This document shows, piece by piece, positions 1 through 64,000 of a DNA stretch of 64,000 bases. Under the pieces are notes generated by a model that searched no databases, had not been told where the DNA came from, and worked only from the letters and a program-made list of their open reading frames with translations. Source of the stretch: Raphanus sativus (lineage: Eukaryota > Streptophyta > Magnoliopsida > Brassicales > Brassicaceae); NCBI RefSeq assembly GCF_000801105.2, contig NC_079518.1, positions 18,642,800-18,706,799 of the forward strand, written 5' to 3'. The first letter of the stretch is position 1. Every line of letters begins with the position of its first letter. The position numbers were made by a program, and so were the translations under genes.

Positions 1-237
1 GCACTCGTCCATCCTACTATTTTCAAGGGATTTATAAATCAAACAAGTTGATTAAGAGATGGATAAGTTATGAGAAAGTAAATTTCTAAAGAGAATGCAA
101 ACTGGCCGTGTGGCCCTCTTATTTGTTTGATGGCCGTGTGATCTTAATTGTGTAATAGCCGAATGGCATTGGTCACACAAGCCATATGGCTTATTGTTTA
201 CATACTGGCCGAGTGCCTTTTATTTCTTGGATAGCCA

Positions 238-966
238 ATGGCATCAGAAATTGTATGTACTAACACAAATCATTTTGATATGATTCAGATGTCGAGACTC
301 CATCACTCGGATTACCCAGCCCTTGATCTCAATGGAGACAATTACCTTGATTGGGCGATGAACACTTCAGCCGATTTAAAGTCTAAAGGACTTGGGAAGT
401 GTATCAAATACGGCAATGATACCCTTGCATATGAAAGGCGTAGAGCTGTTTTGATGATGAGAAAGCATCTCGTGAAGGATCTGTATGATGAGTGCAGTTA
501 CATCAACGATCCTTACGATCTCTGGTCGAGATTGAACACCATGTTCTTCGAGCCATTACTAGATGAGTCCATGAAAAAATGGAAGGCTCTGAGGTTTCAG
601 GATTATGAGTCCGTGGATGACTATCACTTTGATCTTATGAGAATCACCTATAGTCTTAAACTATGTGGTGAAGTGATAACAAACTATGACTTGTTAAGCA
701 AGACTCGTGACACGATCCATTCAAAGGAAGTGTTGTTATCACAGAAGGCTAAAGGTTTCACAACCTATTACGACCTTCTCTCATACCTTTCAGCTCTTGA
801 GGAAAAGAAGCAGAAAAGGAAAGTCAACCTCGACAAACTCGACTATGTTATGGAGATCAGTGCCGAGTATCAATGTGAGATGATATACGGTGATGCTGAA
901 GAAGCTAAGAAAAGAAAATTCGGGTGGACTCATATAGATGATGAGATTGGTTTATTCATTGAATAG
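238..966 (+). CDS. Copia gag polyprotein (UBN2 / gag-polypeptide type)
   Basis: The 242-residue open frame has the layout of plant Ty1/copia Gag: a GDNYLDW segment near residue 33, alternating helices with an LW/LNTMF region near residues 95-103, a W-K-A-LRFQDYESVDDY segment near 114-128, and a KLCGE motif near 140. Gag would form the cytoplasmic virus-like particle. The frame has no stop, although the pol region beside it does, which is unusual for an old copy. No CCHC zinc knuckle is visible at the C-terminus, and the frame ends soon after a lysine-rich stretch. The ATG at 238 is the first in frame. The family is clear; present-day expression is unknown. Confidence 0.75.
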   Translation: MASEIVCTNTNHFDMIQMSRLHHSDYPALDLNGDNYLDWAMNTSADLKSKGLGKCIKYGNDTLAYERRRAVLMMRKHLVKDLYDECSYINDPYDLWSRLNTMFFEPLLDESMKKWKALRFQDYESVDDYHFDLMRITYSLKLCGEVITNYDLLSKTRDTIHSKEVLLSQKAKGFTTYYDLLSYLSALEEKKQKRKVNLDKLDYVMEISAEYQCEMIYGDAEEAKKRKFGWTHIDDEIGLFIE

Positions 967-3900
967 AGAACCAAATGTGAGCCACGTCCAAGATGTTATT
1001 ATGGACTGGCCGGCTATTGTTTAAGCCTTTTGACATTCTGATTTCATACTTATGATTTGGTGTTTTGTTTTAAATATAATTTGTCATTCAAATTTCATAG
1101 CATTAATAAAAGTTTTTCTTTTATCTTGATTGATTTGCTTGAAAAATATTTTTTATTGACAAACGAGAATGAAAACTCGAGAAGAGTATGTCTAGATCAC
1201 CACGCCTAAGGCATGGCCTTAAGAGGCAGGAAATTTATCACCTAAAACTCATTGAGAAAGACCCAAAATCCCCACTGGCCATGGACAAGGATACCACAAT
1301 AACCGTGGTTGTAGATCCAATCATGGCCGAGGAGGGAGTAAAGGTTGAAGTGGCATTTTCAAGCCACCACAAAATGGTTTCAATAATAAACCAATGGGCA
1401 GAGCAAAGCAAAAGGAAATGTTTCTTTTAGCTTATGAAAATCGCCAAAGGCATACATATAAAAGAGGTCGAGACTACATTCTCCCTACTGATCTAATACT
1501 ATGCTAAGGATCAGTGTGATAAGGCATAAAAGCCTAGGTAACCAGTAAGGTTCACCAACGAATTTATACACTTTATGGCATGACCGATTAGCCATCCTGG
1601 TCTGAACTTGATTAATAAGGCACAAAGAGTTATCCCATAAGATCTCACGTTGTGAAACATGTACACAAGGGAAACTCAGTAGGCTTCATTGTTCCAAGCA
1701 ACACGAAAGTATAATCTGATCATGAGGATAGTGAGAACAAAACCCGTGATCATGACCAGACCACAAATTCGTGTATCATGGTCTAAAACCATGCTGACCG
1801 TCCAAGCATTACGTTTAAGTGAGGACAAACAAACGTACTTTATAGCATGTTCATTAAGGGGAGAATAAACACTCCGTGTGGTCCATGACCATACTATAAA
1901 ACCCGAACATGATAAGCCTGGCTGAAGGCCATAAGGCATTATAGCTTGGCCGTATAAGGCATAACCTATAAGGTTGAGACTTCAAAAGTCTATAAGCTTG
2001 GGTACACCACAAGAATACATGTATGAAAGATAAGATACATCAGGCCATATAAAGTGAGCATAGATATTCCCGTCTAAAGATGATAAAGGGTCATAATCCA
2101 GATATAGACCATCCTAAGAGTCTATGAATAAACCACCACATACCTATGTGCCATCTAGGATGGAATACCTCATCTAAGGATGAGATGAAAATCGGGAATA
2201 TATGTTGGATAAGAGAACATGATCTTTCTCCCACGAATTCAGAGAGACCATGAGCCAAACAAAGGTGATCATATTGTGGCCAAGGTACACGGATTACATA
2301 CAAGATGAATCCGACTATCCAACATCATGGAGAAAGCTATAAGCTGGTAAATAGAAAGTGAAAGTGGAATGGTTTTAACCATCCAAGTCTTGGCAAAGAT
2401 CCTCGGACCAGATATATATGTACTCGACGTCCATAAACAAAGAAAGAATGATAGCCAGACAGACCCGAAAAAATGACTAAGTCATACCAGCTTAGCACCA
2501 CTATATAAATGTCCTAGTAGAGACATAATCAAGTTGCTGTAGAAGTCTATACAAGATAGACAAGTATGTTCCATATATAAGGAACCTCGGATAGAAAGAG
2601 ATAAGGTGCTCATAATGATAGATCCGGGTTCATGAAAGAGAAACCATACTAGACAATGAGATAAGACCGGCCGGTCCTAAGGTACAGGTATCATACAATG
2701 TAGCCTTGCAAACTACAAAGTATTCAATGATCCTGATAATAATAAAATCTCAATCGATTGTATCATGTCTAGAACGCGATAGAACGCGATGGAACATTAT
2801 ATAAGGTGTCGACACATACACACACTAATAAGTGATAAAGAGAAAGCACTTGAGCATAAGAGATATGCGAGGATCACTAACCCACGTAAGAGTACTCATC
2901 ATAGAGAAATGAATGGGACGTGGAGTTATAGTAAAGAATGTATATGATGGGCGTATTGGCCAAATACATAAGATAGACGCCATCTAACCAGTGAACAGAT
3001 GAGTCTTGTGAGGAAAAGAAAATCGTGAGCTGTAGAACATGAAAGTACAGACAAGTGGTCGTACATGTTGCTACATAAAGCATTCAAAAGGAATAGCTTG
3101 ATCACACAAGGATACTCACAGGGACTAAGGAACAAGGAAATAAATTCCTAGGTGGTGAATGCTACTACCCAATATCGAAATTAATAAAGATTTGGACATC
3201 TAAGGAAGATGTAGTAGACATTGGATATATCACTGGATATAAAGGTAACATAAGATACCTTGAGAAATAAGAAAGAAGTTCTCATAGAACAACATCGTTC
3301 CTGCGTTGTTCATGGACTGAAATGCAGCTGCATGCGTGTATGTACACACAATATGATAAGACTAAGTGATGCTTAGTAGAAAGTTCTATAAGAACGTTTC
3401 TGATCAGTCCATATAGTAGTCAATATATTCCTTGTGTTTATACTTAAAGAAAGGATGATTAAGATGATTGATTCTTGGAAAGGCTATGAAGAGACTACGA
3501 TGATCTATAGTAGAGATCATTAGCCGTATATGAATGTTGGGATCTATGATCCAACGTACCAAGAATAGATTGATCAAATGGTCTGAGAATCCATCAGATT
3601 CACGACCAAAGGGAACCATACCGACTAGGATCATGTCCGACCTAGTTCGACCTTAATCATCATTGGTCCCGACCAATCCATCCCGTCCAGCTTGTTCCGA
3701 CCAGTTCCTCTAGGTCTTAAATCCGACCTAAACCATCCAAGTGAGAGGAACGTCCTATTGACCAAAAAGTGGCTTAGTTTTGATTAAACTTCAAACTATA
3801 ACACAATAGCCACTTCATGGACAGACCGTGGACATATACTAAAAGTTCATAAAGAGTTTTGGTCAAAGGATATGAATAAGATATATAGTGGACAAGAACA

Positions 3901-4066
3901 TAATCCGGATGGATTATGGATGATGTCATGATCCGGACAGATCATGGACATACAAAGACATTCATGGTCGAATTTATCTAAGAGAGATAAACCATATGAT
4001 CCGAATGGACCATGAATATCATGAAAGCATTTTGTTGATGCAGGTTACCAGTCCGATCCACACAGT
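967..4066. other. Internal copia region without recognisable pol
   Basis: This 3.1 kb has only short open frames. The longest sense-strand one near the gag end is 1188-1430 (80 aa), which I do not recognise. Protease DSG, integrase and RT YVDD-type motifs were looked for by eye and not found. Many short words recur, such as forms of GGCC(G)TATAAGGC and GACCATG. It may be the spacer of a large retrotransposon derivative, or a pol gene too decayed to read. Confidence 0.4.
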
Positions 4067-4525
4067 GCTAAGTCCCAAACCGGCTATGTTTTCACATATG
4101 GAGGCACGGGCATTTCATGGAGATCAGTCAAGCAGACTATATCAGCCACATCATCCAATCACTCGGATATATTGGCGATCCATGAAGCAAGCAGAGAGTG
4201 TGTCTGGTTGAGACTCATGACACACCATATTCGGACAGCATGTGGGATCACGGATGGTAAAGACGAGCCGACCGTTCTTTACGAAGACAATGCGGCCTGC
4301 ATAGCTCAGCTCAAAGATGGTTACATCAAGGGTGACAAGACTAAGCATGTTCTCCCCAAGTTCTTCTTCACCCACGATCTTCAGAAAGAAGGAGAGGTCA
4401 AGGTCCTCTAAGTCAGATCCAGCGAGAACTCAGCCGACCTCTTCACTTAGGCATTACCAACATGCACGCTCAGGAAGCTTATGCAGCAGATTGGTATGCG
4501 ATCACTGAGAAGCCTTCAGTGATAT
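4067..4525 (+). pseudogene. Copia RNase H domain remnant
   Basis: Read in the frame of TCC at 4073, the segment gives the usual C-terminal copia RNase H signature: SQTGYVFTYGGT, then ISWRS-KQT, ATSSNH, an HEASRECVWLR segment, a LYEDNAACIAQ segment and FFFTHDLQ. Two in-frame stops break it, TAA at 4409-4411 (where Gln is usual) and TAG at 4448-4450 (where Lys is usual). After them the normal ending ALPT...QQIGMR is still readable. RNase H would remove the RNA strand during reverse transcription. The domain is clear and it is non-functional. Confidence 0.85.
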
Positions 4526-4730
4526 TCACTTCAGGGGAAGTAATGCGGCTGTACTCTTTTTCCTATCCATGGCTTCCCGTTTTTACCACATTGGGTTTTT
4601 GGGTTTACCATGGAAAGGTTTTAACGAGGCAGTATTCCAAACGCATTACAAACTCTAGACGGTTATGGCATTACAATCTTGGTTTTTAACGAGATAGCAT
4701 CTTACACGCATAATGGACATCAAGGGGAAG

Positions 4731-4964
4731 TGTTATGAATATTGTGTGATGTCTATTATGGAATGTTCTAGATTTACTTGTTCCCTACTCCAAGTTACTT
4801 GGTCCCTACTCCAAGTTATTAGACTTTGTCTCCAAGTTATGTAATCCTATATAAGGAACTCATTACTCATGGAATAATAACAATTCATTCATCTCTAAGT
4901 CATACGATTCTCTCTCTCTCTTTAGTTCGATCTATTCTAAGACAAGAACACTAGGATTAGAACA
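4731..4964 (+). repeat. Copia 3' LTR
   Basis: The LTR starts TGTTATGAAT directly after the purine tract AAGGGGAAG and ends AGAACA. It is about 234 bp. It holds a TATA box (CTATATAAGG, about 4852-4861) that would drive element transcription, and a CT-rich stretch near 4910-4922. The following AATTC continues into the DEFL repeat unit, whose other copies read through the same point without an insertion. The partner LTR is outside the window. Confidence 0.8.
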
Positions 4965-6201
4965 AATTCACCATATAAGATATATAAATTTAAAATATCA
5001 AGATTACTAATGAAGCAAGTCTTCATATACTAATGGTAAATTCGATAATTATTTGGATAGCTAGAATATCAAGTTTTGTTAATTTGACATTTTCAGTGGG
5101 AAACCTTTTGATTCTCTTGTTTTAACCGACTCAATACAATTGGATTTGATATGTTAGATTTTTTAAAAGATAACATTTGCGAGTTTGGTTTTGATGGTAA
5201 ACTTTTCGTTGAAACACCATTTACTTTTCCTCAAAGAAACTATATACATTTTCTCTGTACTTCACATCAAAATATTAAATTGATTAGACAAACCATATAG
5301 TCAGCTTATTTTATTGTTAAAAGATATTTTTACTGCACCCATTTTTTTTTACTAATACATCTATCGCGTATAATTTTCAAAAATAAAATATGAAAATGAT
5401 TTATATAGGTGTTTTTCATGTCACTAATTACATATTATTATCTAATGTTTGTTACATATTTTAAATATCTTATTCTTAATGAAATATGTGTCGATATTAC
5501 AAAAGAAAATAATAATATCTTTGTTTGTGTAGAACAAATCAACCATAAATATATTGTAGTCTAAATATATTATGTATGACATATTTGTCTTATGTTAACC
5601 TGAAAATGGTTATAAGAAATTAAAACTTGAAATAAATACTCAAAATAAAATTATTTATTAGTGATATTGCAAATTAATGCATTTATTATACAACATTAAA
5701 AAATTAAAATATCTAAGATTCTACTGAACTAAAATAATAACATACATGTATAAAAAACCTAAGATGCCAAGTTTTTATTAAATAAACTATTGGATTATCC
5801 TTACATTAAATAAATGTATATTAAAAATAAATAATAATAATACAAATTAATTAATTTTGACTAAAACTAAGGTAATATTCAATCATAATAATAATCTAAA
5901 CCTATAACCAATTGACCTTGCAAAATCAGTAACAAATAACAAACTGTATATTAGATATTTTATATAAAGAAAAGAGAATAATATTTGAAACCAATGATAA
6001 AATAATATGATAAAGTATTATACGGTAAGGAATTTATTTTAATTTTATTTTGACTATAATCTAAGAAATTAAGCTCAAGGATATTTTAATGAAAAATTTC
6101 TTTTATGCATATTAAAGCTACTATATATATGTGTGTGTATATATATATATATACAATATAAATAAAAATAGAACACTAAAAATTAAGAAAGTTCATACAA
6201 A

Positions 6202-6273
6202 ATGGTCATCTCCAAAAACATATTAATTGCATTTGTTTTCACTATCTTCTTCATAGTATCTAAGTGTAGTTAA
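6202..6273 (+). pseudogene. Exon-1-only DEFL copy (orphan signal peptide)
   Basis: The frame encodes a 23-residue hydrophobic peptide of the DEFL signal-peptide type (starts MVISKN, ends FFIVSKCS) followed by TAA. It matches exon 1 of the full DEFL copies, but the splice donor and exon 2 are missing. Matching orphan copies occur near 34785, 36604 and 38394, where the start region is frameshifted. It could be made as a tiny secreted peptide; more likely it is a truncated duplicate. Confidence 0.6.
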
Positions 6274-6881
6274 TGTCACTAATTAAATATTTATTACCTA
6301 CTTTTTAATGTATATTTTAAATCTTATATTTATTATGAAATATGTGTTGATATTACATTAGCAATTAATAATATTTTTTGTGCAGAACAAAACAACCATA
6401 AACATATTGTAATCTAAATATATTATGCATGATGTATTTGGATTATGAAAAACCCCATATGCCAAGTTTTTGTTAAATAAACTTTTGGATTCGTCAAAAA
6501 CTAAATATATAAATTTTTTAAAAATATTTATTTTATAATATTAAATATATAATATAAATTAAATTTTTTGACTTAAACTAAGGAAATAATCTATAACCGA
6601 TAGAACTTGCACAATCAGAAACAAATAACAAATTATATATTGACAAGATATTTTCTATAAAAAAGAGAATAACATTTGAAATCAATGATGAAATATTATA
6701 AAGTAAGAATTTATTTTAATATTATTTTGACTATAATCCAAAAAAATTAAGTTCAAGGATATTTTGATGAAATTTTCCTTCTTCGTCAATGAAATATTCC
6801 TTTTATGAAAATTTATGTTATTATATATTTAACAATATAATCAAAATAGAACACTAAAAAATTAAGAAAAGTTCATACAAA

Positions 6882-7212
6882 ATGGCTATCTCCAAAAACA
6901 TATTGATAGCATTTGTTTTCACTATCTTCTTCATAGTATCTAATGTTCATTGCTACCCAGGTAATTAATTTCTCTTTACTTTTTACTTTTATTAATACTC
7001 ATATATTTATCTTTTTTATAACTGTCAACATTGCAATCATTTTGATTTTAAACAGACTTTGAAGTAAAACAAGACTACAAAAAATGCTACGACAATATTC
7101 CGTGTAAACCAAATGACTGAGCATGTGAGAACTTTTGTGCAGCTATGACCATTCAGTTAGTTAGCGATTGTAGTTCTGGAAAATGTTGTTGTAGATCAAA
7201 AAGGCCAAACTA
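6882..7212 (+). pseudogene. Defensin-like (DEFL) gene, copy 1, nonsense mutation
   Basis: Exon 1 (6882-6960) encodes a signal peptide starting MAISKNILIAF and ending just before the mature part. The GT at 6961 and the AG at 7054-7055 bound a short AT-rich intron. Exon 2 (7056-7212) encodes a small cysteine-rich domain with the C-x5-C-x6-C-x3-C spacing of secreted defensin-like peptides and a CCC cluster near the end. An in-frame TGA at 7118-7120 replaces the Gln codon (CAA) of the sister copies and cuts the product before the third mature cysteine. Gene model and lesion are both seen directly. Confidence 0.8.
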
Positions 7213-8412
7213 ACATTATTAGATAAATTTGAGTGATTTACACTTAGAGTCACATTATGACTTTACATATCATTATAGGTCACTTTCTACTACTTAGACA
7301 CTTTATTCTAACTATCTTCTTTCTCTTTCCTTCTTTACTAACTAAAGCATAACTATAATATAATTTTATAGGTCCCACTGCTTTCCTTCTTCTCATTCTC
7401 ATGTTCTTTATATTTTGTTTTATTTTTTTCTAGGCATTTGATTTTAGTAAAAACATGATTAAAATGAATAAAAAACAAATGGAAAAACACATTTAAATAG
7501 TAGAATATCAATAATCATAATTAAATAATTTTTCAGGGTGTATACAAACAAGCATGTACAACAATTTCATTGTATACAAACATTTAATATGTCTATCATA
7601 AAACATATGTACATATTCTTTCGTGTACAACAATCTCATTTTCAAATGGAATGTGTGTACATGAACATTGTTTACAGAAAATGTGTACATGTACATGTAC
7701 ATGGTTATATAGTGCTTGTCTAAATCCATAAGAACACTTCCTTTCCATCTTATACACATTGTACATGGTTATATACCTTGTGTAAGGTCACAAGAAATAT
7801 AATTGTTGGTATATAGACTTATAAATCCTTTGATCCCTTTTCTATATATTTTCACGTATGTACGGTCAAAAGAATATCCACATGTACACAAATGTTTACC
7901 TTCCTCATGTACAGCATTTTTACATTATCCACGAGTACACATTTGCGATATGCATATTACCTACATGGTCATTTACAAAAGAAAATATTTACACACATGT
8001 ACTATCTGTATCACCATCTTCTTGAGTGATGATGACTTTCACGTTCAACAAGAGAAAGAGACGATTACACACATGTACTATCTGTATCACAACTTCTCTT
8101 CCCATTCTCACTGCTTAATACTCTATATCATCCACAAAAATAAACCAAAAGAATTTATATATTACACAAACTTTTAAAGACTGCACTCAGTTTAAGAAAT
8201 CTAAAGATTATCCAAACATCTAACTTTCTCTCTACCTTAGCAACAAAACAAAATCTCGTCTTTATAAAGCTTACAGTTTTTCAAAGCTAATGAACAAGGA
8301 TTGATTCAAAGTTGGAACAATTCAAAAGTAAAACCAACACGCAAAATCAACCAGCTGAAGAAAGAATCAATAAATAAGTACAAAATCTAAACCTTTAAAT
8401 CTAGATGGAAAA

Positions 8413-8799
8413 TGAGACAGGAGACGTGACAGATAGATAGATAAGTTCCCGAGCTAGTAATCCTTCTTGCGGATTAGAAGAAAGGGGATTCAAAGAACCT
8501 AGAAGATGATAACTGGTGAAGAAGGATCAACTTAGAGATGCTAAGATCGTAGAAGATGAAGTTGCTTGCACAGAAAGTAATAAGGGATTTGGAAGATTTG
8601 TAAATTGTATTATTATTATTATTCAAAGCTCTGTGAAGGCTACGCCTTTTATAATAAAACAGAGAATCCTAATCTAATAACGTAAAAGATGATTATCGTA
8701 ACAAATCGATAATTATCCAAAGTTAAGGAAATATAAAGAAAACCAATTCTTAAAACGCTGAAGTCGGCGTAGATATTGCAGTGACATAATCCTGTCACA
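8413..8799 (-). repeat. Chromovirus 3' LTR
   Basis: 387 bp. Read on the minus strand it begins TGTGACAGGATTATG and ends CTGTCTCA. It differs from the 5' partner by one (GATA)-type and one (ATT)-type repeat step and a couple of substitutions, so insertion is recent. Confidence 0.92.
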
Positions 8800-8828
8800 A
8801 TACTCCCCCGTTGAGAACATACTTGTCC

Positions 8829-10832
8829 TCAAGTATGAAATCCTGGATACTTGGCAACAAAGTCCTGATAGAATTCCCAAGTAGCATCGTCAGGAGGATG
8901 TCCCTTCCACTGAACCTTCGTCACAGCCCTGTTATGGTGTTTGACCATCTTCTTCTCAAGGATTATTTCAGGTTCTTTAACTCTTACAATGTCCGTAAGG
9001 TACTGAGGCAGAACTGGTGGTGAGGTAGACGGATTAGGACAGAGCTTAAGTTGACTCACAGGAAAGACATTACGAGTTGAAGCATTGGGTGGAAGAAGAA
9101 GCTTGCGGTAAGGAACGGTGTGCTGTGTCTCTAGCGTGTCCAGCTCCTGAAGATGAAGTGAAGCAATCTGAGGTCCTGGTAACTTGAGTTTGTTGAGACT
9201 GCTTCCTGTGATTTCTTTGGGACTGTTTGGTGTAATACCTCTGAGAACATGTTTCAAACCGTTAAAGTTAAACTCCATTCGCAGGTTTAGAAAGTCCCAC
9301 AGAATTGGTCCCGAAGTAGATAGCCACTGAACACCAAGCACCAAGTCGCTGCATCCCAAAGGCAAGGTTCGTATTTCAGAACTAAACACGTATCCCTGCA
9401 TCTTCCAAGAAAATGTACTACACTTGTACTTAGTAATCAGTTCTCTACTTGCTGCGACGACTGGCGTTGGCTTGATTGGTATCAAAGTACACCCTAAGCC
9501 TTTAGCAATATCTACATCAAGAAAGTTATGAGTGCTGCCTAGGTCAATTAATATATTCAACTTCCGTTTACCGTACTGCCCCGGTAGACGCATACAGTTA
9601 AACGTCGGCGTTCCACTTAAGGCGTGTGCAGAGATAGTGGCGACCTTGTTGTATTGATCATCGAGAGTTGTTTCACGTATTTGTTCTTCTAGCGCAATTT
9701 CGGCGTCGAACTCTGTATCAGCTTCCAAGAACAAGAATTCAGCACGCCGGTGTTTGAGATGATGACCAGGTGTAAATGGCTCCTCACAAAACATGCATAA
9801 ACCCTTACGTTTTCTTTCTTGCATCTCTTCAAAAGAGATCCGTTTCTGTGGTGTATTAGAAAGTAGGGGTTCTTTGTTTTGATTCCCACCAGTGTAAGGT
9901 GTAGAAGGTGTTGAGGTGCTGTGTTGATTCTTGTTGGGTTGTGAAAATTTTGATCTTTGAGACGAGTTGTTGGACGTCCTCGTAGGTGTGTGCAACAAAG
10001 CGAGCTCGTGAAGTTTTGCTATTTTTGCAGCTTCAGGGACTGTAGTGACCTTGAATTGACGTACGTGAAGAGCGAGATGCTGGTTCATGTTTGTCAAAAA
10101 TATGCTCAAGGCATGATCTGGAGCAAGTGTGATCCTTGTCATAGCGGAATCAAACTTTTCCAGATACACATCAATGGTGTCGGTTCCTTGTTTCAAGCTA
10201 ACTAACTCCGATAAGGGATCATCGAAAAGCTCACTGAAACGTTCCGAGATTGCGGCAACGTATTCTGGCCACAGAGGGAACTGGTTGTAGCGGTTTGCGA
10301 TGTAGGAGTGATGCCATTGGAGAGCTTTGCCCGTCATGTGAAGAGAGGCGAGTCGAACCTTTAGTTCTGGTGGCGTGCTATCAATTGAGAAAAATTGTTC
10401 ACAGCGGTAAATCCATTCCCTGAGTTCCGAACCGTCGAACATTGGGAAGCCAATTTTCGTCAGCCGTGCTGATAAGCCGTGATGGTGGGGTGGGTTGTTG
10501 TTGGTATTATTGACGTTAGTGGTCATTGTCTTTGATGTGACCTGCTCTGGGTTGGGACGATCTGGTGGGTCCTTAGGTTGGGGAGTTCCTTCGGTGATCT
10601 CAGAAGTTTCTTCGGCTTGTTTCCCATCACGATGTGTAAAGGGATTAGTGTTGATAAACTTTTCTATGAGATCCTTGAGAGCATTGATTTCGTTGCGGAG
10701 TTCCTTGCGGATCTCTTCTGTTTGTTGGGTTTGTGATGAGCGTAGCTCGTCGATTTGTTTAGCCATGTCGTTTAAAGCGGTGGTAGCCCTTGTGTCCATG
10801 TTGGTCTTGAGGAGTTCTAGGTCTGATACCAA
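8829..10832 (-). CDS. Gag-protease-chromodomain fusion ORF of a deleted chromovirus
   Basis: One open frame of 667 codons. The likely start is the Met at codon 12 (about 10799), because the first codons overlap the primer binding site. In order it shows a helical, charged N-terminus (12-60), a retrotransposon Gag core (about 125-285), a zinc-knuckle-like C-x2-C...GH...H (about 346-361, with the third Cys replaced), an aspartic protease with the DLGSTHNF active site (about 430-437), then directly a chromodomain (about 612-660, with VQWKGH and ATWEF). Reverse transcriptase, RNase H and integrase are absent, and the join near residues 570-590 keeps frame. In the intact family these parts are separate regions of a Gag-Pol polyprotein and the chromodomain guides integration. 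Retaining the frame through the join suggests selection or very recent deletion. Confidence 0.88.
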   Translation of the reverse strand: MVSDLELLKTNMDTRATTALNDMAKQIDELRSSQTQQTEEIRKELRNEINALKDLIEKFINTNPFTHRDGKQAEETSEITEGTPQPKDPPDRPNPEQVTSKTMTTNVNNTNNNPPHHHGLSARLTKIGFPMFDGSELREWIYRCEQFFSIDSTPPELKVRLASLHMTGKALQWHHSYIANRYNQFPLWPEYVAAISERFSELFDDPLSELVSLKQGTDTIDVYLEKFDSAMTRITLAPDHALSIFLTNMNQHLALHVRQFKVTTVPEAAKIAKLHELALLHTPTRTSNNSSQRSKFSQPNKNQHSTSTPSTPYTGGNQNKEPLLSNTPQKRISFEEMQERKRKGLCMFCEEPFTPGHHLKHRRAEFLFLEADTEFDAEIALEEQIRETTLDDQYNKVATISAHALSGTPTFNCMRLPGQYGKRKLNILIDLGSTHNFLDVDIAKGLGCTLIPIKPTPVVAASRELITKYKCSTFSWKMQGYVFSSEIRTLPLGCSDLVLGVQWLSTSGPILWDFLNLRMEFNFNGLKHVLRGITPNSPKEITGSSLNKLKLPGPQIASLHLQELDTLETQHTVPYRKLLLPPNASTRNVFPVSQLKLCPNPSTSPPVLPQYLTDIVRVKEPEIILEKKMVKHHNRAVTKVQWKGHPPDDATWEFYQDFVAKYPGFHT

Positions 10833-11221
10833 TGAGACAGGAGACGTGACAGATAGATAGATAAGATAAGTTCCCGAGCTAGTAATCCTTCTTGCGGATT
10901 AGAAGAAAGGGGATTCAAAGAACCTAGAAGATGATCACTGGTGAAGAAGGATCAACTTAGAGATGCTAAGATCGTAGAAGATGAAGTTGCTTGCACAGAA
11001 AGTAATAAGGGATTTGGAAGATTTGTAAATTGTATTATTATTATTCAAAGCTCTGTGAAGGCTACGCCCTTTATAATAAAACAGAGAATCCTAATCTAAT
11101 AACGTAAAAGATGATTATCGTAACAAATCGATAATTATCCAAAGTTAAGGAAATATAAAGAAAACCAATTCTTAAAACGCTGAAGTCGGCGTAGATATTG
11201 CAGTGACATAATCCTGTCACA
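10833..11221 (-). repeat. Chromovirus 5' LTR
   Basis: 389 bp, partner of the LTR at 8413-8799. It is followed on the minus strand by the TGGTATCAGA primer binding site and flanked on the outside by the GAAAA target duplication. Confidence 0.92.
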
Positions 11222-11754
11222 GAAAACAATGAGATTTATAAGATTTTGTGAACAAATTCGTAGAAAAATACAGACTTTCAAATAAGAACAAGAAAAAGGT
11301 TGTTCTTACAATACTGAGTGCGGCAGTGTCAGTGGAGGAGTACAGTGATAATCCAAGAGCCAATGAAGAATTTGTTAGTTGGGATAAAGAAGTGGCGGTT
11401 AGATCTGAAGAAATTTGTGTTCTTGATGATTGGTATGGAAGAGATTTACTGTGAATCCAAAACAAACAAAAAAATCAATTGACTTTTAGAGGGGGAGAGA
11501 AGAACTCTGAAATCCGGCGCGGATAATACTAAGGCACAGAGAAGATGATATTTCGTTAATAACAAAGTAAGTTTGGATTTGTCTCCATCTTGGATATTTC
11601 CCATGTTCGGAATCGCGCTAGGCGTGAGTCGGGCGGACGGTATGGGCCTAGCGAGTTAGCAAAAAATCGGAGATTAATCGGGGATTAAACGGGGATTTAT
11701 TTTCAACATTTTCTTTATATTAAAAATATATATATGTACATTTACAAGTTTGTG
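11222..11754. other. Continuation of the candidate DNA transposon, no firm gene
   Basis: The sequence continues that left of the chromovirus (split at GAAAA). A 68-codon frame at 11248-11454 has mixed composition (contains SVEEYSD and VLDDWYGRD). I do not recognise it; it could be the tail of a captured or decayed gene. Further right is GC-richer DNA with words such as GGCCTAGCGAG and repeated ATCGGGGATT. Confidence 0.35.
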
Positions 11755-11960
11755 GGAAAGTTAAGTGTCTGACAATGTGGTCTACTGGTATGTTGTTGGG
11801 TGTTTGAGTCTTGAGTCATGGGTTCAACTCTCTATAACGTTAATTTTGATTCGTTATTTTTAATGAGAGCAAATTTAAACATCCCACATCAGAGATGTTT
11901 GAAGTTTGTTAAGTGGAACACTCCTTATAAATAAGGCATGATGATTCTTGAAGTGAAAAC
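11755..11960 (+). repeat. Possible tRNA-derived SINE fragment
   Basis: A pol III A-box-like word (TGTGGTCTACTGG, about 11776-11788) is followed after about 30 bases by a B-box-like word (GGGTTCAACTCTC, about 11820-11832), the layout of a tRNA-related SINE head. No clear tail or target duplication was identified. It could also be an old tRNA-like segment inside the host transposon. Confidence 0.35.
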
Positions 11961-12362
11961 TCAAATGGGATATAATTGAGCCGAGGCCCGTCTTCAAAGT
12001 TGGGCTTCCGTCAAATTTAATTTAGCAATAAATCGGTTATTATTCTGATTAAGTAGCGATTAAGTGCATTAAATGGTTTATTGACCGTTGACCGATTTTA
12101 ATTGCCGAGTTGGTCAAAGCGCGACGGTTGGACTCCGAGCAGCGAATTCTCGGCCGTATAATCGGCTGTCCGGGCGCGTTTTTGAACCTGGGATATTTCT
12201 ACTCTTTTAATATTTTATTATTATAGTTAGAATATAACTAAAGGTAACTAAGCAAGTATAACAATGAATATTTATATTGACTTTAGTTGGTAAAAAGTGT
12301 GTCGGTAGCTTAAAGTGACCTCAGCTGTTATAATAACTCAAAAAGTGACCTGAGATGTAATA

Positions 12363-12987
12363 ATTTCATAATTTTTTATATTATTGTCAAGAATACTGTA
12401 ATAAAGATCCAAAACGATTAGCAACCTGAAATTACATTAAAAAAAATCTTTACTTAAAGGAAATAAAAAATTTTGATTCACCATATGAGATATATAAATT
12501 TAAAATATCAACCATAAACATATTGTAGTCTAAATATATTATGTATGACATATTTGTCTTATGTTAACCTGAAAATGGTTATAAGAAATTAAAACTAGAA
12601 ATAAATACTCAAAATAAAATTTTCTATTAGTGATATTGCAAATTAATGCATTTATTATACAACATTAAAAATTAAATTTTCTAAGATTCTACTGAACTAA
12701 AATAATAATATACATGTATGAAAAACCTCAGATGCCAAGTTTTTATTAAATAAACTATTGGATAATCCTAACATTAAATATATGTATATTAAAAATAAAT
12801 AATAATAGTACTACAAATTATATTTGACTAAAACTTAGGTAATATTCAATCATAATAATAATAATCTAAACCTATAACCAATTGACCTTGCAAAATCAGT
12901 AAGAAATAAGTGTTGATGTTATATTAGCAATTAAAAATATTTTTTTTTGTGTAGAACAAAACAACCATACACATATTGTAATCTAAA
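12363..12987 (+). repeat. DEFL tandem unit 2, left fragment
   Basis: The sequence matches the intergenic part of the unit at 33960-34520, including AATACTGTAATAAAGATCC and the later words of the first half. It then jumps to the second half near 12908 and is interrupted at 12987 by a Helitron. The same unit continues at 13955-14231 and again at 20427-20749. Confidence 0.7.
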
Positions 12988-13954
12988 CTAGATCTTGACC
13001 CGTGCGCCCGCACGGGTACTAATTTTCTATTTTAATTTTTTTTATTTATACTAAATGATGTATCTTATTATATTTGATCGTTTTACATTGACTAAGCTAG
13101 AGGTTGATATTTGGATACTCACTCGAATTGGATTAAAATCTATTCAGATTTGAGTTTTTTGAGTTTAAAGATTCCAGCTGTATTCGGTTGTTTATAAATT
13201 TTGGTTCCGGTTTGATGCGGATCTTTACAGGTTTGGATAACCCGTTTAAATTGTTTTTGAATTTTAAAAATTTATATATACTTTAAATTTTCCTGAATCT
13301 AAAAATAAAAATAATATAACATATAAAAATAATATATCATATAAATTTGAATAATATAAATCCGCTTGGATATTTATCCAGTTTTGGTTCAAATTTGGTG
13401 ATACTTTCTCGTTCAGATTTTTTAAATGAAGAGTTGATATTATAATTTCAATTAATTGTTTGTCCAATAAAAAGTACTTTTAAGCTGATAAAAATATATA
13501 TTTTCGACATTGATTTAATGGAAAAGTGAATGAAGTTTATTTAAATCAAATTTAATTTAGGAAAAAAAATTAACATTTACCGAATATTTAACATGTAATT
13601 TTTGCTTAATATATTGGAAAGTGATTTAGTGAACAATGAGAATATGGAAATCTATTCTTAGAATATTTGGTTAAAAAGATTCTTTCAATCACGTTTAAAA
13701 AATATCAGTTTAGATATTTTTATAATCACGTTTAAAAATATCAGTTTAGATATTTGGTAAGATTTCATAATCTTAGTTTAAATAATTTTGATACATTAGA
13801 CGAAAAATCTGTTAAAATAACTCAGTTTAAATAAGGAAATTAAATTTGGATAGTTTAGAAATATAATTAAATGATAAAAAATCTAGTGGCATAGACTTGT
13901 AATTATTTAGGAAAACTAAGGGTTAATTCTAATTTGTACTTCACTTTTAATAGA
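12988..13954 (-). mobile_element. Non-autonomous Helitron (967 bp)
   Basis: On the minus strand it begins TCTATTAAAAGTG and ends with a GC-rich hairpin (CCGTGCGGGCGCACGG type) followed by AAGATCTAG, the CTRR end of Helitrons, next to an A/T junction. It interrupts the DEFL unit between ATCTAAA and AAATATATTATGC. It carries no open gene. The same family recurs at 58833-59886. Confidence 0.75.
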
Positions 13955-14231
13955 TTAAATATATTATGCATGATGTATTTGGCTTATGAAAAACCCCATA
14001 TGCCAAGTTTTTATTAAATACACTTTTGGATTCGTCTAAAACTAAATATATAATTTTTTAAAAAATATTAAATTTATAATATTAAATATATAATATAAAT
14101 TAAATTTTTTGACTTAAACTAAGAAAATAATCTATAACCGATAGAACTTGCAAAATCAGTAACAAATAACAAAACATACATTGACAAGATATTTTCTATA
14201 AAAAAGAGAATAACATTTGGAACCAATGATG

Positions 14232-17139
14232 AAACAACTTGCACATCATTGGTTGGACTAGCAATCGCTTCTACCCACTTGGAGACATAGTCCACAGCAA
14301 CCAAGATGTACTCATTCTTGTGAGAGACTGGGAATGGTCCCATGAAATCGATCCCCCAGCAGTCGACACTTCAACTTCCAAGATGTAGTTCTGAGGCATC
14401 TCGTTTCTCTTGCTTATACTCCCCATCCTTTGGCATGAATTGCATCGTGATATGAAAGCGTGAGCATCTCTGAACATAGTATGCCACCAGAAACTGGCTT
14501 GGAGGATCTTGGATACTGTTTTGAAGGTGGCAAAGTGACCAGCATAAGAAGAACCGTGACAGTGGTGAAGGATCCCTGGAATATCAGCCTCTGGAACACA
14601 CCTCCTGAAGATCCCATCTTTGCCTTGCCGATATAGATACGGCTCATCCCAGAAGTAGTGCCTTGCTTCCCTTAGAAATTTCCTCTTCTCATTCCCAGTG
14701 AACCTCAATCTCAGCTGCCAAGAAGTTGGCAATCTCAGCAAACCATGGAAGGTTCGGGTACTGCTTCTGGATCACTGCAACGAATGCTCCTTCTACGCGA
14801 GAACAGTCCTTGATGACAGGTGACGACTGTTCCAAGTTGCACAGACCAATCGCGTTGACGTATTCCATCGGTTGTTCCTCGCCAAGAACTGTCTCATCTG
14901 ACACTTTCATTCTAGAGAGATGATCTGCCACGCCATTATCAACCCCCTTCTTGTCTCTTATCTCCAGATCAAATTCTTGAAGCAAGAGGATCCATCTTAA
15001 AAGCCGCGGTTTAGCATCTTTCTTCGTGAGTAAGTACTTGAGAGCCGCGTGGTTTGTGTGCACAATCACCTTTGATCCAACCAGATAGGATCTGAACTTC
15101 TCAAAAGCGAACACGATGGCAAGGAGCTCCTTCTCTGTGGTTGCGTATCGGCACTGAGCTTCATCTAAGGTCCTGCTTGCATAGTATATCACATGAAGCT
15201 TCTTGTTTTTACGCTGTCCAAGGACTGCTCCCACTGCAAAATCACTTGCATCTGTCATGATCTCAAAAGGAAGATCCCAGTGTGGAGGTTGGACAACTGG
15301 TGCACTAACTAGAGCTCCCTTGATCGTGTGAAATGCGGCTAGGCAGTCGCTGTCAAAGGCGAACTGAGCTTCTTTGCAGAGCAACCGAGTGAGTGGTCTC
15401 GCGATCTTAGAGAAGTCCTGGATGAACCTCCTATAGAAACCAGCGTGTCCCAAGAAACTCCTGATTCCCTTCACTGAAGTCGGTGGTTGCAGACTCATCA
15501 TAACCTCGATCTTTGCCTTGTCCACCTCAATGCCTTTCTCGGATATCTTGTGTCCCAGAACAATCTCATCTCTAACCATGAAGTGGCATTCCTCCCAGTT
15601 CAGCACCAGATGCTTCTCCTCGCATCGCTTCAGTACCCTGCACAAATTTGACAAACAGACATGAAAGGAGCTTCCATAGACGCTGAAATCTTCCATGAAA
15701 ACCTCCATTATTTCTTCGATCAGATCAGTAAAAATCGACATCATGCAGCGCTGGAAGGTCGCTGGAGCATTGCAAAAGCCGAAAGGCATCCTCCTATATG
15801 CATATGTTCCATAAGGACATGTGAACATCGTCTTCTCCTGATCGTCTGGGTGGATGGGAATCTGAAAGAAACCTGAATAACCATCTAAAAAGCAATAGTA
15901 AGGGTGGTTAGCCAATCTCTCAAGCATTTGATCAATAAAAGGAAGTGAAAAGTGATCCTTACGAGTCTCATCATTAAGCTTACGCAAATCAATGCACATG
16001 CGATGACCAGTGACTGTTCTAGTAGGGATCAATTCATTCTTTTCATTGGTTACCACAGTGATCCCACCCTTCTTAGGTACTACATGCACAGGAGTAACCC
16101 ACTTACTATCAGAGATCGCATAGATCACACCTGCTTCTAGAAGTTTCATTATCTCTTTCTTTACAACATCTTTTAGATTTGGGTTTAACCTCCTCTGATG
16201 TTCTACAGAAGTCATCGATTCATCTTCCAGGTGTATTCTATGCATGCACAGATCAGGTGAAATGCCAGGTATGTCAGCTAGAGAATAACCCAATGCCTTA
16301 CGATATTTTCTCAGTTCACACAAAAGCAGAGCAGTCTCGGCATTGTTCAGGTCAGCATTCACAATGACAGGATATGTAGAGTTGGGTCCAAGAAATGCAT
16401 ACCTGAGTCCCTTGGGAAGGGATTTGAGCTCTACCTTTGGAGCTTTCAGCTCGCTCCATGAGTCATCGGTCTGAGCTGCCGGAACAGACGGGTTCTGAGG
16501 CGCGGTTGTTCCAGCCGATGTGCTGGACTCGCTGTTCTCCCCCAGACTTAGATTTGCCACCATCCTTTCAATACTCATGGCTGAATCCAGGAACTTTGCA
16601 TAGGCATCAGCATCAACACTCTTTAAGCTCTGCTCGGCTTCAGCTCTGACTAAGGTGAGTTCAAGAGGATCATCGGTGAGAATCTCCTCAATCATTCCCT
16701 CATGCGGCTCTAGCGGATCACCATCTTCTTGGACAGTGAAAGTTTGTCCATCCAAAATCGGCTTCTTGAGCATCTGATTCATCTCAAACTTCATCACAAT
16801 ATCTCCAAGATGGAGATCAATCTTTCCTTGTCGGACATCAATGATAGCTCCAACAATGCATAGGAATGGTCTGCCCAGAATCAAGGGATCCTTTGACTCC
16901 TCCTCGAGTTCCAGAACAACGAAATTGGCAGGGACCAGTGTGTTCCCAACCAAAACTTGAAGATCTTCAAGGATCCTAACTAGAGACTTCACAGATCGAT
17001 CTGCGAACACTAGGGACATCCTGGTAGGCTTGAAGTCCGTGTATCCAAGGCGCTTAGCCACAGAATAGGGCATGAGGTTTATACTTGACCCTAGGTCGAC
17101 CAGTGAGCATGAGAAGACTGTTCTCCCAATCTGAACCGA
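14232..17139 (-). pseudogene. Athila pol: protease, RT, RNase H, partial integrase
   Basis: The main frame (14689-17073, 794 codons) holds the protease end (near LILGRPFL), RT (fingers with VVPKKGG, then [10 protein letters not shown], then YRRMPFGF), and RNase H ([41 protein letters not shown]). The RT catalytic segment at codons 459-462 reads FMED where Athila elements have FMDD, so the first catalytic Asp is Glu (codon at 15691-15693). A frameshift near 14700 moves to the integrase frame (14271-14741, with the HH...C..C zinc-binding part and GHFATFKT). Another near 14340 moves to a core-domain start (MGPFPVSH), which is cut off. Protein function would be cDNA synthesis and insertion; this copy cannot do either. 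Confidence 0.9.
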
Positions 17140-19233
17140 CTAGACAAATTTTTCCGGATCACCCAGCTTCTTGATCCTTCTGTTCTGGAGCACTGCACTG
17201 CACTCCTTAGAGACAATCATGAACTCTCTGTCATCGGATATCTTCCCAGAGATCAGTCCTTTCACAAAGCTACGCATGGATGGTATCATCTGGATCGCAC
17301 TCATCAGATGGAGCTTGTCAGTTAGGTCTTCCAGAATCTTCCTGCACTTCATCTCCTCCTTATCCTTGCGTGTAACCTTAGCTGGAACAGGGTAGGGTAC
17401 CTTTGGTACATACTGACGAGCAGGAGAAGGTGCTGCAGTCGGTGGAACAACCCCAGCGGGTCGTTCTGCTTCAGTCGGAGCAGTCTCAGTAGGTTGTTCT
17501 GCCTCTTCCTCATCTGTAGGTACAACTTCAGGCGGTTGATCCGACTCCTTCTGCTTCCCTTTCTCAGCCGATGTGAATTTTCTGGGGTCCAGATCAGGCA
17601 GTTGCTTTCCACTCCTTAGACCCACTGCATTGCACTCCTTGGGATTTTTATCTGTTTTTCCAGGGAGAGTTCCTTGCTGTCTCTTCACACTCTCAGCAGT
17701 CTGAGCAATCTGAATATCCATCTGTCTCATATGGCTTGAGACATTGTCATACTTGGCACTCAGGTCATTGAACATATGATTCATTCTGGTGTTGATGTCG
17801 TTGGTGACCTGGTTCAGTGTTTTTCCCTGGATCTGCTGACTTTGGAGCAGTTGACTCATCATATTTGCGAGGCTCTTCATGTCATCATGCGGAGCAGTCT
17901 GAGCCGGTTGTGCAGCTTACTGATTAACCGGCTGTTTCTGGTTGTGGAACTGGGCATTCTGAGCTGGGTTGAGGACAAAGGTTCTTCCCTGATTGCCATA
18001 AGGCCTTTGGTATCCACTGTTCTGACCCTGATTGCCTTGAGCCTTATCGTCTGGTTTAGGGGCATTGAACAGGTGGGGATTGTTCCTCATGTTAGGGTTC
18101 GGGTGATAGTTCTTGAACTGCCATCCTTGCCCATTCACATAGCTCACTTCATGCTGATCTTCAGCCAACTGACCTGCCTCTGATGTGCCTTCCGCGGTTG
18201 CTTTATCCTGAGGGGATTCTTCCATGATGAAGACCTGGTTCTGATTGCTCTTAATCAGTTGATCGACCTTGGCAGAGAGCTCATCAATCTTGCTGTTTTC
18301 AACGCTGTTCACCTTTTTAGTGCGGTCAGTCTCGCGGTTGTTATCAGCTGAGGTTGAAGCCATGTTCTCAATCAATGCGAAGGCACCTTGAGTGGACTGG
18401 GTCATGAAATCTCCATTACTGGCTGAATTCAAAGCGTTCCTGTACTCCCAGCCTACTCCATCGTAGAACACTCCCAACAGATAGTCTTCCTCAAAACTGT
18501 GATGTGGGCACTCTCTGCGGTAGACATTGAATCGCTCCCATGCATCGCAGAACGGCTCGTCTACTAGCTATTTGAAGGTCGTGATCTTCTGTCTCAGAGC
18601 TGCTGTCTTCGATTTCGTGTAGAAGTGGCTCAAGAAAGCAGATCGGACTTGTTCCCAAGTGGTAAGTGATCCAGTAGGTAGGGAATCTAGCCTGCGAGAA
18701 GCTTTCCCATTAAGAGAGAAAGGGAACAGAGTACACTTGATGTAATCGGGTGGTACTCCATTCGCCTTAGTGAAACCACACATCTTCTCAAAGTTCTCGA
18801 TGTGGTCCATCGGTATATCAGCAGGAAGTCCATTGAAGATCTTCCTTTGCACCAGACTTATCAAGGCTGGCTTGATCTCAAAGTCTTGCCTAGTGCACGG
18901 TGGAGGGTTGATGGCAGATCGCGTAGCAGGCAGATTACGCAGTAGGTTTCTCTGGCCGATCGGAACAACCTCCTCCGGTTGGTTCTGCTGATTCGCAGCA
19001 TTCAGAGCAGCTTGCTTGGCAGCAGCTTGCTGCGCTTGGATCGTTTGCTGCATCTGCTGCATTTGCTGTTGCATGAGTGCAAACGCAGCAGTGAGATCAT
19101 CCTGGTGATCACCCATGTTGGTGTTCGTAGATCTCGGCTGTTGACGGTTCTGTCGTTCCAATCTCGCTAGTTCTTCGTTGGTAAGCTGATGCAATGGTCC
19201 TTGTGCGTTGCTCCGAGTATGTCTACTGGTCAT
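17140..19233 (-). pseudogene. Athila gag, broken
   Basis: Three successive frames (18568-19233, 17917-18477 and 17140-17880) read as one Gag protein with in-frame stops between them. The first starts MTSRHTRSN, has a Gln-rich coiled stretch (about 70-100) and a Gag core with LFPFSLNGKA. The stop near 18566 is followed in frame by the expected DAWERF-type segment. The 17917 stop lies in a Gln/Ala/Pro linker. The last ends near the protease junction at 17140 (TAG). Gag forms the particle core. Start choice is the first Met after the leader. Confidence 0.85.
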
Positions 19234-19320
19234 GCACCTGGATCATCAGCTGAAACAAAGAAATAAACACGAGTTATATATCTTAGTTGAACACTAACAA
19301 TGAATCCTTGCTACTGCCAA

Positions 19321-20426
19321 GTTAACAGTTGCAATTGTAGTACTTGAGATTCAAATCCAGAGGACCAGTCTACACTCTAATTCTATAAGTTCCGAAATCA
19401 AGCTAAGATGAAGATATGAATTTGGTTATAAAGTGACAACAGTTAACAAGCAAATAAAACACGAGATTGATTCAATTAAACTAGAGCTAGCCTAGGGTAT
19501 TTCATTGGGTGTTGAATTGGAGCCAAACAATTATTCAAGCGCGATGAAGTGCTTTCTAGAACTCGGATCACTCAGCTGGAACACTCCACTGTCGTGGCAG
19601 TGATCGCTTTGTAGATCGATCTCACCACCTAACTGTCATTGGGATGAAGATCGATTGCAAGCTTTAGAGAACAGGTCCGATCAGTTCACTTACCACCCTA
19701 ATATCTACTTTCGCTGATTAGGGATACTAAGCTCATTCGATACATTTCAAGTTATCTCCTAAGCGGTTAACTAGGCGATGAACTAGTGGTCTAACATCAA
19801 GTGATCAGGTTAATGAAAGCAGTAAGAACAATATAAATGAAGAACAATTATGGATCGCTTATCTATGTTTAGCTCATGTCTCAACACCCTAAAAACCCTA
19901 GGCGAGCAAGGCTACTACTCGATCATGATGCAGATAATCAAAGACATAAATCCTGAATAAAATTGCATAAGAACAGAGTATGAAACAATAGGGTTCAAAT
20001 GATCTTCTCTATGAGAGGATGGATTCTTCTCCCTTACAAGTTGCAGATCGCAATATCACAGTGTTCTCTTCTAAAAACTAGCGTAAGAAAATAGTAAAAA
20101 GATAGATGGCGTTTTATATGGAGGCGCCAATCAGAAGAAAAAAGATTAGGGCAACATGGCTTTAATTCCCGAAATATTAGTTTCCATATTCGTTGGGAAC
20201 AATCTGCGGATCACTCCGTCTGCTTGTTCCGCTTGAGATAGAACAGTCTCGGGACTGTTCTACTTGAGTGTTCTCCGCAGAATTGCTCCAAAAGGACATC
20301 TTTTCATCATGCACCTTCTCTTCTCTCTTCTACTAACTCCAGACCTGTAAAATGTCAAAAAGGACTAGACTGACACGAATTAGTGACTTGAAACAAATGA
20401 AAACATATATACAATGATGTATATCA
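19321..20426 (-). repeat. Probable Athila 5' LTR and leader boundary
   Basis: On the minus strand the block starts TGATATACATCATTG at the junction with the DEFL unit. It holds a TATA-like word (CCATATAAAACGCC, about 20108-20121). It ends just before a sequence (TTGGCAGTAGCAAGGATTC, 19302-19320) resembling a decayed Asp-tRNA primer site. With no second LTR in the window the inner edge cannot be proved. Confidence 0.5.
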
Positions 20427-20749
20427 ATTCGTTTTCACTATCTTCTTCATAGTATCTAAGTGTAGTTTATGTCTCTAATTAAGTATTTATTACCTACTTT
20501 TTAATGTATATTTAAAATCTTATATTCATTATGAAATATGTGTTGATGTTATATTAGCAATTAATAGTATTTTTTTGTGCAGAACAAAACAGCCATAAAC
20601 ATATTGTAATCTAAATATATTAAGCATGATGTATTTAGCTTATGAAAAACCCTATATGCCAAGGTTTTATTAGATAAACTTTTGGATTCGTCTAAAACTA
20701 AATATATAATTTTCTAAGAAATATTAAATTTATGATATTAAATATATAA
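20427..20749 (+). repeat. DEFL tandem unit fragment
   Basis: It begins inside the hydrophobic exon-1 copy (TTTTCACTATCTTCTTCATAG) and runs through the second-half intergenic words to AAATATATAA, where a Helitron end interrupts it. The unit does not resume until about 33445, and a stretch of roughly 500 bases of unit sequence is missing there. Confidence 0.7.
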
Positions 20750-21640
20750 CTAGATTCTGACCCGCCCTTGGAGAGGGCGGGTATATTTTTTGTTTTAACT
20801 TTTTGAGAAATTTAATTTTTATATTTGTGTTATTTTTAATCATATTTACGTTTAATATTAATTTAATTTAGTAAAATTTTGGTTAATATATTAAATATGT
20901 CAAATTGTATAACTATACATTTGTACCACATGCATATAAGAGATTATTTTAAACTTTATTCTTAAAGTTTGCAACATATTTTATTTATAATAGTTTTCTA
21001 ACATAATTAGTCAAGAATATTTTGTACCTAAAAACCCCGATTCAGAATCGACTCGAAAATCAAAATCTCGTACTCTGTTAGACTTGACCTATATACTCGA
21101 ACAGTTTTTAAAGTGTTATATCTGACGACCAATATCAAATCTAACCCGCACCGAAAACTGAATTTTCTTTTGAAAAATGTCTTAAGAAAATAATTTTTAA
21201 TATCTATTCTATTAAAACAACAACACGACCTATTGATATAAGTTAGTCAAAAAAATTTAATACAGTTATTAAATTCTGACCCGCTTTTAAAAGGGTGTGT
21301 TTATTTTTTGTTTTACATTTTAAAATTTTTTAATTAAGGATTGATATATTTTTTGTTTTATGTTTTAGAAAATTAATTTTTATATTTGTGATTTAGTTAT
21401 ATTTGTGTTTTTCTTTGTAATATATTTTTACTAAATGATTATTAAAAGGATTTAATAGTTATATTAAAATAGTTAGCCACACTTATATCAATAGGTCATG
21501 TTCATGAAAATATTTTACACAAATATGATGACAAAAAAAAACACAAATATGATTTAGAAACACAAATATGAAAATTATTTTTTCTTTAAAATGTAAAACA
21601 AAAATATATCCGCCATTTGAAGGGCGGATCAGAATCTAAT
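20750..21640. mobile_element. Cluster of Helitron 3' ends and a small inverted Helitron-like element
   Basis: Three related Helitron 3' termini lie here: CTAGATTCTGACCCG with a CCGCCC...GGGCGG hairpin at 20750 (-), a decayed copy at about 21264 (-), and GGGCGGATCAGAATCTAA ending at 21639 (+). The 437-bp piece 21203-21639 has a Helitron-like start (TCTATTCTATTAAAACAAC) and the CTAA end. Its two halves are partly inverted copies of each other. No coding sequence. Confidence 0.6.
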
Positions 21641-21989
21641 ATTCTGTTACATATATATATACAAATGGTATGTTATTCACTAACTTTAAGTATATTCACA
21701 TTTAATAAATAATTTTTAATCAATTAACCTAACCGTTAAACTAAAATCCGTCATTTTCACCGTCTAGAGTAACAATTAAACGAAGAACACTATTAATAAT
21801 AAAATATTTTCTTTTATTATTTTATTATATAAAATATTAGTTTAATCAGATGTAATTTTTATTTTGAATAAAGTATATTAACCCATTAATTCAACCTACT
21901 TTTTTAAAAATTAAAAATATTTTGACTTTATTTAACCTTTTTATTTTGAAAGAATGTTAAATTGATATTGTTCCAAAAACCATCTCACA
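21641..21989. other. AT-rich spacer, nothing recognised
   Basis: Very AT-rich DNA with TATATA runs and no frame, repeat end or RNA gene that I can support. Confidence 0.5.
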
Positions 21990-23825
21990 TCTATATTATT
22001 AAAGTTGAAGTACAAAATGGAGATGTTTGGAAATAAGGATAATAGAATAAATGAGATATGTTTGGTAATATGAATAGTAGAATAAATGAGATATGTTTGG
22101 CAATACGGATAGTAGAGATGTGTACTTTCTTTCATTTACATATTTAGCCATTGTATTTTCAGTAAATTAATAACAAATGAAAATTAATTGGAAACATGAA
22201 TAACATAATTAATACTTCTTTTTATTTAAACATTTAGCTATTGTTTTTATAATAAATTAAACAACCTTCTTTCTATATTTCTTTTTATTTAAAATTATGT
22301 CACTATATTTATAATTGTTTTTATTTAACATTCTTAATGGTGAAAATAAAAACACAAATTGAAATATAAATAGTATATTATGTAAAACAACAGTATTGTT
22401 ACCTTATTTAGTTTAGTCAAATATAAAATTTCAAGAGTTCAATTTTCAAAAAAATATCATAAAATTAATAATAACTCATAGAAAACTAATGCAAAAAAAT
22501 TTAAAACTTTGAAACATGGATAAAAGTATGTCAAGAAGAAAAAATAAGAAGAAAAAATAATGGCTTATGTTATTAATAAAAATTGGAAATCCATTATATC
22601 AGTTTTAAAAAATATACAAAATAGACTAATCTAATTACCTAAAAACATTGCTTTGACTAAAATAATCATAAAATAAAATTTAAATTTTATATACATATTT
22701 CAAATAAAAATAATAATTTAAAGTTCATTTATATAAATTTTTCTAAAAACTATTCATATATTCAAAAATTATTTTACTAAAATATTTTCCAATAACCATT
22801 ATTAAAAAATGTTTTCATTATATATAAGAAAATACAAAAAAGATTAATTTTATATACCAACTTAAATTATGGTTTTTATATTTCAAATTAAACTTTAAGA
22901 ATATAATATATATGATTATTTATAAGATGATACATATAAAATACTATTACTTATATGATTATTTATATGATGGACCAATTTTTTTTTTGACGTCGAAAGA
23001 CTATTCTATTATTTATATGATGGACCAATACAATTAATTATATGATGACATATACATGATACATAATAGTGACTAGGGCTGGACGTTCAGGTATCTATTC
23101 CGGTTTGTTTCGGATCTGTTTGAATTTCGGGTCCTAGGGTCAAAGATTTCAGCCCCATTCATATATTTCTAAATTTTAGTTCGAATTATAACTAGGGCTG
23201 GGCGTTCAGGTATCCGTTCGGGTTCGTTTCAGATCTGCTTGGGTTTTGGGTTTCGGAGGTCAAAGATTTCAGCTCCATTCAGATATTTCTAAATTTTATT
23301 TCGAATTATATTCGGATCTTTGCGGGTTCACTTCGGGTTCGGATAACTCATTTAAATTATTTTTTAAAATTCATTATATATTTTGAATTTCTTAAAATCT
23401 ATAAATAAAATAATATATTGTATATAAATCTGAATAACATATGTCAGAATATCTAAACTTAACATATAAATCGGTTTGAAATATACACCCGCACGGGCGT
23501 GCGGGTCAAAATTTAGTTTAAATTACAATGTAAATATTTATAAAAATATGTCACATTGTTTAAACAAAATATCAATGTAAAAGTATTGTATAGTTTCGTC
23601 TTAAAATCATTTATTTTTAACAACAAGTCAAATAAATATGTTGATTGGAGAGAGAATAAAACAAAGCCAGAGAAACATATAGTTTACCAGAGACACTCTA
23701 TGTGTCGAATTTATTATAAAGAAAATTTCACTATGATAAATACATTCAATAACTACAAACAAATAATATATTTCATAAAACTGAAAAATAATACCCGCGC
23801 TTTCGAAACGCAGGTCAAAATCTAG
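21990..23825 (+). mobile_element. Helitron(s), non-autonomous, possibly two nested
   Basis: The start TCTATATTATTAAAGTTGAA (21990) is a Helitron 5' end. Two 3' ends follow: a hairpin CCCGCACGGGCGTGCGGG then AAAATTTAG at 23516, and a hairpin CCCGCGCTTTCGAAACGCAGG then AAAATCTAG at 23825. Inside, a GGGCTGG(A/G)CGTTCAGGTATC word with its flank is duplicated in tandem (about 23077-23310), as in other Brassicaceae Helitrons. No gene carried. Confidence 0.65.
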
Positions 23826-24126
23826 TAGTATACTAAAGATGCAGTAGTTTGTACAAAACCTATTTTTTATTTGAATAAATTTAATATTCTTCCAAAAATT
23901 GTGGGCAAGTTATTTTTATACAAATATATTGAAAACCTGCAAACGAAAGAATGTTTGACATTAAGTTTTGGGAGAATTACCAATTGTGACTCAAAACTTG
24001 GATTCAAACCCAAAAGAGTACCCCAACTTGGGTCAAAGGCAAAAGTAACCTAAAAGGCTATTGAAATTACAACTATCTCCTTGTGAACAAACAAAAAAAC
24101 GGATTTTTTTTACGTTTCTACCCCTT

Positions 24127-24200
24127 GCAAGTCGTCTGTAAACAGACGACTTGAAAATAAGTCGTCCAGACGACTTTAAGTTAAGTCGTCTGGACAGTTA
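24127..24200. repeat. AAGTCGTC motif array, left end
   Basis: Five alternating AAGTCGTC and GACGACTT words lie within about 70 bases close to the element's left end. Decayed forms recur near 24590-24665. Confidence 0.85.
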
Positions 24201-24720
24201 TTCTTAAACATAATTTAAAATTTTTGTAAAAAATATTTTGATAAGTGAAAAATTGGAATTATGTAATTAACATATGTCTTAAGAGATATAAATTAATATA
24301 TAACAAATTTCAATTGTTTTCAGCCCAGATGAGTGAAAGTAGTGAGTCATGATATTCTTTAGTTTATGTTTCATCAACATATGTTGTAGTATTGTATGTG
24401 TTCTTAGGGTTAGATTTTGGAAAGCATTAAAACCGTTTTTGAAAATTTTTAAAATTACCTAGGCGTGTTCATTTATGTGTATAGTAAACACTATTGAAGT
24501 ATAATTTGATTTTATAACGTGGTTAGTAAGTTAATTTAGTCATTTTAGTTTAGGGGTTCATTTTAGGGTATTGGACTACTTAATATTTAGTCTTCTGTTC
24601 CCAGACGACTAAATATTAGGTCGTCTGATGTACATTATCAGCCAGAATAAGTCGTCTAAACCGGACTAAACCTTAAAGTTTACCAATGTACTTTTAAAGC
24701 TAACCGGATTATTTACCCAA

Positions 24721-25090
24721 TATATAAGGTGATTTTTTTTTTTCATTTTCCGCGAAATTCAGAAACCCTAACAGTTCTCTCTCACCGGCGATATCAAAGG
24801 CGATTCGAATTCCCACTATTTCCGAACAACCATCGTTCTCAACGTCGGCTATCTATCTCACTTCATTCTCACCGTTGTCGCCGCAGCTTCTTCTAACCCT
24901 AGCGCCGCCGATTCCTCTAAACCCTAGCGCCCCCGCTTCCACTATTTCCGAACAAACCGTCGCCCTCGCCACCGTGCTCACCAACGTTCTCACCGCCGCT
25001 TCCTCTAAACACTAGCTAGCACCGCCGCTTCTTCTAAACCCTAGCGCCGCCGCTTCTTCTCTGTAAACCGTAGCGCCGTTTCTCTGTAAA
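24721..25090 (+). promoter_or_regulatory. Promoter and leader of the Ulp1 gene: TATA box and telo-box cluster
   Basis: A TATA box (TATATAAGG, 24721-24729) is followed about 40 bases later by a leader containing AAACCCTAA (24763-24771). A degenerate repeat of CTAAACCCTAGCGCCGCCGC type then runs to about 25090, with roughly six AAACCCTA-like words. Telo-boxes near starts are typical of genes active in dividing plant cells and are also bound by TRB proteins. A role here is inference. The leader ends at the ATG at 25204. Confidence 0.55.
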
Positions 25091-25262
25091 CCCTAACGCC
25101 GGTAAGTCATCAAACTCGTGGAAAAGATGAACATAAAACGTTGTCTCTTTCAATTTAATCATTCTCACCGTTTCACGTTTATTTTTTCAGATCTATAACC
25201 ACAATGACGAGTACTCCAACTCCTTCTGCGACTAATCAGGTCCGCTTGAAATTTTTCTACTG

Positions 25263-25423
25263 GAAGACTTGTAAGTAAGTCGTCTGGAAAGTCTTCAACC
25301 TGGACGACTTAGTACGTCCATTTGGAAGACTTTCCAGACGACTTAAATATAAGTCGTCAACTAAGTCGTCCAGTTGGACGACTTTCTAGACGACTTATAT
25401 TTAAGTCGTCTACTAAGTCGTCT
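25263..25423. repeat. AAGTCGTC motif array in intron 1
   Basis: Core hexamers (GTCGTC, GACGAC or one-base variants) start at 25263, 25279, 25291, 25303, 25325, 25337, 25353, 25365, 25377, 25389, 25405 and 25417. The steps are mostly 12 with a 16 between the facing pair GACGACTT...AAGTCGTC. Confidence 0.9.
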
Positions 25424-26370
25424 GGAGTAACAATTAAGGCGTGATTGATTTAGCTTGTGTTCTGACTTCTATTGTTGTCTTTGATTATTTTGCAGACGAA
25501 AAGGATGGATATTCCAGAACTCCCCCGTAGGTTATACACATTAGGGGAAGAGCCAGAACCCCACAATAGCATTTCGTATCATACGGATAACACGAAGTTG
25601 CATACTGCTCTTAGGGAAGCTCTCACCGATGCTGAATTTGAAGAGCTCAAGGAGTCGAGATTGGGAGTTTTCATCAAGTTCAAGGAGCAGGGATTTGGTT
25701 GGGCTTCAAGGCTGGTTCACTACTTGCTCGGTTTAAAGCTGGACATTAAGAAGAAGTACGAGATGTGGTGTCTCGTTGGTCCAGAACCTGCGAGGTTTTC
25801 ACTGTTAGAGTTTGAAAACATCACTGGTCTAAACTGCGAGTACATCGAGGACCTTGAGACACCAGAATGTGAAGTTACCCCAGAGATGGTTTCTTTCTGG
25901 GGGATGATGGGAGTTCATCTGGAAGCTGGGCCAACTACTGATCAGATAATAGCAGCACTGAAGAGATGCGGGGATTGGTCCAGGGAAGATCGCAAGCGAC
26001 TCGCGTACCTTTCCATCTTCACTGGATTCATTGAAGGGAGAAAGTTCTCAAGCGCTACACGAGCTGTTCTGGCAAGGCTAGTGATGGATTTAGAACGGTT
26101 TGAGAATTATCCATGGTGGAGAGTCGCGTTTAAGGTGCTGATGGACTCTTTGTGGAACAAAGATATTACTGGCTGTTACACCGTGGATGGGTTAATACAA
26201 GTTCTTCAGGTCTGGGCGTACACAGCTATTCCGGGATTGGGTGCTAGTATTGGTCTACCCAGAGCAAACAGTCCGTCTCCACCGATTCTGGCTTACGAGG
26301 GCAGCAGAGGCCGCAGATTCATGAAAGCTGCTATCTTGAGTCAGGTACCTTTCCATCTTCACTTAATTAA

Positions 26371-26530
26371 GTTGTCTGGAAAGTCTTCCAGCTGGACGAC
26401 TTAGTAGACGACTTATTATAAGTCGTCTGGAAGGTCGTCCAGCTGGACGACTTAGTAGACGACTTATAATAAGTCGTCTGGAAGGTCGTCCAGCTGGACG
26501 ACTTAGTTGACGACTTATAATTAAGTCGTC
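26371..26530. repeat. AAGTCGTC motif array in intron 2, strictly periodic
   Basis: Cores start at 26371, 26383, 26395, 26407, 26422, 26434, 26446, 26458, 26473, 26485, 26497, 26509 and 26525. The steps are 12, 12, 12, 15 repeated (last 16), with orientation alternating two forward and two reverse. This makes a 51-bp palindromic unit repeated three times. Confidence 0.93.
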
Positions 26531-27492
26531 TATTTAGTATTTTGTTTCAAATATCTAACTCGATTCTTCTTCTATTTACTGCAGACCCGCGTGATCAACT
26601 TTGTTGAGAAGGACATTAGTGAAATGTGGCCAAAATGGGACTCTGAGGTTGAGGACGTGCCCGCGGAGAACATCATTAAAGTCATGTATGATCGGAGACC
26701 GTGGAAGTGGACCATGGATTGCTGGGAAGTCACTGGTACAAAACCTAAGTTTGTGACTCCATCGAAAAGAGCCAAACAGATGGTTGTGGTGGAGGTGGAG
26801 GAGGAGGAGGAAGACAATCAGAGACCTCAGAAGAAAGCTCGTAAAGAGGCTCCTAAAGAGGCTCCTAAAGAGGCTAGAGAAGAGGCTCCTTAAGAGGCTA
26901 GAGAAGAGGCTACAGAAGAGGCTAGAGAAGAGGCTAGTTGGGTGACCAGAGAGGAGTTAGAAAATATGTTCAAGGACTTAGGTGACATGATGAAAGATGG
27001 GTTTAAGAAGTGCATCAAGGAGATTAGGAAGATGTCCGATAGATTGGAAGCTGTGGAGAAGAAGGTTGGTGTCACCAATCAGGCTACCCCTCAAGCCAAA
27101 GAAACCGGGGTTTTAGTAACAAACAGCCTACCCCTCAAGCCCCATAAACCGGGGTTAGTAACAAACAGACTACTCCTCAAAAGGATCAGCCTACACTTCA
27201 AACCAATCATCCTACTCCTCCCACCAATCATCCTACTCCTCCCACCAGACAGCCTGCTCCTCAAAAGGCAAAGCCTACTCCTCAAAAGGCAAAGCCTACT
27301 CCTCAAACGAAACAGCCTGCTCCTCAAACGAAACAGCCTGCTCCTCAAACGAAACAGCCTGCTCCTCAAATGAAACAGCCTGCTCCTCAAACGAAACAGC
27401 CTACTCCTCAAAAGGCAAAGCCTTCTCCTCAAAAGAAACAGTCTTCTCCTCTGCCCAAAGAGGTTAGTATCAAATCCTCTCCCAACAAGAAT

Positions 27493-27590
27493 TAAGTCGT
27501 CCAGGGTCTTCTAGTTGTCCAGACAACTTTTATTTAAGTCGTCCAGGGTCAACTAGTCGTCCAGACAACTTTTATTTAAGTCGTCCAGGG
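27493..27590. repeat. AAGTCGTC motif array in intron 3
   Basis: Several AAGTCGTCCAGGG copies alternate with GACAACTT and AGTTGTCC variants, more decayed than in introns 1 and 2. Confidence 0.8.
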
Positions 27591-28169
27591 TTAACTTGCA
27601 ACTTTTATTGCAGAGATTGTTGCCGGAGGATACAGCAGATGAGGCGATCTCGGTATATAAGATCTTGCCGGAGGATAAAGCAGATGGTGTCACCTCCAAA
27701 GAGATTGTTCCTCTCACTTCCACTGACCAACCGAGCTTCGCTTCCAACGATCAACAACCGAGCTTCGCTTCCAACGATCAACAACCGAGCCTGGTTGTAT
27801 TGGACAAAACAGCTCCCACTGCTGCTGTGCGTGCAAGGAGTGAACGAACGAAGAAACCTGCTCCCACGCAGATATCTCCTTATACGGCAGAGAGAAGGAA
27901 ACTCCTTAGAGTGGGAAAGTATAATCCATTTCCCACACTAAACAGACCTAAGTTGAAGGAGCTCGCTGATTGGTTGAAAACTGATCCGTAAGTGATTGCT
28001 TTACCCATAATAGCTTGATTTAGTCTACCAAAAGTGATTGCTTTTTGTTTGCAGTGATTATTTAACTAAGCTAGAGGACAAACCACGTACATCACCAACT
28101 TGGTGGTATCATAAACTCCGGACACCCAAAGCATGGCTGGAAGACGTAGTAAGTCTTCTGCTTATCTTT

Positions 28170-28265
28170 AAGTCGTCTGGTAACTTGTCTTTGTATAGAT
28201 TTGTAAATATATAAGTCGTCTGGAAGGTTTTCCAGCTGGACGACTTACAAATAAGTCGTCTGGAA
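28170..28265. repeat. AAGTCGTC motif array in intron 5
   Basis: AAGTCGTCTGG words and a GGACGACTT lie between exons 5 and 6. The 67-base intron 4 (27988-28054) has none, probably because it is too short. Confidence 0.85.
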
Positions 28266-28987
28266 GGTTCTAACTTGTATTATTTTATATGCAGCATATA
28301 GATGCTTGGATGAATGTGCTAAGGCAGAGGTATAAGGAGAACCCACAATGTTTTCGGAGCGAGCGAATGTGCTTCCTGGATCACAACTTTACCCAGTCTT
28401 GGAGAGAACAGTGTCTGTTCTTCAAAGCATCGTCGTCTGATCACAATGGTTTAGGAAGAATGCTACCTAGTGGGGCGGCGAGTTTGTATGACGGATCAAT
28501 GCCTTCATTTTGCCAATCAAACAAGAAGTGGGGGGTGGACATTGATGATATCTATGCGCCACTGAACTTGGACAACAAACATTGGGTTGCTATTTGGATA
28601 TCAATCCCTAAGAGGCACATAGTCGTCTGGGACAGCATACCTTCAACTACCATACCAGAAAGATGGGATGAGATAATGGAGCCTTTTCTCGAGATGGTCC
28701 CTTATCTGATTGTGGAGTGCGGAGACCAGATGCATGGGTTGGAGCGATACACATATGAGAGACTGCTGAAAGATGTACCCACGGCCAACAATGGTGATTG
28801 TGGCGTGTACGCTGCAAAGTACATTGAATGTCATGCTCTTGGGGTCCCCTTTAGCCCTAAAGACTTTGCTAGGTCCAATGCGAAGACTATGAGGGATAAT
28901 ATGGCTGTGGTTATATGGACGGAGCTTGTTGATCAGCATTTGAAAGATAATGAGGATGGTGGTATGTTTGTGGGCATGTATGATTAG

Positions 28988-29643
28988 ATACACAAATCTA
29001 ACTTGTATAGATTTTTTAACTTGTATAGATATACAAATCTATTTGTATATTTGAACTATTTGTATACACAAATCGATTTGTATATTTGAACTATTTGTAT
29101 ACACAAATCTATTTGTATGTTTGTGGGCATGTATGATTTATTTGATTTTCTAACTTGTATAGATTTTCTAACTTGTATAGATTTTCTAACTTGTGTAAGG
29201 TTTTCCAGCTGGACGACTTACAAATAAGTCGTCTGGAAGGTTTCCAGCTGGACGACTTACAAATAAGTCGTCTGGAAGGTTTTCCAGCTGGACGACTTAC
29301 AAATAAGTCGTCTGGAAGGTTTGGACGACTTACAAATAAGGTAGTCTAAAAATAGTAGAAGGTAGTCTAAAAATAAAATACACTGGACGACTTCGTAAAA
29401 GGTCGTCTGAAAAAAATACACTTGAAGGGATAGTAGAAGGTAGTCTAAACACTGGACGACTTAAATACACTGGATGACTTCGTAAAAGGTCGTCTAAAAA
29501 AATACACTTGAAGGGATAGTAGAAGGTAGTCTAATACACTGGACGACTTCGTAGAAGGTAGACGAAACACTGGACGACTTAGAAATTAGTCGTCTGGACG
29601 GGTAATCAAGACTGGACGACTTAAATTTAGGTCGTCTGGACAA
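28988..29643. repeat. Intergenic motif array between the convergent MULE genes
   Basis: The first 200 bases are short repeats of ATTTGTATA and CTAACTTGTATAGATTTT type, probably the 3' region of the Ulp1 gene. From 29212 the motif array resumes: cores at 29212, 29228, 29251, 29267, 29291, 29307 and 29324 give 16-base pairs separated by about 24 (twice 12). Beyond 29340 looser copies (GGACGACTTCGTAAAAGGTCGTC) repeat to the transposase stop. Confidence 0.85.
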
Positions 29644-32049
29644 CTAGTCAACTGGTTGTGTACATTGTGGTTTCGTATGGCCAGTTTCCTTGCAGTTTGA
29701 GCATCTCTGTGCCCTGTGTTTCTTCCTGGGTTTGTGTCCTCTCATCCTAGATAGCTCCAACCAAGATTGCCATCTTGATTTCTTCTGTCTCCCCGGACCA
29801 CGCTTTACGTTTGGAGGAAAGCATTCTCGTTCTTCAATATGTTGTGACACGATAGGATATATATTCTCTGAGTATCCTGCATACAGATGATTCTTTGAGT
29901 AAAGTGGACATACAAGTGTGTCGATATGCACACCAGCATGTGTTCCAGCTGCTATAGCATGAGAGCAAGGTATTTTCTCCACTCCATAGACACCACAATC
30001 ACACTTTACATGTTCCAAATCAACCACACAGTCCATTTTGCCACCTTTGACAAAGAAACGCCATCCATCAATTGGTTCGACCGTCATCGTATCCGCTATC
30101 TCTGATCGAACAGCAAGCAAGTATTCAACACCCCGGCTATGTACAGTTGGGAGACTCAAAGCATCTTGTCTCCTTTTCCAATACCATTTTCCTAACTTCT
30201 GCCTTATGAACTCCAGCAGGAACGGAATCGGAAATCCTCTTGCTCGCTTCAGTGCGGAATTAATAGATTCAGCGATGTTGCTTGTTTTTATGTTGAACCT
30301 GTTCCCCTTACAATAAACCCTTGACCATAGCTTGGCGTCGGCCTTCTCCAAATACGTTGCAAGTTCCGGGTTTGCACTCTGTATCTCAGCCATGTACCGG
30401 TTAAAATCGTAAACCGTGTGCGCATAAGCAGCCCCTTTCACCAAGTACATGAGATGTTTCCCTTTAAACTTTTTGACAATGTTATCTTGAAGGTGATAAT
30501 AACATATTCCTCGGGTTGCCCAAGGAAACACCTTCTCACACGCACTTTTAATGGCCGCGTGCCGGTCAGAGACTATCACCAGAGGCTTGTCATGAGATAT
30601 ACAACTAGCCAATTTTGTGAAAAACCATTCCCAAGAAGGTTCATCTTCAGCATCCACGATCCCAAAAGCCAATGGGAATATCTGAAAATTGCCATCTTGT
30701 GCGGCTGCAACTAACATAACACCTCCATACTTTCCACTTAGGTGAGTTCCATCCACCACAATGACCCTTCTCTGATACTTAAAACCTTTGATAGAAGCTC
30801 CAAAAGAGAGAAATAGATACTTAAATCTTTTCTTAGAATCAAGTTCTATAGCCGTGATAGAATCAGGATTTGCAATGGAGATTTGCTCGAGATATGAAGG
30901 CAGACGCGAATACCCTTCTTCTGCTGATCCTCTCACCAATTTCTGTGCATATAACAGTGCTCAGTATGAAGTGGTGTAATCAAGCGTCATGCCAAACATG
31001 TTCTTCATTGCATCAGTGATATGCTGTGGAGTTATCCCATCAATGATCCCAACACGATCAATGAAAAGACTACCAACATACTTTGGAGTACAGTGTCTCC
31101 GCTGAGCGATTCGGTCTCCAATTGAGCATAAATGTTTTTCCACATACTTTGTTACCCAAAACGTGTTTGGCCCATGTTTCACACTCGCTCTGATCTTCCA
31201 TCCACAACCGCTAACCCGACATATTGCCACAAGGAGAGTTTTTGTTGATTTGTATATTCTGAAAGAAAACCTACCCCTCACTGCTGTCAACCGCAGCTCT
31301 GAAAGCAGTGCATCCTTGCTAACAAAACTCTGGTTGACATAGATGCTGGTACAATCCGATTTTCCTCCTTCAATAGCATTTGTCTTAGCATATGTCTTTT
31401 TAATTTCTTCAAAACAAATATTATCATCATCTTCCTCGTCCTCATCTAGAACCTTTCCATAAAGACTGTAATCCCCACCATTCTGATCCGTTTCACCAAC
31501 AATAGTGTTATCAGCATTCTCCTCCCCATTTTCATTCTCCCCATTTTCCTCCTCCCCATCTTGATTTTCATCTTCAACAGACTCATTATCACCAACATCT
31601 TCAAAACATTCATCAGCCTCATCATTATCACCAACATCTTCTTCCCATTCACCAGCTTCATCATTATCACCAACATCTTCTTCCCATTCACCAGCTTCTT
31701 CTCTTTTCTCTGAAACCGTTTCCACCTTGCTGCGGCTTGATACACAAAGACATACTCTATGCGTTTTGAGTATCTCGAGCAAGTTTCGAACTTGTCTATC
31801 ACTTGTAACATGAATGGGAGGACTGCCTGGAGTCATCATCATTTCTGCTGGTAATGAGTAGCTAATCTCCACAGTCACTGATCTCATGTCCAGGTTATAA
31901 TCTTCTTGAGCCATTGCAACAAGTTCAGCATGTGTTGAATCTTCATTCAATAAAAACAATCTTGCTCCTTTGAGATCATCAACCACAAAATCCCAACGGA
32001 AATCTCTCAACAACCATTCTCCATACACTGCATGTAACTTAAAAATCAT
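29644..32049 (-). pseudogene. MULE transposase (MuDR type) with one internal nonsense codon
   Basis: The frame is open from the Met at 32049 to 30964, then TGA (30961-30963), then open again in the same frame to 29644. The first part has a PB1-like N-terminal region, an acidic tandem repeat (units with GEWEEDVGDNDEA), and the plant MuDR DNA-binding segment with a CGWK motif. The second has the DDE core: Asp in VVDGTHLSGKYGG, Asp in IVSDRHAAIK and Glu in NIAESINSAL. It also has a SWIM zinc finger (CDCG...IPCSH) and a C-terminal CCHC knuckle (CSNCKETGHTKPQC). The TGA fits a CGA to TGA change typical of methylated DNA. The Met at 32049 directly follows a splice-acceptor-like TTTGCAG, so a leader intron is likely. 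It cuts and inserts the element when intact. Confidence 0.88.
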
Positions 32050-32992
32050 CTGCAAATATTCAAAATAAAACACATTAGTAAACATAGAGAAAATGAAGAA
32101 GTTCAATAAACATTATCGCAGACGACTTAGATTTAAGTCGTCCAGAAGACTTAAAGGTAAGTCGTCTAAAGAGGTCACTTTTGCAATTGAAAATTAAAAG
32201 GGACGACTTAATTCTAAGTCGTCCGGCTTTGTTTGTTAAAAAAAAAATTTCAGACGACTTATATATAAGTCGTCTACGAAAAACGGGCTAGTTTTGCATT
32301 TGACCGAATCGTGTCAGATCTTTGACTATTTCTGGATGACTTATAATTCAGTCGTCTCTGGAAAGTAAAAATTTCAATATTTTATTCAAACTAGACGACT
32401 TACGTGTAAGTCGTCCTAGGTTAGTTTTGTAATTGAAAAATAAAACTTGAAATTTAACTTTCTCCAGACGACTTAACTAAAAGTCGTCCAGTTAGACGAC
32501 TTAATTTAAGGTCGTCCGGGATAAGCAAGGTTTGGACGACTTAATTGGGAAAAATTCTGGACGACTTTGCTTTCCCCGGACGACTTTAAATTAAGTCTTC
32601 TGACGGGACGACTTTATATTATGTCGTCTGGTAAAAGTTAAATTATGAAGTTTTATTTTTTAACTACAAAACTAACCTAAGACGACTTACACGTAAGTCG
32701 TCTAGTTTAATAAAATATTGAAATTTTAACTTTCCGAAAGACGACTGAATTATAAGTCGTCCAGAAATAGTCAAAGATCTTACACGATTCGGTCAAATGC
32801 AAAACTAGCATGTTTCTCGTAGACGACTTATATAAGTCGTCTGGAGTGTTTTTTTTCAACAAACAAAGCTGGACGACTTAGTTTAAGTCGTCTGTTTGAC
32901 CAGAAGACTCATCAGTAAGTCTTCTACATACAGATGACTTACTTGTAAGTCTTCTACGCGAACAGATTTTGAAAAAAATTCAAATTCGTACC
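32050..32992 (-). other. Probable 5'-UTR intron of the transposase gene with motif array
   Basis: On the minus strand a donor (TTTAAG/GTACGAA, 32990-32992) and the acceptor TTTGCAG before 32049 would bound a 940-base leader intron. The intron holds more than a dozen AAGTCGTC/GACGACTT words, mostly as facing pairs with cores 16 apart (32121/32137, 32202/32218, 32253/32269), plus the long palindrome. The intron itself is inference from splice-like signals. Confidence 0.5.
32200..32893. repeat. Long imperfect palindrome, arms about 260 bp
   Basis: The left arm (about 32200-32462) runs from GGACGACTTAATTC through CTTTGTTTGTT, TTTGCATTTGACCG and CTAGACGACTTACGTG to GAAATTTAACTTT. The right arm (about 32633-32893) reads the same series in reverse complement, from AAAGTTAAATTATG to AAACAAAGCTGGACGACTT. 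The spacer is about 170 bases and holds more motif copies. Transcribed, it would fold into a long hairpin. Confidence 0.88.
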
Positions 32993-32993
32993 T

Positions 32994-33444
32994 TAAACTA
33001 GGTGAGATGACTTCGTTTGCACACAGGGTCTTCTCCAACCACCCAGAACCTCAAACGAAAGCAACCGTAAGTCAAAACGAAAGAAATATGGCTCTGTCAA
33101 CCATCGACCATATTTTGAATCAAAAGCTTCAGTTTTTTGGATGAATATGGAGAGAAAGTGAAAGAAATGTTGTTTTTAGTTCATAACAATTGAAACAGAG
33201 AGAGTGTAAAGAGATTTACGTGCATTAAAGGGCATTAAAAGCTCCAAACAGTTCGTACAAGGTTGTTCCCACTATTCATGGCAGTGGCAATATTGTAAAT
33301 ACTTGAAGAAAATGAGGTTGAGACAGTAAAGAAGCCATTTTCGAAAAAAAAAAAAAAAGGGTTAATGGCATTTTCGTAGATAAAATGCAGATGTGGGGTT
33401 AAAAACTCAAAAAAAAATGAGTCAAAAGAAAAGATTAGTTTTCC
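32994..33444 (-). promoter_or_regulatory. Right end of the MULE, presumed transposase promoter and leader
   Basis: The stretch from the proposed donor at 32992 to the right element edge has no long frame. An A-run lies near 33344-33358. On the minus strand it would hold the promoter and first non-coding exon. No certain TATA box was picked out. Assignment rests on position and on the splice-donor-like word. Confidence 0.35.
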
Positions 33445-33611
33445 TATACAGAAATTGTCAATTAGCGTTTTTTATTTCAGACGTATATATTTTGATGAAA
33501 TTTTCCTTCTTCGTCAATGAAATATTCCTTTTATGAAAATTTATGTTATTATATATATAACAATATAAATCAAAACAGAACACTAAAAAAATTAAGAAAA
33601 GTTCATACAAA

Positions 33612-33944
33612 ATGGCTATCTCCAAAAACATATTGATCGCATTTGTTTTCACTATCTTCTTCATAGTATCTAATGTTCATTGCTACCCAGGTATTTAATT
33701 TCACTTTACTGTTTACTTTTATTTATACTCATATATTTATCTTTTTTTGTAACTGTCAACATTGTAATCATTTTGATTTTAAACAGACTTTGAAGTAAAC
33801 CAAGACTACAAAAAATGCTACGACAATATTCCGTGTAAACCAAATGACCAAGCATGTGAGAACTTTTGTGCAGCTATGACCATTCAGTTAGTTGGCGATT
33901 GTAGTTCTGGAAAATTTTGTTGTAGGTCAAAAAGGCCAAACTAA
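33612..33944 (+). CDS. Defensin-like (DEFL) secreted cysteine-rich peptide, copy 2, open
   Basis: Two exons, 33612-33690 and 33787-33944, with GT-AG borders give a 78-residue product. Residues 1 to about 24 form a hydrophobic signal peptide (MAISKNILIAF...). The mature part has Cys at 37, 43, 50, 54, 65, 71 and 72, in C-x5-C-x6-C-x3-C-x10-C order. Residue 70 is Phe where the sister copies have a third adjacent Cys (KCCC), so a disulfide partner may be lost. A DEFL peptide would be secreted and could act in defence or cell signalling. No function can be assigned. A TATA-type upstream element was not singled out in this AT-rich DNA. It is the only copy of the array in this window with a full open frame. 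Confidence 0.8.
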
Positions 33945-35461
33945 ATGATTAGATATAATAATTTTTGTACTAGTGTCAGGAATACTGTAATAAAGATCCA
34001 AAACAATTAGCATCCTGAAATTACATGAAAAAAAAATCTTTGCTTAAAGGAAATAAAAAATATTAATTCACCATATGAGATATATAAATTTAAAATATCA
34101 ACCATAAACATATTGTAGTCTAAATATATTCTGTATGACATATTTGTCTTATTTTAACCTGAAAATGGTTATAAGAAATTAAAACTAGAAATAAATACTC
34201 AAAATAAAATTCTCTATTAGTGATATTGAAAATTAATGCATTTATTATACAACATTAAAAATTAAAATTTCTAAGATTCTACTGAACTAAAATAATAACA
34301 TACATGTATGAAAAACCTCAGATGCCAAGTTTTTATTAAATAAACTATTGGATAATACGAACATCAAATATATGTATATTAAAAATAAATAATAATAATA
34401 ATAATACAAATTAATTAATTTTGACTAAAACTTAGGTAATATTCAATCATAATAATAATCTAAACCTATAACCAATTGACCTTGCAAAATCAGTAACAAA
34501 TAACAAACTGTATATTAACAAGATATCTTCTATAAGGAAAAGAGAATAATATTTGAAACCAATGATAAAATATATGATAAAGTATTATACGGTAAGGATT
34601 TATTTTAATTTTATTTTTACTATAATCCAAGTTTTAAGCTCACGGATATTTTAATGAAAATTTTATTTTGTGCAAATTAATGCTACTATATATATATTAT
34701 ATATATATATATATATGTGTGTATATATGTATATACGATATAAATAAAAAATAGAACACTAAAAATTAAGAAATTTCATAAAAAATGGGTATCTCCAAAA
34801 GATATTTATTGCATTTGTTTTCACTATCTTCTTCATAGTATCTAAGTGTAGTTTATGTCACTAATTAAGTATTTATTACCTACTTTTAATGTATATTTTA
34901 AATATTATATTCATTATGAAATATGTGTTGATGTTATATTAGCAATTAATAATATTTTTTGTGTAGAACAAAACAACCATAAACATATTGTAATTTAAAT
35001 ATATTATGCATGATGTATTTGGCTTATGAAAAACCTCATATGCCAAGTTTTTATTAAATAAACTTTTGGATTCATCTAAAACTAAATGTATATTTTTTTT
35101 AAAAAATATTAAATTTATATTAGTAAATATATAATATAAATTAAATTTTTGACTTAAACTAAGGAAATAATCTATAACCGATAGAACTTGCAAAATCAGT
35201 AACAAAATAACAAAACATATATTGACAAGATATTTTCTATAAAAAAGAGAATAACATTTGAAACCAAAGATGAAATATTATAAAGTAAGGAATTTATTAT
35301 AATATTATTTTGACTATAAACCAAGAAATTAACCTCAAGGATATTTTGATGAAATTTTCCTTCTTCGTCAATGAAATATTCCTTTTATGAAAATTTATGT
35401 TATTATATATATAACAATAAAAGAACACTAAAAAAAATTAATTAAGAAAAGTTCATACAAA

Positions 35462-35795
35462 ATGGCTATCTCCAAAAACATATTGATCGCATTTGTTTTC
35501 ACTATCTTCTTCATAGTATCTAATGTTCATTGCTACCCAGGTATTTAATTTCACTTTACTGTTTACTTTTTATTTATACTCATATATTTATCTTTTTTTT
35601 ATAACTGTCAACATTGTAATCATTTTGATTTTAAACAGACTTTGAAGTAAAACAAGACTACAAAAATGCTACGCACATATTCTGTGTAAACCAAATGACC
35701 AAGCATGTGAGAACTTTTGTGCAGCTATGACCATTCAGTTAGTTGGCGATTGTAGTTCTGGAAAATGTTGTTGTAGGTCAAAAAGGCCAAACTAA
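35462..35795 (+). pseudogene. DEFL gene copy 3, frameshifted
   Basis: Exon 1 (35462-35540) is intact and identical in product to copy 2. Exon 2 (35639-35795) has lost one A in the run after GACTAC and has other changes (GCACATATTCT). The frame shifts before the cysteine core and soon meets a stop. The downstream cysteine codons, including KCCC, are still present in the original frame. The missing base is in a homopolymer, so it could be a sequencing error. Confidence 0.75.
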
Positions 35796-37265
35796 ATGAT
35801 TAGATATAATAATTTTTGTACTAGTGTGAGGAATACTGTAATAAAGATCCAAAACAATTAGCATCCTGAAATTACATGAAAACAAAATCTTTGCTTAAAG
35901 GAAATAAAAAATATTAATTCACCATATGAGATATATAAATTTAAAATATCAACCATAACATATTGTAGTCTAAATATATTCTGTATGACATATTTGTCTT
36001 ATGTTAACCTGAAAATGGTTATAAGAAATAAAACTAGAAATAAATACTCAAAATAAAATTCTCTATTAGTGATATTGCAAATTAATGCATTTATTATACA
36101 ACATTAAAAATTAAAATTTCTAAGATTCTACTGAACTAATAATAAATACATGTATGAAAAATCAGATGCCAAGTTTTTATTAAATAAACTATTGGATAAT
36201 CCTAACATCAAATATATGTATATTAAAAATAAATAATAATGATAATACAAATTAATAATTTTGACTAAAACTTAGGTAATATTCAATCATAATAATAATC
36301 TAAACCTATAACCAATTGACCTTGCAAATCAGTAACAAATAACAAACTGTATATTAACAAGATATCTTCTATAAGGAAAGAGAATAATATTTGAAACCAA
36401 TGATAAAATAATATGATAAAGTATATACGGTAAGGAATTTATTTTAATTTTATTTTTACTATAATCCAAGTTATTAAGCTCACGGATATTTTAATGAAAA
36501 TTTTATTTTGTGCAAATTAATGCTACTATATATATATGTGTGTATATATGTATATACGATATAAATAAAAATAGAACACTAAAATTAAGAAATTTCATAA
36601 AAAATGGTATCTCCAAAAGATATTAATTGCATTTGTTTTCACTATCTTCTTCATAGTATCTAAGTGTAGTTTATGTCACTAATTAAGTATTTATTACCTA
36701 CTTTTAATGTATATTTTAAATATTATATTCATTATGAAATATGTGTTGATGTTATATTAGCAATTAATAATTTTTTTGTGTAGAACAAAACCATAAACAT
36801 ATTGTAATTTAAATATATTATGCATGATGTTTTGGCTTATGAAAAACCCATATGCCAAGTTTTCATTAAATAAATTTTGGATTCGTCTAAAACTAAATAT
36901 ATATATTTTTTTAAATATTAATTTATAATATTAATATATAATATAAATTAACTTTTTGATTTAAACTAAGGAAATAATCTATAACCGATAGAACTTGCAA
37001 ATCAGTAACAAAATAAAACATATATTGACAAGATATTTTCTATAAAAAAGAGAATAACATTTGAAACCAAAGATGAAATATTATAAAGTAAGGAATTTAT
37101 TTTAATATTATTTTGACTATAAACCAAGAAATTAACCTCAAGGATATTTTGATGAAATTTTCCTTCTTCGTCAATGAAATATTCCTTTTATGAAAATTTA
37201 TGTTATTATATATAACAATATAAATCAAAACAGAACACTAAAAAAATTAAGAAAGTTCATACAAA

Positions 37266-37593
37266 ATGGCTATCTCCAAAACATATTGATCGCATTTGTT
37301 TTCACTATCTTCTTCATAGTATCTAATGTTCATTGCTACCCAGGTATTTAATTTCACTTTACTGTTTACATTTTATTTATACTCATATATTTCTTTTTTA
37401 TAAACTGTCAACATTGTAATCATTTTGATTTTAAACAGACTTTGAAGTAAAACAAGACTACAAAAATGCTACGATAATATTCCGTGTAAACCAAATGACC
37501 AAGCATGTGAGAACTTTTGTGCAGCTATGACCATTCAGTTAGTTGGCGATTGTAGTTCTGGAAAATGTTGTTGTAGGTCAAAAAGGAAACTAA
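37266..37593 (+). pseudogene. DEFL gene copy 4, frameshifted in both exons
   Basis: Exon 1 (37266-37343) lacks one A in the AAAAA after TCC, giving TGA after seven codons. Exon 2 (37439-37593) lacks one A after GACTAC and loses CC near the end (AAAAGGAAAC where others have AAAAGGCCAAAC). Splice sites remain. As in copy 3, most lesions are single bases in short runs. Confidence 0.75.
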
Positions 37594-39161
37594 CATTATT
37601 AGATATAATAATTTTTGTAATAGTGTCAGGAATACTGTAATAAGATCCAAAACAGTTAGCAACCTGAAATTACATGAAAAAAAAATCTTTGCTTAAAGGA
37701 AATAAAATATTAATTCATCATATGAGATATATAAATTTAAATATCAACCATAAACATTTGTAGTCTAAATATATTCTGTATGACATATTTGTCTTATGTT
37801 AACCTGAAAATGGTTATAGAAATAAAACTAGAAATAAATACTAAAATAAAATTCTCTATTAGTGATATTGCAAATTAATGCTTTATTATACAACATTAAA
37901 AATTAAATTTCTAAGATTCAACTGAACTAAAATAATAACATACATGTATGAAACCTCAGATGCCAAGTTTTTATTAAATAAACTATTGGATAATCCTAAC
38001 ATCAAATATATGTATATTAAAAATAAATAATATAATACAATTAAATTAATTTTGACTAAATTAGTAATATTCAATCATGATAATAATCTAAACCTATACC
38101 AATTGACCTTGCAAAATCAGTAACAAATAACAACTGTATATTAAGAAGATATCTTCTATAAGGAAAAGAGAATAATATTTGAAACCAATGATAAAATAAT
38201 ATGATAAAGTATTTATACGGTAAGGAATTTATTTTAATTTTATTTTTACTACAATCCAAGTTATTAGCTCACGGATATTTTAATGAAATTTTATTTTGTG
38301 CAAATTAATGCTACTATGTATATATATGTGTGTATTATGTATATACGATATAAATAAAAATAGAACACTAAAAATTAAGAAATTTCATAAAAAATGGGGT
38401 ATCTCCAAAGATATTAATTGCATTTGTTTTCACTATCTTCTTCATAGTATCTAAGTGTAGTTTATGTCACTAATTAAGTATTTATTACCTACTTTTAATG
38501 TTTTTTAAATATTATATTCATTATGAAATATGTGTTGATGTTATATTAGCAATTAATATATTTTTTTGTGTAGAACAAAAAAGAAACATATTGTAATTTA
38601 AATATATTATGCATGATGTATTTGGCTTATGAAAACCCCATATGCCAAGTTTTTATTAAGGGGAAATTTCATAACTACACTTTGTGTAGTACCACATTCA
38701 AGTTTACCACCATTTTTAGGGACATTTTCACAAATACACTTTTCAGTAGTGTGAAAAAGACTAAATTAACCCTACCCTATCTCTAACATATCACCTCTCT
38801 CCGTCGTTACCTTCTTCTCTCTGTCGAGACATCGTTTCTCTCCTCCGGATCCGTCGTCGTCATCGAAAGTCATCGTCGTCGTCGTCATGATCGTCGTAGT
38901 CGTCATCATCGAAAGTCATCGTCATCGTTCCGTTGAGATCTCCGACGAGCTAACACACGGATTCTCTTCTCACGCAATCGTCATCTCGTCCCTCTCTCAC
39001 ACACCGTGGATCAGATGTCGGATCCTTCAACCTGTTCAGTTTCCCACCTGGTATGCGTATATCTCCTTTCGATTTTGTGTATTTCTGACGAAATCTGAAA
39101 CAACGAACGTTAGTAAACATTTGCTTTTATCCAAAAGGCAAAAGGTTGATTTGGAGTTCAA

Positions 39162-39931
39162 GTTGAGATTAAGATTTTGGAATAGCTAACACTGCACTTT
39201 TTACAGAATTTAATCCCTTAAAAATCTGAATTTCTTGATATTGTTAAAAGTACAACTCGACGATTTATAAGTCTTATAAATAAGAACGATTGAGCAATAG
39301 AGGAGTAGTGTTAATATTACTTTAGTGTGAGATGTAGTGTCTATTACTTGCAGTGTTGAGATTAAGATTTTGGAAAGCGAACACTGCATTTTTACAGAAA
39401 TTATAATCCCTATAAATCTGGATTTCTGGATATTGTGTAAAAATACAGCTCGACGATTATAAGTCTTTATAAAGAAAAACGATTTAGCAATTGAGGAGTT
39501 GTGTCTATTATTCTAGTGTTGAGATGTAGTGTATTTACTTGCAGTGTTTGAGATTAAGATTTTGGATAGCGAACACTGCATTTTTTTATAGATTATAATC
39601 CCTTATAAATCTGGATTTCTGGATACTGTTAAAGTACAATTCGACGATTTATAGTCTTTATAAAGAAGAAAATTTAGCAATAGAGAGTAGTGTTCTATTA
39701 CTTCTAGTGTTGAGATGTAGTGTCTATTACTTGCAGAGTTGAGATTAAGATTTTGGAATAGCGAACACTGCATTTTTACAGAATTATAATCCCTTATAAA
39801 TCTGGATTTCTGGATATTGTTAAAAGTACAACTCGACGATTATAAGTCTTTTATAAAGAAGAACGATTTAGCAATAGAGTAGTAGTGTCTATTACTTCTA
39901 GTGTTGAGATGTAGTGTCTATTACTTGCAGT
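39162..39931 (+). repeat. Tandem repeat, about 192 bp x 4
   Basis: Units start at GTTGAGATTAAGATTTTGG (or GTTTGAG) at 39162, 39355, 39546 and 39738, with a fifth start at 39932 that diverges at once. Periods are 193, 191, 192 and 194. Each holds TAAATCTGGATTTCTGGATA, a CTCGACGAT word and TTGCAGTGTTGAG. Copies differ mostly by one-base length changes. Confidence 0.92.
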
Positions 39932-40309
39932 GTTGAGATTGTTTATTTTAGACATTACTAAAAATATTAACAAACATAGTATTAAGGTTTGGGATTATGA
40001 AGCACGAACATTGTTGTAATGATCCCACATCTTTTATATTGTTTATAGAATATCTTAATTAGTATTTGAAGTTTGAAGATTGAAAATTTAGAAGAGATTG
40101 AAGGAGTTATGGAAGTCGGAGCTTGCCGTATCTTCAGAAGCAAACAAGTGTTGATTGACGTGTTTCAAGCAAGGCTTATCTCCTTGACGTGTGTCTCAAC
40201 TCACCGCTTTCATTAGTTTTTATTTTTTTTATGTTGACCTTTGTTCTGTTGCCTAAAAAATGTTGACCTCTGTTTCAATTTGGCTTTTTTAAACTGTGCC
40301 AATTTATGT

Positions 40310-40873
40310 TTTTATGCCAATAAGAGTTTATAAAATCATTTATAAGACTTTATAAATGTTTATAAGAATTTACAAATAATTTTAAAGATTTTATAAATCC
40401 ACATATAACTTATATGATATAAGGGTTTATAAAAATATTATTAGAGTTTCACAATCTTCATAATATAATTTATAAGAGTTAACAAATCATTTAGAAGAAT
40501 TTACAAATCCTTACAAAAGTTATAAGTAAATCTTCCAAAGATTTTATAAGTGTTTTATAATTTTTATAATTTTGTAAATTATTTATAATTATTTATGATT
40601 ATTGATAAGAAATAAAAAATATTTATAATGGTTTATAAAACCATTTACAAAAGTCTGAAGCGGTGAAGCCTTGCTTGCTGTACGCATGTGCTATAGAATC
40701 TGCCATGTATATCATCTTTTTACAAAGCATGCACGTGTTCTTTAGCTTGATAAAATATTTAAAAGTTATTTATAAGGATTTATAAAATCATTTATAAAGA
40801 TTTGAAGAAACCCTTAATAATTATCTATGAGTATATAAATTCATTAATCATAGTTTATAAAGGTCTATAAAAC
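40310..40873. repeat. Degenerate TTTATAA-rich repeat
   Basis: Short words such as TTTATAAGA, TTTATAAA and ATTTACAAA recur every 10-20 bases with no fixed period. It runs into the assembly gap, a likely cause of the gap. Confidence 0.6.
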
Positions 40874-40973
40874 NNNNNNNNNNNNNNNNNNNNNNNNNNN
40901 NNNNNNNNNNNNNNNNNNNNNNNNNNNNNNNNNNNNNNNNNNNNNNNNNNNNNNNNNNNNNNNNNNNNNNNNN
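40874..40973. other. Assembly gap of exactly 100 N
   Basis: One hundred N, the conventional size for a gap of unknown length. A weak frame spanning it on the minus strand is meaningless. Confidence 1.
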
Positions 40974-41276
40974 ACTTCTAAAAGTAATAATAAATGATTC
41001 TCAATATATATTTTCAAATACTCAAGTAAATGAGTTGAAATACAAAGAAAACAAATATAAATAGCATACAATAAAAGGTATGAGTCCAAACTATTATCGA
41101 TACTGTTTCACCAAAATAAATAACAATATCGACATCCTTTCACACCCCAAAAAAAACATTTACAATATGAGAATTACAATATCGATATTTCTTTTATGAA
41201 GTGACAATTCTCTCCTTCTCAATCAACAGCAAAGCAAGCAACCATCAACACTAATTCCTAGGGATAAAACAGTATT

Positions 41277-42059
41277 TTACGCATGGGGAATCCAAAGCGG
41301 TGCCGTGGCAGCAACGCTTGTGGGCTCCTTGCAACTTAAGGCGTTGAGAAACCTCCAAGAAGGAGACGGTGACGTCCGAGATCTCTGGTCAGGATGAGAC
41401 GGAAACATAACCGGTGGAACATTCCGGCGAGTCTTGCGACTCTTTATGTTCCTCAGCTCGATCTCCGGTGGGAACTTAACTATACCAAACATGATCACAT
41501 ACCATCTTGGTCTTACACTCTTTCCACTTCCAGACGACAACACTTCAGGCTTCGCCATACCTTTTGTCGAAGAAACCTTTTCCGGTGGAGTGGTTAAACG
41601 ACGCGTGAGCTTACGATCATCTAAAGAACGGCTTGTCCTCATGGGTCCGACATTGTCACGTGCTAGGGGAGGGTTTAACTTATTGCCTTGTATAGCAGAC
41701 AAGGACTCGGATCTTGTCCGAACTCGTGGGCTAATGTGTTCAGGAGGCGAGAAGAGGGCACTTTGGTAATTTAAAGGGATGATTCTGCCACGGTAGATTA
41801 TGTTTTCTGCCGGAGAAACGTCGTAGGAAGTTGAGGTCAAGAACTCAAAAGGTTCCGGCGACGGTTCACCGTGATATTCAATGGTGGATGTGGTGGCGGT
41901 GGAACTAGGTTTGTTGCTGTCGTTGAGCAGGGGAAGGTCTCGGAGAGAGAGGGTTTCTTCTTTATCTTCTTCTTCTTCTTCTTGTTCTACTTCTAGGAGA
42001 TGATGTAATGGTTTTGTGAGTTTAGTGTTTTGGAGATTGAGATTTTGTGAAGCTTCCAT
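41277..42059 (-). CDS. Uncharacterised plant protein, MAKR-like motifs
   Basis: Single-exon frame of 260 residues. It begins MEASQNLN and has an acidic run (EEEEEDKEE, about 26-36), a DLPLL motif (about 41-45), an FEFLTS motif with a following AENIIYRGRIIPLN segment (about 71-97), Ser/Arg-rich stretches (TRSESLSA, RTSRSLDD), and a basic conserved block near 184-210 (RPRWYVIMFGIVKFPPEIEL). The FEF...GRIIPL layout recalls membrane-associated kinase regulator-like proteins, but I do not assign a function. There is no signal peptide or membrane segment. The GC content and the absence of stops contrast with the AT-rich surroundings, supporting a host gene. It may be the counterpart of the gene next to SmF in Arabidopsis, from memory only. 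Confidence 0.8.
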   Translation of the reverse strand: MEASQNLNLQNTKLTKPLHHLLEVEQEEEEEDKEETLSLRDLPLLNDSNKPSSTATTSTIEYHGEPSPEPFEFLTSTSYDVSPAENIIYRGRIIPLNYQSALFSPPEHISPRVRTRSESLSAIQGNKLNPPLARDNVGPMRTSRSLDDRKLTRRLTTPPEKVSSTKGMAKPEVLSSGSGKSVRPRWYVIMFGIVKFPPEIELRNIKSRKTRRNVPPVMFPSHPDQRSRTSPSPSWRFLNALSCKEPTSVAATAPLWIPHA

Positions 42060-42124
42060 GTCTTTTTAGGAAATAGAGAGAGGTCGAATGAAGATTTTGA
42101 AGGCATCAAGTTTTTGTCACCACA

Positions 42125-42134
42125 TATTTATATA
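42125..42134 (-). promoter_or_regulatory. TATA box of the 41277-42059 gene
   Basis: TATATAAATA on the minus strand, about 65 bases upstream of the start codon, a normal plant spacing. Confidence 0.65.
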
Positions 42135-42825
42135 CATGGCCTCCTAGAAGGCTGGGTGGTCAAATAAACTTACAATGACTTTTTTAAGTGACAAGGTTAT
42201 TTTACGGGTTATATAATTCTTTAGGTGTTTTTATATACATAATGTTTGTCGTTTTTTGACTCGTCCATTTTTCTGTGGTTATACAAAATTTTAAGAGCTT
42301 AATTATTTGTGAAATTTCAAATTGCTATTTTGATACACAATTAGGAGTAATTGTTTATCTCGACTAATTGCTATACCCTCGTTGTATCATTTGATTTTTT
42401 TTTTATAAGTACCTTTGTCTCCTTTTTCCTAGTCTGTTGGCTAAATATGCCTTACAACTTTATATCAAATAAACATACTACTACTACTGTTTTAATTGTT
42501 TTTAACGTTCCTAGCCTGTTTACATTCGAATCCCACTCAAGAATCAGAATTGCAAGTACCAACACCACCATTGATCCAAAGCATCTTTTTATATTCGGAA
42601 ATCCGTTTCCGTACATCTATTATTTTTCTATGTAAAAAATCACCATATGTATATATCATCCCAAGTGTTACAAAAAGAAGTAGGTACATCATCGCGAACG
42701 CATACTAAATTTACATATTTTTAGAAACATATAACTTGTAAATGTTTATAGCTAGTTTCTATTCTGGACTACATTAAATCTCCAAATTCATCAGTTAACT
42801 TGTTACTCACCGATTATTGTCAGCA
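42135..42825. other. Intergenic, nothing recognised
   Basis: AT-rich sequence. The short frames at 42351-42708 have no family features. Confidence 0.5.
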
Positions 42826-42840
42826 AACACTACAAGATTT

Positions 42841-43219
42841 TTTGTTTTATTTTTCTTAAAAGTACCATTTATTCATTTCCAAAACCTTCGAAGAAGGCAA
42901 AATATTACAAGTTTTAGAACCTGAATAAAGGAAACAACAGGCAGCGAAACATAAGAAAGAGACAAATGTGAAGCAAGAAGTAACTTGACTGGGAGGGAGC
43001 GGCCGATTTTAAAAATTCCAACTACTACGGAGGATGAAAACACCTGAACCAAGCGTGAATATATGATTCTTGCGATGAAGAGAGGCTCATTCTACTGGAT
43101 GACCGCAGGATCCGATCCAAGCCATAGAGTTTTGCCCGGAGGGTGAGCTGAATGTCTTTGATGAGCATTTGAGCAGGCCTACTAACCGCAGTATGATACC
43201 GCGCATTCCTTTCCGATCC
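42841..43219 (-). mobile_element. 5'-truncated LINE-type retroposon fragment
   Basis: A 15-bp direct repeat AACACTACAAGATTT flanks the segment (42826-42840 and 43220-43234). Next to the left copy lies a T-rich run, an A-rich tail on the minus strand. This is the signature of target-primed retroposition on the minus strand. Inside, GC-richer DNA gives broken frames of LINE 3'-end type. A truncated gene copy cannot be excluded because the source is not recognised with certainty. Confidence 0.7.
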
Positions 43220-43250
43220 AACACTACAAGATTTAGCTTTAACATTAGAA

Positions 43251-44548
43251 CTAGATTTTGACCCGCTCTTAAAAAGGGCGGGTATATTTTTGTTTGAAAA
43301 ATATAATATTTTTGTTGGAAAAATATTTTATGTAATAAAAATTATAATTTTTGATAAATTATATATTTAACTTTTTATGAAATTTATTTTAAATTAATTA
43401 TATGATTTATTTTTTTACATTAAATATGACTAAATTTTAGAAAACTCTAATAATTATATCCCGTAATATGATTTTATTTATTTAACCCGAAGTTATACTT
43501 ATTTTACACTGATTTTTTTATTTAACTAAAATATTTTATATTTTCATACTCTTGTATTGAAAAATTCATTTGTGCGTTTCAAAATATTTTCTATAATTTT
43601 ATTAAATTTAGTTTATGTGATTTAGTTTTTATTTTAAATGAAACTATTTTTAAGTAGTTGAAATAATTCAGATCCGTATTATGATTTTGTTGATTTAATC
43701 ATTTTATTATTTCAAATTGATTTTATTTTGAGGTTTCATTTAATAAATTCTTTCAAATAATTAATAAAGTGAAAGATTTTTTGAAAAGATATGGTGCAAA
43801 CATTTAGGAAATAAAATTTTCAAAAAGACTAAGAAGTGATTTATATTAAATACTCTTTAATGTAATTGCAAAATAATGACTTTTGATTGGTTGCAAATAA
43901 TGCTGGTAAAAAAAATACATACAATTTTGTAATTACTTAAAAAATTTCAGGAGAATATTAATAAACATGCATCTGCTTTAATAGTATAAAATTGTTATGT
44001 TTAAAAGAAAAACCTATCTAATATTTTGACCGAAAGACACTATAGAAAAGTACATATCTTGAGAGAAAAGGTACACTTTCACTTTTTCTTATAGAAGTTA
44101 GTATATCGACTTAATCGTTTTATAACACCCCCTCCCCCTAACACTTTTCTAATTTAGGGAGATTGTTAGATTGACTTAATCGTTTTATAAATTTTTTTAT
44201 TTCCAACAGGTTGAAGCGATGATGATTATTTAAACATATTTCTTAATGATTAGATGATTATTTAAACATCATTAAGGCCTTTGTAACAAAGGATCCATAA
44301 TAGTTTGTTTGGTCCTATCTTATTATTTGTTTCCATATTAATTGATGAAAAATTATTTTCCTACGAAAGAGGAGGGAATATTTTGATATATTTCTTTTTC
44401 CAAAAAACCAAAAAACAACGATTTGATTGTATTTATTATGGTCAAATTTTTTTATTTTAAAAATTTAAAAAGTTAGTGGCATTTCATTGTAAAAAATTAG
44501 AAAACTAATGGCAGAATCCTAATAGGGATTCTGCTTTAATAGTATAGA
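43251..44548 (-). mobile_element. Non-autonomous Helitron (1298 bp)
   Basis: Minus-strand start TCTATACTATTAAAGCAG (ending at 44548) and end hairpin CCGCCCTTTTTAAGAGCGG then CAAAATCTAG at 43251-43254, with A and T flanks. A second TATACTATTAAAGCAG start lies inside at about 43978-43994, so two elements may share this 3' end. No gene. Confidence 0.8.
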
Positions 44549-45585
44549 TTATTTCGCTATATATATGTATATTCAAATTATCTCATAGGTAAATTTGTAT
44601 TATAATTTAATACTTTTTAATTTTCTTATATTCTATACATGTTTTACGAGTCTCCGAACAGAACAACGACCTAGTATATTTTGACAAACTGTTTTGTTAA
44701 TAGCAATCTTACTTAGAAATTAGAATCGACCCGAAGGTATTACGTATGTTAATAAATCTAAAGCACCACGTGCATTTTCTTATCTGTGGGTTAATATATC
44801 ATACTTACATGAACCAAAGAATATTCATAGCATATAAGAATAGTGACCAAGTCTCTCTATCCGATTGTGTTTAATTTCGTCTATGAAAATTGCGTGATTC
44901 ATAGGTATTTCTAGAATGATAGTGATATATATAGTCAAAAACATTTATTGATGTTTTTCCCAATCTAATTTGAATTTCTATGAAGCAGTGATATGAAACT
45001 CTAGCGACAATAATTTGTACTTTTCCAATGCGTAATATAAGTGCAACTAGTTTTCGAATTGGAAATATCATTGTGATTTTATATAAAGTCATGCAAATAT
45101 ACGCATATACTATATAACGTGGCTTGAATCACTATGTTTATTGTTATAAAATAATATATTTTGGAGAATTAAATATTTTCGAATTTCCTATTTTCAGTTG
45201 CATCCAAGTTTGAGATTTTTATATAAAGGTAGTTTTTTGGTAAGAATATTAAGATTACTACCATGTAATTATATGTGCCATATAAAGGTAGTTTTTTTTT
45301 TTTAGAAAGCACAAACTCAAGCCATATAAAGGTAGTTTGTTTCATTATTCGCACAATTAATAATTATTCACATAATTAATAGAAAGATAAATATACACCA
45401 ATAAGCATTCACCTCATTTTTTCATATTTGTTTATTCCTACGTCAAGAATTCATCTTAGAGTTCATTCGCGAATATGTACACTCGACCAATCAGATAGAA
45501 AAACTTAGGCAAAAGCTACTTGGTATATTTTTTTGACATTTGACAACCACTTTTGTTGCAAGTACTTGATAATTAGCACATATTT

Positions 45586-45660
<75 letters not shown>

Positions 45661-46236
45661 ACTTATCTTTTTTTTTCTGAGTTCTTTTTTTTTTGACAAA
45701 CTTATCTATAGATATAGGTTTACATAAAGTGTAGTCATATACGTTATGCGTACTGAAAACAACTGTTTATTAAAAATATACAAACACTCGAATGTAAGAC
45801 TTATAATATAACATACCGTTGTTCCATTAATTTATGAGAAAGGCATGTGTAACTCATGTATTAGAAAGAAATTTATCAATATGCATTAATCAACAATTGT
45901 CAACAATTCTTTTCTATATCGGATAATTAACAAAACATAAAATAAAATGATGATCAATTCTCACTAGACATATATTTTCAATAGAAATATAAAGAATAAA
46001 GACGAAAGTTTCTGAGCAAAAAATATAAAGAAGAAAGTCTACACAAGAAATTGTATGAAGCATACTTTTTTGTAAAAAGATAGTCGAGATTAATCAAGAG
46101 GAAGACTAAGACATGGTGATTGATTGCATAACGAAGTAAAACAAGTATTGATGTATTAATCGTTGCGGGTAACTGAAGCTAGCGAGATAATAATAGCAAC
46201 CTTTCAACGTCCAACACTAAAACTTCGTTAATTACA
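44549..46236. other. Intergenic with (AT)n microsatellite
   Basis: No gene supported. A (CA)n/(TA)n microsatellite lies at about 45582-45661. The word ATATAAAGGTAGTTT is repeated three times at about 45221-45335. Confidence 0.6.
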
Positions 46237-46238
46237 TA

Positions 46239-46468
46239 CTCCCTCTGTTTCATATTAAATATCGTTGTAGAGATTTTTTTTTCGTTACAAAATAAGTGTC
46301 GTTTTAGCATTTCAATGCAAAATTTATTGTTTTTATTCTGCATTTTGTTTTTCTATTGGTTAAGATGTATGGGTAATGATGTTTTTGTATGGAAAATATG
46401 CAAAATTTAATGATTTCTTAATTCGTGTGCACAACTCTAAAATGACACTTATTCAGAAACAGAGGGAG
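46239..46468. mobile_element. Stowaway MITE (230 bp)
   Basis: Terminal inverted repeats CTCCCTCTGTTTC and GAAACAGAGGGAG are flanked by TA on both sides (46237-46238 and 46469-46470), the Tc1/mariner-derived Stowaway pattern. Confidence 0.92.
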
Positions 46469-46470
46469 TA

Positions 46471-47400
46471 TAATTTATCACAAAGTTGCAAACAACCATG
46501 ATGTTTTCAAATCTAGTTTGGAAAAAGAAAAAGAGTATACAAACTCGAAGTGGAAGAGTAATGAGAGGAAATCAATTGTTAAAGACATAACTAAAGGAGA
46601 GCAATTAGAGCCACAAACTCCACTTTTTCAACTTACGCTGCAAGGCACAAGTCATAATTAGGTTACTCATATCCACATTGCTTGACCACAAAGTTTGATT
46701 TGTTTTCCTTTTCTATAACAATTTCAAATGGTGCGATGTTACTAATTAACTTTAAACGTAAAAGGTATAATGATCTACACAGTTCACTTAAAAGTTTTTC
46801 TTTTTGTTCAAACAAACAAAAAGCAGGATATTGATAACCTTTTATTCGCATGCCAAATTAATAAGCGGTTTTTTTAAAGGATGCGTTTTTCTTTATCATT
46901 ATCAATGAACACATCTACTTAATTTTTGACAGAAACATTTTTTATTTGACATAAAATGAAATACTTTGCACTAGGTGGATACATGTTAATAACAGAATTA
47001 AATGGGTGGTTCACCCAATTCTTTGTCATATATACACATACGTGAACAACTCGTGTTAATCATTTGGATTTGGATTTGGATTTGGATTAATAAATCATAT
47101 TAGAATTCTATTGCAATATATAATCTAAACTATTAATCGGATGGTCAAAGAGAAAGCCGGCTAATTCTTTTATGTATTATAAACAAGCCGACATAAATTT
47201 TGCTATAGTGTAAAAGATCAAAGTCAATGCAGTTAATAAATATTTTGTATCCATATATTCAAATAAAATAAATCAACACGTCTAGTCCCCATACATGCTT
47301 TGAACAAGCCTAAACTAATCCAAATAGTTATAGGCTGTGGACACTAAGGCCTAGTGGACACATAAACATATCTAGTAACAATGATTAAGATGTTGGGTTA
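46471..47400. other. Intergenic upstream of the SmF gene
   Basis: AT-rich. A short (GGATTT)n run lies near 47065-47090. No gene supported. Confidence 0.5.
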
Positions 47401-47404
47401 TTAA

Positions 47405-47511
47405 TGGGCCTTAGTACTCTAATAATGGGCCTTTAGAGAAATATCACGAGGCACACACACTTGGTGTAAATATCAACGAATCTGGAAAACTCACCGAACC
47501 AAAAACCCTAA
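47405..47511 (+). promoter_or_regulatory. SmF promoter: two site II elements and a telo-box
   Basis: TGGGCC at 47405-47410 and 47426-47431 (site II, bound by TCP factors) and AAACCCTAA at 47503-47511 (telo-box) lie 80-185 bases before the start codon. This pair is usual for plant housekeeping genes of ribosome and RNA processing, and predicts higher expression in dividing tissue. Confidence 0.75.
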
Positions 47512-47589
47512 GCAGAGATCGAAGCTAAGAAGAACACACAGAAGAGAAGCGTTTTGTTTCCTCCTCTCCCACTCTCCGTTCCATCACTC

Positions 47590-48546
47590 ATGGCTGTATG
47601 TTTCGCTAATTTAAGCTTCGATTTCTATTTTCCTTACTTGGCTGAGCTTAAAGGTTGTAACTTTACTAGTTCAAAGTAGCATTAGGGCTTGCAAAAAAAA
47701 GCTGATAACTTTAGTGTTTCTGAGCTCTGGTTTTGCGAACCCATGATTGTTTGGTGTTGTTTTAGTAAGATTTAGGGTTTTATCATATGATTTTTATGAA
47801 TTTGTAATTTGTTTTTTTGCAGACCATACCAGTAAACCCGAAGCCGTTCTTGAACAATTTGACCGGAAAGACGGTTATTGTTAAGCTCAAATGGGGAATG
47901 GAATACAAAGGTATTATCTTTTTTTCCCTTACCATTATGAGTGATGATATGATTGATAACCAAAAGCTTTGTGTCTTTTAATGTTTTCTTACATGAGTCT
48001 TTATCTCTACTTTTACAGGTTTCCTCGCCTCTGTTGACTCCTACATGAACTTGCAGGTACTTTCCTTTACCGTTTTTATGTTCTGTTCGAGAATTCTAAA
48101 GTAGGATGAAGTTTTGGAACAAAGATTGATGTTGTAATGTTATACAGATAGGTCTATCATTCTTTTCAGTTTAGTCATTTGAGTTCGGCTATACTGTTTT
48201 TTTCTTGCAGCTTGGGAACACTGAAGAATACATTGATGGACAGTTGACAGGGAACCTTGGAGAGATCTTGATCAGGTAAATCTATATCCTCATCTGTCTC
48301 ACTTCATTCTCAATGTTACCACTTCTTTATTATTGTTTCCTATATTAGTAAATCTGTTTTATGTTTTCAACATAGTTGGAAGTGTCATTAGTTGATTAGA
48401 CTTAAGAATTGGACTTGGCTGTTAACTTTTTTGGATCTCTTTGGTTTTAATTTACTTGGCTTTGTTGTTCAAACAGATGCAACAACGTTTTGTATGTCCG
48501 AGGTGTGCCAGAAGATGAAGAACTCGGAGACGCTGAACAAGACTAG
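47590..48546 (+). CDS. RUXF: Small nuclear ribonucleoprotein SmF (RUXF-like)
   Basis: Five exons, 47590-47595, 47823-47910, 48019-48056, 48211-48275 and 48477-48546, all with GT-AG borders, join to 88 codons plus TAG. The product has the Sm fold: Sm1 motif (about 10-45, with [20 protein letters not shown] and the Asn-containing MNLQL loop) and Sm2 motif (about 61-75, with [12 protein letters not shown]). It ends in an acidic tail ([11 protein letters not shown]). SmF sits in the seven-membered Sm ring on U1, U2, U4 and U5 snRNAs in the nucleus. Length and exon pattern are normal for plants. The first exon is only ATG GCT, so the gene is easily missed. The ATG lies 79 bases after the telo-box. 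It is the best-supported complete host gene here with VEL1. Confidence 0.95.
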
Positions 48547-48945
48547 CCTGTGCCGGTTGGATGGACTTTTGTATTCTATGAGCATCTTAACTCAACTTGT
48601 GAGATTTCAGCTTTTTTTGGCTGTTGTTGAATCTTTTGATACCCTTGAAACTAAAGAAATCCCCACAAGCCGTTTAGATTTGTTATAAACCAAACTCCTC
48701 AAACCAGATATGAGTAAATATACTGTCCACCGAGAAACGAATGACCCATTTCGCTTAGTGTAATAAAACCGACGTGCTAGTCGTGACTAGAAAGAAATTG
48801 TGATCTTTGACGAAAGTCCTATAATTTAATTGTAAGGCAAACTTTATTCTACTGAAATAGTGGTTGTCTGAAAATCACATGGTTGTTGCATTGTAATGCA
48901 GTTTCTTTTTTCCTTTAAAATGCATCAAGTATATATTTCTAAATA
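48547..48945. other. SmF 3' region
   Basis: Contains the 3' UTR of SmF (poly(A)-like AATAAAA near 48760) and short AT-rich DNA up to the target site TTCTAAATA at 48937-48945. Confidence 0.5.
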
Positions 48946-50501
48946 GGGGAAATTCCTTAAAAATACACAGACTGAATTTCTTTGCTGAAAAAATACACGA
49001 ACTTTTTTGGCTTCCCAAAAAACACACAAACTAATTTTGATTGTCCATAAAATACACGAACTTTTGAATTTTGAAGGTTTCACACCTCGATTTTAATGGT
49101 GTAAACAGTGACTAACAGAATAGTAAGACGCCGTTAGACGCCGTTAGCTCTGATTAAAAAGTTCATGTATTTTATGGACAACCAAAATTAGTTCGTGTAT
49201 TTTTCGGGAAGCCTAAAAAGTTCGTGTATTTTTTCAGCAAAGGAAATTTAGTATATGTATTTTTAAGGAATTTTCAAATGGAGTTTGGATATTTCATATA
49301 CTATTCAAAGGCTAAATATCTAGACCCAATACATATCCAAAATTTTATATTTGTAAATTTTTGGTTTGGTTTTGGACCAAATATTTTCGATCTGAAAAAT
49401 CCAGATCCGAAAAAAACCGGCCCAAACCCGACCCAAAGACACTGAAAAAAACACATTCTCTATCACATGATACAGGTCCGAAATTTTATATTTGTAAACT
49501 TTCGGTTTGATTTTAGACCGAATATTTCCAGGTCAGTTCTGATTCAAGTTTTTGAATCCGGCTAGACATTTTAGCCGGATTCAAAAACTTGAATCGGAAC
49601 TGACCCAAAAATATTCTGTCCAAAACCAAACCAAAAGTTTACAAATATTTGTTGAATCCAATTTAGTCGAAATCTATCATATATATCTAAAAATTCACAA
49701 ACAACTCTAAATTTTACATTGAAAGTTTCATATTAATTAAAAATGTTTCTGTTACAAAAACAAAACTAAAAAATATTGCAAAAATAATAACAAAATTGTT
49801 AGCAGAAAGATCTTGTCGGATTGAATCTATTCGTGTCGATTTTATTAGGCTCAGGTCTATTCGGATCAGTTCTTTTTGGTTTCAATTTTTTCAAGTAAAA
49901 AAGTTTTGGACTCAACAAATATTTGTAAACTTTCGGTTTGGTTTTGGACCGAATATTTTCGGGTCAGTTCCAATCCAAGTTTTTGAATCCGCCTAAAATG
50001 TCAAGATTAGGTCTAGATATTTTAGCCAGATTCAAAAACTTGGATCGAAACTGATCCGAAAATATTCGGTCCAAAACTAAACCGAAAGTTTACAAATATA
50101 AAATTTTGGATCTGTATTGGGTCCAGATATTTAGCATCTGAATAGGATATGAAATATCCAAACTCCATTTGAAAATTCCTTAAAAATACACATACTAAAT
50201 TTCCTTTGCTGAAAAAATACACTAACTTTTTAGGCTTCCCAAAAAATACACGAACTAATTTTGGTTGTCTATAAAATACATGAACTTTTTAATTAGAGTT
50301 AACGTCATCTAACGGCGTCTAACTATTATGTTAGTCACTGTTTACATCGTTAAAATCAATGTGTGAAACCTCCAAAATTCAAAAGTTTGTGTATTTTATA
50401 GACAACCAAAATTAGTTTGTGTATTTTTCGGAAAGCCTAAAAAATTCGTGTATTTTTTCAGCAAAGAAAATTTAGTCTGTGTATTTTTAAGGAATTTTCC
50501 C
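48946..50501. mobile_element. Fold-back Mutator-type element (1556 bp)
   Basis: A perfect 9-bp target duplication TTCTAAATA lies at 48937-48945 and 50502-50510. Ends are GGGGAAATTCCTTAAAAAT on the left and its near inverse on the right. The inverted arms extend several hundred bases (about 48946-49570 against 49900-50501). The outer 330 bases of each arm are themselves palindromic, carrying repeats of AAAATACACGAACTTTT and its inverse. No transposase. The 9-bp duplication places it with Mutator-like elements. Confidence 0.9.
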
Positions 50502-50656
50502 TTCTAAATATATACCAATATAAATTTCTTCAATAACCCATCAAGGCGGAGAGAATTGTGTGACAAATCAGATAATCCAACGCATTAATTGCCTCTTACT
50601 TACAACCCACCTATTCCATTACTTGGTGACACATGCTTCTGATCACTCTGTTCTGG

Positions 50657-50664
50657 TATAAAAG
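50657..50664 (+). promoter_or_regulatory. TATA box of the aspartyl-protease pseudogene
   Basis: TATAAAAG about 60 bases before the ATG at 50723. A normal core promoter appears still present, so the inverted pair downstream could be transcribed. Confidence 0.55.
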
Positions 50665-50722
50665 TGTAACCAGATTTTTCTAAAACCTCATCCTAAATCA
50701 TTTCATATATATCTCAATCAAA

Positions 50723-51215
50723 ATGAAAATCCAATTCGTTCTCCTATTTATCTCTCTGGGTACAAGTCTAAGTGTCCGAAAGACTCTGGTCACCGGTACA
50801 TAGGCTTTATCACCATCAACTACAAAGCCAAAAGCGCAATCCATCTTCCGCTGAAGCACCTTAGCACGCAAAACTACTTTGACCACAAAATCTTTGCCCC
50901 TCACCTCCAGTCTCCAGATAACTACAAAGGTCTGGCGTTTGTAGCAGTGGTATATTTTGGTTCACCTACTGTGAGCTAATATCTTCACGTGGACACGGGG
51001 ACACGTTGACGTGGACTAATTGCTTCCCTTGCTCCAACTGCGTCTGGCAACACATGTATCCAAGGTATTTCCCTGAAGATTCGTCAACATACTATCTTAC
51101 TGGATATTGTGAATCAAATGTCGCGAATCCAAGGTTTACATATAATTATCAGAGTAGAAAATGCAAATACGCACAATCATATGCAGATAAGAGTATCATA
51201 TGATTGTACATATAT
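50723..51215 (+). pseudogene. Aspartyl protease (A1 family, plant type), N-terminal fragment
   Basis: A start and signal peptide (MKIQFVLLFISLG) lead into a stop after 26 codons. After a frameshift come a propeptide-like stretch (SAIHLPLKHLS, FAPHLQSPDNYKG), then VYFGSP, a TAA, and HVDTGT, the first catalytic Asp site. After another shift comes LTWTNCFPCSNCVWQ with the paired cysteines, and an SSTYY segment. The second half of the protease, with the other Asp, is absent. Intact relatives are secreted or vacuolar endopeptidases. Several stops and shifts make it dead. Confidence 0.82.
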
Positions 51216-51244
51216 GCATTTTATAGTCTGACGACTATAGGTAA

Positions 51245-51560
51245 ACTTTGAATTCGCGCCAGGTGGTGTTGATTCACAGTATCCGGCAAGATGGTACGTA
51301 GATGAATCTTGAGGGAGATACCTCGGTTACATAAATTCTCAGACGCAGTTGGAGCAAGGAAAACAATTGATCCGAGTTAACGTGCTCCCCGTGTCCACAT
51401 GCAAATATTGTGGTACAGTAGGTGAGCCAAAGTGTATCACTGCCACGAAAGCGAGACCTCTGTGCTTAGACTGGAGGTGAGGGGCAAAGGTTTTGGGGCG
51501 GTCAAAGTAACTTTGCGTGCTAAAATGCTTCAGCGGAAGGTGGATAGAGGTTTTTGGCTT
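51245..51560 (-). pseudogene. Inverted second copy of the aspartyl-protease fragment
   Basis: Reverse complement of this segment aligns with about 50800-51160: LKHFSTQSYFDRPKTFAPH, then RGLAFVAVIHFGSPTVPQYL, then HVDTGS with the active-site Asp, then INCFPCSNC and an SSTYHLAGYCES segment. It is tail to tail with the + copy, separated by under 100 bases around 51215-51245 that contain a smaller palindrome of ATATGCA-type words. Frame breaks differ from the + copy, so the two diverged after duplication. Confidence 0.82.
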
Positions 51561-53495
51561 TGCAGTTGAAAGTGATTGATGAGTTGGTAATTAGTCAAGT
51601 ACCGAACCAGCAATCAAACCGTACCAAGAAATCTAATCCAACGTTCCAATGTAACGGCTTGAACCATTATTATCTTTATTTTGTTATTGTTGCATATATT
51701 AGTTATGGTCTCGTGTTCATGTCTCCTTTCAAGGAGAGAGTAAGCCACGATGCCCATGTTTCTCTTTACGTAATTTGCTTTTGTAACAGTTGGAACTTAT
51801 GGTTCTAGTTTCTTTATTTAAATGAGAAAAGCCAAAGAAAAGAGGCGGAGAGAAAATTGAAGTAACTTGTGTTGTGTTTTATTTAGTTTCTTCTCGATTT
51901 CCTTCTTTTTATCCTATTTTCACATGATTTTAGAGTATAGCCTGAAATTTTAGACCTTTTAAAATTATTCCTTTTTATAACAATTAGGCAAATTATCTCT
52001 AAAGGTTTCTTCTACAAATTAATGAATGGAATGATAAATTCTTTAAGATACATTTGTGCAATAGATGTTTGAAGGGGCTACAAAATCACTTTTACAGAAA
52101 TTATGATGTTCTAAAGATTCTTCCCAAGAAAAAATTATACTTATAAGTTGGTTTTTAGTGGATTTTTCTGGTTTCATTTCTTTGGAAATGAAGAATTTCA
52201 ATAAATAAGTATCTTCAAATCATTTAGGTGAATTCTCACTTGCTAAAGTCTTCAAAGAAATACGATGACTGATTTGGTGTTTTCTGAATATGTAACTTAT
52301 TGGTCTTAACTCCTCTTCTTTGCAGTAGCACTATTGTGAAGGACTGAAGGTGACATAGCTATGAGATTTAGTGAAGGAATTAAGCAGAGGAGGAGATGAA
52401 GTGGAGCAAAAGTGTGCCCCCAGGAACATCAATATGACAACATCATCATTCTTTAAAGGAAATTTGCATATACATGGGATCTCATGTAAGAAACAATAAT
52501 CACCTAAAAATAAAATATATTATTCTATACCATTATATATATACTAAGCACGCCATAAAATGTTTTTAATAATATGTGATAATTGTTCAGTACACCAATT
52601 ATTGTGTTAGAACTACTATTTAAATGTTATGTTTCAGAGTTTTTCTCTTTTTGGACATTTTTTCCAAATCATTTCAATCATCTACAAATCAATTTTTAAA
52701 GATTATTCTTTAGTTTTAAAAATTTAATATAGATAAATATCATAATTTTATAGAAGTATTCATTTTTGGCTCTGTAAACCTTTTTAATTATTGTATTCAT
52801 GAATTAGTTTTCTTACAAAATAACTAAAACCTATGTACAAACAACCAACGCTTCAGGTAACCAAACAGGAGATACTGAATCAATATTTTTTTTTTAAATG
52901 GAAACAGTTATTTCTAAAAAGAATGTATGCTTGTTATTATAATTTTCTGTTACAACTTGCTCATTTTATCTAATTTGATGGTTCTTGGTCAATATATACA
53001 GAAATGATTTTAGTATGAAATATATTCATTGAACAGTGTGAGGAAGCGAGTGTAGCAAATAAGAATTAACGGTTACAAATTTTTTTGGTTCATTTCCTGG
53101 AAGTTAACAACTACATAATCTTAGGAAGCTCAAAAAGAAAACCCACTAAAATGTTTAAATATAATCTTGAGATTACGTAAATTTTCATTTTCTCTCTCGC
53201 AGGTTATCATCATCATATACAATGAAAGGATCTCTCCTTACACAATATAATTAAAAATAGGTCATTAAATAACATAATTGATATGAGTCAACGCAATTAT
53301 AATTGGATTTATAATCCACTAAAATAAATAATCAAAACCAAAATAAAAGCTATTCGATACCAACGGTACTTTCCTTTCATGGAAATGTTCCAATAATGCA
53401 AACTTCCCAATAATAATAATAAATAGTCTTGAAAATGATTTTGAGGGGAAGAAAAAAACAAAAAAAAAAGAACGCAGACGCACATCTCTATCTCT
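51561..53495. other. Intergenic between protease pseudogenes and VEL1
   Basis: AT-rich, with no gene that I can support. The 51554-51808 frame has no family features. A slightly less AT-rich patch at 52320-52480 gives no protein. ATR2 would be expected in the 48.5-53.5 kb interval by Arabidopsis order and is not there. The last 100 bases are the VEL1 3' UTR. Confidence 0.55.
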
Positions 53496-56201
53496 CTAAT
53501 GCCACAACTTCATACAGAATCCAGACTTGACAACCGCAGACGCACCACCTCCAACCGCAGAACAACGCTTAGCCAAAACGTGGTCGTTGAAAGTATGAAC
53601 GAGCTGCTCAGCTAAATCCATAGGATCATCATTAAACGTATCAATGAATATCTTCACAACTCTAACCTCTTGTGGCGTCGCTCTTAAACCGTACCAAGTC
53701 AGAAACTTCTGTCTGAACTCTTTCTCGATGTGTCCTAAAGACTCGAGCTGTCTTATGACACTCACGCAGTGCTTAAAACCACTCTCTGATCCCCCGTTTG
53801 CCGAGTGATGATCACCGTTTTCTTTAACCGGTTTACCGTTTCTCGCTTGACGGTTTTTGGTTTGGTCTGACCTGAAGGGAGTGATGGGCAAACTAGCATC
53901 TGAACTGTTCCGGTTACTGACAAGATTGGTCGTAGTAACCGGGACTGGAGCTTCTTCCTCATCCAACAACACACTCCCTTCAACGTTCTTCTCAGTCTCC
54001 TCCACAACGCTAGAGTCTTCTTGTTTGTTGTTGTTCTGTAAGAGATTCTGAGGAGCAATGTAAGCGTTGTTGGACTCGGCTTCAACAGAGGAAGGGTTAG
54101 AAGACAAGGTGCTGCAGTTTGTGAGAGGGCTCTCGCTTCTCTCGACCACTTCTTCAGGGCTGCCACGAGTCAAAACATTGATCTCATCGACTCCCACTTC
54201 TCTCGTTCCGCTATAGGACACAACTTTGAAGCAGTACTCAGACGCTGGAGCTAGTCCAGAGACGACGAACCTTGCGTTTGGAGTAAACAATGTGCAAGTA
54301 GACTTCTCCTGGTACTCTTTGTCACTGACCTTACGATGCCATATGCTGTAATGAACGATGTTTGCAGGCGAGGTGACTTCGTTGGAAGCTAGAATCACAG
54401 TGAGTGAAGTGGCGTTAACGTCCTCGAATCTGATCTTGGCTGGTGCTGTGGTTGCTGTATCTGCAGATACCTCAGGAGGTGGAGTTTCAAGTGGCTGAAG
54501 AGATTCAAGAGCAGAGGAGCAAAGCTTCTGCACATCAGGTCCAGATTGTAGTCTGTTGACAATACCTCTACCCATTTTCATAGGGAGACCAGAGAGAGGA
54601 CCACCCACATCAGCTTCAAGACTCTTCACAGCTTCATCCACAACCTCGCAAACGTCTGGGAACTTAGTATATCCCTTCACAAGTCTCTGGACTAGTAAAA
54701 GACGGTAGCAAAGAACGTCTACCCTTCTTGTTTCTTTAGCAATCGTCAGTTGCTTCTTCCAACACTCAAGCAAGCTGTTTGGTTTACCACAAGAGACGCA
54801 GTAGAAGCAGCAGCACTCTTCACCTTCTTTATCTTTTGCAAGACCAGACTTTTCACTCTTGAAAGCACATTCGAGATGACAAGAGAATCCGCAAGAATCA
54901 CCTTCAAAGGGAGGGTCAGAGCTGCATGTTAACCAGAGACTAGGATCTTTGTTATCATCATACTTGAGACAAATGCAGCAGGAACACCTTCTGCAAAAGG
55001 AGTCTTCTTGTCTCAACATGGCCCTGCAAGCCAGATTGTTGCAGTAGTGGATAGCATTGTTGCAGCTCACTGAGGGATTGTTGATCGTTGGAACCACATA
55101 ACGAGTAGGGTTATCAACCTTCCTTGGTCTCTTTGAGTTTCTCTGAAGAGGCAAAGAATCAGAAGAACCTCCTCTCTTGTTACCATCATGCTCTCCAGAG
55201 TTTTTCTTGGATATAGTTTTTAGAAGAGTCTCTATGAGCTTGACTTTGGTCAAGCCAGTGTACTTTCTTTCTTTGCCCATTTCCGCGCAAAGGATCTGTA
55301 GAATGTCTTTGCGGCTCCATGCTTGCAGCACTTCAGTAGCTAGAAGTGGTTGCGTTGATAGTTCATAAACAAGATGTATCTTCTCTTCAACACTCATTCC
55401 AACGCTTTTAGATGAGTCACCTGCAGCTCCTGTATATGGAAGAAGAAGAATAAGAAGAAGAAGAAAAGGGTGTGAACATCACAAGTTTTGACTTAGAACA
55501 ATGCCATAACAAGAAACACAAAAATCATGCAAAGCAGGAATCTGCCTTGAAAGCTTGTTTCTGACTTTGATCTTACACAAATGCTGATACTTTATGCAAA
55601 CAAGATGCCAAAGCAAAGATCATGTCCTTTAGAATACAATCCTAAAAAATGGACCAAGATCTCAAAAACAAAGAAGGATGAGCTGCCATCAAAGAATAAG
55701 AGAACCAAAAAGGATGATTCTTTCTAGGTCTAAGAACCCACATTCATCATAGAACAAGAGAATCAAAAAGATGACATATAATGGAATCTTATTCTATATC
55801 AGAACGAAAGCCTTTGACCTACTATTAAACTAAAAAAATAAAAATAATTCATCAACCAATGATAGTGGAAACAAACCAAAACACAGAATATGGAGTTAGA
55901 ACCGACCACAACAAAAGAAAAGTTGAAGACACACCATCACAATCACCAAAGAGAAAACATATTAGATCTTAGTGAATGCTACAGTAATATTCAAGGGAGA
56001 AAACAAATAAAAAGTCTCCAACTTTCATTGTTAAAATAGAAAAAAACAAATTTGAACAAACCAAATAAGCATCCAAAGCTTCATAATTTGAACATTTTAC
56101 ATAGGGAACAACAAAGAGAGACACAGATATCGATAAATCTTAAGCAACCCAATGAAACCAAAAAGTTATAAACATTACATACCATCAACAGAAGAATCCA
56201 T
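53496..56201 (-). CDS. VEL1: VIN3-like protein VEL1/VIL2 (PHD-FNIII-VEL)
   Basis: Exon 1 (56183-56201, encoding MDSSVD plus one base) is joined across a 753-base intron to exon 2 (53496-55429). The product is about 650 residues. Numbered from the second-exon Met, it has a basic patch SKRPRK (88-93), a Cys-rich PHD superdomain (about 112-215, with CRRCSCCICLKYDD and CHLECAF), an FNIII domain (about 320-410, with HYSIWHRKV and FVVSGLAPASEYCFKV), a Ser/Asn-rich linker, and the VEL domain (about 553-625, with CVSVIRQLESLGHIEKEFR and IDTFNDDP). VEL proteins polymerise and serve as accessory parts of PRC2 in vernalization and other Polycomb silencing. The donor GGTATGT and acceptor ACAG fit. No lesion seen. 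Length is slightly under Arabidopsis as I recall it. Confidence 0.95.
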
Positions 56202-56400
56202 AGAGACAAGAAGAACGTTAAGACAAGTGATCAAACCCACATTACCATAAGAAACCTGCCATGTCCAAGAACATAAAGTTAGAGAAACCAAACAGAGAGA
56301 TCGGTGAAAAAGACAAGTAAGATGGGTTTACCAAACAAGAGAAGCTATACGTCGAGCAAACAAACGTTTTGTTTTCTACTCTCCCTCTTCGGAAGAAACA

Positions 56401-56478
56401 GAGAAGAGAGAGAGAGAGAGAGAGACGATGTGTCCTGAGCAAAGGAAGAGAGAAGATGAGGGAACTGTGGGAGGAAGA

Positions 56479-56527
<49 letters not shown>
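56401..56527 (+). repeat. (GA)n microsatellites upstream of VEL1
   Basis: Two GAGA runs (about 56405-56424 and 56481-56526) lie 200-330 bases before the VEL1 start, on the promoter or 5'-UTR side. GAGA runs can recruit BPC/GAGA-binding factors that also attract Polycomb. A role here is inference. Confidence 0.75.
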
Positions 56528-56529
<2 letters not shown>

Positions 56530-56868
56530 CTATAGAGAGATGAGGAGATTGAAGTTTATTGGTGGGACCCAAGAAAGGGTTAACATACAATTTTTATTTA
56601 TTTTAAACCCTTTTTATTCACGTTACTTCTGTGGTTTCGTTTTGGGGTAAAGTTCTTTACTTTTATTTTGACCATATTGTATCTTGACAAATGGTTATCA
56701 CCAACTCCTTCAATCTATAGCTAAATATTCAAACTTATACATTCAGTTCTACCTAAATTTAAATTGAATACTAAATATGAATACAGTGACCTATTTACGG
56801 ATAATTTATAGCTAAAAACCACACAAAACCACTTCTAAAATATGTAGATCCACCGAAAACTATGTAAA
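56528..56868. other. Upstream intergenic, nothing recognised
   Basis: AT-rich spacer between the VEL1 promoter side and a Helitron. Confidence 0.5.
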
Positions 56869-58055
56869 TCTATACTATTAAAGCAGGATCTTATTGGTTT
56901 TTTTACTAAAAATACCTTTTCATTTACTAATATTGCATATTTCATTAAGGGCAATCAAGTAATTAATAACACATCTATATTGGGCCATTTTTTGGATCCA
57001 GCCCACTTCCCACATCAGATCTCTCTTGGGCTATTTGGGCCGACTAAAAAATCAAATCCAATTTTTATTTTTTTCTTCAAATTCAAATAATTTATTTTCA
57101 ATCATTCTTAATATTTTGTGTTGTGAACAAAAAATAATCACATAATTATTATGTTTTTTCTTTTTTTAATATAATTTAAGCATTCATAAAAAAAAATTTG
57201 ATTTTTTCATTGAAAAGTATAAATCTTTACTAAAAGTATATAACTTTTTATTTAAAAAATTAGCCACATAGTGAAATTAATTTTATCAGAGTTATACCAA
57301 CTTAATTCATTAAAAATAAAGTTCAATTTTTTTAACATAAATACTCATTAGATCTGGACGTTCGAGTACGGATCGGTTTTTTCGGGTATCGGGTTTTTAG
57401 AGTTTTGAAATTAAACCATATTCGGGTATTATAAAATTTCAGGTCGGGTTCGAGTCGGGTATTTCTGGATCCGGGTGGGTTCGGTTCTCATGCATAAGAA
57501 CCTGAAAAATAACCAAATAACCAAAGTATCTAAAACAGATTCGGTTATTTGTACTCAAAGTAACCAAAGTATCCGATTAGGTTCAAATTTTTGTATCCAA
57601 ATTACTCAAAAGTAACCAAAAGTAACCAAAATATTCATTCTATACAGTTTTTTGGATAAACTTTTATCCAAATTATCATATTTTATCCAAAAATGCTCAA
57701 CAGTACCGAAAATAACTACTATAGTTAACTTATAATATTAATTTAAAATATTAAAATAATTATAAATATAATTAATAAAATCTATTTTTAGATATATATT
57801 CACATTTTGGATATCTTCGGGTACTCATTCAGTTCTCGGTTCGGGTCGGATTCGGGACCGGTTCTTTGGATATAGCAATTTAGAACTCATTCGGATATTT
57901 ACCCCGAGTCTGATTGGTTCGGGACCCTGATAAAAAAGTTTAAGTCTTTTATAAAAAAACAAATATATGAAAATATGACATTTACTAAATATTTGTCAAT
58001 TTAAAAAAAATAAAGGAAATAAATCCACGCTTTGAAAGCGCGGATCAAAATCTAG
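56869..58055 (+). mobile_element. Non-autonomous Helitron (1187 bp)
   Basis: Starts TCTATACTATTAAAGCAGG after an A and ends with the stem CACGCTTTGAAAGCGCGG then ATCAAAATCTAG before a T. Inside is the CTGGACGTTCGAGTACGG / TCGGGTATCGG type of sequence shared with the Helitron at 21990-23825. No gene. Confidence 0.9.
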
Positions 58056-58424
58056 TACATTTTATAACAAAACAACATAACTTAGCTGTTTAGAAAATAA
58101 TCCCCATGTTGTATATTTTACCAAATATTAGAACAATTGTAAATTTTGTATGTAAATGTAGTTACATATACAGAAAAAAATTCAGTATGTATTTTGAAAA
58201 CAGAAATTTGTTCCTAAATAAAAATTTATAGATAACCACACAAGAATTGTCTAATGTAGGTCAGTTTTGAGAAGCTAAATTATTCGAATTTGAAATAATT
58301 TTACGACACTTAATCTATGTAACCATGCAAATATGAGAGGCATAATTTATACTTCATCTGGATAACTAGAAATTTTTTTTATTTGTGAACTGTATTTTCT
58401 TTTAAGAGATTAGTATGTGTTCTT

Positions 58425-58588
58425 CTATAAATAGAGGATACTCTAAAGTAATCAAAAACAACTCATTTTCTAAAATCATTTTTGGTGAAAGGTCTATTCC
58501 AAAAATTTAAGAAATGGAAGAGTATTCTTACTTGTCAATCATGACAAAATCATACAAATGCCATGGAGTTTTTTCCTTGTATAAATAG
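58425..58588 (+). other. TATA box followed by a 24-codon frame
   Basis: CTATAAATAG (58425-58434) is a near-ideal plant TATA box. About 80 bases downstream an ATG (58514) opens a 24-codon frame (MEEYSYLSIMTKSYK...) ending in TAG at 58586-58588. No repeat family is recognised here. It could be a short-peptide or non-coding transcript, or chance. Confidence 0.25.
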
Positions 58589-58832
58589 TTTTTGACTCAT
58601 ATTCCATGAATAATTATGTGACACTTATCCTATCTTAATTTTGTTTTATATTAAACACTATGACACATGTTAGATTATCATTGGCATCTCCCATGTATTC
58701 TATACGTGTGCGTGTTATGGGAATAGTGGCTAACTGGCTATCATCATAAACTGAGAAGACTTGGTTTTGAAAGGGAGAACGACATGTCCCTAACAATGTA
58801 CAATGGCAACAGCTATGGTAAATAATGAAATA

Positions 58833-59886
58833 CTAGAGTTTTGACCCGCACGTCCGTGCGGGTATTCTTTTTATTTTTATATATTGATCAGTATTTTTTA
58901 TATGATAATACATATTTTTAGACATTAACCTAAGACATATATTTTCATAATATGACATTTGTATACACAATACTATTTTTGTTTATATGCTTTCAAGCTA
59001 GGAGTAAGGTATATTTCTATTGTTTGGTGGATGGAGGGTGTAAGTTTTTAACGAAATCTTAAAAAAAAAATAGATATCAAACTTGATTTACAAAATTTTA
59101 AAGAGAATATATGTGTTATATATAAATTTAATAACTATTCATATTTTTCTCTAATTAATTATGTTTGGTTAGTTAATATAATAGATATGAAACTTGATTT
59201 ACACGTTATATACTGAGAATATACTAATTTAGAATAAGAAATTTTCCATTCCTTTAATTTTGATTATATAACCAAATTTGATTTGTTAAGATAAGAGATT
59301 TTGATTTGTTACTATAAAGTAGCATACGATTAGGATGTTATTTAAACAGGAATATTTTTATATGGATATCAAATGTGATTTACACTTTTTATAAACAGAA
59401 AAAATCTATTTTTATTTATATAGAAATATCACGTTTGAATAGATTACATTTGTAATCTCTACTATCTGATATGACATTTGATTTAGTGGTGGTATACACA
59501 TATTAAAGGTATTCTCATATAAAAGGTATTTAAATGGTCGAGAGTTCCATGTTAGTTTATTTTAAATTAGTATATAATCGTATGAATACATCATATATGA
59601 TTTTGCAAAGGAAAATTTTCACCGAGTACGATAAGATATAATTGTGATGAATCTTAGTTGACTAAATTGATGATAATTTTAAGTTAAATAATTCAGTTGA
59701 CCAAACAATTGAATTGCGATGGTTTGTTTAAGTTGTTAATGAGGGTGTACGCATAATGTTTGGTTAGCTATTTAAATTCAATTGGTTTGATTTAAGTGTT
59801 AAATATGGTTTAGTTTAGTGGCATAGATTTGTAATATTTGAGAAAAAATAAGGGTTAATTTCAATTTGTACTTCAATTTTAATAGA
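58833..59886 (-). mobile_element. Non-autonomous Helitron (1054 bp)
   Basis: Minus-strand start TCTATTAAAATTGAAGTAC and end hairpin CCCGCACGGACGTGCGGG then TCAAAACTCTAG at 58833-58836. The inner edge (GGGTTAATTTCAATTTGTAC) matches the Helitron at 12988-13954, so both belong to one family. Confidence 0.85.
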
Positions 59887-60046
59887 TTAGATAGTATCAA
59901 TATATCATTAGCATTTATTTATTGGATCACAAGTGGTCTAGACTCTAGAGAATGATAAACAATTTGGATTCTTTTGGGTGTACCGTGTACCATTACCATA
60001 TCATACTTAGCGTTTCGTAAATATTTAATTAGTCTTCGAGAACGCA

Positions 60047-61074
60047 TCTATCTTATTAAAGTAGAAATACTTTAAGCTTTTGTTTGGAAACATAGATAAT
60101 AGTAAAAAAAATATAATATTGTTTGGATAAATAGATAGTAGTATATTAAGAAAAATAATAATGAGCTTAATTTGAATCATAGATTATTATGGCCCAAAGT
60201 ACAATTAACATTATTTTTGGGTTTTATATGATTGTTATAAATTTGTTAAAGAAAATTATAAAATTATTTATAGTTTCTTTTGAAGGGATTTTTGAATAAA
60301 TAAAGAACAAAATGTAATTTATTTATATAAATATATATTTTGTATGATATTTTCTGTTTTCATATATTTTAAACACTTTTCACAAAATTTCTTGATATAT
60401 AATTTAAAAAATACAGTATAACTATATAAGTGATTCACCTCATGAGTTATTATGTGTATTTAAGAGTGAAACACCATTGTTAAGTAAAAGAATTATTAAA
60501 TTACAAAAGTATAAATATTTGTAAAATTCTTACTACTGTGTTTACGGGTTACAAACGCCTTTATAACACAATACAGAGCTGAAATACATAGTTTAAACAA
60601 TAAACAAAAGTAGTAAAACTGAAATCGTTAAATGTTAGTTTTTTAAGTTTGTAAATACTGTAAATTCATCATAATTATTTATCAAAAAAATATATACATA
60701 TTTATTCCTAAAATTTTGGAAGATTTTGCGTGGGAATCTTCTCATTTAAACCAAAGTCCAACACTTAATCTCCACGAAAATAGAATAGAGATTCGTTGAA
60801 CACTTCAAGGTTGTTGCTTTTGGTGGTACAATTACGAAATAAAAAGTTTAAATAATAAACAATAAGCAATACAATTTCGTTCAACCAATTTAAAGTCTTG
60901 AAATGTTTATATATATCATAAAAACAAAAACCAGCTCAATATCAATGTGGATGCGCGAATCAGTTTCTAATATTATTTACCACAATAAACTAAAGTAGTA
61001 AAAATTGTACCCATTAACTTTTTGGTTTTCAAAATTTTATATATATCATAAAAATTGGACGGGTTAAGATCTAG
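60047..61074 (+). mobile_element. Helitron-like element (1028 bp), weak hairpin
   Basis: Starts TCTATCTTATTAAAGTAG after an A and ends GGTTAAGATCTAG before a T. The 3' hairpin is decayed. No gene inside. Confidence 0.6.
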
Positions 61075-61697
61075 TTTAACTTATAATAAACGACTAACCG
61101 TTAATATAAGTAATGTTTTAGTCTTTCGCGAAAATGAAAAGATACCTGATCTATTTTCTTGGTTTCTTGTCTTGTGAATGCACGCCTGGCATAGTCGCAG
61201 ACTTATATAATATATGATTAACAGGTTTTGGATTTGTATGTCCATACATTCTTCAAGTGTTGTATTAAATCATGTAATCTTTTATTAAAAAAAGTATGCG
61301 AGTAAACCCTTTTCAACGCAAATGAAACTTATGACTTCCAAAACTCATATATTTTCATTGACAATTATGAGTTTGAAATTACATCAAATAAAATTACATC
61401 AAATAAAATAGACTATTTAAATATAACAGTCTCTCCATCGTTATTAATGGTAGAAAAACAGTTGACTGCTTAATACGAGAGGAAAACAAGAAACAAAGAA
61501 CTGTCTAGAAATTTTGCCCAAAAAAAAAAAAAGTGAACTGTCTAGAAACTGTAATTGTTCGATTTATTGGTACTAAAAGTCTAAAATGTAACTGCGTACT
61601 TGTATTCGTCATATATACAAGTATTATCTTGGCTCATCTATTACAATAAAGGCAATAACACATGAAACAATCAATTACATTTATTAATCGAGCGCCT
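61075..61697. other. Intergenic, nothing recognised
   Basis: AT-rich, with an A-run near 61520. No gene or RNA signal. Confidence 0.5.
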
Positions 61698-61700
61698 AAG

Positions 61701-61904
61701 AGCATCATTATCCCTAAATTGCTTAGGTTGAGGTGCTTAGAAAAAAATACAATGTGATGCTTTTTTTTTCTCTTGTACAGTGTAAGCAACATCACTTTTA
61801 GTGCTTAATTAAGCACTTATGCTTCTTCTTCATCTTCTCTTTCCTCTTTTTTATTAATAAAAAATGGCTAAGCAATCCCTAAATATCTTGGGATAATCAT
61901 GCTC
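61701..61904. mobile_element. Harbinger/Tourist-type MITE (204 bp)
   Basis: Inverted ends GAGCATCATTATCCC and GGGATAATCATGCTC are flanked by TAA on both sides (61698-61700 and 61905-61907), the 3-bp target of PIF/Harbinger elements. Confidence 0.85.
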
Positions 61905-61907
61905 TAA

Positions 61908-64000
61908 GCGAGAGTACCTATTAATGAAGTAGTATATGCTCGGCTTGCACAGTCGTGAGTTGAAAGTTTGAAACAGCCGTTTTCGCCTAATTTAAATCCA
62001 AAACATTATGTAGTTATAAAAAACATACGATCGAAATAAGTCTAAACTTTTACTACAGTTAATTTAATACTTATGAATGTATGTTCAGTACAACATTACG
62101 AGCTGGATTTCACAAGTTAAAGATCATATATGTGCGAGAAAATGGTTAGACTAATGGTGGAAGAATCAAATACTATGGATTGGCAAGTGGCAGCAAAACA
62201 TATAAAGGAAAAACATTAAAGTATGACAATTTTAATGTCATCAGCCCATGTGGTCCCTAATAAGGGTTTGCTTGTGAGTTGTGACTGCTTTACCACAAAA
62301 ATCATAAATCATCGCATGGGGTAAGTACGAAAAGAGAGCTAGAAATATCATTTACGTTTCATACTAATATTTAGTCTTTGAGCAAGCTATAATATTTTTA
62401 TTATTTTTAAACTGAACAAGATATAATATTATGTTGAAAAATAGTTTTCATCGTATGTAACATCAAATGAAGCATAGTATTCTATTACACTAGAGGGATA
62501 TCTGGTTCTATATGTATCAAAAGACAGAACACGAATCCGAGCCGGCTTTATTAAGTTTAGATCAGACTGGTTTTTATATAATTATTAGTCTCAAGAACAT
62601 CTCTGGTTGAGCCTATTTACGATCAGCATGACCTTGTTAATTTTAAAGAGTTGGAACAAGACAATTCAATTTTACACAACATCATACTTGATAAGTGATA
62701 ACATACATCTAAATTTATTATTAAATCTTCTCGCATAGGTCCTGCAAAGGTAAGGGGCAGATTGATATATATTATATATGATTTTGAGTTTTTTTTATCT
62801 CACTACGTACTATCATCATTTTTTGAACGAACATATCATTATATTAAAATAGGAAACGTAGTGAATATAGCCTAGTGGGTTTATTATATCAGGCTAGTGG
62901 TTTCGTCATACCAAAGTCGGAGGTGTGAAATTGTTTTGATTGAATATACAATCATCATAGATTTCATAAGTGGCGTGTGTTTTGGCATAACACACACTTA
63001 ATAGTTTACTTACGTCGGTAGAAACTTGAAAGGCGGAAGTTTGTTCTTTTTTTCTCTTTTGATTGTTTTGAAGAAGAGTGTATAAAATATGCTTACACCA
63101 AATTCTTCAGCTTAATAATTAAAACTTTATCACAAAAGGGGCACAGACTTGTAAATGGGTACATATATGGTCCATCCGATCAACATAATCATGCACTTTG
63201 TAGCGCTTTTATGGCAATTTAAAGAAATCGCACCAACCGAAACATGCCACATTACTAATAAATGCATATAATAAATTAAAATTAAAGAAAGTCAGATTTC
63301 TATAGCAAACTGTCGTGAATTCTCAGTGATCTTTAGTTTATTGCTTTCTCGGCAACAAATCGACACATAACATAACACAAAGTTACAGAAAAGGAAGGTC
63401 GCAAAGAAGATTATCTATGTGCGGAAAGGGCAGATGATCATCTCTTTTTTTCCTAATCCATTTTAATTTCCTAAAGCGTTACTTCATATCTTATATTAAT
63501 ATGGAGAAGAAATGTTATTCTCATAGAGGTTGTAAACAAGACAATGAGGACGATACAGACAGAAAAGTTTGGAGTTTAAATATTTTGCTAGAGTATCTGC
63601 TGCTTTGTTATTGTATTACAGTTTGAGTTCTCTTATTGTATTTTTATTGAGACAACAAAATCAATCGATTTGTAAGTATGAATTGATACTTCCCTCGCTT
63701 AACCATAAACATTTTGTGAGGCCTTGCACGCCTACGAAATCTAGGCCTACTTCTAAAGAAAACAATTAAGGCCCAACCAGCCTGATGAACTTGCTCTTGT
63801 TATTCCTACAATCTTCAGAAAAAAATTGATGTTTGAGACTCTTTTTCCAATGCCCAAGTATTTGCCTCACCTCAAAAGCTCAAAAGCCCAAGTTAATACA
63901 CAAGTCTCGAAATTGTATGGTTATGTAATGTACAGCCCATTAGAAACTAGCATTTTCAATAAAAATATAATAAACTAGTAATTTTGGGGATCGTTTCTGG
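61908..64000. other. Intergenic to the window end
   Basis: No gene supported. GGCCCA or GCCCA words cluster at about 63770-63940 (site II-like), which may be part of a promoter for a gene just beyond the window. The 63569-63769 frame has no family features. Confidence 0.45.

Follow-up and report, generated by a model that had tools for sequence, protein, structure and literature searches.

Structure and copies of the element

The 64-kb window, that is, the whole stretch of radish DNA analysed, contains one copy of a Mutator-like transposon with two genes, a DUF1985–Ulp1 gene (Ulp gene) and a MURA transposase gene in the opposite orientation. The features are listed below; motif counts refer to exact matches to AAGTCGTC/GACGACTT.

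23970..33443, no strand: Mutator-like (VANDAL/KAONASHI-type) DNA transposon copy, delimited by comparison with other copies, including the termini of 8 copies
23970..25203, no strand: left end with the Ulp gene's 5' region, 6 motifs (24129–24190 and 24649)
25204..25239, +: first exon of the Ulp gene, with the start codon
25240..25495, +: intron 1, 9 motifs
25496..26344, +: exon 2, DUF1985 domain, with GT directly after 26344
26345..26584, +: intron 2, 9 motifs arranged in tandem repeats of 51 bp
26585..27462, +: exon 3, encoding a charged region and peptides repeated in tandem (units of 12 and 21 nt)
27463..27613, +: intron 3, 3 motifs and 3 AGTTGTC variants
27614..27987, +: exon 4
27988..28054, +: intron 4 (67 bp), 0 motifs, the sole intron without one
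28055..28148, +: exon 5
28149..28294, +: intron 5, 4 motifs
28295..28987, +: exon 6, encoding the Ulp1 protease domain (115.1 bits for Peptidase_C48 against a cut-off of 20.7)
28988..29643, no strand: intergenic space between the Ulp gene and MURA, 12 motifs, several as dyads
29212..29233, no strand: example of a 22-bp dyad, GACGACTT-N6-AAGTCGTC
29644..32051, −: MURA transposase ORF, no motif inside
32052..33433, no strand: right end, lying 5' of MURA, with 23 motifs
32262–32455 and 32641–32834, no strand: large inverted repeat (194 nt) in the right end

The DUF1985 domain of exon 2 scored 86.1 bits in Pfam (cut-off 35.1), and its region resembles VANC21 with an E value of 7e-6 by profile, the homology expected of a VANC protein. 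A VANC21-like fold of this region also ranked high in the fold comparison, which is not conclusive by itself. It is DUF1985, and not Ulp1, that matches the VANC21 chain in complex with DNA (9lnj/9lnk). In exon 6, the sequences KHW, VWD, and GDCG start at 28577, 28625, and 28793, respectively, and we take them to contain the canonical His–Asp–Cys protease triad. A PDB search with the Ulp1 exon gave no match at E 0.001. The presence of Ulp1 in a DUF1985 gene oriented opposite to MURA is the arrangement of a KAONASHI (KIU) Ulp1-VANC gene. A further protein, P0100, is ~60% identical.

MURA contains DBD_Tnp_Mut, MULE, and SWIM above the cut-off and CCHC below it (17.4 of 20.8 bits); the combination of MULE, SWIM, and CCHC that marks a VANDAL-type transposase is counted as present with CCHC sub-threshold.

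The copy in the window is dead. Exon 3 is interrupted by an in-frame TAA at 26891, after which the open frame shifts further on, and the MURA ORF is split by one premature stop near 30961. Its left terminus is GGGAGAATTACC... at 23970, and the element-like sequence stops near 33443. The sequence-only reading had placed the element's end at 33444, and this must be revised: six of the seven other copies extend for another ~40 bp up to ...AATAAGCCC, and the remaining one has the right end ...AAAAAGCC, so that the window copy is broken off and lacks its right terminus. Because of this loss, it has neither a target-site duplication nor a pair of terminal repeats. A 7/9 duplication at 23961/33434 was rejected as chance from the termini of the other copies. 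Read by eye, GGGAGAATTACC... and ...AATAAGCCC share TGACTCAAAACTTG in inverted orientation as short degenerate terminal repeats, and target-site duplications of 10 bp (C1), 9 bp (C7), and 8/9 (C4) flank other copies; such repeats with a 9-bp duplication are typical of a VANDAL-type element. A first scan gave 1073 candidate DUF1985 loci. Of 138 scored DUF1985 exons, 76 share one identical score, which we read as an apparently new case of a recent burst of the family.

Distribution of the motif

All 66 exact matches to AAGTCGTC/GACGACTT in the window lie inside 24129–32892; the dinucleotide composition of the element predicts ~0.3. Both the six Ulp-gene exons and the MURA ORF have none. Non-coding DNA makes up 43.7% of the element and holds 66/66, for which the chance is ~10^-24 under independent sites; the sites are not independent, since the arrays duplicate. 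The single exonic 7-mer AGTCGTC is in exon 6 near 28621, as the sequence-only reading had noted, and overlaps the stretch of the Ulp1 domain that encodes I-V-V-W-D. A dense short motif in an element's own non-coding DNA and its absence from exons characterise VANC-type systems. The sequence-only reading had described the motif as occurring dozens of times in both ends, four of the five introns, and the intergenic space and as nearly absent from exons, and the exact counts agree with it. Its assignment of the locus to a Mutator element with an Ulp1/DUF1985 gene and its own VANC-type array is upheld by the domains, the motif map, and the VANC21-like profile and fold.

We considered that the motif might be a binding site of the MURA transposase, as in the subterminal repeats of other DNA transposons, with the Ulp1 gene as an unrelated passenger. 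The right end is indeed the region richest in motifs, and MURA includes SWIM as well as a DNA-binding domain. However, 25 motifs in the Ulp-gene introns and 12 in the intergenic space are as much as kilobases away from both ends, at positions for which a transposase has no use, and the sites of VANC21 and VANC6 have the same non-coding spread. Subterminal MURA sites as the sole role were rejected on these positions, and we regard the explanation as unlikely.

Dyad arrangement and spacing of the motifs

Of the 56 pairs of neighbouring motifs no more than 80 bp apart, 35 are inverted, and the commonest single arrangement is convergence at 14 bp (15 pairs). The array is thus not of the one-orientation kind found in VANC21. 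The dyads are head-to-head in the fixed 14-bp register with varying spacers, also in diverged relatives, and many other sites are tandem or unpaired. In three copies tested out of eight, motif distances peak at 10 to 10.25 bp on the same strand and at 12.75 to 13 bp on opposite strands (1 of 301 by jitter), a helical-spacing signal to which the 51-bp unit by itself could contribute. A search of viral contigs for the dyad pattern gave 0 matches.

The mirror pairs could alternatively act as RNA hairpins in splicing or export, or as a small-RNA source. GACGACTTA-N4-TAAGTCGTC is self-complementary, the right end has its 194-nt inverted repeat, and the relatives L001 and L002 each have one dyad altered identically on both arms (AAGTCTTC); small RNAs could arise from such DNA regardless of the main role that it plays. 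Among the imperfect dyads of the window copy, 11 have a single changed base, 4 have one per side, and 2 have three; none of the 4 two-sided cases is compensated. By position, changes matched on both arms number 1/23 in the element and 5/58 over the element, L068, L001, and L002. Hairpins as the main role were rejected because compensatory changes are scarce, and the abundance of tandem or unpaired sites also makes this explanation extremely improbable.

Conservation and relatives

Motif cores diverge less than the flanking DNA, both between close copies and between relatives that are ~77–79% identical outside the cores. Between close copies, the CpGs in the motif were lost 2.7-fold less often than the remaining non-coding CpGs, which is apparently a new observation. 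These data bear on the view that the motifs are short satellites grown by slippage in introns and ends, with no recognised function. The comparison of copies does show growth by tandem duplication, with the 51-bp units of intron 2 and other shared units. However, the lower divergence of the cores, the constant dyad register amid changing spacers, and the exons free of motifs make passive drift very improbable.

Relatives of the DUF1985–Ulp1 protein are present in the motif-bearing copies, as the sequence-only reading had predicted. Its expectation that motif and protein co-vary is borne out in part: a second DUF1985 lineage has a different motif array in a single orientation, apparently new, and the comparison is limited to two array-bearing lineages, namely this family with its L001/L002 relatives and L063/L064. 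Three further DUF1985 loci had no array within 2.5 kb (88, 1098, and 288 non-coding bases after masking).

Comparison with known anti-silencing systems

VANC6 of Arabidopsis VANDAL6 is a transposon-encoded protein whose sites are tandem repeats of AGTTGTCC or AGTTGTAC in non-coding DNA (Hosaka et al., 2017; PMC5735166). The sequence-only reading took the motif to be distinct from described systems; it does differ, but AGTCGTCC/T is one base from the CC-type AGTTGTCC and is likewise non-coding. Unlike VANC6, the present system is from another genus and has a CpG in the core, Ulp1 in the gene (a word absent from PMC5735166), and mirror-image dyads in fixed register (site orientation is not stated in the accessible part of that paper). 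VANC21 of VANDAL21 (Hiun), with domains named DUF1985 and DUF287, has the motif YAGTATTAY arrayed in the same orientation, in contrast to the AGTCGTC[C/T] mirror dyads. The two systems are alike in DUF1985-region sequence and fold (9lnj/9lnk), in the placement of sites within introns, intergenic space, and the non-coding DNA of the ends, and in a variable region with peptide repeats.

In passages of PMC13317346 and PMC2528002, KIU/KAONASHI is a non-TIR MULE with an Ulp1 gene opposite in orientation to mudrA; Ulp1-carrying VANC genes are already described under this name, and a 2026 review ascribes motif-specific anti-silencing to them. From these descriptions of gene content and orientation, the present element is most likely of the KAONASHI Ulp1-VANC sub-kind. 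The core AGTCGTC[C/T], judged from sequence, and the head-to-head dyads in fixed register (versus the one-orientation VANC21 arrays) are both apparently new, with KIU/KAONASHI systems compared by description only. Among the matches listed, a literature search for the motif letters gave no transposon paper, and one for Raphanus with VANDAL, Mutator-like, Ulp1, and anti-silencing gave none titled for this family.

Proposed mechanism and implications

The whole evidence is very probably best explained by a VANC-type, sequence-specific self-tagging anti-silencing system carried by a Mutator-like family that was very active recently and of which the window contains a dead copy. The DUF1985–Ulp1 protein would bind the AGTCGTC[C/T] sites that fill the family's non-coding DNA. 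Because a 22-bp mirror-image dyad is the layout seen most often, we infer that the protein binds either in a symmetric pair or as two monomers whose register is fixed. By analogy with VANC21 and VANC6, the bound protein would remove DNA methylation, or block it, along the element in cis and on other copies in trans, and this would allow expression of MURA and the Ulp gene and movement of the family. Site number rises by tandem duplication of intron array units, as the copy comparison shows, and the conservation suggests that sites are retained by selection for binding. A deSUMOylase role of the Ulp1 domain, with its catalytic residues, in chromatin release is a guess.

A wider reading, doubtful when all its parts are taken jointly, is an anti-silencing code in mirror image, in which a VANC protein with Ulp1, acting as a dimer, would read operator-like 22-bp dyads with one CpG per half-site. 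The host mark would then lie inside the code, where methylation may block reading and may slowly mutate AGTCGTC to AGTTGTC, the VANC6 form. The CpG version would be kept and multiplied by intron duplications, leading to the recent burst.

The findings extend transposon-encoded sequence-specific anti-silencing to an apparent radish family with a large recent burst. They offer a natural experiment within one genome: near-identical copies have different numbers of sites, relatives share the dyad but differ in their spacers, and another DUF1985 lineage carries an unrelated array in a single orientation. Since a single base separates the motif from the VANC6 one, and the structure of a VANC21–DNA complex is solved, the change of a VANC target is directly testable. 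The dyad layout would bear on the design of sequence-specific demethylation tools.

Architecture and state of the element

The minus-strand MURA of the Mutator-like element contains MULE, SWIM and DBD_Tnp_Mut domains. In the plus-strand Ulp gene, exon 2 encodes DUF1985 and exon 6 encodes Peptidase_C48 with the KHW, VWD and GDCG stretches, in which the His, Asp and Cys triad of such proteases is found. Comparison of eight copies gave the left end as GGGAGAATTACC..., and six of the seven copies other than the window copy have the right end ...AATAAGCCC. A shared TGACTCAAAACTTG block was recognized by eye near both ends, in inverted form. Target-site duplications, also read by eye, measure 10 bp in one copy and 9 bp in a second, and match at 8/9 positions in a third. 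The window copy ends approximately 40 bp short of the right end, so that the right boundary is the one point in which the sequence-only reading needs correction. Exon 3 of this copy contains a stop and shifts to another open frame, and MURA contains one stop. The window copy is dead.

Distribution of the motif

The window is located at G000:C8:18642800-18706799 in the 433-Mb genome. Within its 64 kb, 66 matches of AAGTCGTC or its complement were found, and all are confined to 24129-32892. An exon map of the Ulp gene derived from the splice sites confirmed, together with the counts below, the earlier claim that the motif occupies the non-coding parts and spares the exons; the six Ulp-gene exons and the MURA frame of the window copy contain none.

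Table. Motifs in each part of the window copy.
Left end: 6
Ulp gene intron 1: 9
Ulp gene intron 2: 9
Ulp gene intron 3: 3
Ulp gene intron 4: 0
Ulp gene intron 5: 4
Intergenic space between the Ulp gene and MURA: 12
Right end: 23

Two other repeats were observed in the element.
32262-32455 / 32641-32834: 194-nt inverted repeat, 86% complementary, within the right-end array; a possible small-RNA source
28997-29207: AT-rich short tandem repeats (TCTAACTTGTATAGATTT units), directly after the Ulp gene stop

Core and dyad layout

The element core, AGTCGTCC/T, has C where the VANC6 motif AGTTGTCC has T; the VANC6 motifs have been published as AGTTGTCC and AGTTGTAC (PMC5735166). Among the 56 neighbouring motif pairs of the element that are 80 bp or less apart, 35 are inverted. 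Nineteen pairs converge, and in 15 of these, the strict dyads, the starts are exactly 14 bp apart; their 6-bp spacers comprise 12 different sequences. The arms could be the two sides of an RNA stem or the half-sites of a protein. Imperfect dyads, with three mismatches at most, number 17: a single base is changed in 11 and three bases in two, and four are changed once per side, none of them compensated. Counted by position, changes matched on the opposite arm amount to 1/23 in the element and 5/58 over the element, the burst copy L068 and the diverged relatives L001 and L002, with one symmetric AAGTCTTC dyad in each of L001 and L002. This low arm-to-arm matching favours putative half-sites of a protein over the stem of an RNA.

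In the aligned parts, L001 and L002 are 77–79% identical to the element outside the cores and 93–98.5% within them, and the dyad gap is kept in 8/9 (L001) and 7/11 (L002) converging core pairs. Their spacers have none in common with the strict core dyads of the window, and TAGTCGTC is a frequent half-site (seven sites in each). ACAGGT/ACCTGT-like spacers recur in both L001 and L002, which represent a sub-family with a dyad style of its own.

Probable selection on the motif

When the eight copies were compared in ordered pairs, 1.02% of motif positions, 3.55% of other non-coding positions and 2.34% of coding positions differed, the motif value hiding about half of the change because motifs were chosen as intact in one copy. 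The loss of CpG is therefore the fairer test. The numbers lost were 93/3418 in motifs, 332/4457 in other non-coding DNA and 460/7027 in coding DNA, giving a ratio of 0.36 for motifs against other non-coding DNA (0.17–0.65, bootstrap over columns), to which repeat homogenisation could contribute; the copies on C4 and C3517 have identical flanks and may represent one insertion. The same test with L001 and L002 showed the same trend in three of four directions and the opposite in one. Counting against this reading, the pooled dN/dS between copies is close to 1 for DUF1985 (0.94) and one part of MURA (1.11); it is below 1 for Ulp1 (0.68) and the other part of MURA (0.48).

Recent burst of the family

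In a protein search of the genome with the DUF1985 exon, 138 of the 1092 candidates were scored; each of the 138 is at least 90% identical to the exon, and 125 had no stop in the match. By our count, 76 of the 138 share a single score of 624.4 bits. The nine large contigs hold 58 of these and small contigs the other 18, some of which may be duplicates from the assembly. The DNA of three of the 76 was compared: over 2,195 columns, L068 and L069 differ by 3 mismatches and 10 gaps (99.4% identity), while L070 matches both at 100% over ~1.3 kb, as far as an assembly gap. The equal scores point to a very recent burst of the DUF1985-Ulp1 element family. The exons of L068 are open over the stretch read, with about two thirds of exon 6 missing or outside it. 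L068 has 51 motifs vs 25 in the matching span of the window copy; the 26 extra motifs are in intron 2 (13, brought by added 51-bp units), intron 5 (8) and intron 3 (5). This one copy at that length only suggests that more sites go with copy success.

A second DUF1985 lineage

A DUF1985 survey scored 150 places of 1073 candidates in the genome and found none in 14 control genomes. L063 and L064 have DUF1985 sequences 28–29% identical to that of the element and carry arrays of CAGGTRTWC, a motif picked out of their enriched 8-mers, with spacings of 21, 22 and 43 bp among others.

Table. CAGGTRTWC arrays of the second lineage.
L063, G000:C4:18027122-18031121, 2620-2985: 11/11 in one orientation
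L064, G000:C8:14322610-14326609, 2628-2978: 9/9 in one orientation

The best k-mer scores were 180 for the element, 47–63 for L001/L002, 25–27 for L063/L064 and 4.5 to 12 for the window flanks (6/7 pieces scored). Apart from a telomere-like repeat in L044, no comparable array was found in the short non-coding stretches of L033-L062 (all 30 in one scan, 13 group representatives in another) or L065-L067. A different motif beside a different DUF1985 lineage is as expected under co-variation of motif and protein, the number of array-bearing lineages being two. The DUF1985 locus L044 (near G000:C1:628961) adjoins a telomere-like CTAAACCC repeat with 39 exact 8-mers in 3.4 kb.

Relation to known systems and proposed mechanism

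VANC genes that carry Ulp1 have been described under the names KAONASHI/KIU, and motif-specific anti-silencing is attributed to them in a 2026 review (PMC13317346); this kind of system is already known. The AGTCGTC code, the fixed mirror-image register and the present family were not met among the matches listed in the literature searched, which covered few subscription papers. The AGTCGTC dyad system is probably a new version of the known one, although Sasaki et al. 2022 may already describe it. That work reportedly deals with how domains, Ulp1 among them, were gained and lost, and with motif density and helical periodicity.

The mechanism proposed here starts from observed features, namely the domains, the sequence relation to VANC21, the non-coding site arrays, the dyad register, conservation, the growth of arrays through tandem units and the recent burst. 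The DUF1985-Ulp1 protein would bind the core sites, and would bind the dyad as a pair. Any role for the Ulp1 domain is a guess. Binding would lead to the removal of methylation, and the protein may help other copies in trans.
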